DNA of 64,000 bases from Antitrichia curtipendula (taxonomy: Eukaryota > Streptophyta > Bryopsida > Hypnales > Leucodontaceae): assembly GCA_951230915.1 (NCBI GenBank), contig OX579636.1:22813567-22877566 (forward strand), given 5' to 3'. Made by a program: the position numbers and the translations under genes. Below are positions 1 through 64,000 of the stretch, one piece after another. The first letter of the stretch is position 1. Each line of letters opens with the position of its first letter. The notes below the pieces were generated by a model. That model saw only the letters and a list, made by a program, of their open reading frames with translations, was not told the DNA's origin and did not search any database.

Positions 1-152
1 CACGGGACAACTGACGTGAAGCGCTGGCTGTCGATCATTGGGTGAGTTGGAACGTGTTTCGAACATGACGGATGGAGCTGAAACATCTACAGAGGTAAGC
101 AGTTGATCCCCTTCGCTGACTGCGGGTTGATCAGGGTCCATCTTCTGCAAAT

Positions 153-270
153 AACGTCAATTTCGTTAAAATGGCATATGAAATCCGCCACTTTGTCTAA
201 ACATCTAGGACAGGTATAGATGTAACCCGCCAAAGTTCTGGAATGCCGCCATTTTAATGAAATTCACGTT
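153..270 (+). mobile_element. 118-bp MITE, family A, copy 1
   Basis: The ends form a terminal inverted repeat starting AACGTCAATTTCGTTAAAAT on the left and AACGTGAATTTCATTAAAAT read inward from the right. The flanks show a 4-bp direct repeat AAAT on both sides. The same unit recurs at 4796-4914 and, diverged and inverted, at 9489-9612. It has no coding capacity. The superfamily is not clear from the ends. Confidence 0.75.
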
Positions 271-828
271 AAATGTGTTTTGTAGAAAGTGGATTTTGAT
301 TTGAAATTAGTGACCCGGAGGCAAGTCGTTCGTTGACTCTCTCATGTCTTTTCGATTGTCAAACAAACACCTTCAAGCAAGTCTTCCAAAAGATTCCTAC
401 ATTAATACCTAAGCTAATGGGTCATTGCAAGAAAGACCATTCAAAAAAACGTAGCGTTTTTCAACTATACTCATTTTTTTCCTTTGGGAATACTTTAAAA
501 TTAGAAAAACAATTTTTTTTAAATGTGAAAAAAAATATGTTTAATGTAGATGGAAGTCGACTACACTAGCTCTACTAGAAAGGCCATGACCGAAACAACA
601 AAAATCCAACTGAAAACTGTTGTTTTTTCAGTCATTTTGGACGCGTTGTTTCGGACAAAATCAAACTAAAAAGTGTTGTTTAATTTTGTTGTTTTGAACA
701 AATTCAAAAACATTATTATTTTGAATTTATTTATTTTTTAAATTTTGGATGTTTTATTTTGAATTTGAACTTTTTTTTTCAGCTGCCCGGTTTTTCTGGG
801 CAATAGAAATAAAATTCCACCTCTCATG
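271..828. other. AT-rich stretch without recognisable gene
   Basis: Only A/T-rich sequence with homopolymer runs is visible. A 78-codon open frame at 333-569 is low-complexity (K, F, N rich) and has no recognisable domain. Confidence 0.5.
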
Positions 829-965
829 CGGGCAGGCCCCGCCACGTGGACAGGGATGCCACGCGGGCAAGCCCCGCCACGGGGCAGGGGTGCCACGCGG
901 GCAGGCCCCGCCACGGGGGCAGGGGTGCCACGCGGGCAAAGCCCCGCCATGGGGGCAAGGGTGCC
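829..965. repeat. GC-rich minisatellite, about four units of 35 bp
   Basis: Units built on GGCAGGCCCCGCCACGGG and GGGTGCCACGCGGGCA repeat about four times in an otherwise very AT-rich region. They keep long frames open on both strands, but these peptides are repeat artefacts (G, R, P, A rich). The abrupt GC change suggests a local expansion or an inserted fragment. Confidence 0.85.
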
Positions 966-973
966 GGTCCAAG

Positions 974-1017
974 GGTTTGAACCTTGGACCTCGTGTGTGA
1001 GGTCCAAGGTTCAAACC
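974..1017. repeat. Perfect 19-bp stem hairpin
   Basis: Two 19-bp arms (974-992 and 999-1017) are exact reverse complements around a 6-bp GTGTGT loop. The arm contains GGTTCAAACC, which resembles a tRNA T-arm / B-box, and GCACCA follows closely. No complete tRNA can be folded here. Confidence 0.8.
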
Positions 1018-1099
1018 ATTGCACCATGCATTGCTTCTAGTGAGGAACTAGGGTTTTAGTTTTTATTTAGTTTGTTTTTGACATTGTTTTTCATTTTAT

Positions 1100-1468
1100 T
1101 TTCAACGCAGCAGACTTCAGAGTCGTTTTAGGCACAATAAAACAACTTTTTTCAAAAAACTTTGAACTAAGAAAAGTTGCTAATAAATCCAACTTTCACC
1201 TCCAAAAATCTGTTTGTGATTTTGATCCTCCAATCAAAAGTTATGGACAGAATTCAGAGAAGGTGTTTGAAAATATCAAAAAATATTTTCTTTATTACCT
1301 CTCTCTGATTTCTGTCCATAACTATTGATTAGAGTCTCAAAATCACAAACGGATTTTTGGAGGTGAAAGTTAGCTTGAATTTACAACTTTTCTTAGTTCC
1401 AAGTTTTTTGAGAAAAGGTGTTCTACTATGCCAAAATGACCTTCAAAGCTTGCTGAATTGAAAAAACA
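1100..1468. mobile_element. Hairpin MITE with about 160-bp inverted arms
   Basis: The left arm (about 1100-1262) is matched in inverse by the right arm (about 1307-1468), including the block CACCTCCAAAAATC followed by GTTTGTGATTTTGA and a TTATGGACAGAA block. The same words occur in the long terminal repeats of the Mutator-type element at 20060-23479, so this is probably a small relative or derivative of that family. No target-site duplication was identified. Confidence 0.6.
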
Positions 1469-1965
1469 CTGAATTTTGAATGATTAAGTCTTATGAAAAA
1501 ATCATTATATTAGAATTATGTTTTAACTCCTAAATGCTTAAGGCACCATTTTTTTATTTTTTATTTATAACAAATGGTGAGCCATGCATTAATTAAGGCA
1601 CCAAATGTCGATGCCAACAATATTTTAAAGTTCAATTAAAAGTTGTCAAGTTCTGATTTTTGATAGTTTTAATTTATGAAAAAATCCTTTTCAAATCTAG
1701 TTTTAGCATTAAAATCTGATTTTGAAAATGAATGATTATGATTTTTCTATTTAAGATTGTGTGCAAAGGTATCCATTACTAATGTTCATTTGTACTATTA
1801 GAAAGCGGAGTGTCAAATATAGTAGATCTTGGAGAAAAATGGCATGCTTATATGCCTTTTACTTAACTATAGAGATTTTGTTAACAATCTTGTTGAAAAC
1901 GTGTAAGACAAATTTCAAGTTGATTACATCTATTAGTTCTGGCAGCCAAAAATCTCTTTCTATGT
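1469..1965. other. Gene-free AT-rich spacer
   Basis: No coding frame with a recognisable domain was seen, and no repeat structure beyond simple A/T runs. Confidence 0.5.
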
Positions 1966-2069
1966 AAAGATTCTCAAAGATTCCTAAAGATTCCAAAAAG
2001 ATTCCAAAAAGATTCTAAAGATCCCAAAAAGATTCTAAAAAGATTCTAAAAAGATTCTAAAAAGATTCC
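1966..2069. repeat. 11-bp tandem repeat (AAAAAGATTCT)n
   Basis: About nine units of AAAAAGATTCT and close variants lie head to tail. The most regular units are at the right end, which suggests recent expansion there. Confidence 0.85.
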
Positions 2070-2072
2070 ATA

Positions 2073-3704
2073 TTCTATTAAATTTTGTTCATTTGGTCAT
2101 TGCACTACTTAAATCAACAGAAAAATAAGTACCATTTTGTTGATTTTCACAGAAACTTCAAAAATCAGTGAAAATGGTCATTCCAGTGCTCCAAATAACA
2201 TAAATTAGTTGATTTTATGTTGTTTTGGTCATGGTTTTCGGCAATATTCCATAGTACCTTAAGTGTACATTTTTTGTGCTTTATATAGACTGTATATTTC
2301 TTGTTTGATTTGACAAAAGGAAGAGACAACAAAGACAAAGACAATGGTTGACAATAACAAGATGTAGTCTGAAAATGTTGGAAAATGTATGGTCAAGATC
2401 TATGTATGAATTTTGGAATGAACATCAAAGATTACCTTAGATATATTTTCCATATACTAACATAAATTTTTTATCACTAGCCATAGAAAATTTTATTTCT
2501 TCAAAAATACACATATTTTTTGGGATTTGACCGTTAGCCATCCTAAAAGTCTATATACATGTTGCTTCAAGCACCAAGGGATCAACCAAAACATTTTGTT
2601 TTCTATCCACTTTTAGTTGTAGAAGGGAATGCCACAAAAACTCCTAAATTCTAGAATTAACTGCAACTATATCTTGTCTATCGATAGGAATCCCTTGCAT
2701 AGCAAATAATCTATCAAAATATTAGTAAATTAAGCAAAGTTAATTGTTTGTTTTTTCTCCACAAAGTACTTTATATTTTTTGAACAAATTTGATGTACTT
2801 CCAATTCTCATAAAAGTACTTTTTGTAGCTTGGAAAGAATATTTTTGACAATAATATGGCCAATAAAAAGAAAATCTTTATAAAGTTACTCACCTACTTT
2901 ATTTGAATGCAGCTAAAAGGATTTAGTTTTTTAATCTAACTTATGAAGTAGTCAAACCTTAGTACATCCCTCCAAAGTACTTTTTTGATGTACTTCTTAG
3001 GGGGGTGCAATGTACTTTCACTCATGTATACACCTTAAAGAAGAAAGTATTCTAGGAAAGAAAAGCATAGAAAAATTCTCTAAGTAGGAGAACTAAAAAA
3101 GTATAAAATCTCATGAAAATAGGTACCGTCACTATAGTTTCACATTTTAATTTCTAAAAAATAGGAAAACCAATTTTAGAAAAAACCTAAAAATTTTCCA
3201 TTTGGAAAGAATTTATAGTGATGAGATTTCACCCAAAGATTGATCATAAAACCATCTTCATTGTTTAGAAATTGCGTACTATGAAAATTTCAGCTCCACA
3301 TCATTAAATTTGGGGACTCATAATGTAGTAAAAAAACAACCTAAACCTCATAGTGTGACAAAAATGATGTTTAAATATTTTTTTTTTTTAATGTAAAAAA
3401 AAGAAAGGATCTAATTACCATCAAATTATACATCTCCAATAGAAATTCTAAGTTGAGGTCTATGCTTCAAAAGTTATAGAGGATTACAAGAAGGTAAACC
3501 CTCAAGGTGTATCACACACCAGCTTACTAGACTCAACTAGGAGTGAGTACTTCTCAATTTTAGAATATTCTTGGTGGGTCAATGGAGACAAATGAGGACA
3601 TTCCTGGAACGTCCCCAATGGTTACGTTGGAAGCATGTAATGAAGGTGCTTGTTTTCACGAGAATGAGAACTAAGGTAGGAGGTCCATAAAGTGATCATC
3701 TCAT
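2073..3704. other. Gene-free AT-rich region
   Basis: No gene or element boundary was recognised. The sequence is A/T-rich with short open frames only. Confidence 0.45.
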
Positions 3705-3705
3705 C

Positions 3706-3766
3706 GTTGAAACTGAATTTTGGGGAGGTAAAACATCTTGAAATATTTTTCAGGAAATTTTCCTTG
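3706..3766 (+). repeat. Dispersed repeat, copy 1 of 3
   Basis: The words GAAACTGAATTTTGG, GAGGTAAAACATCTTGAAAT and TTTTTCAGGAAATTTTC occur in the same order, diverged, near 15668-15720 and 52782-52845. This is an old interspersed repeat. At 52782 it lies inside a putative 330-bp inverted-repeat element. Confidence 0.55.
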
Positions 3767-4105
3767 TAAGACAAGACGCAATTCCCAATTCTCCACATTT
3801 CAATGAAAGGGCTGGGCTTCCTCAAGAGCGTTCGGTAACAACTAACAAGTTCTAGTGCAGTCCGGTTTGCCTTCACTATGCGAATTTTTCGTTGACTCCC
3901 ATTCTTTGGCTTGAATGCCCGATTTAACGGTCCTCTTATTTAAGTCCATTTCGATCTAGGAATGATCCAATGCAACCGTTTTTAGAAGTCCAAGCAATGC
4001 GAGATCTGAACATCCCCGAGTTCATTGATAGAAGCCCGAATAGAAGAGACGGGACACCTGTAGCAGCGGCGACGTTGGTCGCCATTGCCGGAAGAATGGC
4101 CGGGT

Positions 4106-4126
4106 TTTAGGGTTTAGGGTTTAGGG
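4106..4126 (+). repeat. Interstitial telomere-type repeat (TTTAGGG)3
   Basis: Three perfect TTTAGGG units follow each other in a GC-richer patch (3900-4260). Read on the minus strand this is a tandem AAACCCTA telo-box, an element common in plant promoters of translation genes. No gene could be assigned to it on the minus side, so it may be a promoter relic or an interstitial telomeric repeat. Confidence 0.75.
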
Positions 4127-4795
4127 TGAGTTCCTTCCCGCCCCTCCTTTCCGTCCAACAAACGAAGTTACCCCCGATGAACTTCATCTCTCCCGGAAGG
4201 GTCACCTGGCGATTCTTCCGGCGCCAATGGCACAGTCGCCGCTGATTCCCCTGATTTCCCCTAGAGAAGATGCAACCTTATCAACACTGACCATCGATCA
4301 TTCCAACTATGATGTCAAAGTTTTAAGATGACAAGTTTGTTGGATTAGTAGAACTCCTTGCATTGAAACTATAGAGGAGATCAGCTCGTGTTAAGTCAAA
4401 TTTTGTCGATTTAGGTGAACTACTTTGTATAATGTACATGCATTGGATAGCAGTTTTGCACCGATTGAAGTAGGATTTCTCCTGAGCAGCGAGTGCTGAA
4501 TCTTTGGAGAGCTTTCGCTAAGTGAAAATGAATCATTAGTGAATGTGAATTCAGGAAACCTTGTAGGTGTTTTCTAGAGGTTTGGGGGTGTCAAAGCTTC
4601 AACTTTTGACTTTCCTTATTCTTCCGCCGTCTTCTACATCTTGTGTAACTTGAGGATTGAGTCTTCTAAGAGTTTGGGGATGTCAAAGCTTCAACTGAAG
4701 CGCCATACGTCATAACCGGAATTTGAAATCCATTCCAGCATCCGGTCCGTCTTCACGCCCACTATTATCAATGTTGTGCTGGATTGGAAGAATGT
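4127..4795. other. Non-coding stretch with GC-richer start
   Basis: No recognisable product. A phrase around TTTGGGG(A/G)TGTCAAAGCTTCAACT occurs twice (about 4580-4605 and 4674-4698), marking a short local duplication. Confidence 0.45.
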
Positions 4796-4914
4796 AACGT
4801 CAATTTCGTTAAAATGGCATATGAAATCCGCCACTTTGTCTGAACATCTAGGACAGGTATAGATGTAAACCCGCCAAAATTCTGGAATGCCGCCATTTTA
4901 ATGAAATTCACGTT
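4796..4914 (+). mobile_element. MITE, family A, copy 2
   Basis: Nearly identical to the copy at 153-270 and in the same orientation, with the same AACGTCAATTTCGTTAAAAT end. It is flanked by a 4-bp direct repeat ATGT. The high identity of the two copies points to recent mobility. Confidence 0.78.
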
Positions 4915-5237
4915 ATGTACTGTCGACTGCTGTAGAAACCGAGAGATACACTATCAATGGAGAAGCTGCCAAAAATGCTTTCATGTGAGATCTAATACAC
5001 AATTTGTCCCAAATGCAACTAGGTGCGCAGAATAGGAATAGAGCACATTAATTTGCAACAAAACACATTATATTGCTTATGAGCAGGCATTGCACATGAC
5101 TGGATGTGGGTGACATATATAACTCCAGAGGTTGTGCTGGTGTATTTTGAGTGATGCTTTTTAGGTTATACCTTCACTCACAGGAATGATGAAACATAAG
5201 TGGTCATGATCCACGCACCTGCAGCCTTCGTAGGCTT

Positions 5238-5300
5238 TTGGCCTTGGCTCATTGGTCACGAGGTTGTCATGAGTTCAAACCTGGGCGGTGACGGTGGGGT
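5238..5300 (+). mobile_element. Possible tRNA-derived SINE head
   Basis: A box-A-like GGCTCATTGGTC is followed about 30 bp later by a box-B-like GAGTTCAAACC, the spacing of an internal pol III promoter in plant tRNA-derived SINEs. A full cloverleaf is not obvious. The body might run to the T/C-rich stretch near 5535, but no poly-A tail or duplication was seen. Confidence 0.3.
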
Positions 5301-5568
5301 CTAGTCCACCCAACTATGGTGCGGTTACAACAACTACCTTCAATTGTCGTTATATGGGGACAATAGTTTCTTGGAGCAAGGAACATGCTGGTTCTTTATT
5401 GTAGGGTCTACCTCCTAACCAAGGCATGTGGGATGGAATTCGCCATCTAAGTCCATGAGGTTTAGGTAGCTGAGGCATTCCCATCGGACGCTTAGTTCAC
5501 GTCTTCCTCTGGTTACCCTTCTTCTTCTTCCTTCTAGCTATGATCGTAAGTCACCGCATTTGCTGAAA

Positions 5569-5859
5569 CTATTGAGAGGTACGTCTTGATCGAATGCAAA
5601 GTGGTGTAATTTCCTCAAGGGACTTATGGACCCCTGCCAACAGCTGTTGCCTGACTTGTTCTTCCGGCAGACTGGCCACATTGTCAACATTCTCGATCAT
5701 GTGGTATGTCATTTGCTCAATACGTGGTGTGCTCATGTCGTGGCACCAGGGACCGACCGAGCAGAGAAGAAACAAAGAATTGCAGTGCTCAGCCAGTCCC
5801 TCCCTAGTCTGAACCAACGTCTGGACCAGGCGTTGACAAGAGTCTGCCGCAAACGACAT
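5569..5859 (-). CDS. Hypothetical 96-aa open frame
   Basis: The frame encodes a peptide starting MSFAADSCQRLVQ with a balanced, non-repetitive composition and a C-terminal part rich in E, Q and L (for example LPEEQVRQQLL) that could form an amphipathic helix. The G+C content is above that of the surroundings. It could be an exon of a longer gene or a relic. I do not recognise the family and saw no convincing flanking exons. Confidence 0.25.
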   Translation of the reverse strand: MSFAADSCQRLVQTLVQTREGLAEHCNSLFLLCSVGPWCHDMSTPRIEQMTYHMIENVDNVASLPEEQVRQQLLAGVHKSLEEITPLCIRSRRTSQ

Positions 5860-7669
5860 TGCTGACTGCCTGCATTGTGAGCCTATGGTTCGCTGAGAGG
5901 CTTGTGTGAATGTTCACTACTTCGGTAACTTCACATCACCTCTCTTAGCCAACCATAGTCTTCCGATGCAAGCAAATGGGCCATAGTTACGACTGAGTGG
6001 GACATTCACCATTGTGGATTCAAGGTTCCGAGCTCATGGATCGACTGCATTTGGCTGGTGAAGGACCCAAAAGAACGAACTCTGGTTCCGTGGAGGAACC
6101 GACGTGCATTACGAGTCAGTCTTCAAAGTCCTGCATTCATGCTCTCAGGTGAGGACACTAATCTACGACCTCGGTGTCTTTAATTTTACATATGATATGA
6201 AGACTATGTGTGGGGTTCATTTCTAGGCTCAGTTTTGTGCATGTACTAACCATGGTTTAGTCCTTTAGTTTTACACGTAGTCACTGTCTCATTCCCTACC
6301 TGTTGAGTTCATTTCGATTGCTGAAATAGGGCACCCTGTGTACCTGAAATAGACATGGTAGCAAGTGTTTAGCTTGCTGGGGGGAAACATTCTGATTGCA
6401 TCTCTATCTAGGGTTGTAATTATCTAGATTGGTTGATACCGATACCGAAGGTTGTGATGAGAAGGTATGATGCTTGAAGAAGCTGAGGCTGACGTAGTGA
6501 CGTTATCTTGACAGGCAGGCAGGGCCACTTGATAAATCAACTGTTTGGAAAATCGAGTGCCCTGCCCACTGCACTGAGTGAAAACCCACCAAGGTGTGGT
6601 GGCCCTTGAAGGTTGTATGTTTAAAAAAAAAAGAAAAAAAAAGAAAAAAAAAGACACCAAGGGCTAGGTAATAATGACTGGTACACTAAATTATTGGTAT
6701 TTGTATGAGCCAACTACAATGAGAGAAGAATTTTAAGTCCCAATAGGGCTCAACTGAATGACACTTTTTTTCTGCAATGTGAAAGATAGAAATAAGTCAT
6801 AATCTGAGAGGAATTTGAAGTGAGTTAGAAAATGGAGGGCACTAAAATAATTTGATAGAGGGTGAATTGCAACAAATTGATCTAGAAAATACAATTGCAT
6901 GCAACACTTATTTGCACAGTAGTATGTCTCTCAATCTCCGTGTAATACATGGGAATTTTTTTCTAAAGATATATCCCTTCTTTGTCTTTATTAGCATAGG
7001 CGTTCATTTGGGGGCAAAATAAATACCAAGAAAAAGAAGGTCATTTGGTCGTAAAAGAAGGTTGTTGTAAAGAATTATGACACATAATATTGTATATAGC
7101 AATGTTTTTCAATACTTTTATGTATTATGGTCAACAACATGCCTTCTTCGAGTCTTTTTCCATCTTCTATTGTAGACATTGGCTTCAACTACCCTATGTA
7201 AGTGTTGATCAATTACAAAAGAAGCACAACTAAACTTGTGTCCATTTTGCATAAAAGAGTTTGTATATGCCCATGTCGAGTGTTTCATCTATTGAGCATG
7301 TATTGTCACACATTGAATATATATTTTTTAGTATTGATTGCTTTATGTGAATGAAAGCATTGTTTTCAAAATCCAAAGGTCCTCAAAGTGAACCTTCTAT
7401 AAGTGTTGCAGACCTGTATTTGCACAGTTCTCACATATTGATGTCAACAGTGTTGTATATATAGTCCCAAAACTCTAATTTCTCACAATATCAATAATGA
7501 ATTTTCTTCACTTTGGCTCCTTTATCTTCAATAATTCTACATTTGCCAAAAAAATTGTCTTCATTACTTTGACCATAATAACTCTATGACCTAAAAAGGT
7601 AATATTTTGCAAAGAAGAACTTAGAGAAAAAATGCTACAAGTTTAGAGTCTTATCTTAGTTACAAGTCA
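5860..7669. other. Gene-free region
   Basis: No product recognised. An A-rich (AAAAAAAAAG)-type microsatellite lies at about 6619-6652. The rest is AT-rich sequence. Confidence 0.45.
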
Positions 7670-7672
7670 TCC

Positions 7673-8736
7673 CACTAGAAGAAAAACGTGTCCGCTACAA
7701 CCGACTGAAATGCAACTACATGTCCTATGCAACTGCCCTGCAACTACAATCCTCTATATTTGCACCAACTTTGACATAGTTACACTGTAGTTGCAAAGTA
7801 GTCGCAACATATAGTTACGCATACGGGAATGTAACAAAAGAGTTGATGTGAGATACTTTACATCCAATCTTCATCACAATTGTCAATGTGGACAATTTTA
7901 CGTTCTGTAAAGTCCAATGTGTCTATCTACAGTTGCATGTAATTTAAATTTGACAGCAATTTAAGTAGAATGCAACTAGATTGCAACTGAACTGCAATTG
8001 GATTGCAACTATAGTGCAACTAGACTACAACTACATTGCAATTACAATTCGGCTAGTGTTTGACTTAAAAACAACTAGACTTTAACTTGAAAAAGCTAGC
8101 ATGCAACTAGAAAACAACCAAAATGCAACTACTATTAAGTCTTTTATTAACTGTCCCACATCAATTGTCAAGAGTACCATTAGGTTGAACATATAAGAAT
8201 TGTAAGTTATAGCAATATTGTGTAATGAATTTTGATAATGAAATTCTAATATTTATATATTTTGTAGATTTTTACACTTTGTATATTTCTACAACTTGTA
8301 GATTTCTATAAATTGTAGATTTTTATAATCTACAAAAAATCTATAAATATTTAAAGTTTAAGATATTTCTAGATTTGGCAATCTAAAAAAAAAGATAGAT
8401 CTGAAATTTAGAATCTACAAATCTTTGAAATTCAAATTTCAAATCTACAAGTCACAAAGACGCAAACTAGTTGCACACCAATCGCAAACTAGTTGCAAAC
8501 AAGTTGCACACAAATGACTTCCACATAAGCAACCACGTCAGAAAAGTTCATCAATGAACTTTCAAGTATACTTTTAAATGATAAACAACTTTGAAATTTT
8601 TTGCAACTGCTTTGCAACTAATGCAACTTGTCCACTACAACTGCGGACTCTAAATTGTCACCTAGTTGCAAACGACCTATGCAACTACAAATGAGTTGCA
8701 CAGTGTAGTTGCAAAACCCCTCGTTTTCTTGTAGTG
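7673..8736. mobile_element. Non-autonomous CACTA (EnSpm) element, 1064 bp
   Basis: The left end is CACTAGAAGAAAAACG and the right end read inward is CACTACAAGAAAACGAG, the signature of the CACTA superfamily. A 3-bp duplication TCC flanks it (7670-7672 and 8737-8739), as expected. The interior carries many GCAACTA/TGCAACTAG words in both orientations, like the subterminal transposase-binding repeats of CACTA elements. No transposase frame is present. A second member with the same terminal bases lies at 32094-33408. Confidence 0.82.
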
Positions 8737-8739
8737 TCC

Positions 8740-9488
8740 ATACTCATTCTCAACATTCATGTACATACTACTCGATTGGACAATTGACCTCTATTGAAGA
8801 CATAGATTGGGGGATACATAACAAACATACAATTGATTGAAGGGAATGGAACAAAACTTAGATGTGTTATGAAATACCATTTTTTCATCTTTTTTGGAAG
8901 TTTGTATTAAAAAAAAATTGTTATAAGTATAACAAGGTCAATTAATGTGGGGTTGGCCTTCCTTTTCTCATTCCCAAATTTAGGGTGGCTTTCTAGAATA
9001 TTAATTAACACTTTTAGCAAATTAATGATTATAAATAATTAATGATTATAATCAAATTAGTGATTATCTCACTAATAATATAGTCAAATTTAATATATTA
9101 TGAAACTAGATCATTTGAAAATAATAAATCTACTTAAAAACAACATTTGAAATAACACAACAACTAAAAAATGTTCATAGTGTAATAGAAGGGGTTAAGT
9201 GCTTACAAGGTAAAAGTATTCATATGATGCTTATGGAAAGTGAAAAAAAAAACTTGGTTCTTAGACCCCTTTTTATAATAGATGAACTTGGATTATATGG
9301 TAATGAATGTAGGAGGGTGACATTAGTAGAGAAGATAAAAATTTTAGACAATTTGTTTTTCATTGTGATCCATGAATATCCAAACATTCATCTTCAAAAA
9401 AGATTAAAACAAGGTGACTTAGTATGATTTAGTTGTAGATTATGGAAAATTCACCCTCTATAAAATCCTTATTTTATTTTAGCAATAT
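8740..9488. other. Gene-free AT-rich spacer
   Basis: Only short A/T-rich open frames (for example 9224-9427, 67 codons, K/L/I rich) without recognisable features. Confidence 0.45.
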
Positions 9489-9612
9489 GATGAATTTCAT
9501 TAAAATGGCGGCATTCCAGAACTTTGGTGGTTTTATATCTATACCTGTCCTAGATGTTCAAACCAATTGTTCTGGAAGTGGCGGATTTCATATGCCATTT
9601 TAACGAAATTGC
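9489..9612 (-). mobile_element. MITE, family A, copy 3 (diverged)
   Basis: Reverse-complement relative of the copies at 153 and 4796. The core GGCGGCATTCCAGAACTTTG is conserved, as is the CCATTTTAACGAAATT arm, but the outermost bases and part of the centre have drifted. No clear duplication remains. Confidence 0.7.
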
Positions 9613-12492
9613 CCATCAATCTACAATATTTAAAATCACTTTACAATAATAGTGAAAAGGAACCTCTATAAAATTATAAAATGGAATATTGAAAATGGCC
9701 TAAGAACTTGTTTATTTTTTGAAGTTATGGAATTAAGACCTTGAATGAAATGATTTGTGGCATCAAAAATCAAGAAAAGGAAAAAACAGGGGAGGGGAGG
9801 ATGGGCTAGTGCTTTAAGTGACAAAATCGACATCATGATTTAAAAATATTGGTTAATAACTAAAAAATAAAAGATAGTGATATTCATCAAAAAATATATA
9901 TAAAAACAAAAGTGAGTCTTTTGTAAAAGAATATAGAATTATAGATATTAGGAGGAAAATTTGGAATCAATATAAATTAGATTTGCACAAAAGTTAAGGG
10001 TTTGTTTTTAGATTGATTTTTAATCAAGGACTTACTAAAAGGGATGTACACCAAAGATAAGTAAAATTCCTTTGTATCAAGAATATATGTGGCAAGTTTC
10101 TTGAATGTTATGAGTCTTTATACTTTCAACTTAGTATCATATTTATTTTGTTATCCATATGCAATCTTTGTGTAATTAATTGGTCTTCCATGAAGAGCAA
10201 ACACAAGGTGCTTACTTTTTAATATGAGGTGGCTACTCTTGGTGACATTAGTGGACCAAGAGAATATTAAGCTTGCATGAAGATTTACAAAAATTAGTCA
10301 ATCTTTGCAAAAAAGACAAAAAGAATTCCAAAATTTCATGTAGAAGTGTGCAACATTTACAAAAGAAGAATAAGAATTATTACCGGCAAAATTCTTAGAG
10401 AAGGCTCAGAAAAAAGCAAGGAAACAAGTTTTCAACTTCTAGAAGATTATTTTTAACACTAGACTTGAACTTTTAGGTTGTTTTTAGTCTGAAGGCAAAA
10501 CTACTCTACAATGTAGTTTGTCTTTAAGTACTCACGTAGAAGTGAAAGCATTGCCCAAAACTTGGCCAAAGCAATTCCATCATCAATCCTAGAAAACTTG
10601 AAATTTTTCTTCACTCAGCATGGAAATCCACCTTAACTTGTGGTGCAAATTCAGGATTGAATGAGATATTGAAATTCACGGAAGAATCTGCTATCTCTCG
10701 TGATTCGTGAAAGGAGGAGAATATTCGACGACGTTTCAAAAACTCCCTTTGATAACTTGATAAGAAGGCATTGGAACAATTTGTTCTATAATTCAATCCG
10801 CACACTCTAAAAATATGGGTCAAGTATCCGCTTTAATTCGACAGATGGGTTTGGATTCACAGTCTGTAATTCTCTTCCATCTGCCAGATCGACGATATCG
10901 ATAAGCGTTGAGAATTTGGGGACAAATGCATGGATAATTACGAATCTAGCATATCCGAAGAGCATATGGTTTCAATCCAAGGCACCCTGAAGCGCAACGC
11001 ACAATATACGAGACAATATAAAAACCAAATGATTTCTTCGGTACGTGCAGTTCCGGTAGCGCCATCTCCCCATCCCCGAGCTAGAATTAATTCTGAAGAG
11101 CCATAGCCAGGAACAATTGCAAAGCTGCAAATCTGAAGGATGCCGGCTCTCAATGCGATGCTTGCTAGATGCTAATTAGACGGGTTTTTTTTTATCGATT
11201 GGAGTTGAGAGTGAGCTAGTGATTCATACTCAATTGCAAGGCACGTTCACCAGTACGGACGGTTGATATTGCGATACTTTTTGTAGCGGTTTTGCAATGA
11301 CCGCCACTAGTCTAATAACAATTTTGCAATGGTTTTGTATGAAACTCGATTTGCAATGTATTTGCAACTAAAACTTGAGATGGCAATGGTTGTTGCAACA
11401 GTTTAGGCCTCGATATGCACTGGTTCCCTGCCCAAGACTTTTGAAACAAGTTTGCGGCGCTTTTGCAATTATGGTTCTCAATAGACCATAATTTCTTAAT
11501 TAGCGAAGGAACTACTGCAAAACCATTGATGATGATGTGCTGATGACAATTGATGATGTGTTGCAACTGCTGCAGTGTTTAGATCAAGTGCAGTCTGTGT
11601 ACGTTTTTCGATTAGTCTGGCCGGGGTTGAGGATTTTCGTTTCACTAGCTAGCTGATGTTACACCCCGTGACTGTCCCTTCTAGCAGCTGCAATATTTCA
11701 ATGCGGGATTCAGCACGAGCAAGAGCTAACGCCACGCATGTCATCTCGTCATCACCAGTACTTGGGGTTCACGGGTAGATCGAGCTAGTACGTTCCGCCC
11801 TTGCAAAGAATGTGAATGTACTAAGGCGAGAGTAAACTGTACTGTACAGTTGTTTCAGGGGTGGTCCGTGTGCTCTAAGCTGCACTTATCCCGGCCTGAA
11901 GTTTAAGTCCGGTCTCGTCTAGAAATCAAATCACACGTTGGTAGTGCTGAGTGACCTACTGCGAAACACGGACTGCACAACTTAACGCTGAGTTTCACAC
12001 TATTTATCAAAGAACTCGAGCCTCGACTGCCAGGTTTGCAAAAACCAAAGAATCGACAAACCGGGTGGCTAATACACAGAGTAAGATCGATTCGACGATA
12101 ATTGACCTCTGATCCACTTCGCTCGAAGCGACAGTCTACCAGCCGCCATTGTGAACAGTGCAGCCAGTGGGCACATTGTGCTTGCTTAGGAAGATCGAGA
12201 AAGTGTTCACCTCTACGAAGCAATCCATCATGATTCGAGATCGATCTCTAGCTTGAATATTCTGCCGAACCGTTAAGCTAGAACCGTACAGTGACGAGAT
12301 ATCGACTCCCAACCACAATCAAACACGTACAAAACCTTCGATTGGAATGAGTCCGACTCAAATTCGTATCATTCATCGTGCTTGAACACTCTGTACTGCG
12401 TCGCGAGTTCATTGAACACATGATGATAGGCGTGACTGATGTCTAGCTGGGACGGGAAGCGTGTGGTCGACCAGGGCCGTTACGTAGAACCA
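9613..12492. other. No gene recognised; GC-richer from about 10600
   Basis: Between about 10600 and 12490 the base composition is closer to that of host genes, and several 60-106 codon open frames occur on the minus strand (10611-10823, 10938-11153, 11903-12223). None contains a motif I recognise and no exon chain could be built. It may be decayed genic or promoter DNA. Confidence 0.35.
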
Positions 12493-12501
12493 GGCATTGG
12501 C

Positions 12502-12750
12502 GGATCTCAATATTTTGGTTGCACGAGATATTTCAGGAGGTGGGCCCTTTGCCCTCTCAAATTTCTGGCTTTCTCATTTTAGGGGTCCGGAGGCTTTTTT
12601 TTTGGAATTTTTTTGGCAAATTTGGGTCCTGCGGACCCAAGTTACTCTTGGAGGTCCCCTTCTACTTTAAAAAAACCAAAAAAAACAGGGGCAGGTTTTA
12701 CCCCACCCACCCCTCCTGAAATATCTCGTGCAACCAATTTATCGAGATCC
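12502..12750. mobile_element. Mutator-type MITE, 249 bp, with 9-bp duplication
   Basis: The inverted ends start GGATCTCAATATTTTGG and GGATCTCGATAAATTGG and continue for about 40 bp with few mismatches, through GTTGCACGAGATATTTCAGG. The 9-bp direct repeat GGCATTGGC flanks it exactly (12493-12501 and 12751-12759), the duplication size of Mutator-like elements. There is no coding capacity. Confidence 0.85.
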
Positions 12751-12759
12751 GGCATTGGC

Positions 12760-13416
12760 TGGTAAGTCCTAGAAAAGATGGAGGCACGCTTTTCGTGCAC
12801 GTCAGTGCCGATTTTCCACTTCAGTCGAATGCGGCGATCCCTTGAATCCTTGATATCCCCTGATCCTGAAAGCAAGAGGCTGCACGCCAAAGAATGACTG
12901 GGAAAAAAGCAAAGCCCGTGAGTGGCAAATCAGCCCTTCACCCATAAACGCCGCCGAGGACGTTTTCTGGCCGATGAATGACAAGAGAATCTCCTGTGTA
13001 GGACAGAAGTGAAACTATTCATCTTCCCAATTTTGTGTGAAAAGGGAAGATCTTCTACAGTAGTTTGTCTTCAAATGAGTGCTTTTGCATTATTTTAATC
13101 CAACAATTCACACGGTGCCAAAACAGATGATTTCCACGGCTATGAGCCGGTCGTTCAAGGGTTAATCCTTAAACCATGGACTGGTGACCGTGGAAATCAT
13201 CCCTTTGGGTATCGTGGGAATCATTGATTCTTGTGAAAATGCAAACGCACTCATTGGAACTCAAACCATTGTAGAGGACCTCCCTTTTTCATGTTAACAA
13301 AATTTGAGGATGAATAATTTCATTTTTGCCCTGCACATTTTTGGCTAGGGTGAATTGACCTCCTCATTGCTCCACAGTGGTAAACAATGGAATTATTTAT
13401 TTGCAAAGTACAATAG
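12760..13416. other. Non-coding; contains hairpin at 13128-13201
   Basis: The words GATGATTTCCACGG and CCGTGGAAATCATC form an inverted repeat about 45 bp apart, perhaps an old MITE. No gene was recognised. Confidence 0.45.
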
Positions 13417-13418
13417 TA

Positions 13419-13791
13419 GTGGTAGTCACAGCTTGTTCACCGTGATGGTGAACAATGAACATTGAAGTGGTGGCGGTGTAGGGTTGGCTTGCTTTCGACG
13501 GAATATTCATAGCGGAACATTGATTGTTCACTCCCAACATCCACCTCCGGAGGTGGATGTTGGGAGTGAACAATCAATGTTCCGCTAAGATTATTCCTTT
13601 GTTCTCTTAACTTTCAATTACATCCGTCCATCTCGCCATTATCCATCCTCCATTGTTCATTCTCAACATTTGAACTAAAAGGGTGGTCACGGCTTGTTCA
13701 ATATTTGTCACTTCTCATTGGCCCCTCAAAGCACTTTCCATTGTTCATTGTTCATTGTTCACCATCACGGTGAACAAGCTGTGACTACCAC
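13419..13791 (+). mobile_element. TA-flanked 373-bp MITE, copy 1
   Basis: Inverted ends start GTGGTAGTCACAGCTTGTTC and extend over about 44 bp. TA lies directly outside both ends, consistent with a Tc1/mariner-type target. The interior contains a perfect 78-bp palindrome (13510-13587). A second copy of identical length lies inverted at 23557-23929. Confidence 0.78.
13510..13587. repeat. Perfect 78-bp palindrome, no spacer
   Basis: The two 39-bp halves are exact reverse complements and meet at CCTCC|GGAGG between 13548 and 13549. The symmetry stops at once outside. The same 78 bp recurs at 23761-23838, so it belongs to the transposon family. It can extrude as a cruciform. Confidence 0.95.
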
Positions 13792-13793
13792 TA

Positions 13794-16265
13794 ATATTTT
13801 GAAATTCTGAATACATATTTGCAATCAAAGGCCCCAAACTAGGTTGGAGAGGTGAAAAATCATAGGGGGCAATTTTTTAAAATTATCCTTGGTTGAGGCA
13901 ACGTGGCGTCTTCATGGTGGGGCCCGCCTCCACTGGTGCGACGTCGCACCAGGCCCTCACGAATCACGACTCCCCCATGTGCGCGGGCCCGGGGTTTTGG
14001 TGAGGAGTACCAAATCTGTGAAAGTACTAAAGACAAGACTCTCTGAACGATTTTCACAAGGCCGGGAAATGTGGTTTGCAGGTTAGCGGCGCGCGAGTCC
14101 TATATAGACATACCGTCTAGAACCATCTTGAACCATCTTGAAACCAGTCATAGTTGAATTGAATACTAGCTTGTCGATCTCTTGTATCGACCGGGAATCG
14201 GCAGATTCAAATTAAGAAACAAGAATGCAACTGAGCATGTAACTGGCATGGCTAGCAAATGCGAAGTTTGGAACAGTCTGGAGCACTGGAACGAACGTAG
14301 CTCGGAGGGGGGATAATTCAAACGTGTACGGAAGGCTGTTGAATGTTACAATATTGCTAGAAACTTTTAGTTACAACAGCACTAGGTCGATAAGTCCAAT
14401 TATATATAGAGGCCAGAATTCCACCCTCGGGCTCTGAAATTATTCCATAGTTGCACTTGGGAATCGGGTCCATGGACTTTTGGGATGTCTCTCGGGAAAG
14501 CATGTGGGTGAAGAATTCGATGTCATGGGGCCTAGCCTGCACTGTAACCGTGTGGTTGTTCCAATGAGAGATTTGTGACTGAATTCACACTACCTCTCTT
14601 GGCCAACCATACGGATACGGTTGGCCAAGAGCCTCGGGACTCGATCCAACAAGAGCTTCGACTACTGTTACAAAAACTGCACTGCTTTGCGCACTTGCAG
14701 GTCTACGACAATGGCGACCGTGAGAGATGATTGCAGGTGCGACGCTACACAGGGAGAGGCGTTACCCCGCCGTTTTTTGTGATTCGTGCTGTTGTCTTTC
14801 AAATTACGACAGTGAATCGTCCTTCCACACAGTTTTTCTTTTAATCGCTAGCTAGGACCGGAGGGGCTGGCTCTATTTGAATTTTTTTATTTGGATTCCG
14901 AGCAACTGCGCTCTTGAATCGTGCACGCTCTCATGTCTTTGAACTGTGCTCAATGTTCATGCGAGGACGTTTATTCACTTGCTTTTTGATTGCAGGAAAT
15001 CTATTGACAATCGTGGTATAGGCCACTCGTGCGGTTTGTAATTGTTGAATTCGGTGCCGAAGGAGAACACTCTGTCTTCTGTGTTGAATAATAACTCTAC
15101 TGCATTAGATGAATTGATCATGGATCAATGAGATTTCTTTACACAGAGAGTGGGAGCACCCACTAATTAAGCTTACTTCAGTTACTTATCTCCACTACGC
15201 CTAATTACAATTTGTACAGTACTGGTCTACTGTCAGTTACTAACTAATTGATTGGCTTGGATATACAGGTATACATGATGAACGGGGATGATAATTAGGG
15301 TTTAGGAGTGTTTCTCCAACATTCTGTTTTTCCAGTTTTATGTTTCGGCAGCAAGTCAGTTTTCATTCTCTCCTTTTCCAATTACGTATTTTCCGAATCG
15401 TGCTGCTCATGAATTGGTTTATATATACTCACCATCCTGCTCTTTTTGGATCGTTTCTTATCGAAAACCCTGCCTGGTCATTTTTTAGTTGACTCGTTCG
15501 AGGGCTCGCATGAATTGTGACCCTCTAAGCATTCGTTGTACCCTGAAAGTGAAGCAAAAAATGAAGCCAAAAAAAAATGACAAGAAATCAGAATATCAAA
15601 ACAAATTCCCAATAGCAGCTCTATGCCAACAGTAGCGCTAAGTATGTTGAAAGTTGCTGATAATTAACTTGTGGAGGTTAAACTTCTTAAAATGTTTTTT
15701 CACTAAATTGACTTGAAAGACAAATGGAAATTCCAATGGTTTTGTATTTATTGTATTATTGTGGAATTAGTTATGAATTTTTTTAAGCTGAAATGTAATG
15801 GTCATTGAAAACATCTACCTCCTATAATGCAAGCATTTAACCCACTTGAAATTTGAACACCAAGTCCTCAATTCGTAACCTATTTGCATTTCTACACTTC
15901 TAAAAATGCATTTATTTCATCCATCATTTTCTTAAAGATTATTCAAAGGTTACTAATAGGTTTGGCCTCAAAAAGTCACCTTGCCACTATTGTCAGTTCA
16001 AAAAAAAATCCTTCAAAAACATCTTGAATAAAAAAGTAAAATAAAAATCTTCTTCAATCACATGATTAGAAATGAATGTTTTGAATTTAAAGGAGAAAAA
16101 AACCTTCTGAAAATCACAAATATTCAATCTACAATCAATTCTAGAAGGATTTTTAAATTTTAAATTTCAAAATTTATTGAAAAATGTTGATTTGTATACT
16201 AGTTGATTTAATGCATAGATTGTATCTATGAATCATATTTTACAACTATTGTTTGAGAATAATTG
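13794..16265. other. No gene recognised; several small inverted repeats
   Basis: The stretch 13880-14100 is GC-rich and holds the 18-bp palindrome TGGTGCGACGTCGCACCA (13935-13952). A hairpin with arms CTCTTGGCCAACC and GGTTGGCCAAGAG lies at 14596-14632. A diverged copy of the dispersed repeat of 3706 lies at 15668-15720. Short open frames in this stretch show no domain. Confidence 0.45.
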
Positions 16266-16269
16266 TTAA

Positions 16270-17214
16270 CCCCTAAAGGACCAAACACCATTTTTCGACA
16301 ACATAGCAATTTTGGGCAGCTCACTACGACCAGAATTTTTATTTTTTTTCTTTGAAATTTTCACTCAAGATGTGACCAAGGATTAGCTTTTTAAGGCCCA
16401 ACAATTTTCTTAACTTTTGACTATGTGGTTAAAAAGTTATTGCATGATATGTCATTTTCATTGGTCGGCGGGTAGCCTGGGTAGTTGAATAAACTTCTTT
16501 AAAAATTAATTAATTTTTAAATAAAAATTTGAAATTGGTTCTTTAGATTTATATATACTAATATACGTGGTAAGCTTTGAATCATTCCATTTTGATTAAT
16601 GAGATGAAAGTTATGAGGAGTTTTGGTTTGAAGGTAGTTATGGAATCTCTACTCAAAAATAAACTTTGAAGTCCTTTATTTAACTCAATTTTTAATATTT
16701 TTGAAAAAAAATAAAAACATTGGGTATAGATTGTTTATTACAACATTACAACCGTTGGATTGGCATTTTTCACTTCCATATTTAAATTCTTAACAATTTA
16801 GTGTTTTGAACAGTATCTACCTCTTTCTACTTACTATTTTTTACCTATATGTTTTACAATTCCAAATGATCTGAAATGTTTCAAGCATGTACCCAACTTG
16901 CCTTGAAAAATGAATCCAAAGAGTAACCACCATTTTGGACATTTTTTCATACAAATTTGACCTTGTGAAGTGCAGCTTCTTGGGGTTTACGTGCGGACAA
17001 AAAAGGATTTTTGTCAATCCAAATGCTAATATCTTGCAATCCACACGGTGGAAATTTCTGAATTTTTTTCCGCAACTTCTCAAACTAGTTTAATATAAGA
17101 TCCTACAGTTACATATTTCCAAAAATGTTTTTTTATTCTAAAATTTGGTACTTGTATAAGAAATAGCAGTTTTGAAGCAGTTTTGGTGAAAACATAGTCT
17201 CTGACCTTTAGGGG
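16270..17214. mobile_element. TTAA-flanked piggyBac-like element, 945 bp
   Basis: The termini are CCCCTAAAGG in inverted orientation, flanked on both sides by TTAA (16266-16269 and 17215-17218). A TTAA target with a short C-rich terminal repeat is characteristic of the piggyBac superfamily. No transposase is encoded. The element at 47189-48118 has the same ends and a similar interior, for example the AACATAGCAATTTT block near the left end. Confidence 0.75.
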
Positions 17215-17218
17215 TTAA

Positions 17219-19071
17219 ATTATTCTACTAAATTTCATTTTATAATACAACTTTGCAATTTCGGAATTTCAGAAATCCAGAAATCTGAACTACCCCCTTA
17301 TCCTTGTGTGGGGCTAAGCTTAAACCCATGATTTCTCTCTCAGCCAATTCCACAAGTGGAAAGCTTGCCGAGGCTGTTCACAATATCCCACTGGCTACCA
17401 ACTGAATGATTTTGGCGGTGGCTTGCACTTTTTACTTTCCCAAAAGTCACTTTTTACTTTTTACTTTCCCCTTTCTGAATTTCCTGACAAATTCCTACAA
17501 ACTCCATGACCGCTTTTAAATTATTATTTTTTTCCAATCCTGTCTGTGGCATAATACGCCCATATACACTTTCACTTTTTCACTTTCTACTTTTGAAAAA
17601 AGGCGTTGTTTTTCAACACTGTTTTCACACATGGCAAACACATGCAAATGCCCCTTTTGGAAGTGTCAAATTGCCAATCATAATTATAGTCTGAGTTTTA
17701 CACGTGCTCTTGGCATCTTAAGTGCTTTGAGATGTGAGCCAAGGAATCAAATACCAATTTGTACCAGTAACTCCCTTGTTACAAATACCAAGAACTTAGA
17801 AAGTAATATTCAAAGAACCAAAATCATTATTCATGCAAGGTGAGCTATACCATTCAAATATGATAGTATGTATTTGTTGATGCACTTTGAAAGATAGAAT
17901 TCTTAAGTTCTAACTGCATTTCAATTAGAAGTTATACATTATTTTGTTAAGCCATTTTGTAGATTGCATTTAGAAGGCTCTACTCAAGTGGCATAAGATT
18001 TATCCGCCTTATTGTCAGTATCAAGACTTAGAGGCAAGAGTGTGAAAATGCAAATTACACCCAAGAAATAAAAAATAGTGTCTCATACTAGGCACAAATT
18101 CAAATGCATTGACCAATCAAATTTTTGTTTTACGGTTAAACTAGGTAATTGCTCAATTGGCTAAGAAGACTAATTATAGGCATTAACTTGCTTATGTTCT
18201 TTTTCTATACACAATGAATTTTTTGATTATATCTAAACATCAATCTTTTATAACTTCCTACACCACTTAAAACTTCCAAATTGCTTAAATTGCTTAACGT
18301 GACCAAATATCCTTAAAAAGGAACTCATAAAAATTAAGTCCTTCAATCTTATATGAAATTGATAGAAGCGGTACACTAGTGTTTCTTTCTACAAATTGGC
18401 AAGCACCTCTCATGTTGGTTGATTAGTTTGATTATGTATAAGACACAAGTAACTACTTGAAATTATACTTTTTCAATTGTGTTTCAATTGTGTTTCAATT
18501 CTTTTGTAGTTGTATATGGCATATTAAGAGAATTAGGTGTTATAGAACAAATGTTCATTTCAAGATGGAGTGACCTAACAATTTTTTGGGCTTACACAAT
18601 CATGATTCATATATTTGTATGCCTTCCACAACATTTTGGAAATCAATCCACATACGATTTTAAGAATGGAAACACTTGTAGTAGTGGCAACCTTGGTTAT
18701 AGCCATTGCTAGATGAATGGCCAGGTGCATATCTTCCCACCTCATTTCTCTGTCTAGCAAATGAAGGACATCCATCCTGTCCGCCCCCAATGTTTAATTT
18801 TTGAATTTTTTTTCAAAAATAAAACCAATATTAGCGGTTACCCCCTTCACATTTATCCTATACAACACTATGTGCCTAGCAATACTACACTACAAGCCTA
18901 AATCCTACTCATTCCGTTACATAGGATTTAGGTGCTACATTCCCTAAAACGTTGCCCTGTCCATTACCTTGAAAGTACATTTCACCAGGCACAAGTCACC
19001 TAGCGATTCTTATAGCACCATTGGCAAGGTTGCAGCTACTACAGTCTAGCCTTAAGCACAAGGAGAACAGC
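17219..19071. other. Gene-free region
   Basis: Short open frames at 17506-17694, 17631-17843 and 18479-18712 have no recognisable motif. No element ends were found. Confidence 0.45.
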
Positions 19072-19214
19072 AGGGTGTCACCCCCGGGGTATTTTTATTT
19101 CACAATGCATCTTTACCCCCTTCCAAAAAAAACCTTTTTGCTTTAAAAAGTAATTTCTTTTAGAAGGGGGATATAGATGCATTGTGAAATATAAATATTT
19201 GGAGTTGACACCCT
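19072..19214. mobile_element. 143-bp hairpin MITE
   Basis: The ends AGGGTGTCA and TGACACCCT are inverted, and the arms share TATTTCACAATGCATCT followed by a run reading ACCCCCTTC. The two arms almost meet, giving a long hairpin. No clear duplication was found. Confidence 0.65.
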
Positions 19215-20050
19215 ACATGTTTCCTTGTAAAGAGTTCACATTAACTTGGAAATGCAAAACATCATTTGATTAGTCCAAAAACCTTGAACAACTGCAGAAT
19301 GATACGACACACAATCGAGACTGAAGGGACTAAGGTAACTACACCTAAAATCACACAAATAAGCAATTTAGCATGGTTTCCATTATTATATTTGATTTCT
19401 TTAATAGTGGTTTCGAATTGATAGTGAAAAGGAGATTCTAGATTCTCTTAGAATGCATTTTTTGGACATCCTATAAATCATCTATAAATTTTCAAAGTGC
19501 TAAAAATAAGTGTTCCTAAAAGCGATTGAGCGTGCCATTTTAGGTAGCGTGCCATTTTAGGTGTAGTTACCATAATGAAGTTGAGCCTACTCAACTTACA
19601 CAGCTTACATTGCTTGCCGAAACCAATACTCCACTGCCGCAAGTGGAGCTCCACCAATTGTTCACTGGCCGGGGAATCCTTCCCTGTCACTTGGAGGGCA
19701 CTGTTACAATATAATCCCAGGCAGGCATCCCTGATTGCCTGATTGGCTTGGCAGAGGAACTGGAGTCTGCCTTGGTTGGACAGACCATTCGCTTTTCCTG
19801 TTCACAGCTTTGTTTCAGACTTATTATACGATTTCTTTGTAAGAGTTCCTTCTCTGGCGGCTCCCACTTTTGGGGAGAAGCAAAACGGACGTCTCCCCTC
19901 TGGCCACGTTAATAATGCTATTGCATTCCGCAGTTCATGCCGGAAGCAACGTCTTGGGCGGCGGTAAGGACAACGTAAGCTTAACTCGACCCCAAGAGCA
20001 GGCGATCCACCCTTGAGTGAGTCATCACCGAAAGGTCCAGTCACCTGGCT
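19215..20050. other. Non-coding flank of the Mutator-type element
   Basis: No gene recognised. A 14-bp phrase GCGTGCCATTTTAG occurs twice in tandem at about 19529-19560. The stretch from about 19700 to 20050 is GC-richer. Confidence 0.4.
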
Positions 20051-20059
20051 CTCTTTTTC

Positions 20060-23000
20060 GCGAGACGTTAAGTACCCCCCCACGAGCTTTCCGGGGGGGG
20101 GGGGGGACGTGGCCTGCTGGTGGGCCAGGAGAACCCGCTCCCTGGCCTGGCCGTCACTCCCTGCTCCCTTCCTTGGCTCTGTAGGAACGCAAGCTGTTAA
20201 CCCCTCACCGCTCAAGGGGCCCAAAAGTGGCCTCACACAATCTAGCAGTCGACTTCAAAGTGCTGTAACTTTTGCGTCCGGTGTCCAAATTTAATAAAAC
20301 TTACTGGAAAAGTTGCGCATACTAGACTAGTTTTTGTGGTAAAAATTTCAGATCTATCTAAGATGTATTGGATTTTTAAAAGCCATTCGAAGTTCGCAGA
20401 TTCAATTTTAGTTCACCACACTGCATTGAGATGGCTGCAACTTTGGGGGCTTGTATCTTTTTCATCAAATGTTATTTTTCAATAAGAAAAATTGGGTTTT
20501 GTTCCCCATAAAGTCTACTTAATGTGGGAAAATTTTCATGTCAATCCAAGTTGTTTCGAATGCTTGGGAGCAATTCGAAGTTCAAAATATAGACATTTCT
20601 GCATTACAGTGAACTTCGGCGGCTTATAACTTCTTCAAACAATGTTCGATTTCAATAATTTTTATTGGAAAAGTTGCGCATACTAGTCTAGTTCTTGTAG
20701 TAAAATTTTCATACCAATCCAAGAAGTCATGATTGACAGAGAGGCATTTTAGTAGAGGTAGGTTCAGCAATAGATGTGATTTTTTGCTACTTTTTTCACT
20801 GTTTTTTGACATTTCAAAACAATTTTGCAAACGCAATGAGTCAATTGAATGATTTTTTTTCCCACCAAAGTGTTTTTCTTTTGGTTTTGAATCACTTTTT
20901 AGTTCAAAGTTTTTTCATTTGAGTAGGTTTAGAAATTGAATTTCACCTCGAATTGTGTTTTTAGGAAATTTCAGCATCTTTTTTCAACACTAAAACATTA
21001 TAATCTTTCAATCTATACGGTCAAATGACCTCAAATTTGATTTACACCATCTACAACATGCACACTACAATATTGTACGGTTGAGATTTTCATACCTTAC
21101 TCACATTTAGACTTATAACACTTGAAAAGGAAAGTTGTTTTTTGACATGGTTAGGCCTTGGGCGATGAGGGGTTAAGAGTTTGCTTCATTATTATTATTT
21201 TTTTCTTCTGCGTTTTGTAATGTTACAAAATACAAAAGAAACAAACCAATGTACCAAACTTGTAGCTTGCGTTTGTATAGAAACAATAGTAATTTGAATT
21301 TTCATGGAAAAATAAAGCTATATATATACACATGGGGTGGTAGGAGGCAGAACAACCATGTGGGACAAAGAAATTAGAATTTGTAGTTTCTCAAGCACTC
21401 CTAGTTAAGTCAAAAGTAGGAATTGTGTTTAAGGTGAAATTTCAGACCTCACTTAAGCATAGTAGAATAACTTTTCTCAAAAAACTTTGAACTAAGGAAA
21501 GTTGGTACATGAACATAAGTTTCACCTCCAAAAATCCGTTTGGGATTTTGAATCTCCGTTAAAAAGTTATGGACAAGTTTTAGAGATATGAACAAAAAGA
21601 TTTATATTTATTTTTCAACTTAGATGAAATCATGTCTACTACTAATCATGAAAATTTCAAATTGTTGTGAATTTTTTAAGAAAAAAATAAAAAAAAATGA
21701 TATCAAATACCAAATATAGTTTGAAAAATCTAAGATTTTCACCATCAATGTATATTATGTGGAGCAATGTACAACACCATGGTATAAATCAATATTACCG
21801 TGTCATTATAAATTTTAAAAAATCAACAAACCATGGTTATAGGTCCAAAGTTTATATTGCTATAGAATACTGAAATTTGCAAATTTCTCGTAATTTATAA
21901 TTTGAGTAAAAATTGCATTTGATTCAATTTTTTTTAAATCATTTTTATGGCTAAAATTCACCTCAAGAATAAATAACAAGAAATATCCAAAATATACTAT
22001 ATTGGTGATTTGTAGATTAAGCATCTACTTTCTTAGAAAAATTAATAATATCATATTGAGGGAATTTGCAATAATTATTCAATAAAAGTGCATGCAAGTA
22101 ACTTCTAAAACAAATATTGGATGCAAATACAATTTTAATAAAGAGAGGATGCAACTGATGCTTTTAATTAGAAAAAACATTTGGCTTCTTCTACAATAAA
22201 AAGGGAAATTACTAGGGCAACTTCGAAGACTTCCTAAATCATGAGACCTCACATTTTTGCACAAAATTCTAAGAAACATATGCACTTTTGCTTTTAATAG
22301 AATGATCATGTATGGCTACTTTTTAACCTACGTGTCGCCACAAGGTTAATTTTGAAAGGACTAACCTTTTGATCATGTGGTCAAATTTCAATATCTTTGA
22401 ATCTATATAATTCATTTTGTGATTAAATTTAAATAAAAAAATTCAGAGATTTAATCACATATCTTCCACAAGTTATAAAAATTTAAATATTTTTGGTGAA
22501 AATTTGAAATTATCATGAATTTTTTGAAGAAAATGTAGAATAAAATCATCTCTACTACAAAATAAGCTTTAAAATCTGAATTTTTTTCCATGGGAGTACA
22601 ATCAAGTCCACTAATCTTACAAAGTTTGTTCGAAGGCATATTCGACCAAAAAATCATGAACTTCAAATAGCTCCAACATACTTAAAAATGGACAAATTTC
22701 CAAACCACAAATTGTGCTGGAATTGTAGTGAAGAGTAATTGATCATCATAACAAATATATACATTTGAAGTTCAAAACCATATAAAAATCTGGATCCTTT
22801 CTATACACTATCTACCACCTTTTTGCTGAAATTACAATTTGCATTATATAAGGCATTATATAAGGCATGTTGACTAATACAAGTATATGATTTTTTGTCC
22901 AAAAATGTCCCAAAAAATGTCCATTCCAATCCCTCTCTAAAACTTGTCCATAACTTTTTAACGGAGATTCAAAATCCCAAACGGATTTTTGGAGGTGAAA

Positions 23001-23479
23001 CTTATGTTCATGTACCAACTTTCCTTAGTTCAAAGTTTTTTGAGAAAAGTTATTCTACTATGCTTAAGTGAGGTCTGAAATTTCACCTTAAACACAATTC
23101 CTACTTTTGACTTAACTAGAAGTGCTTGAGAAACTACAAATTCTAATTTCATTGTCCCACATGGTTGTTCTGCCTCCTACCACCCCATGTGTATATATAT
23201 AGCTTTGTTTTTCCATGAAAATTCAAATTACTATTGTTTCTGTACAAACGCAAGCTACAAGTTTGGTACATTGGTTTGTTTCTTTTGTATTTTGTAACAT
23301 TACAAAACGCAGAAGAAAAAAATAATAATAATGAAGCAAACTCTTAACAGCTTGCGTTCCTACAGAGCCAAGGAAGGGAGCAGGGAGTGACGGCCAGGCC
23401 AGGGAGCGGGTTCTCCTGGCCCACCAGCAGGCCACGTCCCCCCCCCGGAAAGCTCGTGGGGGGGTACTTAATGTCTCGC
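20060..23479. mobile_element. Non-autonomous Mutator-like element with long TIRs, 3420 bp
   Basis: The ends GCGAGACGTTAAGTACC and GCGAGACATTAAGTACC are inverted, and a perfect 9-bp duplication CTCTTTTTC flanks the element (20051-20059 and 23480-23488). The arms are about 550 bp: left 20060-20200 plus 21177-21586, right 22934-23479, with few differences. The left arm is interrupted by a TTAA element (20201-21172). The interior (21587-22933) is AT-rich without a transposase. Arm similarity and the perfect duplication suggest a fairly recent insertion. The long open frames in both arms (144 and 151 codons) are mirror images of the same GC-rich arm sequence, not genes. Confidence 0.9.
20201..21172. 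mobile_element. TTAA-flanked piggyBac-like element nested in a TIR, 972 bp
   Basis: Inverted ends CCCCTCACCG and CCCCTCATCG are flanked by TTAA (20197-20200 and 21173-21176). The matching position in the opposite arm of the host element (23344-23347) has a single TTAA with no insert, so the empty site is preserved in the same molecule. The interior has degenerate repeats about 180 bp apart sharing TTGCGCATACTAG. A block near 20990-21070 resembles one inside the element at 55625-56540. Confidence 0.88.
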
Positions 23480-23556
23480 CTCTTTTTCTGGTGTCCAGCG
23501 GTCCAACCCTCCCAACCCATGATCCGTCTGTTGCTACAGATAGCCACGGAAGAATA

Positions 23557-23929
23557 GTGGTAGTCACAGCTTGTTCACCGTGATGGTGAACAATGAACAA
23601 TGGACAATGGAAAGTGCTTTGAGGGGCCAATGAGAAGTGACGAATATTGAACAAGCCGTGACCACCCTTTTTGTTCAAATGTTGAGAATGAACAATGGAG
23701 GATGGATAATGGCGAGATGGACGGATGTAATTGAAAGTTAAGAGAACAAAGGAATAATCTTAGCGGAACATTGATTGTTCACTCCCAACATCCACCTCCG
23801 GAGGTGGATGTTGGGAGTGAACAATCAATGTTCCGCTATGAATATTCCGTCGAAAGCAAGCCAACCCTACGCCGCCACCACTTCAATGTTCATTGTTCAC
23901 CATCACGGTGAACAAGCTGTGACTACCAC
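23557..23929 (-). mobile_element. TA-flanked 373-bp MITE, copy 2 (inverted)
   Basis: Same length and ends as the copy at 13419-13791 but in opposite orientation, again with TA directly outside both ends. It contains the same perfect 78-bp palindrome (23761-23838). It lies only about 70 bp from the right end of the Mutator-like element. Confidence 0.78.
23761..23838. repeat. Perfect 78-bp palindrome, second copy
   Basis: Identical to 13510-13587, with exact symmetry around CCTCC|GGAGG. The bases just outside differ in symmetry, so the perfect part is exactly 78 bp in both copies. Confidence 0.95.
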
Positions 23930-23931
23930 TA

Positions 23932-26199
23932 ATATTCACGTCCGTTACTTACAACCGGAATAACACTCGATTGAAAGCGGCGGTGGAAAAGAACAGGTCC
24001 AGACTCCACCACCATCTCACTGCAATCTCACTGCATATTCCTAGCTAGCGTCTGCCAGCGATGGCCTGGATTCAACCCACACCTAGCTTCGATTCTGCGG
24101 AACTCTGGACACCTATGACAAGCAGAACTCTGGACGAGCCTAATGCAAGCTGCCCAAAAAATTCGTGTGAAGTACATTTCACAACACGTGTACAGCTCAA
24201 GAATTTTTGGGCCTGCATCAGGAGTTGGCCTATCATAGGCTCAGTTACCTCAGTAGGAGGCGTATCGAGAGAGTGCTGTGAACGTGCACCGCCGACTATC
24301 CGGTAATTCGATCTCTGCGATGTAAGTGCAAGCATACGGATTAAAATTCTACTTGAAATACTGGTCAACTATGTAAGATGATCAATATTCCATTGATTTC
24401 ACTCACGCAATCGAATCGTAACATTCTTGAACCTTACAGCGAAGTACGTGCACACAACGTCCGTGTGCCTTCCATGTGTATGGAGCAAAGAGTTGGCAAG
24501 CACAGGTCTGAGAAGGTTATGAGGGAGTTGGCAATGCGTTTTGCTGACATGGGCTATCACAAAACAGTTGGATGGTGATTCTTTTTCCTTACACTACTGC
24601 AAACCTTGTCGCTTTTCATTCCCTGAAATAGCATGGGGTGAGTGGAGAAACTAAGTCACAAATGACAAAAGCTGGGGTGCACTTGGCTACTAACGTTTAG
24701 ATCATTTTCAGTCTCCGATGAGTAATAAAAAGAGATAGAGCTCTGGATTTTTTGGAATGAAAAAACAACGGGGGTTGTCATAGTGTTGTAAGATGAAAAC
24801 ACCTAAAACCTCATTCTTGATAAGCAGACGTCTGATTGAAAGTGTCTCCAAAAGTGCAATTAAACTGCCCCTATACTTAATTGTGATTGGTGGATTGTGG
24901 ATTCTCGATATTTTTTCGGTTGGATGACGAAGATGTGTGACGATTTTAATGGCCTAGATCTTCTACTTTGAAAATTCATTGTAATTACATGTCTTATCCA
25001 AGAAATCTATTTTTTTTTTTTTGAAAACTTGTGATTTTTCAATTGCTAATACTAGGGAAATGTTTTTTTGAAAAAAGTACCTTCAATCTATGATGAGTTG
25101 CTTACTTTGATGATTTTGGGTGTGTCATCACCTTAGGACATAAGGAAAGAAGGAAAGGAGTAGGATAACCTTGTTGCCAAAGAAATCTCAAGTGTATTGA
25201 TGGGTAGAATGAGACGTTGTCATTTGCTTAATTTAGTATCCCAAGCAGAATTTTTGTTCAAATCAAGCATATAATACACCATAGAAAAAATTTCAACAAT
25301 ACCTTTTCAATTGTATGCTCTGATACCAATTTGGAGCTATACTACAATTTTCAATATTAGATACAAGATGTCGCACAGTGATTGTGACCTTCTATTAGTG
25401 GTCAAGGTCAATTACTAATATTAATGTCAACAAAATTCTCAATCAACAAAAATTGCTTAAATTGTTTAGTCTTTTCTAATCCAAATGCAATTGAGAAGCT
25501 CCCTAAAACAATATTTTTAAAAATTAGTATTTTTTTATTGGTTGATTTAAAAAAATATTGGTCTAAGTTTCTACTTGTTCTATCAATTTTATCACAAATT
25601 TCAACTACATTGGATCATCTCTCTACCATAGTTGTACTTCAAAAGTTTTCTAATACATAATATAAGACCAATGAATAATATAACTATTTTGTGCCATCAC
25701 CTTTTGTCACCTTACAGTTAAATTTGCTAAATTGGCATGTTTTAGATCACCAAAAGTATACATTAGAAAAAATTTGACGCTGTTGCATAGTATATACATA
25801 CACTATGTAAAAACAACTAAATGTTGTCAAATTAGAGGATTTTTTGGAGAGTCTAAAGATCCACATGGAAAAGATTTTACCTTTTTTACTTCTATTAGAC
25901 AACCATTAGGCATTAGTTCTTTTATTTCTTTAGTTGAAAGCATTTTAAACTTTGTTTGTAGATTTTAAAAGTTGTTAAATGGAAAGATAAAGATTGTTTT
26001 ATCTTTCTTTTGGATTTTTAAAGAGATTTGAAGGCCATGTAGTCGCCACGTAGGAGATAAGGATAGAGCTATGGGGGGGAAGGGGTGGTCAATGGACAAA
26101 TTATGGTCCATGTGGCCTTTTGTGGCATGTGACAATTTGCTTAGGTGGAGGGGATGGGGGGTGAGGTGGAAGATAAGGTGGAGGGCCTTCTTCTTCCTC
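23932..26199. other. No gene recognised
   Basis: Around 24000-24600 the sequence is less AT-rich and has 66-98 codon frames without recognisable domains. An inverted pair GCCCAAAAAATTC / GAATTTTTGGGC lies near 24152-24214. The remainder is AT-rich. Confidence 0.4.
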
Positions 26200-26900
26200 C
26201 TCTTAGTTTTGCTAAAGGAGAACCAAAACTTTGGAGAGACATAGCATTTTGTACAGAAGAGTTTTTGTAATGAAATTTTGTGAGCTTGTTTATCTTGTTT
26301 TGAGGTTTTCAAAAACTTATCACTCGCTCAATTTGAAGTTTTTGTGTGGAAATTATGCCTGATGGAGTGAAAGAGGAATAATTGCCATGGAGCGAGAGGA
26401 CATAATTTTTGAGGGCTCATAACTTTTGGGTGAGAAGTTTTTTTGCTTTGAGATTTTATGAGAGTGTGTATCTAGATGTTATCTTTCTAAAGAGCTATCA
26501 TTCTCTTAATTTGGAGGTAGTTTGAAAAAGTTATAGAGTTAGAGGCGAAGTAGTGAGAGGCTGCCTTTGATTTGAAGAAAGAGAACTTTAAACGGCTGTA
26601 AAAGTCGGACAATATCTTATTTTGTGTTGAAATTTGGGAGGTGTGTAGATTATCATGTTAACTTTCTATAAAGACATTATACTATCAGTTTGGAGTTTTT
26701 ATGTGAGAGTTATGGGTTTGGGAGAAGAGTAGTGGTGAGCTGCCTTGGAGTTGAAGAGAGCAAACTTTGACCAACTATAAAAGTCGGACAGTATGATGGT
26801 TTAAGTTGAATTTTGAAGGATTTGTAGATATTGTTGTTAGCTTTCCAGAGAGATATTTTATTCTCAATTTGGAGTTTTGAAGCGGCTCTGGCACTCATAC
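26200..26900. repeat. Degenerate tandem repeat, period about 178 bp
   Basis: The phrase AATTTGGAG (or close variants) recurs at about 26331, 26509, 26687 and 26866. Conserved neighbours include AAAAGTCGGACA, AACTTT and GCTGCCTT. About three and a half diverged units are visible. The function is unknown. Confidence 0.65.
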
Positions 26901-27300
26901 TAGTGGCGAGACCTTCCTAGAAGGGAACTTATGTGGCTTATGCGCTACTCCAACTACTTTGTACAAACATGCATTACAAAAAAAATGAACCCTGCCAGAG
27001 GTCGCGTGTTTGTAGGGTACCTAAACTACCTCATCAATAACCAGTGCATGCCAAGAACGTACTGATGATGTGGTCGAAGGGATTCCACCTGGATTTGCAA
27101 GACCACATGCAGGCTTGTGGATGGTTGAAGGCTCGTGGCTCGCACGCAGCACAAATTTCAGTAGGATTTTGATTGTGGCGCGAGGGCTAACGTGGTCTTT
27201 TGGTTATGGCGCGGGGATTTTATTGCACAAGGGTTTTACAGCGCGAGGGTTTTGGACTTGAGTTATTGCGGTCTCGCAAGGATTTGCTGAGTTTTGAGTG

Positions 27301-30300
27301 ATGGAAAGCAACATCCAAAGTGCAGTATTGTCTCATCTTACAGATGACAAATGTGATCAAATTTCCTTGAAGTTTGAAGTAAATTCTTGGATGACCTTGC
27401 AGCCAAGAGAGAGAGGCAGACATGCGAAGGATGCACAAAATCATGGAGGAGTGTCTTTATCAGGGTCATACAAAGCAAAGATTCTGAAGTTTAGAGCTGG
27501 ACGTGGTGCTTCAAGTATTTCACAAATTGAGGTTCAACACGCATATATGTTTCGCCAATTAGTGCTTGACCCTCAAGCTACTGTTTTGGATGCAGCTTGT
27601 AACTGTAAGCATTAGTTCATAAAACTTTCTCTTGATTTAGTTTGCTCTTTCAAAAATCCCAAGGCTAATTTTGCAAACTGAAGAAGTTAGGGTTTGAGAT
27701 GAATCAGATTGGTTTCAGATTTTTTTAGATTGCTTTTAGATGAATTAAAATCAGATTGGTTTTAGATGAATTGGTTTCAAAATCAAATTGGTTTCAAATG
27801 AATCAAAATCAGATCCACCACTATGAATGACTTTAACTCTGGAAAACTATGGATAAGACTAGCAATAAATCAATCGATGAAAGATTTTGAATAGTTTCTT
27901 GTTAAGAATTCAAGGACGATGAAGCAATGGCAATGATTATCCAACATGTTGACGAACTCACAGGAGATAGAAATCCTTCAAGTTTCCAGGCTTCGATGGG
28001 ATGCTGTCTGGTATCTAATTTGGCCGATAGTGTCTAAGCTTCGGATTTGTTTTCCCTGGAAGAAAAATTGTTGGCCTTTGAATTAAGTTGAAGCCTAAGC
28101 TCACATTTGTTACTGCAAGTTAGCTAAGTATTGTAATTTGCTGATGCGGGTGTATAAGCAATTCAAACAATTGGTGTTGTTACAATTACTTTAGATTTTT
28201 ATGTCTAACAAGCTTTGGAAGCTCTGATGAATTGAGACAAGCTTTGGAAGCTGTGAGTTTGAAGGAAATTATATATGAAGAAACTATACATAGGAAAGTT
28301 AAGAGAGATGATGATTAGTTGGTCATGCGTGTAGATTAATCTAATCATCTAGCTTGTGACTAACTTTGAAAAAGCTGAGGTTTGCTACTTTGCTTGCATA
28401 TGTTAGCAGGGTTGCTATTCTGTAGCCTGTGAGCGTGAGCCTGTGAGCGTGTGAGCGTACATAGTTTTGGGATGAAGGTTGATGAGGTACCTATTATCGT
28501 GGATTTAGGACAAATATTTATACTTCACAATTTATAATGAAAAAACATTAATGATCCTTCTTCTAACCTTTTTAAAAAGTAACTGAAGTCCTTTTCTTAA
28601 AAATTATTTACGATTTAGGATTTAGGGTACTATGTAATTGTGATTATAAAACTAATATAACCTAAAAATCGCTATTGAACTGAAGGGATTTTAGATACTT
28701 ACTATTGTTTAGGACAACGCCTTCCTAATTGAATATGAACTACTAAAATATAGTTCAGGAAATGTAAATTAGGGATCAATTAGAAATTTTGTATGATTAT
28801 GAAATTTTAGAACTTCTAAGCGACATGCAATTGATCTTGAACCCATTTAGTAGGCAATTGAAGTTAGAATTTACTTATAATTGAGGAACAAAAAACAACA
28901 AGAATTAAACAATATTAAACCCAACAAACACATGATCAATCAAAAAAATGAGTCACATAGAATGAGAGTGTCCACTACTATCAGTGGACAAAGTCTCTAT
29001 CTCTGATTCTAGGGCTGTGACATCTACAAACTGCAAAACCCTCGGATCTACAGTTGTAGACTTTTTCCAGCTTGGAAAATCCCTCTGAGACGCAAATGTC
29101 AAGGCTAAAGCTTCGGCATACTCAGGCAACACAAAGGACTTCTCCGGGCTCCAAAGAAAACTAGATAAAGAAAAAAATGGACGATGACCTCGTCCATTAG
29201 AAGTCATGCTGCAAGATGAAAACCAATTATTAGACATGGTTTGAATATCACATTATACAAACAGGCAACCTAAATTCAAAAGGAGTAATGAATTATAAAA
29301 ATCTTCACATACAAATAGGAAAACAATGCAAGCTATAGATAGACTTACTTACTGAAACGGAATTTCTTCATAATGTGGGGAACAATAACCTCCACTGCAT
29401 CTTCATCATCAGAATCCGCTATGATTGCTACGGTTGAAGGAGGGACATCTGAAACTGTGCGTATCATTGGAGCCAAAATAGCATCAAAGATTGCCTTGTC
29501 CTCTTCGAGTGCAACTATATGCCTGCTCAAGATCCTACAAGTGTGGATGGAAGTCCCTACCACCAAGAAGACAAAAAAGTTAAGTACTACAACATTCAAG
29601 AAAACATAAAAGGAATATGAAAAGTTACAAATACCAAACATAACTTATGAAGTCATCAAGAATTACCCATTGCAGCAGTGCAATCGACAATAATATCATT
29701 GGGATATGTTGATGCTTTTATCAACATCTGCAAGAAACGGGGATCCTTTTCTCGTGCCCCTCTCCAAGCTTTGAAGTTGCTGTCCATGGTCAGAGTTTCC
29801 TTCTTCGTGAAATTTTGCAGAACATCATCCACAACAACATCTATCCCTAATTCCTTCAGCTTCGGACGTGGGTGGAATTGAAATTTGGAAGGTCCAACAC
29901 CAACCAAATTCCTCACCAACAGCATAACTTGAAAGAATTGGGTCTGCAAGAAAGAAGATGTATAAAAACATTTAAAAAAAAATGTAGAGATACATACTAC
30001 CAACTGACTTGAGAAACTCAAGAAATCAGAAGTGACTAAAGGGATACAGTTGAAAAGAAGAGTCAACATTCAAACAATTCAAGAAAATGAATTTGAAAAC
30101 TAACTATTGAAGATTTAATGCATTTGGATCAGAACAAAAAATTTGAAAAGGAAATTAACAGAACAATGAACATACCGTGCATCCCGTAGAAACATGTGAT
30201 GCGAGATGTAACCAATTCATTCTCCACCAATCCTTCATCTTTGTAAACGAGTACGTAGTAGCGTACTTCAGTATGGTGGCCTTTGCAACAGCGCATCGTG

Positions 30301-33300
30301 GATGAATAATCACCATAGCTCCATCATCATGCAAATGGCCGTCCGCAAACTCAAATATCGCCTCCAACCACTGAAGTTTAGCCATGTTCCACTTTGGAAT
30401 ACTAGTAGCTGGTATGGACAGAGAAGGGACAGGCAATTCCTCGGGCATATCCGCAATAACAAGGTCAACGCAAGGTTTAGCACTTAGTTTACCGTTGAAG
30501 TTACGCTGCTTGTCTTGTTTTTGCTGCAACAACATAGTTTCCATCAGTACAAAGACAAATGACACTCAAAAAATGGACTATAGGAAAATCATGAACAACG
30601 GTGAAGCTACTAACCTTATCAATGAAGATGAGAAGGTCGTCGTAGACCTTGGGGAGAGGATCCGCCAATACATCTGCAAGAGAATAGTTCAAAATCAACT
30701 CAGAGATAGTAATCTCTGAGTCCTTCAAATACTCCACAGCTGCAGGTCCATGGTGGATTTCCTCAAGACTGAGCAAAGCATATTCAGCGTCACATTTGGT
30801 GCCACGGGAAACCGAGCGCTGGTGCTGTGAGCCCTCATCGATGGTTGATGAAGGCGGTTGTAGCTCCTTCTTCTTCTTCCCCTTCATCTTCACAACTGCC
30901 GAGGCATTCTTCATCTCAAGCATTTTCTGTGTCCTCTTGGTAATCCTCTCTTTGGCTTTGTCCACCGCCTCAGAGTTCTTCAGAGCAATTCTCTTGTCCG
31001 CCTCATCTCTCCGCTTGATAGCTCTGGCTTTGGCATCCTCATCAAGTCCAATAAATTCATCAATCTCCTCCACAATTTGATGGGAGTTGATTGATTGCTT
31101 GAGGTGCTCCTCGGGCAACGGCGTGAACTCCAGTAGACAGTCCAAATACCACGCTCCCGACTTCAAGTGCAAACTAGTCCACCACTTCAACTGCGATGGA
31201 GAGAACATGCAATGCTCAGAAGAGACATCTAACCAGGTTCCCAGAAATGGAGGAAGATCACGTTTTAGAATCGCACCCTTTGGCAAAAGCTCATACTTGA
31301 AATACCTGAAACACAAAGAGTACCCATTAAAAACTTTAACAAAAGTTTAGAATCAAACATTAAAAAGTGTCAATGCCAACATCCACAAGAATGCGTACCG
31401 GTAAATGACACGTTTCACCACTAGATCGGAGCCCTTATGCTTCTTGAAATCATCAGACTTCCTGAACACATCGTGACCTCTGAATTGGGTAATGAATGCG
31501 TAGTCCCAAACTCGAATTCTCCACCCCTCCAAGTACTCGGCAAAACTCTCTGGCTCCATGGAAGAATCCATGATCAAATTCAGTTGGTCCTTCTTCACAA
31601 TGTTGTCAAACATTTATGTCCCAACTTCTTCAATCTGTACATTATGATCACGTAATTAGTTGCATGTTTTTGATTACATTCTGAAAAAGGAAACCTCCAA
31701 TTTTTATAAGATAGAGGTAAACAAAGACTTATCAGGATCCAAAATGTAACAGCAACTACATCACTTACCCCTGCATACCAATAGGCTTTTGCCAGGAAGG
31801 ACTTCAACTCGTTCTCTCCAACTGGCTTAAGTGGAAATCTTCTCGCTTCTCTTGTTTGAGTAGAACAATTCCACTAGCGGAGCCACTTCACCTTTTGATT
31901 GCTACTGATGTTGCAAGTTGCAATCAACTGCAACTTCTCCAAAGTCATTTCTGGAGTGACGTTTAAGCTCCAGTGGCGCTCAATCTAAAACCAGAGTGTA
32001 CTTCTGTTAGTGATATATGTTACAACATCAAAAAAATAAAACTAATGAACATACGAATCTTAATACATACCTCTACAAGCCAATCAGTCCCAACACTATA
32101 AGAAAACCACGTTTTTTCCTGCGTTTTCCTTTAACGCGCGATGTTTTTTGTGACGTCAACGCGTTTTTTTTTACGTCCACTTGTTTTCAAAAAACACGAG
32201 AAAAAATGCACGTTTTTGCGTGACTTTCATTGTGACACAATTACAAAAAACAACATCCAGATGAATGTCAATTCCGATGCGTTGCTCAAAGTTATGTCTA
32301 AAATAACATTAGGTCTGTTTTTTGTGACGTCAAAAAAAACAAAGATTGCCATGTCAGCAAACAAATTTTTTGGCTATGGATGAATTAGTGAAATTAATAT
32401 GGTCAATGCTAAAATGTTGACCAAATTTAAAAAAATTTAAGAAAAAGGCAACCACGTGGCATATTTTGAAAAAAAAGAAGTGGATGGATGTGCACAATGG
32501 ATGAAGAAAAGGAGTTCTTTATACTAATGGGGTGGTAGGAGGATTGACAAACTATATGGGATAAGTAAAAAAGAAGTGTCATCATTGCAGAATGTCAAAA
32601 ACAACATCAGCATGACATCAACAACAACATCCTTGCAAAATGTCAAAAACAACGTTAGGAAAATGTCAAAAACAACGTCAAGAAAATGTCAAATACAACG
32701 TCAAGAAAATGTCAAATACAACATCAGCATGTCAAAAACACCATCCAAAGTCAATTTCTTTGTTCAAATTATCCCATATCTTTTGTCACACCTTAGACAA
32801 CCATGGATTTTAATATAAATAAATAAATTCCACCCTTCATTTTTACATTCAATGAAGTAATTCATTCATTCGGCCATCTTAAGGTAAATGGGTAAGTTTT
32901 TTTTCTCTTATTGAATTCAGTAATTTTGTTTGTTCATTTTAATTTTAATTAATTATTGTCAATTCACTTTCCTACAATCTGTTCCAGTTGATGTCCAAAA
33001 AAACATCAAAAACGATGTGAAAATCGATGTCAAAATCAATGTTTCAAAAAACATAGTCAAAAATTTTAAATGTTTTGAAAGTATGCTGACGTGGCATGCC
33101 ATGTCACTTTTCTTCTGAGTCCACGTCAGATTTCCGAGGGGTCCACGTCAGAGAACACGTCATGGATGAAAAGTGATCCTACGTGTCGCTATCCGCTGAC
33201 ATGGCATGCCCATGCTAAAATTTTGACGTCAAGTTTGACGCACGTCAAAAAACGCGTTTTTTGGTTTGACGCGGCGTCAAGCCCACGTTCATGGCCGCGT

Positions 33301-36300
33301 TTTTGGCTCATCCATTTTGACGGATTTTTTAGCACATCACAGTTGACGTCAGCGTGTCAAAAAAAACGTCAATTTTGACATTTTTTTTTCCTGCGTTTTC
33401 TTATAGTGCAAGGCTTGGATTGGCGACGGCGGTTAACTTGCCCAACTTCTGTATCAATCTGGATGTCTTTTCCTTTGTACCCAATCTCATTGCAGCTAGT
33501 ACACCCTCCTCCGACTGCTCTTCCTCCAATGTTTCTTCTTTATACAACCGAACTGCAAGATCAAAGGCGGCAGCAATCTCGTACTGCGGAAGCACAAGGT
33601 CATTAGTGAACATGGTAAGCAAATCATTGATATTCAAGAAAGCAAGAAGGAAATAAACCACAATTACAAGATAGAGTATTTACCCGGAAAATGAACGAGG
33701 TGAAAACCTCAAGCGACATCGAGTACCAACTCTTCCGGAGATTTGGTGGCACTGCAACATCTCACTTTCACTTAAGTGTTTGGAGAACTTCTCAAGTGGT
33801 AACATCCCGTACTTACGAACACGATACAACGTGTGTATCAAGCTTGTCTTAATGAAGGAGTTTTCTGTGTGCCTGCAAAGCATAATGAAGTTGATGAGCT
33901 ATCTTTATTGCGATTAACAGAACAGAAAATAATACTACAAGGAGATGATCTACTTACTTATTAATGTCATGCATGGCATGCATGACATCTCCGATTTGGC
34001 CCTTTGTCTCAAGAATGATCGAATCTACCAAAATATGCCAATCCCGATCACGCTCATGGTGTTTTTTGATGTACAAAATCCACGCGAGTAGTCTGTATCA
34101 AACTCCTCCTCCTCGTGCATAGTGACATTCACATTGTCGACTCTTTCGCTCGCATCGATTTGTACCTCAGTATTGTGAGTCTGCAGAGAAATTAAACCGC
34201 CCTCCATCTACATCGGAAACAATTTAAATCAGTCAGGCTACAGAAACAAAAGTGACCGGCAACACCACAAGGAAGTTCTGGAAGAATAAAAATTAAAACA
34301 CACGGCAAGCAAACCTCTACCTGGTCCCCCGTGAAGCCCTCCTCGGCGCCGAGGGGATCTCCGGCAGTACACACAAGAACCACGAGCGAGAAAAAAAATT
34401 AACGGGGAGCAGGGTGTGTACCTCTGACCGGACCCCTGTGAAGCCCTCCTCGGCGCCGAGGGGATCCCTGGCAGTACACACAAGAACCACGAGCGAGAAA
34501 AAAATTAACGGGGAGCGGGCGTGGTTACCTCTCACCGGACCCCCGTGAAGCCTTCCTCGGCGCTGAGGGGATCCCCGGCAGTACACACATGCACCGCGAG
34601 CAAGAAAAAAATTAACGAGGAGCGGGCGTGGTTACCTCTCACCGGACCCCCGTGAAGCCCTCCTCGGCACCGAGGGGATCCCCGCAGTACACACATGCAC
34701 CGCGAGCAAGCAAAAAATTAACGGGGAGCAGGGTGTGTACCTCTAACTGGACCCCTGTGAAGCCCTCCTCGGCGCTGAGGGGATCCCCGGCAGTACACAC
34801 AAGAACCACGAGCGAGAAAAAAATTAACAGGGAGCGGGCGTGGTTACCTCTCACCAGACCCCCGTGAAGCCCTCCTCGGCGTTGAGGGGATCCCGGCTGT
34901 GCACACAAAGCACCGCGAGAGAGAAAGAAAACTCTCGGTGAGCGGGGTGGTTAACTCTAACCAGTCCCCTGTGAAGCCCTCCTTGACGCCGAAGGGATCC
35001 CTTTTGTGCAAACAAAGCACCACGAGTGACCAAAAAAATAAACAATGAGCAGGGTGGCTACCTGTGATCGGTCCCCGGTGAAGCACACCTCGAAGTCGAG
35101 TGGAACCCGGCTGTCCACATAGTAAGTTCGAAGACAGAATGAGACGAAGATCATAGTAGAAAGTTTACGGGTACCTTCAGGAATTTACCCCGAGGGTATC
35201 ACGTCGGCTGTAATTCTGGTCACCTTGATAGTGCCGTATACAGCAAATCGCGGAGGGCGTTTCTACGCTAGCCGACCACTTCAAAAATCGTGTCACTCAA
35301 AGGGGTGTCCAAAACCTCATCAAACAGTCAAGGAGAAGATGTACATGATGAAGTGGTTAACATTCTCTACCTTGACACTATGAAACCCTGACCTTTAGTG
35401 GATTCAACAGACAGACACGACGAGCACAACTCTTGATTCACTTGATTCACAAATGTAGATATTGATATTGGAGTTATCATACCTCTGTTTCCCCGGCACT
35501 ACGGGTAGGCGTGACCTCAATTCCAACATGTTGTCCGGAGCTAGCATTGTTGTCGTTGCTGTGAGTAGCTTCTTGCGTCCTTTCCATCAATGAGCGCCTA
35601 GTTGCAGGTCGTCTTCCCATTCCCTGAGTTGTTTTGACAAAACAAATGCGACCTCGATGAGTAAAATTGAGCTGAGAAATTTTAGACACGTAGAACCCTA
35701 TTATGGCCTTTGAGATTTTGGATTAGTAGTTTCTGCACTTCGAAGTTCAGTCTCTACTTGGGCGTACCAACGGTATAAAGGGATCCAGAGTTTCGTGACT
35801 GCCGATGTCTCCGCGACGAAGGTTACGGTTAACGAGGCCTGTCCAGTAGTTGCGCCGCACAGGTAATCCTAGGGTTTGGGATGAGATGTTAAAGTGGTTC
35901 TCCTCTCTTGGAAGCTCTTTCAATTTGTATTAAGTATCCAACATCTGCAATTGAGTAGAACTAATATGACTATAATGACTAATTTGGAGTCTACTTAGCT
36001 ATGCTGTGCCACTAGGCCATCACATTAGAAATCTGAAATTCCTAGAGAGTAATGGAAGTTTCCATATATGACCACAAAACAGAGTAACGTAATGGATTTA
36101 CAAAACTAGGTGACAATGAACCCAAAATACAATGATTTGTCGACTCCTTCTTGTCGCTGGTTATCATTTGCTCACTCTTGTCTGTGGAGAACTGGAAGTC
36201 TTCATGTCCATGAATTGGATGGCTAGATGATCCCCTATTAAGAAGTGACTCGCATAATAGAGTAGTTTTGGTACTTCTAATCTCTGACCTCTGCAATTGC

Positions 36301-39300
36301 TTCCTCGATGAGAACAAGAGTTTACCTCTTTTTTTCCTCTTCCTACACTGAGGACGAGGATTAGAATCGCCTATGCCATCTAGCGTATGCATAAGACTAA
36401 ATTTACATATATGGAACAAGACTAAACACAAACATGTGTGCACATCAGGAGACACAGAACATAAGAGAAGTTAAATAGTCACTTTGTATTTTTAGCATTG
36501 TCTAACCATGTGCTCATATATGGATATTTACATTGTAGGGACTGTAGATTTGTTTCTTGACCCTTATTTTGTGTGTCTCTTAAAAATCTTGAAACGGCGG
36601 GAATATTAGTGTTTACTATTCAAATTGGGTTCGGCTAGTACTTTCTGATTGTCTAATCCAATCTAAGCAATAATGATCTTATAAGCACAATAAAGGATAA
36701 TTTATTTTTTACATTAAGACCGTCATAGCTTTTAAAACTAATACTGTTGCGCCTTTAGTTCTTAAAACTAGTATGCAAGGCTGACGTTCATAATATATCA
36801 AATCAGCAGTTGCTTACATTTAATATGTCGTTGCTGGTTACAGTGGACCCTTACAGATTTTCCATAATGCCATACTACCTCCATGCATCCAAGGGGCCCA
36901 TATTTGAGGGCTTATCACATTACTCTTATTCATGAATTAGGTGAGCTTCACTACTGATTAGCAGTGGCGGATGCAGGATATTGTAGTTCTATAGATCTTG
37001 TTATTAATGACTACATCTATAGTAATGATGACGTTGCAGTACAATGACTTTGAATTTCAAATTCATGTTAGTCGCATGTGTATATAGCGATTTTGGAACC
37101 TCACCTTAAGTTTGGATGTTTTCTTTATTTGTATCTCGCTTCCTGTATTCGTTTCTTTAACTTCTATGGCCTCCATTCGGGTCGATGGCCATAAGACCCC
37201 ACTAGTAATTCGTTTAGGAGAAGAGGGTTTTACTGTACTATCGTCCCATCTTCTTCATGTTCAATTCGGTTTTATACAGTCTAGTATCTACGTTGAAGAA
37301 GAAGTCATGACTGAATCTGGTTCTTTGAAGGAGTCTATTCACATTCCGGAAATAGTAGTTGACCTCGATCATGTCTAACACCTTCGTTTTGGGCGATATC
37401 GAGCTTATGGTTTACCATGTAGCGTCACGTTACCTTCCACTCAGATTTTGGCTCGGCAGTCAGAATACTCGACTGTGGAAATGCCTTTTAACTGTCGTGA
37501 AAGTAGAAACTCTACTAAACGCAAGCATGAGACAAATGCGAGTACACCTGTTCAACTCGTCCGCATAAAGCAAGAGCGTGTGGATCTTGTCGTAGATCTG
37601 TCTAGTGAGTCCGAGGGAGAATCTCCTAGCCAACCTATTTGTCAAGCAACGTTTCCGAGTAGAGTCTCAAATGATGTCTTGCAGACAACATCTGATGTAT
37701 TGTGCACGCCTTCCCATAGTCCAGCTCTGTCAAGTCACTCTCGACCACCAACTTACCCGAGTGGTCCATCGTCAATTAGTATCATTGGATGCTTACGCAA
37801 GCTAGCAACACTTTGTAAATCACGGAACGAGATTGCTGCTTTAGACTACAACTCTCTCAATCACCAGAAGGTGCAGTATCTTCCTGCTGAGTTTGATGGT
37901 GATGTAGTCTTTGAGTTGCCTTGTCTTCGTGTTTCATCTTCATCATCCGTTGTTGGGAGTCTACAGGGCATGGATAAGAAATACGATGGACATGTATGGT
38001 GTTGGACCATTACCTCGAATATTAGCAACGAAGATGGCCTCAAGTTCAGGAAGTCCTCGTGTGCAGGACATCTGATTTGTAACAACTCTGACTGCGACTA
38101 CTTCAAAAGATCTTCAAAGCGGAATGAAACTGAGTGGTGTGATTATACTCCTAGTCCCTTTCATATTGGCGGAAATCCTCCAAGGGATTCATGTCTTCTA
38201 CGCAAGATATGCAAATTTCCTCCGCATTGTGTCAATATATGTGATGCTAGAATATATTACGTTTTTGGCAATACAATGCAGATGACTAGAGCATGCATTC
38301 ACCTCGGATTTCATATGCATCCTGTAGCTTCTGGAACTTGTAGAGAGTCATTAGACACTATTTCCGGCCTCATTGCAGGCGAGGTTACTAAAACACCCGC
38401 TGCCACTAACTCTGCAATTGCTTTAGCAGCCAGTAAGCAATTTCTAGACAACCACCTTATTTATAATGGAGAAGGCCCTAAGAAAATGTTGCGGGGGAAC
38501 TCGCTAGAAGATATCATGGACAAGTTCCAGATTCTCAGTTCTCCAAACATCCGAAACGTTATTTCTTCTTTTCGTACTAGCGGGAAAAGCAGGGTTATTG
38601 ATAGCATCATGAATATGAAATACAATTTGAGGTTTGAGTATAATCATGACAGTGTCTTCTCTGGATAAGGAAAGGAAAAGGTCTATTTGTTTAAGATGTT
38701 GGTAGAAGGTCCAGGTAGTGGAGTGGACTTAGTCACTCGTATGCAACCTGGAGGAATGCATGGCTTATGTTTGATCATGTCAAACGCGTCAAGGATTGGA
38801 CAACCATGGCTTGCCATGTGTATGATACTGGATGCAGAAAAGTCATGACAATCGCAGTTTGTGACATGCAATCTAAGGACACGGAAATACAATGCATCAT
38901 GTGGAAGTTATTGAACGGGGTCATGAGGCGCAATGGTGTACAGAATCCAAACTTCAAAGGCTTCATGGCAGATAGTGCACAAGCAAATTGGAATGCTGTG
39001 CACATTGTATACGGATCAAGGGATTCCAAAGTAGAGATGCAAAATCGTGAGCGAACATGTTTATTGCATTGGAGTACTTCACTGCATCGCCATACCCAGA
39101 AGCTCATAAAATCGGACTTTCAACACCAACATACTCGTCTGTGCAAGCAATACAAGGATTCTAAAACTATGGATGAAGCTGAGACGCACTACTTGGCGAT
39201 TCGATCATGATGGCTATCATCTGGAGCAGCCTCTGAAGATGCTTTAAGGGAGCTAGAGTTGTGGCTTGCATTTTGGCACTTTCGATATCGTCAATGGGGC

Positions 39301-42300
39301 GGATTCATGCAAATGGTACTTCATTCCACGTCATTTCTTTCGTAGTCTTTGTTGTGAATGTTTCTCATTTGCAATATTTTTTTCATTTTTTTTTTTTTTT
39401 ATTCATTTTTTTTTTCATTTTTTTTTCATATTATTATATATATATTCATATATATATATATATATATTTCAATAATTTCCTTTGGGTTGCATCTAATTAT
39501 ACTATGTATTGATTTTTTTGATCACCTCAAGTAGTGGTTGCCCTTCACTCGGCGCCGAGGGGACTCTACAATGCTTACTAGCTACTTCAAAACTACTAAA
39601 GGCCATTCTCATTTGTAATATTCATGGATTGAAATTTTTAGTGATGGTCTTGCATTTTATTCTTTGTTTTACTGGTTCCAAAATGTATGCTTGGTAGTGG
39701 TTGACCTTCCCCTTGGCGCCAAGGGGAAGCTACACAGAATATGCAACAGTTCAAAACTACTTCATTACTTGCTCATTAGTAATTTTTCTGGATTGAATGT
39801 CTTAGTGACTATCTTGCATCTTATTCTTTTATCTTGCTTCTTCCAGGATTTAAGCATTGAAGAGATGGTGGACATGCCATCATGCAACTTATCCGAAATA
39901 GTCCATAACAGATGGTTGCAGCAATCCGGTAATCGAGGTAATGATCTATTTGCCACCACTTCCGATGATTGCATTCGAGCCTTCATGCAGATGACAAATT
40001 ATCGTGCTTTTCTTAAAGGCAATATATCGAGATCAGGGCCATCCAAAGAGGAGTTAAAGTTAAGAGGTGCTAGATGCAGCGGAGATCCAAAGAAGATTGT
40101 TGAAGCTTTAAATGACCTTCCCGGAGCAGCTCATGTCGGAACACGCATTCCACATTTGGAAGGCGAAGAGATTTTTGGTAGCAGTATGCTCGAGCTTGAC
40201 CTCCCAATTGGATCGGATGGTGACTCCCATCGTCCAGACAAGGTGAATTTCTCACAGCCACGTGTCCTAACACGATCTACACATACGCCCATAGTGGCGT
40301 CCAATGAACACTTGGTGGCTGATATTGCGCATGTACCACACGTTACGACAGCAATGGAGAGTGATTGTGATACTTCACATTGACACATTGCAAGAATTTC
40401 GCACAAGTCTGCTTGCAAATGTCATGCCCAACAAAGGGGTTCCAACATTCGCTATGTTGCCAAAATAGCAAAGGGATCTAAAGGCATTCCAGCTCCGACG
40501 TATCGTGGTAGAAAAAAACAGTATGGTGGAAATAAGGAGATCATCACCGACTTCTGGTTCTACCCAGATGATATTGAACGATGTGTACGAGGCTCTAAAC
40601 GTGGTTGGGTAATTGACTGGCCTCAAGTACCAGATTTCTGGCCTGTATTAACGGGTACTAGTTTGACTCGCCAAGAAACACTGCTACTACAAGAGGCCGG
40701 CTTTCAACTTCAACAACGACCACCTATTTCACCTCGACGTTTGTTCACAATGTCCAATGTTTTCCACGCAATCCTTTACGATCAACCTAGTCCTTTGCAT
40801 GCGGACACATACCCAACAACTCGAAGGAGCAAGGCTATTCGACGTATTGCAAATGCTCCTACTACAGAGCATCGCAATAAATGGGAGAGTGCTGGTAATG
40901 TCAAAGGATCCATCTTGGGAATAACCATGCTTCCCTTTCCAGGACTTGGAGCTATAGTCTCACTTCAATCCGGAACCGAGCCTACACAGAAGGTCTATCG
41001 TATCACACTTGGCATGTACTCGGAGTGTAATTGTCCCAATTTTGTAGACATGGCCGTCTCAGCAATTGGTGGACGGCAGCAATACGTTAATTGCAAACAT
41101 TTGTACTACTTATTTCGTTACTTCTGCAAGATGAATCCCGAAAATGATAAGTTCATACATTCTCCAAGCTTCAGCTTCAACGAAGAGAAGCTCCTTCTCA
41201 ATAGGGCTGGTATCATCAAGGTGGCAAATGAGAGTCTTTCAAATGTTTAGAGAACGAAAAATGTCAAAGTGATAGACATAAGAGATTGGAAGATTGTAGA
41301 CTGAAGTTAGTTTTATAGCTTTAGAAATACAGATTTCTATTTGGATGAATACTGTATTTTTCCGAAGTTGTCAGTACAAATTATCTTCAGATCCGACTTG
41401 CATTTTGTGTACTACAGTTGTTTGCCTTCAAATTATTTACTTTTCATATTTCAAACAATAGATAAAATTAATGTCACCCTACAAATAATAAATAACCACG
41501 GTGATAGGGTCACGGTAATAGGTCCACGACAAGAGGTTCAAGTTTTTTAATATAAACAGAAAATATTTCCAATATTTTTTATGATATTGTCAACTTCTTG
41601 AACTATGATTGACTTCTCTAAGGTATTTTTTAATTTTAGACCTCTATGCTCACATAATCCCCGCTCACCGCTCATACGCTCACGCTCGCAAGCTCACAGT
41701 CTAGCACCGTTGCATATGTTAGCTTGGATTTGCTCCTTTAATTTATAAGCTTGGTATTGCTTGTGTAGATCTATTTCCTTCTACCCATGTTGACTGGGTT
41801 GATCCAAGAAGCATCACGGGAGTTATTTGCGTCACTCATGTTGAGATTAGAGAGGCTACTATGGGTGACTGCACACACAAACAATTGTTGGAGGAGTCTG
41901 TATTTTTCTACAGCGCGTGGTACCATCCTAACAAGAATGGATATGGTCAGGTCGAACCTATTCCTTTACCAGGTTTCAATGACCCAGGCTGGCCTCTACC
42001 CGATATGGCGACAAGTGAAGCCTTTAGGTCACGTTTGTGGTCAAATTTTCAATCTTCTATGAAACACACAACAAGCAGTAGACAAACTCATATTAGTTGG
42101 TTTTTGCCAATAGCTATCATGGTTGATTTATTTTCTGTTGCCTCTTCTATATATAAAACTCGTACACTATGGGTTTTCAAAGATCTCTCAGAAGAATTGT
42201 TCAGCTCATTGATGGACAAGGGGTGGGACATAAAGGTAGCACACGGAGCAGATGAAATACAATGCATAGTTGACCGTGAATCTATATTGTTCAAATACCA

Positions 42301-42661
42301 CATAGGGCGATCAACTTTGTACACAAATTTTCAATACAATCGCATGCGATTGATGGATGGAAATGTTTGGATAAGCATTGACCAAAAACAAGGCATGCAC
42401 CCGGTGAAGGTTCAGTGTGAGATGGATGGTTGGGAACATCAGTTAGAGTTAGGCCATAATTGGACAATATCTTTACTACGATCAGAAGTGCAAATGGTAC
42501 TAGAAACAAAAGCACCAGAAAACTTTTTGTTTTGGATTATACACGGTGGTCTCACCATTCAATGTTGGATGGCACAGGTGAATCGCAGGAATGAGAAAGG
42601 AAAGACAGCAAGCGATGTCCTCCCTCCAAAACGGTTGCGGATTGTTCCTAAAGTGGAGTAG
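27301..42661 (+). CDS. Unknown 398-aa protein, gene split by a 13.3-kb insertion in its intron
   Basis: Exon 1 is 27301-27604 (MESNIQSAVLSHL to DAACN) with donor GTAAGC. Exon 2 is 41769-42661 after acceptor TGTGTAG. The phase fits exactly: one base left from exon 1 plus AT from exon 2 makes a Tyr codon, giving DAACN-Y-LFPSTHVDW, 1197 nt in all with no internal stop. Exon 2 has an aromatic-rich block (VFFYSAWYHPN), a proline/glycine block (PLPGFNDPGWPLPD) and a basic C-terminus (PPKRLRIVPK) that could be a nuclear signal. The intron was about 0.85 kb before the Mutator-like element landed in it and is now about 14.2 kb, so splicing may still be possible. The gene converges on the coiled-coil gene downstream, and both lie inside the outer inverted repeats. 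No family recognised. Confidence 0.5.
32094..33408. mobile_element. Non-autonomous CACTA element in a coding exon, 1315 bp
   Basis: The ends are CACTATAAGAAAACCACG and, read inward from the right, CACTATAAGAAAACGCAGG. The 3-bp duplication CAA flanks it (32091-32093 and 33409-33411). Taking out the element plus one CAA rejoins an open exon of the methyltransferase-like gene (ANPSL followed by GTDWLVE and a GTATGT donor). The interior has many ACGTCA and GTCAAAAACAACGTC words (strongest at 32585-32740) and no transposase. The terminal 16 bases resemble the CACTA element at 7673-8736. Confidence 0.9.
34317..35140. repeat. 107-bp minisatellite whose units look like exon plus intron
   Basis: Eight units are marked by GTGAAGC at 34331, 34438, 34545, 34652, 34757, 34864, 34971 and 35078, seven steps of 105-107 bp. 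On the minus strand each unit has a conserved open stretch of about 15 codons (PLGAEEGFTG core) followed in most units by a donor-like GTACAC or GTAACC, a pyrimidine-rich 60-bp spacer and, in some units, an AG acceptor. It lies between the first and second clear exons of the methyltransferase-like gene. Most units carry CTCGGCGCCGAG or a one-base variant. Confidence 0.88.
37166..41250 (+). pseudogene. Mutator-like (MULE) transposase with SWIM zinc finger, decayed
   Basis: Exons are 37166-37372, 37445 to 39315 (with internal breaks) and 39847-41250. The first two join in phase 0. Order of parts: an acidic/serine N-terminus; a zinc-binding region with CAGHLICNNSDC and MTRACIHLGFHMHPV; the DDE-type core with FDHVKRVKDWTTMACHVYD (first Asp), PNFKGFMADSAQANW (second Asp) and a CLLHW block; then the C-terminal SWIM finger, CNC near 41030 and CKH near 41097. 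These are typical of MULE transposases. The frame is broken by TAA at 38666-38668, a one-base shift near 38760, TGA at 39208-39210 and TGA at 40381-40383; coding similarity resumes after each. The gene is divergent from the methyltransferase-like gene in the same element. Confidence 0.82.
39316..39846 (+). repeat. MULE intron with 163-bp tandem duplication and palindromic GGCGCC cores
   Basis: After a T-rich run and a (TA)n tract (39375-39468), two diverged copies of a 163-bp unit start with GTAGTGGTTG at 39531 and 39694. Copy 1 has the palindrome CTCGGCGCCGAG and copy 2 has CCCCTTGGCGCCAAGGGG at the same place. The intron ends at TTCTTCCAG. The palindrome of copy 1 matches the core of the 107-bp minisatellite in the divergent gene. 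Confidence 0.75.
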
Positions 42662-42748
42662 ATGGCGATATGACCTCAGATGATATATCAGGTACTTCAT
42701 GGGAACCATTCTCAGTTTTGTTTGTATCCACCAAAGGCACAAATTTGC

Positions 42749-42840
42749 TTCCTTCTACCTCGTTTGAAAACAAGTTGAATGCAAATCAACTTCAAAGTAA
42801 ACATATTGAATGCAAATCAACTTCAAAGTAAAGGTGTAAA
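42749..42840. repeat. 31-bp tandem duplication and a displaced exon fragment
   Basis: GAATGCAAATCAACTTCAAA occurs twice in tandem (about 42777 and 42808). Next to it, on the minus strand, TTGTTTTCAAACGAGGTAGA (about 42755-42775) repeats a piece of the coiled-coil gene from 43419-43438 (the LFSNEVE codons). This marks a small rearrangement where the two convergent genes meet. Confidence 0.7.
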
Positions 42841-45285
42841 CTTACAATATAGTAAGTTACATGCATTTCGCCAAATGCTGCCAAGTATGCCCGTCCCCAT
42901 TCTTCTATTTTTTCTTTGAAATTAGACTTCAATTCATCTGTCAACATTAGTGCAGTAAAGTATGGTCGAAGATTAGCCAAACCATTCCAGACTTGAAGTT
43001 TTTGTCTCTTGCTTTCACCATTGTCAAGAAAGTTTTTTTCTGCTGAAACTAAATCAAAGTACAGCACCTCTGATCCACCCTCCAGTAGTGATTTCTTAAA
43101 TAGACGTGCAGCATGAACCCCATTGAAAGAAGGTTTACATGGAATGTTATTTTTTGTGCCTGACAATTTCTCGTCCTTGAAAATCTTCACATTGCCACCA
43201 TGAGCTCTAGTTGATGAAAGAACTTTATGCATTTCCTCAATTGCTTCATTCTGGAGTGCTTTATCTCTGATGGTCCATATAAACTGAAAGTGCAAGTGGA
43301 CGATCTTCTCAATTATGCGGTTGAAGGCATGCATTGTGCACATGTGCACCCGATCAAGTGGGATCGCAAAGATTGGCTTCCATCGTCCCAGTGTAGCATT
43401 GCCATTAAGAGGTTTAGATTCTACCTCGTTTGAAAACAAGCCCCCAGTCCAACTGCTTGTCTTTCTAGCAAATGCTGCTTCTGCTTGTTTAATAGTGCCA
43501 ACCTTAGCCTTTGTACTCTTTTGACAACAACACATGCAACTCATTTGAGCACATGCACCATGGCTGAGGCTATAAAGGCACTTAATTGTTTTCATATCCG
43601 CACTAAGGTGCCATTCTATTTTAAAGCTGCCTACTCCCGGTACATCTAGCATTTGCCCTGCTCCTTGTGCACTAATCAATTCTGGCAGCTTTGTTTGATT
43701 GAATACCCAAGATAGAATGTCATACGATTCTTTCTCGACCTGAAAGCATCCTACCGGCCAAATCTCCCTCTCAGATTGAACACTGAAGTACTCTTGACCT
43801 GTAATGTTGATGTTTGGATTCAAGGCACAGTTCATAAGAGTTATACTCACCCTTTCAAATTTTTGATCGTGCACAATCTCAGCTTCATTCATTTTGAGCA
43901 CAAAGATAAGTGGATTTTCACATGTTTCTGCAAAAGAAGAGCACATGTAATTTGTAAGAAAACTTTTAGTCTAGGTGTAACTTTTAGTCTTTTAGTCTAG
44001 GTATCATAGTTAGAGTTTGTACAGTACCTTCTGGAGTAATTTTGTAGAGATTCACCATAGTTCTCTGCACCTGTTCAATGTCCACAAATAGTGAATTGAA
44101 CTCATTTAGATTCAACTTCACTGGTTCTTTCTTCTTCGACTTTGGAGAAGGCAAAATCACCACCTCATTATTGATTGAGTAGTATTCCCCGACAAAGTCT
44201 TTGAACTTACAGTTCAATTCTTGTCTCAATAGACTTACGTGATATGGCTTTGGCATTAAACAGCTAATGCGAATGCCATGACATACAGTTTTGGCACTTT
44301 CTGTGAATCCTTGAAAAAGAGTATTATATCCATCTTGCGTTATATTGTTCCGATCTGTGATTCCTAGAACTTCATGTTTGTCCATTCCTTTTCTAATTTT
44401 CTCAAGATTCTGATTTATTATAGCAACTCCTACTGACTCAAAAATCGGGGTCTCCATCATACTTCTCACTTTTGTCTTCGAGAAGATAGAAGCCAACGCC
44501 TTCTCGGATTGAACTTGAGTCTCTACTGGTCCGCACAACCTCTGTTTTTTTCTATTTATTGCGTTCTCAGATTGAATGCGCTTCATGGTAGCTGGTGCGA
44601 TGATTGAACGTGCTAGTCGTCGCAAAACTTTGGCATGACCTCGTGTCCTAGAAAGACTAGCAATGTCTTTACGAACCCGTATTTGCTGGCGAGGGCCATA
44701 TGGGGTCTAACGCAAACGATTCCATTTGCGTTGTAACTTCATCAGTGTCCTTTTGGTCTCTTCAAAATCGGACTTGATCTCGTCTAATTCTATTCTATGA
44801 CTAGCTACTAGCATTTTATGTTCGTCTATATTTTTCTTTGTTAAAGCTTTGATCTCAGATTCAAGTTCAACCTCTGATTGAATACTTTCATGAATGTCTT
44901 TCGATAATGATGATATTTCTTCATGTTGTGCAGCGATCAAATCAGAAGCAGTAATCGATTCACTTTTCAACACTGAATTTTCGTCTTGCAGTGTTTGCAA
45001 TTCTGTGGTAAGAGCCAGTAATTGTTGTTCTTTTTGCTCAATTGTTTCAGCTACGTGTCTCAAATTCTCTAACTCAAGTTGCAATCTTTGCCTATCAAGT
45101 ATACTAGCATCTGATCTCTCGCAACTACTTTGTAGACTACAAATGTAACCAAACAATCTATTGTTGCCGTCTCCAACAAACTTGAGCAGGCTCTTCACAT
45201 TGTTAAATGACGGTCTCTTAAAGCTACAAGGATCAATTGGATATATCTTCCCATCTAGCCATAGATCGAGATTAGTGTCACCAGC
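42792..45285 (-). pseudogene. Coiled-coil and zinc-cluster protein, possible transposase of the outer element
   Basis: The frame runs from about 45285 to 44028 and joins in phase, across a 100-bp intron (43928-44027), to an exon ending at 42846 (donor GTAAGT) or reading on to a stop at 42792. The start was not found; the upstream edge is an acceptor-like site. Order: a short globular N-part (DLWLDGKIYPID), a coiled coil of about 120 residues, a basic stretch, then a conserved-looking C-terminal domain with LSADMKTIKC, MSCMCCCQ, IPLDRVHMCTMHAFNRI, AHGGNVKIF and KPSFNGVHAARL. Asp residues, a Cys cluster and an H-x3-H in this order suggest an RNase H-like transposase with a zinc insert; this is inference. 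An in-frame TAG at 44707-44709 separates two parts of the same frame, so this copy is broken. Confidence 0.5.
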
Positions 45286-45909
45286 GCCTCATCTCTCTGA
45301 AAATTCTGACCTTTGAATTTGTTCATGAACTGGTCAACCACGAATTACCAAACCGCGGTACTTAAAATTCAATGTGACTTGAACCTTGAAGGTCAATTCC
45401 ATCTCATGGAATAAAACAAAAAAAGGCTAAAAGATAAATAGAATCGTGTGGAGATTAGAACGTGTACAAAGTATGCTAAATAAAAGATGACAAAAGCAGG
45501 ACTGTCAGAACTATCAAAGTGCAAAGAATTGTCAGAGCGTAGAAGCCACGAAGCTCAACAAAGCAGGAACCATGAAGCAAGAATCACGAAGCTCAAGAAT
45601 GCCAGCAATGAATTTTTTAGCGGCAAATTGTGTGACAAAGCATGCCAGCATTGAAAGTGATTCCATCCCCGCCCAAATTCGTGGTGACCAACTCAGCACC
45701 CATCATTGCTTGATCACAATCTCCAAACAAGATTCATCATTACAATTTCCTACCAGATCAATCGCCAACCGTTGATTGCCTTTGCTTTGCATGCACAGTG
45801 GGCGGAGTTATGGAAAAAATGATACCCTCGGAATACATTGAATCATTTTTTCTTGCTTCATTTATTATTGCTTTCACGGCCTTATTGAGGGCTCATTTTT
45901 TTTGTAATG

Positions 45910-46664
45910 TGATGTTATATGAGGATTTTATGGTGGATTATGAAGATTTTGTGAGTATGCACATATATATTTGTTAAATTATGGTCCCTTTTATTTCCCG
46001 GCCAAATCTACTTGCAGCCAGAAGCCCGGCGCTTTCCCAAGGCAAGGCCTCTCTACTCGACAATGCCTCAAAGAATCCCTCAAGAGTTGAAATGCAAAGC
46101 TATTTATTGAAGGCTAGAGATGATAGCCTAAGTACACAAATATGTACATAATTGTGTCGCTACCTCAGTTGTATGAATTTCATCAAGTACCCATGAACTT
46201 TTCAAAATAAAGAATTCATTTATAGTACTAAGGACTGAAATGACAAGAAGTACCTAATGTCTTATTGTCTAATAAGAAGCATTTCATTACCCAAACATCA
46301 TAAACCACTAGTACTTAGTTGCACCAAATTTGTCCATTTTCCATATAAAGTATTCCCTCAATGTATTAAGGATTTGAATGACAAGAAGTACTTAATGTCC
46401 AATTGTCTAATAGAAGGTATGCAATTGTGTAAACATCAAGATGTCAAAATGGATGGAAACAAGGGATAAATATCATTCTTTCCTTTGCAAGTATTCATTT
46501 AAATCTAATTAAGGTCCCTTATCAAGGCCATCAGTCTAGAGGGCACTTTGAGGATTCAAATTTCTTGTAATGGCATTCAAATGCTCACACAAGTGCCAAA
46601 AAAATATCATCCTCTTGAAATTTTGTGATTATCTTGAATTTGCCATGAATATGTGGAAGTTTAA
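45910..46664. repeat. Spacer with 140-bp tandem duplication
   Basis: The word ATGACAAGAAGTAC recurs at about 46239 and 46379 with similar flanks (TAATGT, ATTGTCTAATA, AAACATCA), giving two diverged copies of a 140-bp unit between about 46222 and 46440. No gene was recognised in the spacer. Confidence 0.65.
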
Positions 46665-46885
46665 CCCTTAAGCGCTCCAACTTCCATTTTCTGGACAATG
46701 AACGGAGGACTTGCATGCGTTGTTTTGTCCAACCAATTTTCCAATCATCCAATGTAACACTTGAATCTAGAAAAGGCAACCTTCCTTAATGACCAATTTC
46801 ATGAAATTTTGGTAATTGATATTTTTGAACAAAGATATAAGCAAAAATGTGCAAAATTTCAAAAAAGGATTGAGGCATTAAGGGG
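46665..46885. mobile_element. Short TTAA-flanked element, 221 bp
   Basis: The left end is CCCTTAAGCGC and the right end read inward is CCCCTTAATGCC, flanked by TTAA at 46661-46664 and 46886-46889. The end type resembles the larger TTAA elements nearby, and it may be a MITE of the same superfamily. The terminal match is short and imperfect. Confidence 0.5.
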
Positions 46886-47188
46886 TTAATGGAAGATTTG
46901 CATTGATAGAAATTACATTTACAATAAATGCGAGAAAGTTTGAGTAGATAGGCACTATAGTAGAAGTGCCTAAATCCAACTCAAGTCATAAATCAATCTT
47001 GAAAATATATAAATACAAGTCCAAAATGTTCTAAATGTGTACATGAATGTCATAAACAATTTAGGGTACATTGTAAAGTTTAGTTTCAAAAACTCATAGT
47101 ATAAACATACAAATTCAGAAATTTACAATTAGTCAAAAATTTATGAATTTAGTACATCCACAATTTAGTATGCAAAATCACTTATTAA

Positions 47189-48118
47189 TCCCTAAAGCCC
47201 TAAATTGTGTTTTTTTGCAACATAGCAATTTTAGGTAGCTTACTATGAATGGAATTTTTTTTTCTTTGAAATTTTTACACAATATGTGTCCAAGGAGTAG
47301 CTTAAAGGCTCAACAATTTTCATAACTTTGACTACATGGGTAAGAAATTATTGTATGTTATGTAGTTTTCATTGCTTGGTGGGCAACCTAGGCAGCTAAA
47401 AAAGCTTCTTTAAAAATCACAATTTAAAAAAATAAAAAAATTGAAATTGACTTTCTTGATTTATATATATGTGGAAAGCTTTTAATCATTCCATTTTGAT
47501 TAATGAGATGAAAGTTATGCAGGTAGCTTGTAGGTAGTTATAGAATCTCTAATCTAAAATAAACTTTGAAGTTCTTCATTTAATTCAATTTTCAACTTTT
47601 TTGGAAAATATAAAAAGAAAAAAAAAAGGTGTAGAGTGTTTATTACAACATTACAATCATTGGAATTGGCATTTTGCAAGTTCATAAATAAATTGTTAGC
47701 AATTTAGTATTTGAATCACTTTGCTTCTTTCTACTTACTATTTTTTCCCTATATGTTGTATAATTCCAAATGATCTAAAAAATTTCAAGCATGTAGCAAA
47801 CTTGCCTTGAAGAATGAATCCAAAGAAGCACCACCATTTTGAGCATTTTTTCATATAAATGTGACTTTGTGAAGTGCAGCTGCCTAGTTTTTTGCAAGGC
47901 CCCCAAAAGGATTTTTGTCACTTCAAACACTAATATCTTGCAAAACACATGGTGGAAATTTTTCAATTTTTTTCCACATCTTTTCAAACCATTGTACTAC
48001 AAGATCTCATCATTACATGTATCTAAAAATGTGTGTTTTTTCTAAAATTTGGTACTTATACTAGAAATGGCAGTTTTAGAGTGTTTTGGGTGAAAACATA
48101 GTCAAAAATCTTTAGGGG
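47189..48118. mobile_element. TTAA-flanked piggyBac-like element, 930 bp
   Basis: The left end is TCCCTAAAGC, the right end read inward is CCCCTAAAGA, with TTAA outside both (47185-47188 and 48119-48122). The interior aligns by eye with 16270-17214 in the same orientation: an AACATAGCAATTTT start, a TTTGATTAATGAGATGAAAG block, and a GCAGTTTT block near the right end. Both are therefore members of one family. Confidence 0.78.
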
Positions 48119-48122
48119 TTAA

Positions 48123-50046
48123 TGTGATGATTATAGAACAAATTAAAGTAGGAGGCTAAAAAAACAAAACCTTTTTAATTCCATCATCTATAATTCAAAC
48201 TTGAGTGGTCACCCACCTCATTCACGACCCAAAACCACCACAAGGCTCAAAAGCAACCAATAGGAATTCAAGGATTCTTCAAGTCAACCAATGAGAGTTG
48301 AACATTTCAAGCTTCAAGGGTGAGGGTGTCAGTTTAAAGTGAGTCTAGTGGGGTATAAATAGGGATCCAACCTAATGCTTTCAAATTTGAAGATTCATAG
48401 AATATTGTGTGAATATAAAAAAACTACAAAGCAACTTGGGTTGGTTTTCACTTGAGTAGACTAACATTCTTAGCAAAATAAAATCATCATTTGAACCACA
48501 TAGCTTGTAGGGTCAACAAAAGTGTCAAACTTTGATACTTCTACCTTATTTGATAATTGAGCAAGGGCTACACAGATATATCACACATGCTTGCTTCCAT
48601 AGCAATATGTTAGTCAAAAGGGTGCATCTCCTTAAGTGTTGCTCAAGAATGTTATGTAGACTGCAACAATAGGCTAGATACAAAGCTAACAAATACTCCA
48701 CACCCTACTTTATGTCATTTTGGTGAAAAAGTGCCACATGTCAACTTGTGGAAATTCAATTTCGGTACTCAACTGCCAAATCAGACCTTCACATATGGTA
48801 TTATGGTCTCCACAACATCTCCCATATCAACTGCAAAGTTGTGGAGCATTGATGGTCATGTTCGGGAGAACAGCGTGTTTCGTAGGACGAAAATTGTGAG
48901 GTTTCAAACGCCTACTGCTCTAAAATCTAGACCTCTCAATAGTCTAAGAGCTCTTAAAAAATTAGTAGATTTGAGGCTCCTAATTTGAACCTTCTGCATG
49001 GCAACTAAATATGTATTAGATAACCGATGAGCCGCGGTAGCGGTGAGTAGGTTATCGTACATAACCGGTTGTACATTTTCCAGTCACAACCTTTCATCTT
49101 CATGATCCAAGGTGTAAGAAGCAAGTTGAAAGGAAAGAAGGTTATGAGTTGCAACTTGTAATGGCAATGGTGACGGGTTGCTAATGAGACAGTACCATGT
49201 TAGCATTGGAAAGTCAACAACCGGTTATGAGTCAGTTTCAATATAATATACCATTTCAATTGATACCAGTTTGGAGGTTTTACTGTGCAATTTGTCACTC
49301 CTGTGCATGATTGGAGACTAAAGACTTATAGAAAGAAAATTGCCAGAATCTGCTTTCCACTGGAGTGATGTCACCATTTTTGATTGAATGTGTAACTACA
49401 GGATAAACTTCATAGTGCATCCTCTTTTAGTGCATAACTGTCAATTATAAGTGGGTCCAATTTGGAACACATTTTCTAGGAAGTTGACATTTGATAGGTG
49501 GGCATTATTACACCTGTGTAAATGCATAAACCTCTTAGAGCATGGTCCACACCAAACTGGTACCAGTTTCCTGTGTGCTTGCATGATTCCTCCAGGCAAA
49601 GAAAATCCTTGCAAGCTTCTTCGTCTCTCCTGGGTTGAAGATTAGTGCAAACTAACAAAGCAGCAGCACTCATTCATTTATAGTAGAATCGCCAAGGCTG
49701 TCAATTTGCAAACGAGGATGTTGGAAATTAATCCAGCACTTCGAGAAGTAGAATCTGGCTCATACTGGAACCGTAGACATCATACATTTCTACGGTTACG
49801 CAGACAACATACATTTCATCGTAGTATTGGGGCAGATTGGGTTGAAGTGATGTATCATTCTGTTTTCTCAAAAGTCTTACATTGCTACGCTTCAATGCCG
49901 ACAGTTCTATTCGTACAAGGAAAAAATGTGCCCGCTACCAAAAAAATCTTCCTAATGGCATCTCTGGTGCGAGCCAGATTGTGTGCCATGAGTTTTGCAC
50001 CTCAGTAATTTCTGAAAGGTCACCAGTTGGTAGCCTAAATGTACAC
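48123..50046. other. No gene recognised; 3' side of the ECO1 gene
   Basis: An 85-codon plus-strand frame at 48731-48988 has no recognisable domain. Frames at 49451-50008 lie on the opposite strand beyond the ECO1 stop codon and are probably chance. The sequence near 49015-49075 has a small inverted repeat around AACCGGTT. Confidence 0.4.
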
Positions 50047-51928
50047 TTAGGTTGGCAGTGGGCTTTGATAGACAAGAAAGGATTGAGTCAAACAGTACCG
50101 TGCTGCAAAGGCTTCACCAGCTGGAGAAGGCTGAGAGAATGCACATTGTGAAGCCTTTAACGTCACTCCTATACAGAATGTTTTCCTGCAGACAGGAAGA
50201 GTAAGTATTTAGGAGAGAAAGCCTCAGCAAACGGACATGGCAGAGCGACTTAAAAAGTGTAGACCAGCAAGATGAGACCACTAACCTCATGGCGTCCAAC
50301 AGATGGGATGCAACACCTTTCCTGCGCTCTGATTGAGAAACCCATATTCCTCTTACTCCACAAACTGCAGGAACCCCCGTCTTGCTACACAAGATCGCCC
50401 TGCCCAAGTCTTGTTGATTATCGTTCCGTGACTTCTTCCGATTCACTACTTCTCTATTAAATTTCCAGCCTCCCCAAAGAAGCTGTGTACTAGACTTCGG
50501 CTTCTCTTTACTAAGTTTTAATCGGTTTGCAGAAGAAACTAAGTCACAAGGCGCCTTGGAGTCTCCCTGGTCACGAGGGACGATGGGGAAAGCAGATTCG
50601 ATGTGCTCTGCCACAACGCAGCCCACGATTTTCTTGGATGCCGAGATAAAGAGATACACCTGTTCCAAGCAAATATCTCAGAGCTAGTAGGGTTGGAGAA
50701 TATCAAGCACGCAGTATTGTATCATGCTTAACGGGAAGAAAATGCCATTGTAAGTACAGGAAGCAAAGAAGAAGGCAAGCTGGAAGTAATCATCTGCTTG
50801 ATGTGTTGCTACCTTACAACGCTGCTTTTGCCACAACCAGTCTGGGGACAATCCCATCTCTTGCTCCATAACCTTCACAACTTCCCGTACTTTGTTTACA
50901 TGACATGAAGGGTCACCAGGCAACACGTAAATAACCCGATCACCTGCACTGGAGACATGATGAGCCACTCTTTCACCGATCCATCCCTGCAGCGCACGCT
51001 TCTCTCCAATTAGCATGACGCATGGATCCCACTTCCCTATCCAGGATTTGAAACTTAGCCTACATTACTGTCTCAAGGCAAATTCAAAGAAGGAATGAGG
51101 TATCTACAGTCCTTAAATATAGATTTACCCTCTTGAGAATGGCACAAAGTGACAGATAATTGGACACGGAATTGTTAGGTGTGACAGAATCCCACAGACA
51201 ACTCAATTATCTCAAGAAGCGGAAATGCAGACCTTGAAGGAAATGCCCTTCAGCTGGCTTCGATGGAATGAATTGTGAATCTTTTCATCGCTTTCCAGGC
51301 CCCGCGCATACACAAGTCCGCAGGACCGACATGTGGTGTGAGTGAAGTCGGCCTGACCAAGATCAAGAAAATACTGCCGACCCCGTTTTGCGGAATGTGG
51401 AGCTACCGTCCTCTTAGATTCCGGTATAGTCCGAACCACATCGTCACAGCTACCAGCTGTATCTACTGTTTCTCGAGTTTCTAGCCGCAATTGCCCGAAT
51501 GACGGCCACTCGGACTCAGATGGGAACTCTTTATGATCTTCCTCTATTGATGTATCTGAACGCGGGCTGGAGCTACTGTGGGCAATAAGTTGGAACACTG
51601 GTGTGAGAATTCGATTAGAATTTCAGCATACTTCTGAGATTTTCTGGCGTTTCAGTAAGTCGACATCTTCTCCCCACTTCACTTACTAATAGAAAGATAG
51701 CATGCGATGATCTACATCTCTCGTTGGCCCAACGCCCATTCTGAATGGCACATGGCCTCGCGGTTCAATACAGACAATTGTTCCAATTCAGACATGCAAA
51801 TAAAAAGAACAGTACCTGGTCAATCTTGAGTCTCGTTTGCGGCGCTTATAGGTCACCACAGGGGATATTCTACTTGAAGGACCAGCGGCGGAGCATCCCA
51901 TCTCAGCAGCTCCTCTGTCGCGATCCAT
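50047..51928 (-). CDS. CTF7: Sister-chromatid cohesion N-acetyltransferase ECO1/CTF7
   Basis: Five exons read 51928-51816, 51575-51233, 51031-50813, 50659-50286 and 50185-50047. All phases fit and give 395 aa. The start MDRDRGAAEMG precedes a basic TYKRRKR stretch. A C2H2 zinc finger follows (FLDLGQADFTHTTCRSCGLV, C-x2-C-x14-H-x3-H). The C-terminal acetyltransferase domain has RGIWVSQSERRKGVASHLLD, the acetyl-CoA binding (Q/R-x2-G) segment, and ends in ASQCAFSQPSPAGEAFAARY, the conserved ECO1 C-terminal motif. Known role: it acetylates the SMC3 cohesin subunit in S phase to establish sister-chromatid cohesion in the nucleus. The region upstream (51930-52740) is GC-richer, as expected for a host promoter and 5' leader. 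The fold and motif order leave little doubt about the family. Confidence 0.93.
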
Positions 51929-51929
51929 T

Positions 51930-52746
51930 AGAATGGAAACTACCTCCAATTACGCAACTCCATCGTCTCTCTATGACATTCGTCTCCAAAACGATAGGTC
52001 AACCTTAAAACCGACGAGCCCTCAAACCTAAATTATTATGAAAGACAGAGACGCACACAAGCTCCATCGAATCACCAGACGGGGCATCAATCCACCAAAC
52101 CCTGTATATCCATGGAAACAAAAGAGTAAGCTCTCGGAATCCATCCCAGCTCAGATGATTCACAAACTTCCGAAACTATCAAGAAAACACCTCCAATGCG
52201 AAAGAACTCACTCCCGCACTCAGCCACCTCGGGCAAGAGTACACAGATCCTCCCGCTCCTCCAGAACTCCTCCACACGAAAATCTTCATGAACTCTCCCA
52301 CTCAAAGCTAGATGGGGACATGAGTTTACAGAGCAGATTGAAGTCAGTGGTAGTTTCGAGGGATTCAATCACTTGGTCGTGGCATGGACAGAGAGATGCC
52401 AAGAGGAATGGCCGTGGCGGGCTGGAGCATTGAACGAGGCAGACGTTTGGCTGTTCCCGCCTTCTTCCCGCTATAATTTGAAAACGAGTGACGGGACCCA
52501 ACGGCGCTCGACGACCGTCGACTCAGGGACGGAAAGGAATAGGGGACGGAAACCTAACTTCTCGGCACTGGGCTTGAGGTTCGAAGGGCGACGGACTGCG
52601 ACGGTGACGGACAGAGGCGGACGGAACTTGATGGTTCTCGGCGTCAGCGGAGACGACGGAAAGGACTGACAGGCGCCGTTAACGAGACGTCGACGAGTAA
52701 ATGCGGCCAGTTGGAATGTTCACTTTGTGCTTCAGTTTGAATGAAG
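51930..52746. promoter_or_regulatory. GC-richer upstream region of the ECO1 gene
   Basis: G+C is clearly above the window average and several overlapping frames are open on both strands (52038-52433, 52087-52368, 52373-52669), none with a known domain. Promoter and 5' leader DNA of the minus-strand ECO1 gene is the simplest reading. A divergent plus-strand gene cannot be excluded. Confidence 0.35.
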
Positions 52747-53076
52747 TAAGGTAACAGGTCCAGAAATCGCCCACCGAAGAGCTGAAACTGAATTTTGGGA
52801 AGGCAAAACTTCTTGAAATTTTTTTCAGTAAATTTTCATTGAAAGAGAAGTGGATTTGGCATCTAACCTAAAAAATTTCATATTTTTTGGAGCTTTTTGA
52901 AATTAGTTATGAAATTTTGAAGTTGAATTAGCATAGGGCTCCAAAATCGTCCACCCCTGAAATGTACATTGTTTGTACATCAGTGAAGGCTATGAAAAAA
53001 CAGCGTGTACAAATCGTATACATTTTAGAAGTGGGCGGTTCTTAATGCCCGAACTATTCTCAAGTCTGTTACCTTA
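52747..53076. mobile_element. Putative 330-bp inverted-repeat element
   Basis: The ends share TAAGGTAACAG in inverted orientation, and a CGCCCAC word recurs inverted some distance further in. It contains a copy of the dispersed repeat seen at 3706 and 15668. No clear duplication was seen, so the borders are tentative. Confidence 0.4.
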
Positions 53077-53920
53077 AGGGCCTGTTTCCATGTAGCCCCA
53101 CGTCCTTGCATTTTGGCAAAAATGAGTGTATGTTGTGTTTAGTTTCAGTGAACAAGTTGTGACAATGAGTGGACAAAATCCAAATGAGCAAACATGAAAG
53201 TTGTAGTATCTTTTGTTTACTACAATCCTAAAAAAAATTGAAGCAAAAAGCAATTACAGTTTGAAAGTAAAGGAATTCCAAAGCTAACTACCCCATAAAC
53301 TCAATTGTTGAGGCGGTTCCTTGAAACTCTCTTTGAATATAGAGAATCTTGATAAGGGAGCTTCAAGTTCTGTTTAGTTTTCTTCAATGACCACATACAA
53401 ATGTCCCATCTAATTTTTCCAGTCATTGTGTGGAAGGGTCGAGATGAGAAGCTACATGTACATGGAAATGCCAGAGATACGCATTACATGTGGTTGCACT
53501 CTAAGAGCATCCTAAGTCTAGACTTGCTACTTGGCCATTGAAGAGTATTTTGGAGACCCCTCTAAATTTGTTGAGGCATTTGATGGGTGTTTCCCCTCAA
53601 TGTGGACTCTATGTTGGGACACGGCACTACCTAGTTTGTGCTATTTGGATTCATTGTTGCAAAAGCAATTGAGAGATTCCTAGTTTTGTAAGATTTTTCT
53701 AAAGCAGAAATTGTCTTAATTGCATTGACTAAGTAATAGAGTGTAGGATGAAGGGCGCAACAAGAATTGTAAGCATGACAAGCTTGAGGTTGTTTTTGTC
53801 ATACCCTTGACAATGATGAAGATCTTGAAGATTGAATTGTACCTTATTTTCTTCTTTCCACCGCTCATTTATTGTTGCAGAGTCTCAATGATAGATAGAT
53901 TGAGAACACTCTAAAGTATA

Positions 53921-54055
53921 TGTATGTCCATTGTTGACCCAAGTCCCATTGCGTCCCTATCTATAGGCCGCTAATATTTAATATTTTAGCTCTAGAATGT
54001 TAAACAATTATAGATAGGGATGCAATGGAACTCGGGGCGACAATGGGCATACATA
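53921..54055. mobile_element. 135-bp hairpin MITE
   Basis: The left arm TGTATGTCCATTGTTG followed by TTGCGTCCCTATCTATA is matched in inverse by the right arm (TATAGATAGGGATGCAA and CAATGGGCATACATA). The arms are about 47 bp with several mismatches. No target-site duplication can be called. Confidence 0.65.
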
Positions 54056-54969
54056 CCTTTGCCACATAAGGCTACAAAGGCCAAAAAGTATCCGGTAGAT
54101 GACTTTCATGATCACTATAGAAATGAAGAATGCACCTATTGATCCAAAAATCGAATAATTTTTGAGTGACTACCTCAGCCATGGATTAGCATCTTTTTAG
54201 CATTAAGGGTGGATGATCACTACAATATGATGTGAACACCCATTGTTGTCACTTATTGTAATTATCTCTAAAAAATTGTTTGGAATTTGGATAAATGAAC
54301 AATGTTTGTTTCTTTGCAAGTAGAAAATAAAGCATGTTGAAGTGGAAGTCCGCTTTCAATTGGCTAAAAAAATAGTGAGATCTCCCCTTCTAAAGTTCAC
54401 TTGATTAGCATACCACCACTAATTGATATTTTTAATTGACTATTAATAGGATCATCTATAATTAAATATAATATGTTGTAAAAAATATAATGAACGCCAA
54501 TATGCTAAATCCATAGTATGGCACTTGTTTAATGATAACTTTTTTGAATATCTTCCTCCATTGTTTACTACATTTTTTTATATATATTATTATTTTTATG
54601 TATTATATATGTAAAGGTCTTCCTTTACATTGTTATAGAGATGTGGACAAAAAAATCCATTCTTTATTTGAACCTTTTCCATTGAGTCAATTCTCCACCA
54701 AATTTTAAACTAACTACATATTGTGAAGGTTGACAAATGGGAGAAAAATGTAATAAAATTTGAGGCATAAACAATTGCCCTACCATCTTTTTATCCTCTA
54801 CCAAGCAAATTTTGCATCCAAAATTTGTAAGGAATGTATTATGTTCATCTACATCTAACAAAATTATTTTGGTTCTAGACTGCATTTTAGAAATTTAAAG
54901 TGCCTCAAATTAAGCAAGTGTCTTGTAGCACAATTGCTAGTATATGAGCCTAGAATCTTGAGCCCATGA

Positions 54970-55255
54970 GCCTAATAGCCTATGTTATAGGCATCTTTTT
55001 TAATTATAGGATACTTGTATTATAGGTATCTATATTGTAGTTACCTATGTTATAAGTACCTTCCATGGTTATAGGATGCTTATAGTCATAGGTGAGTAAT
55101 AATATTTAAAAAGTTTATGTTATAGGTACTTCCACGATTATAGGTTATTTATACTATAGGTACCTATGTTATAAGCACCTTCCATGGTTATAAGATACTT
55201 ACATTATAAATATGTATGTTATAGACACCTTTGATAGTTGTAAAATATCTATTTA
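54970..55255. repeat. Degenerate tandem repeat based on CTATGTTATAGGTACC
   Basis: Units of about 60-75 bp with the words CTATGTTATA, CTTCCATGGTTATA and GGATACTT recur four times with variable spacing and much drift. Confidence 0.6.
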
Positions 55256-55624
55256 CACCTAGGTTCAAACTTTGTAGTCTTGCATTTCTAGGCTCACATG
55301 TTAGTATAGTTGTGCCTTGTAGTTGAGAACAAATTAGTATTAAATTGGTGGTAGATTTAAAACAACTTCTAGAACCTTTTAATCATGATTTTAATTTATT
55401 ATTATTATTTTTAAATTACTTTGATTTGTTTGATATGCCTCAAAAGTTCAAACCCTTTCTCTCTCTTTCATAGCTTTTAGAATATATATAGTTAGTTATA
55501 AATTTTGATGAAGTATTATCTATGCGGGAAAGCATATCAATGAGGAATGGCTCTTTTTGTCTCCACCAACTTCATGTGGGCAATGTTGATAATAAATACT
55601 CATATCTTACAAGATGGATTTTAA

Positions 55625-56540
55625 CCTTAAAGGATTGAATGTTTGATCAAAGGACAATCGACACTGGAATAGGTGATGATGGCATAAAAAAATGAACAAA
55701 TGTTTATAAAAAAATTGATACAAGATGAAGGCATTCACCCCCTTTGTGGGAAAATGTAAAAGAAATGATATTTGGACGTGGAATCAAAAGTTATGTTGTC
55801 CAAAACAATTTGGGTAGTTTGGGCATCTTTTACTAAATTCTTCATCTACTTCTAAAATTTAGCATATATATAAGTAATACAACATAACATGCATCTATAA
55901 GAAATAAACTACTTTTAGCTCAAAAATCCCATTTCAAGAAGAATTAAAGCTCTACCCCCTATCAGACATGTTCAATTTTTTTGGTCTAATTACAAACACT
56001 ATTATTTTAAAATTTGTGTTTTCAAAATTCTTGAAATTTTTTTTCACATATTTCAAAAGTTTCTCTAAGTTTTCATAGTTTGGGTTTCAAATAAAATACT
56101 TCCTCATTGCACAAGAAATCATCAAAAAAATGACTACAACATTGCCAATTTACTTTACTTCCTTGCATTCCACGGTGAATTAGATTTAAGGCCTTTACTT
56201 GATTTTGAAATTTTGCATAAGTGTACCTAACAAGATGTAGTATTCAATGGTTTAGAAATTCAATTTTGTAGAGAGCAAATTTTATTCCAATAGTCTCAAA
56301 GTCCTTTGACCCCATTTTACTTGAATGAACATAAGTTTTTTTTCTCACTTCAAACATTATAATCTTTCAATCTATGCAATCAAATGGGTTGAAGTTTTTT
56401 CCACGCATTTTCATAACAATCCACTATACTCTTGTATGCTTGAAGTTAAGTTCATGAAAACTATTCAATTTTGGTCAATGCATTAAAAAATGGTACTTTT
56501 TTGAAAGTTTCTCTTTAAGAACACCTGGATCCTTTAGGAG
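55625..56540. mobile_element. TTAA-flanked piggyBac-like element, 916 bp, older
   Basis: The left end is CCTTAAAGGATTG and the right end read inward is CTCCTAAAGGATCC, with TTAA at 55621-55624 and 56541-56544. An inner block with AACATTATAATCTTTCAATC near the right end is shared with the element at 20201-21172. The ends are more diverged, so this copy is likely older. Confidence 0.6.
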
Positions 56541-56544
56541 TTAA

Positions 56545-59397
56545 TGAATGAGCAACCAAAGTTCCTAATGTTCATTCCCAATAACAATACAATTATCTCA
56601 TTAAAACGTATTAGATTAAGAATTTTTTCTTATTTGTTTGTTTTGTCTACCTTTCTTGAAGTCTTTCAAATATTCAATTTGTACACAAAACTTGAGCATG
56701 CACCACTTATGAAGCTCGGAAGCTCTTATTTCTTGATCTGGAGCTATAGTTGAACAATAGTGAATTAGAATTTTTGACAAGATAAAATAATATTAAGTAA
56801 ACTTTATATTATAGAAGAATAGTAAGACGATGGGATATAATATATTATTTTGCTCATATTTTTCTATAGTCATAGGATTGAAAAAAAATATTGTCAATGT
56901 CTAGAAAAAGCCTCTATGATGGTTTTCAAATGCCAAAAATTTGCATAATTTGGATCTACAAGGTATATGCCATTGAATTTCAAAGTAATTTTGTCAAAAA
57001 ATATTATGAGTTTAAAAGAAACATATAATTTAAAAAATAAAAAATAACATTGAAATAAACACATATTCAAAGAATTATAATGCTTTAGTTGCAATTGTGT
57101 CAATGATTTTAATAACTGATTTTGATACTAGGTCACTAATGGCTCTCTTAGTATTTTTCAAATAGCCTTCAAAGAAAGATATTTCTATTGATAGTTTTTG
57201 ATTATAAAAATATACATAATGGAAGATATTGAATTTAAGAAAGTTTTATATTATTAAAACATATAGGAAAGACTTAGTAGAAAATATCTAAAGCATTGAG
57301 GATGAAGAACAATGAAAGACAATTCTTTCAAAGTAAAAAATTGAAACATTGAATTCACTCAACCACAATGTGTTGTTGTTTCCACTATACTTTTCAACAA
57401 TAATTGCAAAACTAAGCTATCAAAAAAAATCATAATCAAGCCCCTTTTTGTAGTTTTATTACAATGTGAGATCCAAAATAAACGAACTTCAAACCCTCCA
57501 AAGGTCAAAGCTAATTGTTGTAGCTAATAGTTATTAGATTCTAATTTGATTTTTGATTTTGAGACTTAACTTTTGATTCACGCCAACCTCACAACAAATG
57601 GCTATATTGCAAGAGCTTATAACACTAGCTCATTTTCTAAGTAAAGACTATTTGAACTCCTTCATATGTAGTTGTTAATGCAAAGGCCTCCTTTCTTTTG
57701 GTATAACGTAATCACTCCTAAAACCAACCACTATAAATTATTGCTTGAAATGTACTAATTGCATTATGGAGATTTGATTGTACCAATGGATTTGGCATGA
57801 ATGCTTGGATCTCCATAGTAAATGCCTAACCAATTTTGCATTAATTTATGTATTGATTTTGAATGTATTTTCAGTCAATATTTGTTTGTTTTTTCAACTC
57901 TAAAACCGCATACTAGTATAGATTGTCTTGATTCTTATTCCAATGCTTTTGGTTCCCAACTCCCCACACATGTTCCGTTTTGTTTGTATCCAAATTCATT
58001 TTAGAACTTTGGCTACCAATGAAAAAGTGTCAATTTCAACCAGAAAGTAGGCGATCAATCCTTCATGAGGTAATACTAAGAACAATTAATGCTAAATTGC
58101 TTATTTGGACGAAATTAGGTGTCTAGGTAAACCAACCCACAATAGGCAAACCACCCAATGCAGACACTTAAGGTGGAAGCACCCAAAACCGTCACTTTAA
58201 GGAATTCAGCATACTTGGAGGCATCATTTCAAAAAAATAAAAAATTTCTGATGTTAGCGAGAGAAAATCATGAATTTTCCAAAAAAAAATTAGATTTTTT
58301 GGATGTGAAATGTAATTTCTATGATTTTTAGAAGTTGCGGGTCTCTAGACCACTGAATCTATCCTGTAGGTGCACCCAAAACTGAACCCTGCGAAAATCA
58401 GCTCTTAAGCCAGTCAGATATTGGTAAGTGTCCTTCAAATATGTCAGCCAATTAAAGCCAAGCATTTGGCTGACGGATTAACTAAAGTCTAGGGACATAA
58501 TTGGGTGAGTCTAGGGTCCATGGCAAGGTACAGGGACGGGAATGGGTGTTTTCACCTTAGAAAACCACCCATTACAATCTTACATCAACTAATGGCAGAT
58601 TTTTGTTAATAAATGAGATTCTGACCTCATTAGTTTGATTAGTGGCCAAAAGCAATGCCTTGGATGATGGTGATGGAGTTATTAGTGACTATCATAGGAC
58701 ACTTACACCTTTTTAGTGTAAGCTTGTCATAAAAAGTTATTTTTTATTCCTTCAATGTTATGGCAATGTTAGGAAATCTTGTGGCCATTAGTTAGAAAAA
58801 ATAGTGACTGCTCTAGGTGGTAAGATGACCATTATGGAAACACTTTTTGCTGATTTGGGGTAGTCTAGAGACTACTTTTGACCAATTGGTCATCACACTT
58901 TAAAAATTCATAACAAATTCATACCATGTCCAAAAAATAAAATTTCAATTGCTTCCTCCATTTCTCACATCTGCCTTTGTAAGGAAAAAAATCCGTTTCT
59001 TTTTGCTAATGGCAATAGACCAGACCACTCATTCTGCCTGTCATAAGTAGGTTTACCTTAGAGCCAACAAAACAACACCAAACAAAAGAATAAAACGCAA
59101 AGCAGAAGCAATAGGAAGCTTGGAGTTGGCCCTCGGCGATTCCGCTCTGGGACTTGAGAACTATTGTCGGTAGGATTGGGCTTCACCATTGCGCATCTTT
59201 CTTGCGTGCACAGGTTGTTGCTCAATGGAAGTCTATTGATTCCTTTTCTAGAGATTTTTAGCTTGTGTCCCTGGAATCGCTGCTTCTATGCGTGACCAGA
59301 GCCTCGTCTTTCCAGTATCGTGTCTTCGGGGATGTTGACTGAGAGGCATTCGAGATTGTGAGGACGATTGAGCAATTTGGATCGTCGGGGGAGCAAG
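56545..59397. other. Gene-free AT-rich region left of the BAP31-like gene
   Basis: Short open frames only (for example 57822-58004). From about 59100 the G+C rises toward the BAP31-like start codon, which suggests its promoter and 5' leader. No discrete element could be named. Confidence 0.45.
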
Positions 59398-60445
59398 ATG
59401 TTACCCTTGTTAGTAGCTGTGGTGTTTGCGGAATCCGTGGTCGCATTCTTTTTAGCGAGTAAGGTACCGCCGCTGGTGAAATTAGGGCAAAGTCTCGTGG
59501 ATGTGTTGCGATGTAACAAAGGAGCGCGAGTACTTGCCAAGACTGTGACCGGGGCTTTCGTGGTTCGTTTAGCCTCCGATTTGAGTTCGACATTGAAGCT
59601 TCAGAGGAGGGGAGCCACCGTGGCTGACCAGATCGTAGCTAGATCGCAATTGCTGGAGATTACACTGATTTGTAAGCTTTCTTTTGCTTTCAGGCTTCAC
59701 TTTCTCTTGCCACGGTAAAGGAGTATCTTTAGAAGATCTCCGCAAGAAATTCGCAGCTATGTTTAATAGACGAATATTTCGATCGAGTGTACGGAGTGTG
59801 CACCTAATTTAGAAGCTTCAGGGCTTCAGTACTCTGCTCTCTTTGTTGTTGAATTTGCAAACCCTAGAAACTTGACTGAGGACTCTTTCGTGCAGGTTTT
59901 GTTCTCATCTTAGAGCTTATTTTGAGCAGCTTAGATCATTCCTTGAAGAGAGCTGATGGATTGAAGGGGGAGGTGGATACACTCAAGAAGAAAGTTAAAG
60001 GTACTTCTCACTTTTCTGTATCATATGTGATACTCATTTTCTCAGCAGTTGGGTTGAATCGTGAGAGGACTCTTTATTTTTTTTCAATGTTATTTAGGTC
60101 AAGAGTTGTGATTTCACAGGTGCGCAAGCGGACTATCTACGGCTTCAAGATGAGGTGAGCGAGAGATTGGCGAAGGAGGATGACAGAGCACTGGTTGCTG
60201 AGGTGAAATCGCAGAAGCAAATCATCTTCGATTTGCGGCAGAAATTGGAGCAAGCGCAGGTGGATGTCATTTCTAAGGCGAAAGAGCTCAAGAGTGTGAC
60301 AACCAATCTGAAGGCGCTCGAGAAGCAAACCGCAGGCTTTCAGAATGAGTACACAAGAGTGATGGATGATAATGAGAACCTGCGTATTCAGTTGTCTCTG
60401 TTTGATAGGAAGTACGCCAGTTCTGGCAACAAAAAGAATTCATAG
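59398..60445 (+). CDS. BAP29/BAP31-like ER membrane protein
   Basis: Three exons (59398-59671, 59896-60000, 60120-60445) with fitting phases give 234 aa, the usual size of plant BAP31-like proteins. The N-terminal half has hydrophobic segments (LPLLVAVVFAESVVAFFLA; a middle segment near KTVTGAFVVRL; ITLICFVLILELILSSLDHS) matching the three-span BAP31 fold. The rest is a charged coiled coil (SERLAKEDDRALVAEVKSQ to NENLRIQLSLFDRKY). The protein ends in KKNS, which fits a KKxx ER-retrieval signal. The family acts in ER quality control and export of membrane proteins. The DHSLKRADGLKGEVDTLKKK segment matches the start of the family's coiled coil. The gene converges with the RPS23 gene downstream. 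Confidence 0.85.
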
Positions 60446-61250
60446 CAGACTGTAAACATCCTCGTAGGTAATTAGTAATCTGATGGGCAACTAACCCAGC
60501 AACCAATCATTCTATTTAGGGTAGCTCAATGTTTTTGATGATGGCGCAAATATACACTTATTCTCTAGGAAATCTGAGAATCTCTTGTGCACGTAACATA
60601 TTGAACTTCTTCATACTGTTGGCAACCAATGCAGGCGTACTGACTTTCATTTGCAATTCACAAGCTTCGACATTTAAATACTGCAGTGATTATACGATTA
60701 GTGAAGTCTTTGAAAATAAGTGCTACTGGTAATGTCATATGAGAGGGAAAAGTCCTATTTTCAAGAATTCCAGGATAAGCATCAAGGGCAGCATTCAGCC
60801 CATCCGCATCTATCAGGAAGTTCAAGAGTACCCTAACCTAGCATCTTACCAAGCTAATGATTCAGAGCCGAGTAACGCCTTCAACCAGACCCAAAGCAAC
60901 CCCAGAAGAAATCGTGGGCGAGGCTTGAGTAGATATAAAATAGTTTACACCCGAACAACTAGGAAAGAGAAAGGCAGTATGCAAAGTGATAAAAATAAAT
61001 CAGAAGCCAGGGTCGGACCTATTTTCCCAAATGGCTATATTCACAAATGATTAGATTTCACGACTTGCACAAAATAGTCACTTGAGCTCATATTGCTAGA
61101 ATAGCATAAATGTATGAAATTTTGGGCCATCCAAATTGGTGTGCTCATATTCCATTGACAGGACGTGTCAGCCTTGACACTCACCCACTCAGCTACAGAA
61201 AGCTTTAACCGGCTACATATCAAAAAGAAGTCTTGTGAACATACATCCCT
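60446..61250. other. Convergent intergenic region between BAP31-like and RPS23 genes
   Basis: Holds the 3' ends of both genes. Open frames at 60529-60732 and 60739-61050 (103 codons, rich in S, N, R and K) have no recognisable domain and may be UTR. No clear terminator or repeat was seen. Confidence 0.4.
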
Positions 61251-62068
<818 letters not shown>

Positions 62069-62202
62069 GGTGAAAGGCTGGAGGAGAAGGTGGCAGATGC
62101 AAGATTGGTGTGCGAGGACGCGGAGAAGGCGCGGAAGAGAGGGATTGAGAGATAAGTTAGCGCGGTAGGTCGTGCAAGAGGCTCCGCCCGCCAAAAGAAC
62201 GA

Positions 62203-62220
62203 GCTCTAGGGTTTGGGCCT
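62203..62220 (-). promoter_or_regulatory. Telo-box / site II promoter element of RPS23
   Basis: On the minus strand the block reads AGGCCCAAACCCTAGAGC, joining a site-II-like GGCCCA to the AAACCCTA telo-box, about 135 bp upstream of the start codon. This pair is typical of plant ribosomal-protein promoters. The same 18 bp occur on the plus strand at 63832-63849. Confidence 0.8.
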
Positions 62221-62240
62221 GCTTTAGGGCAAACCACGTC

Positions 62241-63831
62241 CCGTCCCAGGGTGGGGTCGTCCAGGTCTCGTACCAATCCACATCTCAATTCGAAAGGACG
62301 AGATGTCATGCCGAATGGTGGGGCCAGGTGGAGTTTTCATTTTTTGTAGTCCTTTCCTTATTTTGAATATTGAGAATTTAAAATTGGAATTTTATAGTAG
62401 AAGCTACTCTGACTTGTCCTATTAGTGTGTGTGACACCCATTTATGAAATTTACAGAGTATAAATTAGAGCAAATTGAAATGATACAATAATATTTCAAT
62501 GGTGAGATTGTTTTGGCAAGCAAACTAAACCATGGATTTGAAAAATTTGAAAAATTTGAAAAATTTGAAAAATTTGAAAAATTTGAAAAATTTGAAAAAT
62601 TTCATTCATAAATGAATCCTACAAGTTATTTTTTTTTCAAGAAGATGCTCTAACTACCCGAAAAACAAGAATGTCCATAACTTTCTCATAACAAATCCAA
62701 ATGAAATGAATAAAAGCTTTCCAGATAGACAGAAATATATCCTATGAGAAAAAAAAAATTTAATTCAAATTTTTGCAAAATTTGTTTTTGTTGCCCAAGC
62801 TGCCCCCTATTCCCTGTTTTGAGCTTATTTGGTCATAATTGTTGTTCCCAGGCACCGATTGTGAAAAAAATTATATTCCCACAAAGCTTATCAGTTTTTC
62901 TATCTTCAGAAAAAGTTTTAAAAAATCACAACAAAAATTCTGCCCGTAGGTACTTGCCCGAAATCCCATTTGTCCCCTGAAGGGACAATAGTCTTTTAGG
63001 GGTTAAATAAAATGAAATTTTAGGTGATAGTGATTTTGTGCCCTCATTCATAGAATAAATCATTGTAGTTTGAAAGTATCTTGTTGAATGTTTTTAGGCA
63101 AAACAAGAATGGATTACATTATGAAGGCCTTATAAATCATTGTAATTTGAGAGTATCTACTTGAATATTTTTTACGAAACAAAAATAGATTATATTATGA
63201 AGATTCTTCTCCATTTGATTATCAACTATTCATGATTGATGAAGGATTTTCATTAGTGTCATTTTGACCCCTTTTGAAACTAAAGTGTTGAAAAAACCCT
63301 TGAAGGATCTCATTTTTCAATACACACTTTTGAAAAAAAATGTCAAAATTGATATGATAGAAAAAATGTTTCAAAAGAAGTATTAAAAAAATAATTTCAA
63401 ATAAATTATCCCAAAGAATGTTGATAAGAATTTCTCCAAAAGTATTAAAATAATACTTATAACTTTTTTGGACTTTTTGTCTTCCTCCTAGATTCTTTGG
63501 ATTGCCTAATCACTTGTTTAGAGGCTACAAGATTTGAAGCCTTTGTCTCATGATTCACATTAGAAGACTTTAAAATTATTGTGGAATTGGTTATAAATTT
63601 GTGAAGTCAAAAATGTTTGTAAAACATTTTTTCATCACTCTTCTCAATATGAAAATATATTGAATTTCATGACACCTGATTTTTTGAAACTCTAGGGTTG
63701 GAAAAGGTTTAAAAATAAAGTGTAAAATAGTTTCGAAAACAACCCTTTATTGGTTGAATACAGGTTTTAATAGTCTCGTAGATTCTGGGAAAGGACATGG
63801 CCGACCACTGGTCGGTCGGCTAAGTGCTCTT
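62241..63831. other. Spacer with a 9-bp microsatellite and one TTAA element end
   Basis: A (GAAAAATTT)n array of about eight units lies at 62537-62603. At 62993-63006 the sequence CTTTTAGGGG followed by TTAA looks like the right end of a TTAA-type element, with TTTCTCATAAC and AAAGCTTTCCAGAT inside. The left end could not be found, so the element may be truncated. No gene recognised. Confidence 0.5.
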
Positions 63832-63849
63832 AGGCCCAAACCCTAGAGC
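63832..63849 (+). promoter_or_regulatory. Telo-box / site II element of a gene leaving the window
   Basis: AGGCCCAAACCCTAGAGC is identical to the RPS23 promoter block and is followed, as there, by a closely similar GTTC-containing tail. It lies on the plus strand and so should drive a translation-related gene to the right. ATG codons in one frame at 63968 and 63980 (context GCCATGG) are possible starts, but too little is visible to name a product. Confidence 0.6.
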
Positions 63850-64000
63850 CTGTTCATGTAATGGCAGAACTTTCTGCACTCTGCTAAGCTCGAGCTCTTG
63901 AATCAATCTCTCCAGCACCATCTCCGCGTCCTCGCAAGCACAGCATTTCCTCTTGCATCTACTCCCCATGCCCCTCGCCATGGTGCACACTTTTTTCTCT

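Follow-up and report, generated by a model that had tools for sequence, protein, structure and literature searches.

The autonomous Mutator element of maize, MuDR, carries two genes (mudrA and mudrB) and makes a target duplication of about 9 bp, and is in this like the moss element described below; mudrB, however, is not methyltransferase-like, and the genes of MuDR are convergent, whereas those of the moss element are divergent. In other plant transposons, the protein VANC directs anti-silencing by sequence and binds tandem noncoding motifs; the short motifs of VANDAL elements occur as tandem repeats within introns and in noncoding sequence ahead of the transposase gene, and their number varies between copies (PMC5735166; for VANDAL and VANC also PMC10398659). 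VANDALs are classed as non-TIR MULEs (PMC13317346), whereas the moss family has terminal inverted repeats (TIRs) of about 30 bp. Enzymes of epigenetic type are also known from other settings. The bdelloid rotifer protein N4CMT (PMC8885841) has, like the protein of our element, a bacterial-type permuted PF01555 domain in a eukaryote, encoded with introns; N4CMT differs in being a host gene with an intact SPPY motif that places 4mC on transposons, while the moss gene is transposon-borne and has DMPE. Fungal transposons with a TET/JBP dioxygenase and oomycete Harbinger/MuDR elements with a SET domain (PMC12730594) are likewise DNA transposons with an epigenetic-enzyme gene, of another enzyme class and in other host groups. 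A DNA-methyltransferase-like gene in a MULE was not found in the literature searched, which covered few subscription journals.

Here we analyse a 64,000-nucleotide stretch of the genome of the moss Antitrichia curtipendula (the window), in which a Mutator-like transposon carries, divergently from its transposase, a gene with an amino-methyltransferase-like domain, here called the passenger. We put at about 50% the probability that its family, with the accessory protein, is a VANC-like self-recognition system whose methyltransferase fold is probably non-catalytic; it is from sequence that binding and function are proposed.

The element, its copies and its two genes

A complete DNA transposon of 13.3 kb, flanked by a 10-bp target duplication, occupies positions 28407-41712 of the window (Table 1). 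The earlier note had claimed a direct repeat around a unit of this size and inverted subterminal clusters, and both are borne out: the TIRs are imperfect and about 30 bp long (left CAGGGTTGCTATTCTG..., right CAACGGTGCTAGACTG...), and four GTGAGC on the left face four GCTCAC on the right. Six other copies were retrieved with both ends included. In five of them a separate 10-bp duplication abuts precisely the same ends; they represent four independent loci, K5 and K6 having common flanks, and the duplication differs at each of the five independent loci when the window is included. The sixth copy, K10, showed no target-site duplication at the element ends. The relatives with the same ends that the earlier note proposed to look for are thus present in the same genome, each of the loci so retrieved except K10 with its own duplication. 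The left 3 kb of the element has 45 matches in its own genome, 33 of which begin at element base 1, the right TIR has 247 genome sites at two or fewer mismatches against 0 in a reversed control, and a short derivative (L042) is also flanked by a 10-bp target duplication.

Table 1. Features of the element in the window (positions of the window; strand where assigned).
Feature	Positions	Strand	Basis or remark
Left target-site duplication CATATGTTAG	28397..28406		sequence
Left terminal inverted repeat and GTGAGC cluster	28407..28460	+	sequence; 4 copies at 28429-28456
Passenger gene, 11 exons	28953..34207	-	1047 aa in open relatives; broken in window copy
Exons g, h, i: beta-class N4/N6 methyltransferase-like domain	29349..30523	-	PF01555, PDB profile matches, hhalign
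Nested CACTA-type element, 1315 bp	32094..33408		ends CACTATAAGAAAA...TTTTCTTATAGTG; 3-bp duplication CAA; inside passenger exon c; absent from ten other copies
Remnant of passenger exons a1/a2	33957..34207	-	N-terminal domain, with DGNHR in relatives; 391-bp gap at 34096/34097
Tandem array, 107-bp unit, 7.6 copies (TRF)	34313..35119		units at 34343 and 34450 with exact palindrome TCGGCGCCGA, others variants
Transposase exon 1	37166..39315	+	N-terminal part rich in Cys and His, followed by D...D...CxxH; interrupted by stops in window copy; start codon chosen by eye
Palindrome site CTCGGCGCCGAGGGGA in transposase intron	39548..39563		
Second transposase-intron site CTTGGCGCCAAGGGGA	39712..39727		both arms changed, symmetry kept
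Transposase exon 2	39847..41250	+	SWIM-type CxC(20)CxH
Right terminal inverted repeat and GCTCAC cluster	41640..41712	-	4 copies at 41648-41697
Right target-site duplication CATATGTTAG	41713..41722		sequence

The transposase of the window copy is damaged by four internal stops and a 10-nt loss. The SWIM-type CxC(n)CxH pattern is present in five of the seven family copies with a complete exon 2 (one of the five stop-interrupted; not found in K5 and K6) and in all five divergent copies that have a transposase. Two Asp, one Cys and one His are invariant across 23 transposase sequences, the DDE/CxxH assignment being made by eye, and a protein database search returned 155 proteins at E 0.01 or better. 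No Pfam transposase model matches the window transposase or that of copy K3, and the MULE profile PF10551 finds no match in a set of K3 exon 1 and 22 homologues, where the strongest match to whatever family had E 0.078. Structure prediction of the core from a two-sequence input gave a mean pLDDT of 44, too poor for use. Of the SWIM-type MULE transposase claimed earlier, the CxC(20)CxH pattern therefore stands, as a pattern without a profile match, while no transposase profile backs the MULE part. The family consists of Mutator-like cut-and-paste transposons of about 13 kb with two divergently transcribed genes; because the class rests on target duplication, TIRs and SWIM-type pattern without a profile match, we file it as MULE-like and not as a proven MULE.

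The passenger is the divergent, intron-rich gene that the earlier note had described. Relative to ten other copies, that of the window has lost 391 bp from exon a2 and received the CACTA insertion in exon c; one nucleotide is lost in exon b, and stops stand at codons 341 and 383 of the gene model. As to whether both genes are always present and intact, presence is the rule and intactness is not, the window copy being broken and the passenger fully open in only two of 14 fetched relatives. A transposase end is in place and rightly oriented at 37 of 40 passenger-end (left-end) loci, within 37 kb at 35 of the 40, and at 23 of the 26 left-end loci outside the C1 array; conversely, the passenger end is present for 37 of 40 scored right ends. 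The passenger region was retrieved from three divergent relatives, and all three have the gene, at 45-75% amino-acid identity per block. Relatives with a transposase but never the passenger, named earlier as the finding that would speak against this gene pair, are therefore not what these loci show, and the passenger is a regular partner of the transposase. The two genes are also under similar purifying selection: between copies K2 and K3, dN/dS is 0.20 for the transposase and 0.19 for the passenger, each at dS 0.22, and the passenger value is 0.17-0.27 among the listed older pairs, those with dS of 0.15 or more.

A methyltransferase-related domain

The domain encoded by exons g, h and i has its motifs in the order IV, then X, then I, the beta-class order claimed from the first reading, with the motif IV Asp 178 residues ahead of the motif I Asp. 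Motif IV ('VDLVIADMPEE', in exon g) was assigned by eye and from a segment that HMMER scored below zero; motif X-I ('FLQMLIKASTYPNDIIVDCTAAMG') ends in exon h, and it is this part alone, about 55 residues, that the profile matches cover. Against PF01555 (Pfam N6_N4_Mtase) the window exons score E 7.4e-6 and 26.5 bits; four of four family members match (best E 1.6e-4), as do two of two divergent sequences (E 9.4e-6 and 2.7e-5), and all values listed, from E 7.4e-6 to 2.7e-4 and from 21.4 to 26.5 bits, lie under the curated cut-off of 26.7. Of the HMM searches proposed in the earlier note, that with N6_N4_Mtase thus gave a match just under its cut-off, and those with the MULE and SWIM profiles gave none. 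The profile search of the PDB points to solved beta-class enzymes, the best three of nine matches being two DpnA sequences (E 3.6e-4 and 3.9e-4) and MboIIA (0.039), and hhalign against five phage methyltransferases gave a probability of 95.9 and E 5.5e-9 over 55 columns.

To judge by these sequence comparisons, the motif X-I half is homologous to bacterial and phage N6/N4 methyltransferases and the canonical catalytic motif is lost: where (D/N/S)PP(Y/F/W) would stand, 17 of 18 sequences have DM(P/L)E and one has DMPK. We accordingly treat the domain as homologous to beta-class methyltransferases without assigning it as an active enzyme, and its fold is probably non-catalytic. It shares the order IV...X-I, and sequence similarity in X-I, with the phage and bacterial adenine methyltransferases DpnA, MboIIA and CcrM, but differs from them in its replaced catalytic motif, in about 700 extra N-terminal residues, and in being spliced and lodged inside a transposon. 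Two protein database searches, with about 8000 candidates scored in each, found no passenger homologue outside its own genome at E 0.001 or at E 10; this absence is weak evidence, since such searches rely on shared 5-mers and the databases may hold the exons separately.

For the N-terminal DGNHR block of the passenger, a ParB or DGQHR identity was considered and not confirmed. It has no Pfam match, hhalign comparison with a set that included one phage ParB-type protein gave a probability of 0.2, one weak DGQHR match (E 0.078) appeared in one of four sequences, and the structure predicted for exon a2 (mean pLDDT 53, best fold match E 0.91) was too poor for use.

Palindromes between the genes and in the transposase intron

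The region between passenger and transposase is a tandem array of about 8 to 40 units across copies. In nine tandem-unit consensuses the perfect palindrome TCGGCGCCGA is the longest invariant run, making up 10 of 36 invariant columns among 110, although the place of this run is not blind, GGCGCC having served as the point on which the aligned units were rotated. The motif returns in the transposase intron, often as variants: the intron of the divergent copy L041 has a 20-bp perfect palindrome, that of L047 one exact 10-mer with variants, and those of L044, L045 and L046 variants only. The 20-bp palindrome has 166 sites at one mismatch or fewer against 0 in the control. In the 12-bp motif, the outermost pair is symmetrical in just 12% of 164 sites.

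Single array units often deviate from the palindrome, and the exact 10-mer occurs at only two of eight array sites in the window. Upstream of the passenger of the divergent copy L051 stands a 64-bp unit with ATCGGCCCCGAG; this unit is not palindromic.

The earlier note had drawn the VANDAL elements as a contrast. The contrast holds for the accessory protein, which here has an amino-methyltransferase domain, while the VANC domain DUF1985 was not found (hmmscan of four members gave PF01555, with others at chance level). The layout is closer than that contrast implied, because of the tandem palindrome arrays: as in Arabidopsis VANDALs, a transposase (VANA in VANDAL) is joined by a conserved accessory gene, and a family-specific short motif lies in tandem noncoding repeats. 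The VANC21 motif YAGTATTAY, unlike that of the moss family, is not a palindrome.

What the passenger might do

An altered-motif methyltransferase-related gene beside a repeated palindrome suggests a transposon with its own DNA-recognition system. The accessory protein would recognise TCGGCGCCGA and its variants, both in the intergenic region and inside the transposase intron, with the methyltransferase fold serving as a DNA- and AdoMet-binding module, and would act there without catalysis or with altered catalysis. Its most likely role would be to keep the element promoters from silencing, as VANC proteins do for VANDAL MULEs; anti-silencing is a property of VANC, carried over to the moss element by analogy. 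Instead, the transposase or a host factor could be what binds the palindrome. More tentatively, and as less likely than not, one may picture a eukaryotic transposon lineage that captured a bacterial or phage beta-class methyltransferase as a self-recognition device. The protein would read the palindrome, or modify it through a DMPE chemistry without precedent, and the element would have multiplied this palindrome in tandem in the space separating its two genes and in its intron; element and protein would then evolve jointly as an epigenetic code of their own, and divergent relatives would have divergent motifs (TCGGCGCCGA vs TCGGCCCCGA).

A rather unlikely alternative makes the accessory protein a second transposition or integration factor, as MURB is for maize MuDR, required when the element excises or inserts and without a part in silencing, its methyltransferase fold binding the palindrome arrays or the subterminal GTGAGC clusters. 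Regular pairing and similar selection are as expected of an obligatory factor, and the subterminal clusters lie at both ends; the conserved palindrome, however, sits in the intergenic region and the transposase intron, places where a regulatory site is more usual than one for recognising the ends.

That the passenger is an active DNA methyltransferase, writing N4mC or 6mA on the element's own palindromes by means of its unusual DMPE motif, we regard as improbable. The motif order, the conserved flanking strands and a motif I Gly kept in most copies would fit an enzyme, as would the GGCGCC within the repeated palindrome, the kind of site that such methyltransferases recognise. Yet motif IV lacks its aromatic residue in all 15 copies and all three divergent relatives, and motif I for the most part reads DCTAATG instead of DPFxGxG. 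The rotifer N4CMT cuts both ways: it is a precedent for a bacterial N6_N4 methyltransferase writing 4mC in a eukaryote, but changing its SPPY to APPA abolished activity (PMC8885841). The suggestion of the earlier note that the element marks its own DNA thus lacks support, since the catalytic motif is altered and its aromatic residue never present. Passive capture of a host fragment that does nothing for the element, a reading with precedent in the captured gene sequences of plant MULEs (PMC13317346), is already contradicted by a full-length 11-exon gene with transposase-like purifying selection and presence in divergent relatives, and is highly improbable.

If the VANC-like reading is true, an unrelated protein class on another transposon lineage has come to a similar tandem-motif layout, so that the strategy would have arisen more than once, and a beta-class amino-methyltransferase domain would have a mobile home in eukaryotes, a writer seemingly turned reader. 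The family is numerous and retains some open reading frames, which makes it readily amenable to tests of binding and methylation. Within the passenger, constraint is weaker on the methyltransferase domain, where the ratio of summed dN to dS is 0.33 against 0.11 for exons b-d, and the essential function of the protein may therefore lie elsewhere than in this domain.

The element and its copies

The two divergent genes, a transposase and a methyltransferase-like passenger, lie in a transposon insertion with TIRs of ~30 bp starting CAGGGTTGCTA and CAACGGTGCTA, and inside each end there are four GTGAGC units, inverted relative to each other. We sampled relatives from the same genome (K-numbered), ten as 16-kb stretches and four more as gene pieces, for a total of 14. 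The right end of K1, K2, K8 and K9 falls outside the 16-kb stretch and the count of duplications is based on the other six, of which five (K3, K4, K5, K6 and K7; K5 and K6 counted as one because their flanks are identical) have a 10-bp duplication at identical ends, and K10 is without one. The borders read by the earlier note are thereby borne out.

Features of the element in the window, with locus-specific features of other copies
Feature	Position	Size	Detail
Transposon insertion	28407-41712
Target-site duplication	both sides of 28407-41712	10 bp	CATATGTTAG; from sequence
Passenger gene	28953..34207, (-) strand
Transposase gene	37166..41250, (+) strand		two exons
Nested CACTA-type element	32094-33408	1315 bp	in passenger exon c; 3-bp duplication CAA; TGTCAAAAACAACGTCA-like repeats
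Exact 10-mer TCGGCGCCGA	34343, 34450, 39549 only	10 bp	single units vary
Open frame adjoining right flank	41723-42658	312 aa
Derivative at L042	about 1838-3000	1.16 kb	both TIRs; 10-bp duplication GGTACAATGG; 63-residue transposase remnant
Stretch splitting the divergent passenger of L050	about 1177 to 3844	~2.7 kb	exon f piece on either side
Array of copies, G000:C1	41.45-42.12 Mb		14 passenger-end and 16 transposase-end matches, nearly equal scores, both orientations; spacing about 40-60 kb, often 48,03x bp

The left 3 kb, used as the passenger-end query, gave 45 matches at 40 loci (five being second pieces; best 40 of 399 candidates), and the right 1.3 kb, the transposase end, gave 40 (best 40 of 611). 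A correctly oriented right match accompanies 37 of the 40 left loci, 35 of them at no more than 37 kb and the other two no nearer than 112-115 kb, and 37 of the 40 right matches are used in these pairs. Fourteen left loci belong to the single C1 array and cannot count as independent; among the 26 elsewhere, 23 are paired. For two of the three left loci without a partner, the TIR sites listed include a right TIR, at 13 and 38 kb. Because scoring the best 40 candidates per end biases these counts toward close relatives, we examined eight right-TIR sites (of 247) outside those lists: the transposase was present at five (69-87% amino acid per block), L042 is a short derivative (see table), and at L043 and L048 neither transposase nor passenger protein was found within 3 kb. 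The passenger region was read in three of the five with transposase, and all three of these divergent relatives carry the passenger, at 45-75% amino-acid identity per block; each is interrupted by one or more in-frame stops within the part read. The passenger and the transposase are partner genes; the 37 paired loci and these three relatives go against the refuting case named in the earlier note, a transposase never accompanied by the methyltransferase-like gene.

The C1 array is segmental, and the element seems to have multiplied there by duplication, not transposition. K1 and K2 (L011/L013) lie 100 kb apart, with an identical left flank and a 2.1-kb insertion inside the passenger. The 312-aa frame is one of eight genome matches, the others being 64-72% identical, and has no clear Pfam domain; the transposon may have inserted in or beside a host gene.

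The target duplication, the TIRs and a SWIM-type pattern are compatible with Mutator and uphold that much of the earlier assignment to the MULEs; the Pfam MULE profile matched neither the transposase nor 22 homologues, and the element is filed as Mutator-like with this profile unmatched. No PDB sequence matched the transposase. The protein database holds 155 relatives at E 0.01 or better, and the 120 listed (alignment A7, P0001-P0120) have 45-72% local identity and no precomputed Pfam domain, so the family seems to lie outside Pfam coverage. Among the transposases obtained whole, only that of K3 is open through both modelled exons (1180 codons); its presumed start lies out of frame, and exon 1 was read from further downstream.

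The passenger gene and its methyltransferase domain

In the relatives the passenger has 11 exons and a product of 1047 aa. Most exon ends retain GT-AG borders; the exceptions are single borders in K10, K19 and K21, the projected a2 donor in K5-K7, where there is a 9-bp change, and the part that the window copy has lost by deletion. The passenger of K9 is fully open and free of indels, that of K7 stays open despite a single in-frame 9-bp change where exon a2 ends, and that of K14 is stop-free, with length changes of +4 (exon f) and -3 (exon g); the remaining 11 of 14 relatives have one to six internal stops. Over 66 pairs of 12 copies (Nei-Gojobori, own script; K2, K6 and the window excluded as sisters or broken, values that include the window copy being inflated by its deletion), dN/dS averages 0.27 (range 0.16-0.73). 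The high values shown (0.48-0.73) belong to pairs whose dS is below 0.07, which is what decay following insertion would produce, and the pairs shown at dS 0.15 and above have ratios of 0.17-0.27. Between K2 and K3, at equal dS, the ratio is 0.20 for the transposase and 0.19 for the passenger. By segment, summed dN over summed dS is 0.19 at the N-terminus, 0.11 in exons b-d, 0.20 in e-f, 0.33 in the methyltransferase domain and 0.44 in the last exon (60 of 66 pairs); the whole protein has therefore been kept by the element, the middle region most.

Sequence comparison identifies a beta-class amino-methyltransferase domain at residues about 690-930. The N6_N4_Mtase profile search proposed in the earlier note found PF01555 in the window exons (E 7.4e-6), in four of four relatives (best 1.6e-4) and in two of two divergent sequences (9.4e-6 and 2.7e-5), every score shown being slightly below the curated cut-off. 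Weak matches in all four relatives were to PHROG DNA methyltransferases (phrog_6952, best 1.8e-4) and NCBIfam CcrM (best 0.0027). Searched against phages by tblastn, a composite domain matched 118 records (best E 2e-3 among those listed); the 30 listed comprise 25 methylases or methyltransferases, one ParB, one hypothetical protein and three without annotation, and hhalign against phage methyltransferases gave probabilities of 93.9 and 95.9. A profile of the whole passenger had no PDB matches, and a domain profile built on four sequences (two divergent) had nine, led by DpnA (3.6e-4 and 3.9e-4) and MboIIA (0.039); CcrM, at 1.5, was outranked by unrelated chains, among them mesothelin (0.7). 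The matches to methyltransferases fall on motif X-I.

Motif IV, assigned by eye, reads VDLVIADMPEG in the passenger versus VDLILTDPPYG in the phage consensus. Its tetrad is DMPE in 13 of 15 copies, DMPK in K18 and DMLE in K19, and DMPE, DMPE and DMLE in the three divergent relatives; motif I is mostly DCTAATGAS, versus DFTMGSGST in the phage enzymes. The best inference is that the fold is retained and the canonical catalytic site lost.

Conservation is high in the N-terminal block (FFVCDGNHRLLAW...VMHAMHDIN), where L051 is 69-72% identical to the others over the aligned part, compared with 63-65% for the methyltransferase domain of divergent sequences. It escaped the earlier note because it is partly deleted in the window. 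A ParB/DGQHR identity was tried for this block in several ways, and the resemblance was unconfirmed.

Palindromic arrays and a proposed role

Both genes are transcribed outward from tandem repeats with a unit of 105-108 bp, numbering about 8 to 40 per element; K1 and K2 have the longest arrays (30-40 units), and that of K5 is broken into short stretches. When nine unit consensuses were compared after rotation on GGCGCC, 36 of 110 columns were invariant, and the longest invariant run, TCGGCGCCGA, is a perfect palindrome. At 164 motif-like sites in eight copies, selected at four or fewer mismatches, complementarity is kept in 75-97% for the five inner pairs and in 12% for the outermost pair of the twelve-base motif. 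The transposase intron also holds the motif: one window site, CTTGGCGCCAAG, has changed symmetrically, preserving the palindrome; among other loci, the divergent L041 has a 20-bp perfect palindrome, TCCCCTCGGCGCCGAGGGGA, L047 one exact 10-mer with variants, L046 a tandem array of several CCCTCGGTGCCGAGGG-like sites, and L044 and L045 single imperfect sites. In L051 the upstream side of the passenger has an array built of another unit, 64 bp long and non-palindromic, in which ATCGGCCCCGAG or CGCG forms occur. Genome-wide, the 20-mer TCCCCTCGGCGCCGAGGGGA has 166 sites at one mismatch or fewer versus none in the control; among 50 listed, 28 sit 1.9-2.03 kb inward of a right TIR on the TIR list (the C1 array accounts for about 16 of these), and the other 22 are near none of the 100 right TIRs listed (of 247). 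Since the units differ in length and sequence yet share mainly the palindrome, they speak for a putative bound site rather than the repeat as such.

A similar arrangement is described in PMC5735166, where VANC21 and VANC6 bind short tandem motifs in the noncoding sequence of the elements that encode them, both within introns and on the upstream side of the transposase gene, with repeat numbers that change fast and with protein and motif changing jointly; the VANC accessory protein is unrelated to the passenger described here. VANDAL and SET-domain passengers are named in the portion of PMC12730594 consulted, the words "methyl", "accessory" and "passenger" are absent from the main text of PMC6446971, and we found no report of a DNA-methyltransferase-like passenger on such a transposon in the literature searched. 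Given the VANC-like arrangement of parts, the methyltransferase-like protein most likely binds the palindromes and, so bound, would shield the element's promoters from silencing; both the binding and the effect are argued by analogy. The main rival is that the passenger serves as a cofactor of transposition. That it is an active methyltransferase marking its own DNA, as the earlier note suggested, is possible but disfavoured: motif IV has no aromatic residue in any of 18 sequences (15 copies and three divergent relatives), and N4CMT, according to PMC8885841, lost activity when SPPY was exchanged for APPA.
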